DNA from: an uncultured Polymorphobacter sp.
GTDB lineage: Bacteria; Pseudomonadota; Alphaproteobacteria; Sphingomonadales; Sphingomonadaceae
Length of the DNA: 5,198 nt
Direction of reading: 5' to 3'
NCBI GenBank assembly: GCA_937894055.1
Contig: CALDHQ010000154.1
Span: 1-5,198 of the forward strand
Shown: positions 1 to 5,198 of the stretch, in pieces
Layout of the letters: every line of letters starts with the position of its first letter
Numbering within the stretch: the stretch's first letter is position 1
Translations under genes and position numbers: made by a program
Notes under the pieces: generated by a model
Database searches by the model: none
The model's input: only the letters and a program-made list of their open reading frames with translations
What the model was told of the DNA's origin: nothing

Positions 1-167
1 AGTACGTTCACGGTGGTCACGCCCTTGGGGTCCACGCCGCAGGCCTTGAGGATCTGGATCGCGCGGCCGGAGAAGCCGCACATCGGGAACTGGGCGGTGC
101 CCTTCATGAACAGCACGACGCGGCCGCCCTTCACGATGCTGTCAATGCGTTGTTGAACGTCACTCAT
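1..167 (-). CDS. grxD: Grx4-type monothiol glutaredoxin (CGFS), N-terminal part, cut by window edge
   Basis: This is the first 55 codons of a monothiol glutaredoxin; the rest lies beyond the left edge. The visible protein starts MSDVQQRIDSIVKGGRVVLF, then MKGT at residues 21-24 and the family-defining CGFS at 30-33. That motif holds the single active-site cysteine which, with glutathione, binds a bridging [2Fe-2S] cluster in this family. Known family members act in the cytoplasm as Fe-S cluster carriers, often with BolA, rather than as general disulfide reductases. Family length is usually about 105-115 residues, so roughly half is seen. The ATG is chosen because it gives the normal short N-terminal helix before the beta strand; no strong ribosome binding site precedes it (only a weak purine-poor stretch). 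anmK lies 109 bp upstream on the same strand, a gap large enough for an own promoter. The family call is secure; the symbol follows E. coli usage. Confidence 0.93.
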   Translation of the reverse strand, partial: MSDVQQRIDSIVKGGRVVLFMKGTAQFPMCGFSGRAIQILKACGVDPKGVTTVNV

Positions 168-210
168 GTCTGTCTGCCAAGGTTGGTGGAATGGTCGGGG
201 TCAGGTGCGG

Positions 211-216
211 TTTATA
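211..216 (-). promoter_or_regulatory. Possible -10 element for grxD
   Basis: On the minus strand TATAAA lies 43 bp before the grxD start codon, the only AT-rich hexamer in the 109-bp gap between anmK and grxD. It matches TATAAT at five of six positions, but no good -35 is seen 16-18 bp upstream (the nearest TTGCGC is too close). The gap also holds a weak 5-bp GGGGC/GCCCC stem at 246-261 without a T-run. The promoter role is an inference. Confidence 0.3.
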
Positions 217-276
217 CGGCAAAGCGCAAGGCCTGGACGGTGCGGGGGGCGCTTGTGCCCCGATGGGCTGCGCGGC

Positions 277-1392
277 TCAATGCGGGTAGAGGGCGCCCAG
301 CAGGCGGGGCCCGTGGGCGCCCGTCACCGCCGGGTGGTTGCCGGGGCGCCGCTGCAAAAAGGCCTGGGCCAGCCAGGCAAAGGCGGCGGCCTCCACCTGC
401 ATGGGCGGCAGGCCGGCCGGGTCGGTGGTCTGGACGGCGCAGCCGGGCAGGCCCTGGGCCAGGCGCCGCATCAGATCGGCATTGAAGGCGCCGCCGCCGC
501 AGACCAGCAGCCGTAGCGGGCGCGCGGGGACGTGGCCCAGCGCCAGCGCGACGGTTTCCGCCGTGAACGCCGTCAGCGTCGCGGCGCCGTCGGCGAGGCT
601 CAGCCCGCGCGCCGCGCCGAGCGAGAAATCATGGCGGTCGAGCGATTTGGGCGGTGAGAGGTCGAACCACGGCAGGTCAGCCATCGCCGCGACGACCTGT
701 TCGTGGACGCTGCCCGATGCGGCGAGCGCACCACCGGCGTCGTGGCTCAGCCCGGCTTCGGCGCGGACCCAGTCGTCGATCAGCGCGTTGGCGGGGCCGG
801 TGTCAAAGCTGCCCCAGTCGTCACCGGCAAACCAGGTGATGTTGCCGACGCCGCCGAGGTTGAGCACCGCGACCGGCCCCTCCGCACGGAACCCCGATAC
901 CAAAGCGCGGTGATAGGCCGGGGCCAAGGGTGCGCCCTGCCCGCCGCTCGCCACATCGGCAGAGCGGAAGTCGTGCACGACGGTGATGCCGGTTTCGCGC
1001 GCCAGCAGCGCGCCATCGCCGATCTGCCACGTCCAGCGCCGGTCGGGGCGGTGCGCTATGGTCTGGCCGTGGAAGCCGACGAGTGCGACATCGGCCGCCG
1101 CCACGCCGGCCTGCGCCAGCAACGCCTTGACCGCCGCCGCATGCGCCAGCGTCTGGTCGCGGGCCACCGCATCGATCTCGGCGTGCGGTGCCGGTCGTTC
1201 CATCGTCAGTGCCGTCGCAATCGCCGCGCGCAGCCGCGCGCGCATCGGCTCGTCATAGGCGATACTATGGAACGCCAGCGGCTCCACCAGGTCATGGCCG
1301 TCGGTGCGGATCAGCGCCGCGTCGATGCCGTCCATCGACGTGCCCGACATCAGGCCGACCGCGAGCAGACTTTCGCTAGCCCCCGTGCTCAT
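277..1392 (-). CDS. anmK: Anhydro-N-acetylmuramic acid kinase (cell-wall recycling)
   Basis: AnmK cleaves the 1,6-anhydro bond of anhydro-MurNAc and phosphorylates the sugar to MurNAc-6-phosphate in the cytoplasm, so murein turnover products can be reused. The 371-residue protein has the normal family length. Visible family blocks (numbered from the ATG): [15 protein letters not shown] near 13-27 (phosphate-binding loop of the ASKHA fold), GFHGQT near 106-111, [16 protein letters not shown] near 146-161 with the expected catalytic Asp146, [10 protein letters not shown] near 178-187, [13 protein letters not shown] near 196-208, CGGGAFN near 298-304, and a C-terminal VTGA...LLGALYPH ending. The frame stays open to a GTG at 1401, but GGGAGG at 1407-1402 abuts that codon and sits 9 nt from the ATG at 1392, so the ATG is preferred. 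It is divergent from tyrS; grxD follows on the same strand after 109 bp. All key residues seem intact. Confidence 0.96.
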
Positions 1393-1401
1393 GCTAGGCA
1401 C

Positions 1402-1407
1402 CCTCCC
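1402..1407 (-). promoter_or_regulatory. Ribosome binding site of anmK, decides the start
   Basis: GGGAGG on the minus strand lies 9 nt before the ATG at 1392. It touches the alternative GTG codon at 1401, which therefore cannot be served by it. The site occupies much of the 18-bp space between the anmK and tyrS start codons. Confidence 0.6.
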
Positions 1408-1410
1408 GCC

Positions 1411-2628
1411 ATGACATACAAATCCGAATTCCTCCGTGTCCTAGACGAGCGCGGCTATCTCCACCAGATCACCGACGCCGACGCGCTCGACGCGGCGGCA
1501 GCCGGCGGCGTCGTGTCGGCCTATGTCGGGTTCGATTGCACCGCGCCGAGCCTGCACATCGGCAATCTCGTGTCGATCATGATGCTGCGCAAGCTGCAAC
1601 AGAGCGGCCACAAGCCGATCGTGCTGCTCGGCGGCGGCACTACCAAGGTCGGCGATCCGTCGGGCAAGGATGCCGGGCGCCAGCTGCTCGATGACGCGCG
1701 CATCGCCGGCAACATGGCGACGATCAAGCGCATCTTCGAACGCTTTTTGACGTTCGGGGACGGCCCGACCGATGCGGTGATGGTCAACAATGCCGACTGG
1801 CTCGACAAGCTCGAGTACATCCCGTTCCTGCGCGATATCGGCCGGCATTTTTCGATCAACCGCATGCTGACGTTCGATTCGGTCAAGCTGCGGCTCGACC
1901 GCGAGCAGCCGCTGAGCTTCCTCGAATTCAACTACATGATTTTGCAGGCCTATGATTACCTCGAGCTGTCGCGGCGCTTCGGCTGCCGGCTGCAGATGGG
2001 CGGGTCGGACCAATGGGGCAACATCGTCAACGGCACCGACCTGATCCGCCGCGTCGACAGCAAGGACGCGTTCGGGCTGACGACGCCGCTGATCACCACG
2101 TCGGACGGCGCCAAGATGGGCAAGACGGCAAATGGCGCGGTGTGGCTGCACGAGGATTCGCTGCCAAGCTATGATTACTGGCAGTTCTGGCGCAACACCC
2201 AGGACGCCGATGTCGGCAAGTTCATGCGGCTGTTCACCGAAATCCCCGAAGCCGAGATTCGCCGCTACGAAGCGCTTGAGGGTGCCGAAATCAACACCGC
2301 GAAGAAGGCGCTCGCTGACGCCGCAACCGCACTGTGCCGCGGTGCCGAGGCCGCCGCAGCCGCCGCCGAAACCGCGCGCGCGACGTTCGAGGCGGGCGAG
2401 GCCGGTGGCGATCTGCCGTCGTTCGCCATCGGGGCGGACGGCATCGGGCTGCTTGATGCGCTGGTCGGGTTGGGCATGGCGGCGTCAAAGGGCGAAGCGC
2501 GGCGGCTGATTCGCGGCGGCGGCGTCAAGGTCGATGACGTGACGGTCAGCGACGAAGCGCTGCATCTGCCGGGTGCGGCGAAGCTGTCGGTCGGCAAGAA
2601 GCGCCACGGCGTGCTCGTCGCCGGCTAA
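1411..2628 (+). CDS. tyrS: Tyrosine--tRNA ligase
   Basis: TyrS charges tRNA-Tyr with tyrosine using ATP in the cytoplasm. The 405-residue protein is a full-length bacterial class Ic synthetase. In order: N-terminal helix; Rossmann catalytic domain with the HIGH-type signature HIGN at 49-52 and GDPSGK at 81-86; the tyrosine-binding block GGSDQWGN at 197-204; the KMSKS-type loop KMGKT at 235-239; an anticodon-binding helical region that becomes very alanine-rich near 311-323; and an S4 RNA-binding domain at about 345-400 ([19 protein letters not shown]). The start [19 protein letters not shown] fits the family. The frame is open further upstream, but that stretch is antisense to anmK and has no credible start nearby. 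No good Shine-Dalgarno sequence precedes the ATG (only AGG at 1396-1398), so initiation may be weak or leaderless. It is transcribed alone: anmK is divergent on its left and a convergent gene is on its right. Confidence 0.97.
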
Positions 2629-2648
2629 GCTCAGTTTCATTGAAATAG

Positions 2649-2738
2649 AACCAACCCCGCTCATCCCGAGCGAAGTCGAGGGACACACCCAACGCTCGGC
2701 TAGTCCCTCGACTTCGCTCGGGATGAGCGGGTTGGGTT
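2649..2738. repeat. Large intergenic inverted repeat (sphingomonad-type palindrome), possible bidirectional terminator
   Basis: Arms at 2649-2683 and 2704-2738 are inverted copies of 35 nt with two mismatches near the outer ends. The inner 28 nt (2656-2683 with 2704-2731) pair perfectly around a 20-nt spacer. The core of each arm reads CCCGAGCGAAGTCGAGGG or its complement, a motif I recognise as a common dispersed intergenic repeat in sphingomonads that often creates spurious ORFs. It begins 20 nt after the tyrS stop and lies 31 nt past the stop of the convergent Sel1 gene, so a transcript from either side would form the same hairpin. There is no real T-run on either side (only TTCTATTT in the minus-strand exit), so a terminator role is likely but not of the classical type. 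Just beyond it, 2740-2749 is the small palindrome TGCAATTGCA. Confidence 0.85.
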
Positions 2739-2769
2739 ATGCAATTGCAATACACGCGCGGTTAGGCAC

Positions 2770-3264
2770 CTACTGCGGCCACGGCCGCCAGCCTTCGACG
2801 CGCCGCGTCAGTGCTTCGACTTTGGCGGGGGCAAGCGCCATCTCGAGCCGCTTGGCGAGTTCGAGTGCCTCGACGCGCAACGCCGAATCGCCGCGCGCGG
2901 CGGCCAGCTGCGCCCAGACCCAGGCATCATCGGTATCGCGGCTGACGCCCTTGCCGGCGGCCAGCGCCCGCGCCAGCGCCAGTTGCCCGGGCGCATAGCC
3001 GCGGCTGGCGGCGCGGAACCAATAGGTGGCGGCGGTGGCGTGGTCGGCGGCGACACCCTGCCCGCGCGCATACATCGTGCCGAGCATGGTTTCGCCGATG
3101 GCCGAACCGTGATTGGCGAGCTTGGTGAACTGCGCATGCGCCTGGCCGTAGTCACCCGCCGCATAGGCGGCGAACCCGGCATCGAGCACGCCCTGCGCCC
3201 ACGGCGTCGCCGCCGACAGCGGTGCCGCCAGCGCCAGCAATGCCCCAAAAACCCAAACTCTCAT
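2770..3264 (-). CDS. Secreted Sel1-repeat protein of unknown role
   Basis: A 164-residue protein with a signal peptide (MRVWVFGALLALAAPLSA, probable cut near residues 18-20). A TPR-like helix pair follows at about 26-52 (FAAYAAGDYGQAHAQFTKLA), then two Sel1-type repeats: about 54-90 (LGTMYARGQGVAADHATAA, then YWFRAASRG) and about 91-126 (the second with GKGVSRDTDDAWVWAQLAAARGD). Sel1 repeats are alpha-solenoid units that bind proteins; family members are scaffolds or adaptors, here in the periplasm or outer compartment. No catalytic motif is seen. The frame extends 59 codons upstream to 3441, but that part is arginine-rich, lacks a signal sequence at its own start and would cover the regulatory region, so the Met just before the signal peptide is chosen. 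Its ribosome binding site is weak. It is divergent from the cytochrome operon and may share its control region. Domain call firm, function unknown. Confidence 0.85.
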   Translation of the reverse strand: MRVWVFGALLALAAPLSAATPWAQGVLDAGFAAYAAGDYGQAHAQFTKLANHGSAIGETMLGTMYARGQGVAADHATAATYWFRAASRGYAPGQLALARALAAGKGVSRDTDDAWVWAQLAAARGDSALRVEALELAKRLEMALAPAKVEALTRRVEGWRPWPQ

Positions 3265-3342
3265 GCTGCCACGCCTAGCCCGCGGCGGCGCGCAGGGCAA
3301 GTTTGCTGGCCGCGTCATGGAACCAATCCGCCGCGCCCGGCA

Positions 3343-3356
3343 TTGATCAGCATCAA
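3343..3356. promoter_or_regulatory. FNR/FnrL/Anr/Dnr-type operator
   Basis: TTGATcagcATCAA is a perfect match to the palindromic consensus TTGAT-N4-ATCAA of the oxygen- or NO-sensing FNR branch of CRP-family regulators. Its centre (3349.5) lies 30 bp upstream of the centre of a -10-like hexamer, close to the spacing of class II activated promoters, where the box is centred near -41.5. It precedes two cytochrome genes, a typical target class. It is also about 85 bp upstream of the divergent Sel1 gene. The site is seen directly; the regulator is not in the window. Confidence 0.75.
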
Positions 3357-3376
3357 GGTTACGACTGCGAAACAGG

Positions 3377-3382
3377 TGTAAC
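3377..3382 (+). promoter_or_regulatory. Likely -10 element of the cytochrome operon
   Basis: TGTAAC matches TATAAT at four of six positions. A transcript starting near 3389-3391 would place the FNR-type box at about -40 to -41.5, where a class II activator substitutes for a -35 element. No good -35 hexamer is seen, which fits an activator-dependent promoter. Inference from spacing. Confidence 0.45.
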
Positions 3383-3403
3383 CGAAAATCGAGCGAGGTG
3401 GGC

Positions 3404-3433
3404 ATGTACGACCAACGCGAATTGACCGGCTGA
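3404..3433 (+). CDS. Possible 9-residue leader ORF (MYDQRELTG)
   Basis: An ATG at 3404 follows GAGGTG (3395-3400) at good spacing and opens a 9-codon frame ending in TGA at 3431-3433, 7 nt before the ATG of the membrane cytochrome. The downstream gene has no ribosome binding site of its own, and its frame is closed by TGA at 3423-3425, so it cannot start further up. The simplest reading is translational coupling: ribosomes load at the leader, stop, and restart at 3441. It could also be chance, or a sign that the true start region is misread by a frameshift. No known attenuation pattern (such as a run of one codon) is seen. Confidence 0.4.
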   Translation: MYDQRELTG

Positions 3434-3440
3434 ACCAGCA

Positions 3441-4025
3441 ATGGCCTGGCGCACCAGCATATTGACGCGGGAAATCCTGCCGTTCGCGCTGTCGTTCGCG
3501 GCGCTGATCGGCGGCGTGCTCGTGGTCGATCTGGTGCTGCATCTGGCGGGGCTGGTTTGGATCGGCCGCTATCTCGGCATTGTTGGCGTTGCGATCATCC
3601 TCGGCTCGTTCAGCTATTCGCTGGCGAAGCGCAAATGGATCAAGCCGTTCAACCCCGTCGTGCGGCTGCGCCGGCATGAGCGCTGGGCCTGGGCCGGCGC
3701 GCTGCTGATCCTCGTCCACGCCGGTATCCACTTCAACGCGGTGCTGGCGTGGCTCGCGGTCGGGGCGATGCTGATCAACATCCTCAGCGGGCTGACCGGC
3801 AAATATCTGCTGCAGCGGGCGCGGGCCCGCATGGGCCAGACGCGCACCGACCTCGCCGAGCATGGCAGCGACCCCGCCGAAATCGAAGCGCAGATGTACT
3901 GGGACAGCCTGACCTACGGCGTCATCAAGCAATGGCGCAGCCTGCACGTGCCGATCACGCTGGCGTTCGGCGTGCTGGCGCTGGCGCATATCATCAGCAC
4001 CGCGCTGTTCTGGGGCTGGCATTGA
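3441..4025 (+). CDS. Membrane b-type cytochrome with two predicted haems (ferric reductase/cytochrome b-like)
   Basis: A 194-residue integral membrane protein with five likely helices: about 13-37, 41-61, 79-98, 100-118 and 169-190. Basic stretches at 62-81 and 121-135 suggest the N-terminus is in the cytoplasm and the C-terminus in the periplasm. Helix 3 carries His79 and His93 and helix 5 carries His169 and His183, each pair 14 residues apart. This is the pattern of bis-His two-haem bundles in cytochrome b and ferric-reductase/NOX families. By topology, His79/His169 would hold a haem near the cytoplasmic side and His93/His183 one near the periplasmic side, giving a path across the membrane. 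There is no flavin or NAD domain. A cytoplasmic loop at about 119-168 is unassigned. The gene overlaps the next by 4 nt and follows a short leader ORF; it has no clear ribosome binding site. Role inferred: quinol- or quinone-linked electron transfer to the partner cytochrome c. Confidence 0.8.
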   Translation: MAWRTSILTREILPFALSFAALIGGVLVVDLVLHLAGLVWIGRYLGIVGVAIILGSFSYSLAKRKWIKPFNPVVRLRRHERWAWAGALLILVHAGIHFNAVLAWLAVGAMLINILSGLTGKYLLQRARARMGQTRTDLAEHGSDPAEIEAQMYWDSLTYGVIKQWRSLHVPITLAFGVLALAHIISTALFWGWH

Positions 4026-4723
4026 ACCGCAAGATCTTCCTCGCGCTGATCGCCGCACTGCTGGCGGGCATCATCGCGCTGGCGTTCGTGCATCCGCTGC
4101 CGATGGTCGGCTCGGGGCCGCTGATGCCGGCGCACGCAGAACTCGCTACCGATTGCTTTGCCTGCCATGTGCCGTGGCGCGGGGTCAGCGCGACGCGCTG
4201 CACGACCTGTCACAAGGTTGCCGATATCGGTCGCAAGACCAGCCTTGGCGTCGCCATCATCCCGCCCAAGCCGGGGTTCCACCAGAAGCTTGCCGGGGTC
4301 GATTGCCTCGGCTGCCACACCGACCACATGGGCGCGCAACCGCCGCTGAGCTTCAGCCACGCACTGCTGGCGCCGGCGGTGCAGCGCCAGTGCGCGACCT
4401 GCCACGTCGCACCCAAAACACCGATGCATACCAACTTCGGCAGCGATTGCGCGAGCTGCCACACCACCAAGGCCTGGGCCCCCGCGACGTTCGACCATGC
4501 GCGCTATTTCGCGCTGACCGGCCCGCACAACGTGCCGTGCGCGACCTGCCACATCCGGCAGGATACCTCGCGCTACACCTGCTACGGCTGCCACGAACAC
4601 CGCCCCGACCAGATCCGCGCCGAACACCGCGAGGTCCGCACCACCAACCTCGACAATTGCGTCCAGTGCCACCGCAGCGCCGAAGGCGAACGCGGCGAGG
4701 GCGGCGAACGCGACGAAGACTGA
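4022..4723 (+). CDS. Membrane-anchored octahaem cytochrome c (c3/c7-like)
   Basis: A 233-residue periplasmic multihaem cytochrome. Residues 5-22 (FLALIAALLAGIIALAFV) form an export signal or, lacking a clear cut site there, an uncleaved anchor; AHA at 37-39 is a possible later cut site. Eight CXXCH haem-attachment motifs start at Cys45, 60, 95, 124, 143, 173, 187 and 213. Further histidines (38, 87, 102, 113, 136, 159, 169, 193, 202) could supply the distal ligand for every haem. F-x-H segments before Cys95, 124 and 173 are typical of class III (c3/c7) cytochromes. The length is short for eight haems, about 24 residues each, so this is probably an electron wire rather than a large oxidoreductase; no CXXCK-type active site is present. 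The TTG start at 4022 overlaps the upstream stop (TTGA), and it is the only start just before the signal sequence. The tail 218-233 is highly charged. Haem loading needs the Ccm pathway, not present here. Confidence 0.9.
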   Translation: MNRKIFLALIAALLAGIIALAFVHPLPMVGSGPLMPAHAELATDCFACHVPWRGVSATRCTTCHKVADIGRKTSLGVAIIPPKPGFHQKLAGVDCLGCHTDHMGAQPPLSFSHALLAPAVQRQCATCHVAPKTPMHTNFGSDCASCHTTKAWAPATFDHARYFALTGPHNVPCATCHIRQDTSRYTCYGCHEHRPDQIRAEHREVRTTNLDNCVQCHRSAEGERGEGGERDED

Positions 4724-4732
4724 ACCCCCACA

Positions 4733-4738
4733 AAGGAG
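4733..4738 (+). promoter_or_regulatory. Strong ribosome binding site of the cupin gene
   Basis: AAGGAG lies 6 nt before the ATG at 4745 and is the strongest Shine-Dalgarno sequence in the window. It contrasts with the absent or weak sites of the two cytochrome genes, so the cupin may be made in larger amounts from the same message. Confidence 0.75.
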
Positions 4739-4744
4739 ACGACC

Positions 4745-5140
4745 ATGAAAGGCTATGTCGCAGATATCGAGGAGCTGACCGAAGACAACGTCAACTTCCG
4801 CAAGGTGCTCTACACCGGCAAGCACCTGCAGCTCGTGCTGATGGCGCTCAAACCCGGCGAGGACATCGGCGCCGAAGTCCACACCACGCACGACCAGTTC
4901 TTCCGCGTCGAAAAGGGCAAGGGTGAAATCATCATCGACGGCAAGACCAGCAGCATCAAAAGCGGCTTCGCGATGATCGTGCCGGCGGGCGCCAAGCACA
5001 ATGTCATCAACACCGGCGACAAGCTGCTGCGCCTCTACACGCTGTATGCACCGCCCGAACATGTCGACCGTGTCATCGCGCTGACCCGCGCCGATGCGGA
5101 GGCGTTGCACGAGCATTTTGACGGGAAGACCACGGAGTAG
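4745..5140 (+). CDS. Small single-domain cupin protein
   Basis: A 131-residue protein with one cupin beta-barrel. Motif 1 spans about 38-60 (GEDIGAEVHTTHDQFFRVEKG) with likely metal ligands His46, a second site at His49 or Gln51, and Glu56. Motif 2 is GFAMIVPAGAKHNVINTG at 74-91 with His85. The family looks like the widespread mannose-6-phosphate isomerase-like cupins (COG0662 type), for which no single reaction is known. No signal peptide is seen, so it acts in the cytoplasm. After the barrel, a short helical tail (about 104-131) follows. It sits 21 bp after the octahaem cytochrome gene, with its own strong ribosome binding site and no visible promoter or terminator in the gap, so it is likely the third gene of that operon. 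A role in metal, haem or small-molecule sensing is possible but not shown by the sequence. Confidence 0.9.
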   Translation: MKGYVADIEELTEDNVNFRKVLYTGKHLQLVLMALKPGEDIGAEVHTTHDQFFRVEKGKGEIIIDGKTSSIKSGFAMIVPAGAKHNVINTGDKLLRLYTLYAPPEHVDRVIALTRADAEALHEHFDGKTTE

Positions 5141-5159
5141 GTTGAAGGGCCTCCGGCGG

Positions 5160-5196
5160 GCAGGCCTGAGGCCTGCACCCGATTGTTGGGTGCAGG
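5160..5196. terminator. Two overlapping hairpins after the cupin gene, possible terminator or repeat edge
   Basis: GCAGGCCT-G-AGGCCTGC (5160-5176) is a near-perfect palindrome. CCTGCACCC (5172-5180) pairs fully with GGGTGCAGG (5188-5196) around a 7-nt loop. They share 5172-5176 and so cannot both form. They start 20 bp after the cupin stop. No T-run is seen before the window ends, so a terminator role is only likely. The GCCTCCGGCGGG lead-in at 5149-5160 looks like a dispersed intergenic element cut by the right edge. Confidence 0.4.
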
Positions 5197-5198
5197 GG

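Follow-up and report, generated by a model that had tools for sequence, protein, structure and literature searches.

The closest described systems are the PCC3 and PCC4 clusters, for which complexes were predicted and whose membrane proteins (IMPs) have five helices, two H-x13-H motifs and an SGxxG motif (He et al. 2017, PMC5566968; here and below, statements on cited papers refer to the parts of them that were available). Such IMPs were suggested there to be dihaem, quinone-active cytochromes b, and the core idea of an IMP combined with a multihaem cytochrome c is already published in that paper as a prediction. The DUF4405/FezC proteins are b-type cytochromes of the membrane with links to iron and to electron transfer outside the cytosol (PMC11334425, in part). 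A decahaem cytochrome with no porin nearby occurs in part of the Sphaerotilus-Leptothrix group (PMC13386937, in part) and might be a relative of the protein C described below. No description of a unit of reductase, dihaem cytochrome b and octahaem cytochrome c without a porin was found in the portions of the literature searched, which included PMC13386937, PMC10734462, PMC11334425, PMC5371394 and PMC12442390.

The locus compared with these systems lies on a 5,198-nt contig of an uncultured Polymorphobacter sp.; the window is this whole stretch of DNA, and its features are given in Table 1. The sequence-only reading had described a membrane protein with two H-x13-H pairs (B) and a protein with eight CXXCH motifs (C) whose genes overlap by 4 nt. 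All three statements were confirmed, the shared nucleotides being 4022-4025.

Table 1. Features of the window at and around the B-C gene pair (nucleotide positions in the window)
Feature	Position	Strand	Details
Sel1-repeat protein, divergent from B	2770-3441	minus	Among the 80 best of at least 519 loci in the sister only, 84% identical
FNR/Dnr/FixK-type palindromic box TTGAT-CAGC-ATCAA	3343..3356		98 nt upstream of B
Nine-codon upstream frame MYDQRELTG, possible leader	3404..3433	+	GAGGTGG before it; MYDQREFRG in sister (L010)
B, membrane protein with five predicted helices, predicted dihaem cytochrome b	3441..4025	+	ATG 3441, stop TGA 4023-4025; 194 aa; reading frame, motifs
H79-x13-H93, helix 3 of B	3675..3719	+	Invariant in 59 B-family sequences and three distant IMPs
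H169-x13-H183 with W165 (W-x3-H), helix 5 of B	3945..3989	+	H pair invariant in 59 B-family sequences and three distant IMPs
C, predicted exported octahaem cytochrome c, class III / c7 type	4022..4723	+	TTG 4022 to stop 4723; 233 aa; Pfam; 8 CXXCH, starting at residues 45, 60, 95, 124, 143, 173, 187 and 213
Small cupin (PF07883)	4745..5140	+	Pfam; behind C

Hydropathy and the AF2 helices of B (residues 5-36, 39-63 with one break, 72-97, 101-140 and 153-190) are compatible with five membrane helices. Helices 3 and 5 of B each carry the H-x13-H motif of the IMPs, and helix 4 carries their SGxxG motif in the form SGLTG at residues 116-120. In an alignment of six B-family rows with three distant IMPs, H79, H93, H169, H183, G117 and G120 were invariant, and the histidines invariant across the B family and the distant IMPs were exactly those at 79, 93, 169 and 183. 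H79/H169 are predicted to hold the inner b haem and H93/H183 the outer one. Two further histidines, H34 and H97, were invariant across the B family and not invariant in the distant IMPs. A W-x3-H-x13-H motif on both helices was considered and rejected, as helix 5 has the tryptophan (W165) and helix 3 has R75 in its place.

When the PCC3-like IMP of locus L102 was used as the query (the PCC3-like and PCC4-like labels of L101, L102 and L125-L141 come from gene content, not from comparison with the published PCC3/PCC4 sequences), B of the window was found at E 3.4e-4 and B of genome G070 at 1.4e-11. Alignment of B against IMPs by hhalign gave 97.7% and 97.2% over about 90 columns, covering helices 2-4, and C agreed with the 24-haem protein of L102 at 34% over 199 columns, gaps included. 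The sequence-only reading had recognised no named complex; that view is superseded, since B appears to belong with the IMPs of the published, predicted PCC3/PCC4 clusters as a short, distant member of the group. None of the Pfam and NCBIfam models matched B at E <= 1. The AF2 models were weak (pTM 0.58 for B and 0.56 for C) and matched no solved fold at E <= 0.001, and a comparison with the ferric reductase/NOX fold, made from this weak model of B, yielded no significant Foldseek or VIA match. A sequence database search returned 3896 homologues of B at E <= 0.001. Those listed were mostly nameless or 'hypothetical protein', one (P0017) being named DUF4405 in UniRef, and the named strains with homologues belonged to Sphingomonas, Novosphingobium, Rhodoferax and Leptothrix, among them Leptothrix cholodnii SP-6 (P0252).

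The N-terminus of C is a hydrophobic helix, either a signal or an anchor, and the protein exceeded the Pfam cut-offs of the class III (Cytochrom_CIII), C7, c3_2 and Paired_CXXCH families. From its eight CXXCH motifs, eight covalently bound haems are predicted; composition shuffles of C contained 0.08 such motifs on average and 1 at most (2000 shuffles). No NapC model of Pfam or NCBIfam matched C at E <= 1, in agreement with the earlier view that it is not of the NapC/NirT type. Outside the CXXCH motifs, nine histidines reached a conservation of 95% or more in an alignment of 60 sequences. Eight would be enough to give every one of the eight haems a distal ligand. This pattern fits bis-His haems and would suggest electron transfer rather than catalysis. 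The earlier assignment of the pair as dihaem cytochrome b and octahaem cytochrome c likewise fits the conserved histidines.

Relatives of the locus were collected by scanning genome contigs with the B alignment, and the best 80 of at least 519 loci were kept. C lay directly behind B on the same strand in all 80 of these best loci. The offset between the genes, calculated with extrapolated gene starts, was -4 nt in 58 of them, -1 in 12, -7 in 4, +38 in 4 and another value in 2. In the same 80 best loci, C contained 8 CXXCH motifs in 69 cases, 10 in 8, 12 in 1 and 7 in 1; at one further locus C had 6 and was cut by the contig end. A draw of 385 genomes of the class gave matches (E <= 0.001) to B in 10 genomes and to C in 15. 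The strong ones (below 1e-80 for B and below 1e-100 for C) came from the same three genomes for both proteins, namely the window's own (G000), G070 and G186, and B and C were adjacent in all three. The weaker matches were partial or were other multihaem proteins; that of G413 was the PCC3-like locus L102, and G321 held a truncated B fragment without C, which is a counter-example to the pairing. B and C are a real conserved unit whose pairing is not due to chance, as the proposal of a two-gene module had it, and the two genes were not routinely apart either in the 80 best loci or among the strongest matches of the draw.

Of the 59 close relatives, 11 gave a match to C at E <= 0.001, a strong one in only three cases: G000, its sister (G001) and G012. 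A third genome of the genus (G002, 94% complete) had no match to C at E <= 0.001, indicating that the B-C unit is not genus-wide. At L103:6425-6703 a B fragment of about 78 codons up to the stop was seen without C, between genes that by resemblance are cytochrome b561-like and DUF4010/MgtC-like; it is a probable decayed module.

A reductase gene (about 414 aa) abutted B in 53 of the 80 best loci, three of these reductases being partial at contig ends, and of the 27 negative loci two had less than 400 nt of room. The reductase stop was at most 25 nt from the extrapolated start of B in all 53, and at the same base in 42. The B-C pair is therefore often part of a three-gene unit, reductase-B-C. 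The sequence-only reading had noted the lack of flavin and iron-sulfur parts, which holds for the 5.2-kb contig and fails for these relatives. NAD-binding and 2Fe-2S (Fer2) domains were identified in the reductase with Pfam, and its flavin part was assigned from motif patterns and the alignment with flavohaemoprotein, the closest PDB relative (E 1e-49). Flavohaemoproteins pass NADH electrons to haem. All four FAD/NAD/2Fe-2S motif patterns were present in 49 of the 53 reductases from the 80 best loci. A hydrophobic N-terminus was found in 48 of the 49 that were testable, and 34 of these 49 had three or more K/R just behind it.

The reductase was also found in G012 by search and in G070 and G186 by reading of the frames. 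Neither the genome of the window (85% complete) nor that of the sister (99%) had a match to it at E <= 0.001. For the 27 of the 80 best loci that lacked it, 9 genomes had no match and 18 had distant matches only. On an 84-row tree of B, the presence of the reductase changed 10 times compared to 23.7 times in shuffles, which indicates repeated loss or gain. The Novosphingobium hassiacum locus (L074) has VIT and P-type ATPase genes as neighbours and no reductase. A divergent trio at L098:764-4133 combines a reductase of 640 aa, extended at its N-terminus, with a dihaem-b-like protein and a heptahaem cytochrome c; the gene after the trio looks by eye like one for a copper-storage four-helix protein.

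We consider it fairly probable that B-C conducts electrons from the cytosol to the periplasm, as a compact conduit that is induced at low oxygen. On the cytoplasmic side B would accept the electrons, and C, probably exported, would distribute them in the periplasm. In relatives that carry the reductase, electrons would pass from NAD(P)H through FAD and 2Fe-2S to the inner b haem (H79/H169), the outer b haem (H93/H183) and the eight c haems. In the lineage of the window, which lost the reductase or never had it, B may receive its electrons from quinol or from a reductase encoded elsewhere. They would go no further than the periplasm, where a soluble acceptor or a metal would take them. No linked acceptor gene was seen at the B-C loci.

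The sequence-only reading had proposed a conduit from quinone to the periplasm, or the reverse. Its two-gene unit stands, and for the 53 of the 80 best loci in which the reductase abuts B, electrons are more likely to come from NAD(P)H than from quinone. The 27 best loci without the gene show that NAD(P)H input through this reductase is not essential to the unit, and since the reductase is dispensable the quinone route stays a serious rival, to which we give a little less than an even chance. Electrons would then flow, one way or the other, between the quinone pool and B and between C and partners in the periplasm, and the reductase would be an accessory of some lineages. Such a route is favoured by the adjacency of B and C with or without the reductase, by the distant matches or none elsewhere in genomes whose loci lack it, and by the suggestion of a quinone-active cytochrome b for this histidine pattern (He et al. 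2017, PMC5566968, in part); H34 and H97, invariant only in B, could shape a quinol site. It is opposed by the frequency of the abutting reductase and by the genes of 4Fe-4S flavoprotein type found next to the IMP at 14 of the 17 further IMP loci.

The low-oxygen part of the conduit reading comes from the perfect FNR-type box upstream of B, the only TTGAY-N4-RTCAA site in the window. In the sister the box is TTGAT-TAAC-ATCAA at the same distance to B, with the arms kept and the spacer changed. Of the 77 operons with sufficient room upstream (from the 80 best of at least 519 loci), 16 carried a TTGAY-N4-RTCAA box, 6 a perfect one and 21 one with at most one mismatch, compared to averages of 0.32, 0.10 and 0.74 and maxima of 3, 1 and 4 in random windows of the same loci (300 draws). 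The reversed sequence gave 0 boxes versus the 16 in 77. The remaining 61 of these 77 loci had no TTGAY-N4-RTCAA box, indicating that control is not uniform.

In the 3.3 Mb of the sister genome the perfect site occurred four times. Three copies precede genes, namely B, the gene of an FNR-type regulator and one that by Pfam is flavin monooxygenase-like, and the fourth is inside a coding frame that we take to resemble uvrB. The regulator gene was present in the genome of the window (L147) and in the sister (L148). Pfam assigned cNMP-type and Crp-type domains to the L148 protein, and the L147 protein has Cys 40, 43, 51 and 139, counted from the upper ATG, together with an ETVSR helix. This cysteine pattern and recognition helix are those of FNR proteins. 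The regulator gene has a box of its own, 59 nt before its likely start; an alternative upstream start puts that box within the gene. With the conserved box and an FNR-type regulator both found in the same genome, B-C is probably switched on at low oxygen by such a regulator, and the conduit would be used under that condition. If this is true, many presumed aerobes own an oxygen-tuned route that pushes cytoplasmic electrons into the periplasm.

The nine-codon frame is a possible leader, and its DNA was found, besides the sister (L010), in no other fetched locus save copies of the window. The small cupin is likely the last gene of the B-C operon in Polymorphobacter; that of the sister lies about 25 nt after C and is 93% identical, and a cupin of the same family was near the module in 5 of the 80 best loci, the sister included. 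At about 2655-2731, CTCATCCCGAGCGAAGTCGAGGGA and its complement form an inverted repeat that looks like a small dispersed repeat; it is flanked by the Sel1 gene and by a gene that resembles, by eye, that of tyrosyl-tRNA synthetase.

Genes for VIT-family transporters were near 13 of the 80 best loci and P-type ATPase genes near 22, a hint of metal redox work. The VIT genes stood ahead of the reductase, immediately ahead of B or behind C, which makes at least three arrangements. In the corresponding explanation the conduit would provide a neighbouring transporter or ATPase with a metal ion (Fe, Mn or Cu) reduced in the periplasm, for which FezC/DUF4405, with a proposed ferrosome role, is a precedent (PMC11334425, in part). 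We regard this as unlikely: 67 of the 80 best loci lack VIT, neither gene is present in the window or in the 16.6-kb locus of the sister, and the counts come from related, non-independent loci and carry no chance rate.

Electron uptake, the direction assumed for PCC3/PCC4 of iron oxidisers, is quite improbable. In this reading C would be reduced by a donor in the periplasm, for example Fe(II), and B would conduct the electrons inwards, with quinone or NAD(P)+ as the recipient. It is favoured by the relatedness of B and C to proteins of PCC3-like loci, by the homologue of B in L. cholodnii SP-6 and by the VIT-family genes near 13 of the 80 best loci, and opposed by the lack of a second multihaem gene in those 80, by the normal direction of flavohaemoprotein-like reductases, NAD(P)H to haem, and by FNR-type control, which is commoner for electron disposal.

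Returning to the outward conduit, its B-C unit resembles PCC3 in having, beside a periplasmic multihaem cytochrome c, an IMP whose H-x13-H pairs lie on helices 3 and 5 and whose SGxxG motif lies on helix 4, and differs from the published part of PCC3 covered here in size (B has 194 aa, the PCC3 IMP about 300; C has 8 haems, the PCC3 median is 21) and in R instead of W at position 75, so that B is without W-x3-H on helix 3. Unlike PCC3, the B-C loci have an FNR-type reductase gene (53 of the 80 best) and no second multihaem gene: apart from C, none of the frames in the 80 best of at least 519 loci had as many as three CXXCH, and 53 of these 80 extend at least 3 kb on both sides. The branch therefore probably ends in the periplasm, and the extracellular cytochrome of PCC3 would have no counterpart at these loci. 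With PCC4, as far as described in the same source, the unit shares the histidine pattern of the IMP and not the FHA-domain decahaem, tetrahaem or pentahaem cytochromes c.

In PCC4-like loci a flavoprotein/Fe-S gene and a multihaem cytochrome c gene are adjacent, as in the B-C unit, and the reductase fold differs, being of FNR type in the B-C loci and Pyr_redox plus 4Fe-4S in the PCC4-like ones. A gene with a 4Fe-4S motif adjoined the IMP in 14 of the 17 further IMP loci; in three of these (L128, L130 and L131) the IMP was placed by its hit position because a shadow frame hid it. No such adjoining gene was seen in L126, L138 and L141. The one checked with Pfam (L129) encodes a Pyr_redox/cNMP/4Fe-4S protein. 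This adjacency points to cytosolic flavoproteins as partners of the membrane family of IMPs and B. In the PCC3-like loci the 4Fe-4S flavoprotein gene did not touch the IMP, with one gene between them in L101 and more than 4 kb, on the other strand, in L102. At the PCC4-like locus L132 (752-2026 and 3174-8172) motif tags marked a frame for an FNR-like 2Fe-2S reductase together with a 4Fe-4S protein, an IMP and a decahaem cytochrome c; L132 is a possible bridge between the reductase and PCC4-like branches.

In the group of MsrPQ, bacterial NOX and ferric reductases (FRD), electrons of a cytosolic flavoprotein cross the membrane via b haems. B would work in a like way, with the difference that its output is a multihaem cytochrome c and not a molybdoenzyme or O2, and the ferric reductase/NOX domain (PF01794) did not match B at E <= 1. 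As a predicted membrane b-type cytochrome tied to extracytosolic electron transfer, B is also like the DUF4405/FezC cytochromes, from which it differs in having no match to PF14358 at E <= 1. If the conduit reading is right, the predicted PCC3 and PCC4 systems acquire a small relative that can be expressed and used to measure donor, direction and dependence on quinone. A wider reading, which we put forward tentatively and regard as somewhat doubtful, is that PCC3, PCC4 and the B-C module form one superfamily of membrane electron injectors with a dihaem-b core wired to multihaem cytochromes c, in which the cytosolic flavoprotein input was either dropped or swapped between unrelated families: FNR/2Fe-2S in B-C loci and, in PCC-like loci, Pyr_redox/4Fe-4S, to which cNMP domains may be added. 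Besides quinones, NAD(P)H flavoproteins would then drive the systems of iron oxidisers as well, and the window would represent the minimal, low-oxygen, periplasm-only form.
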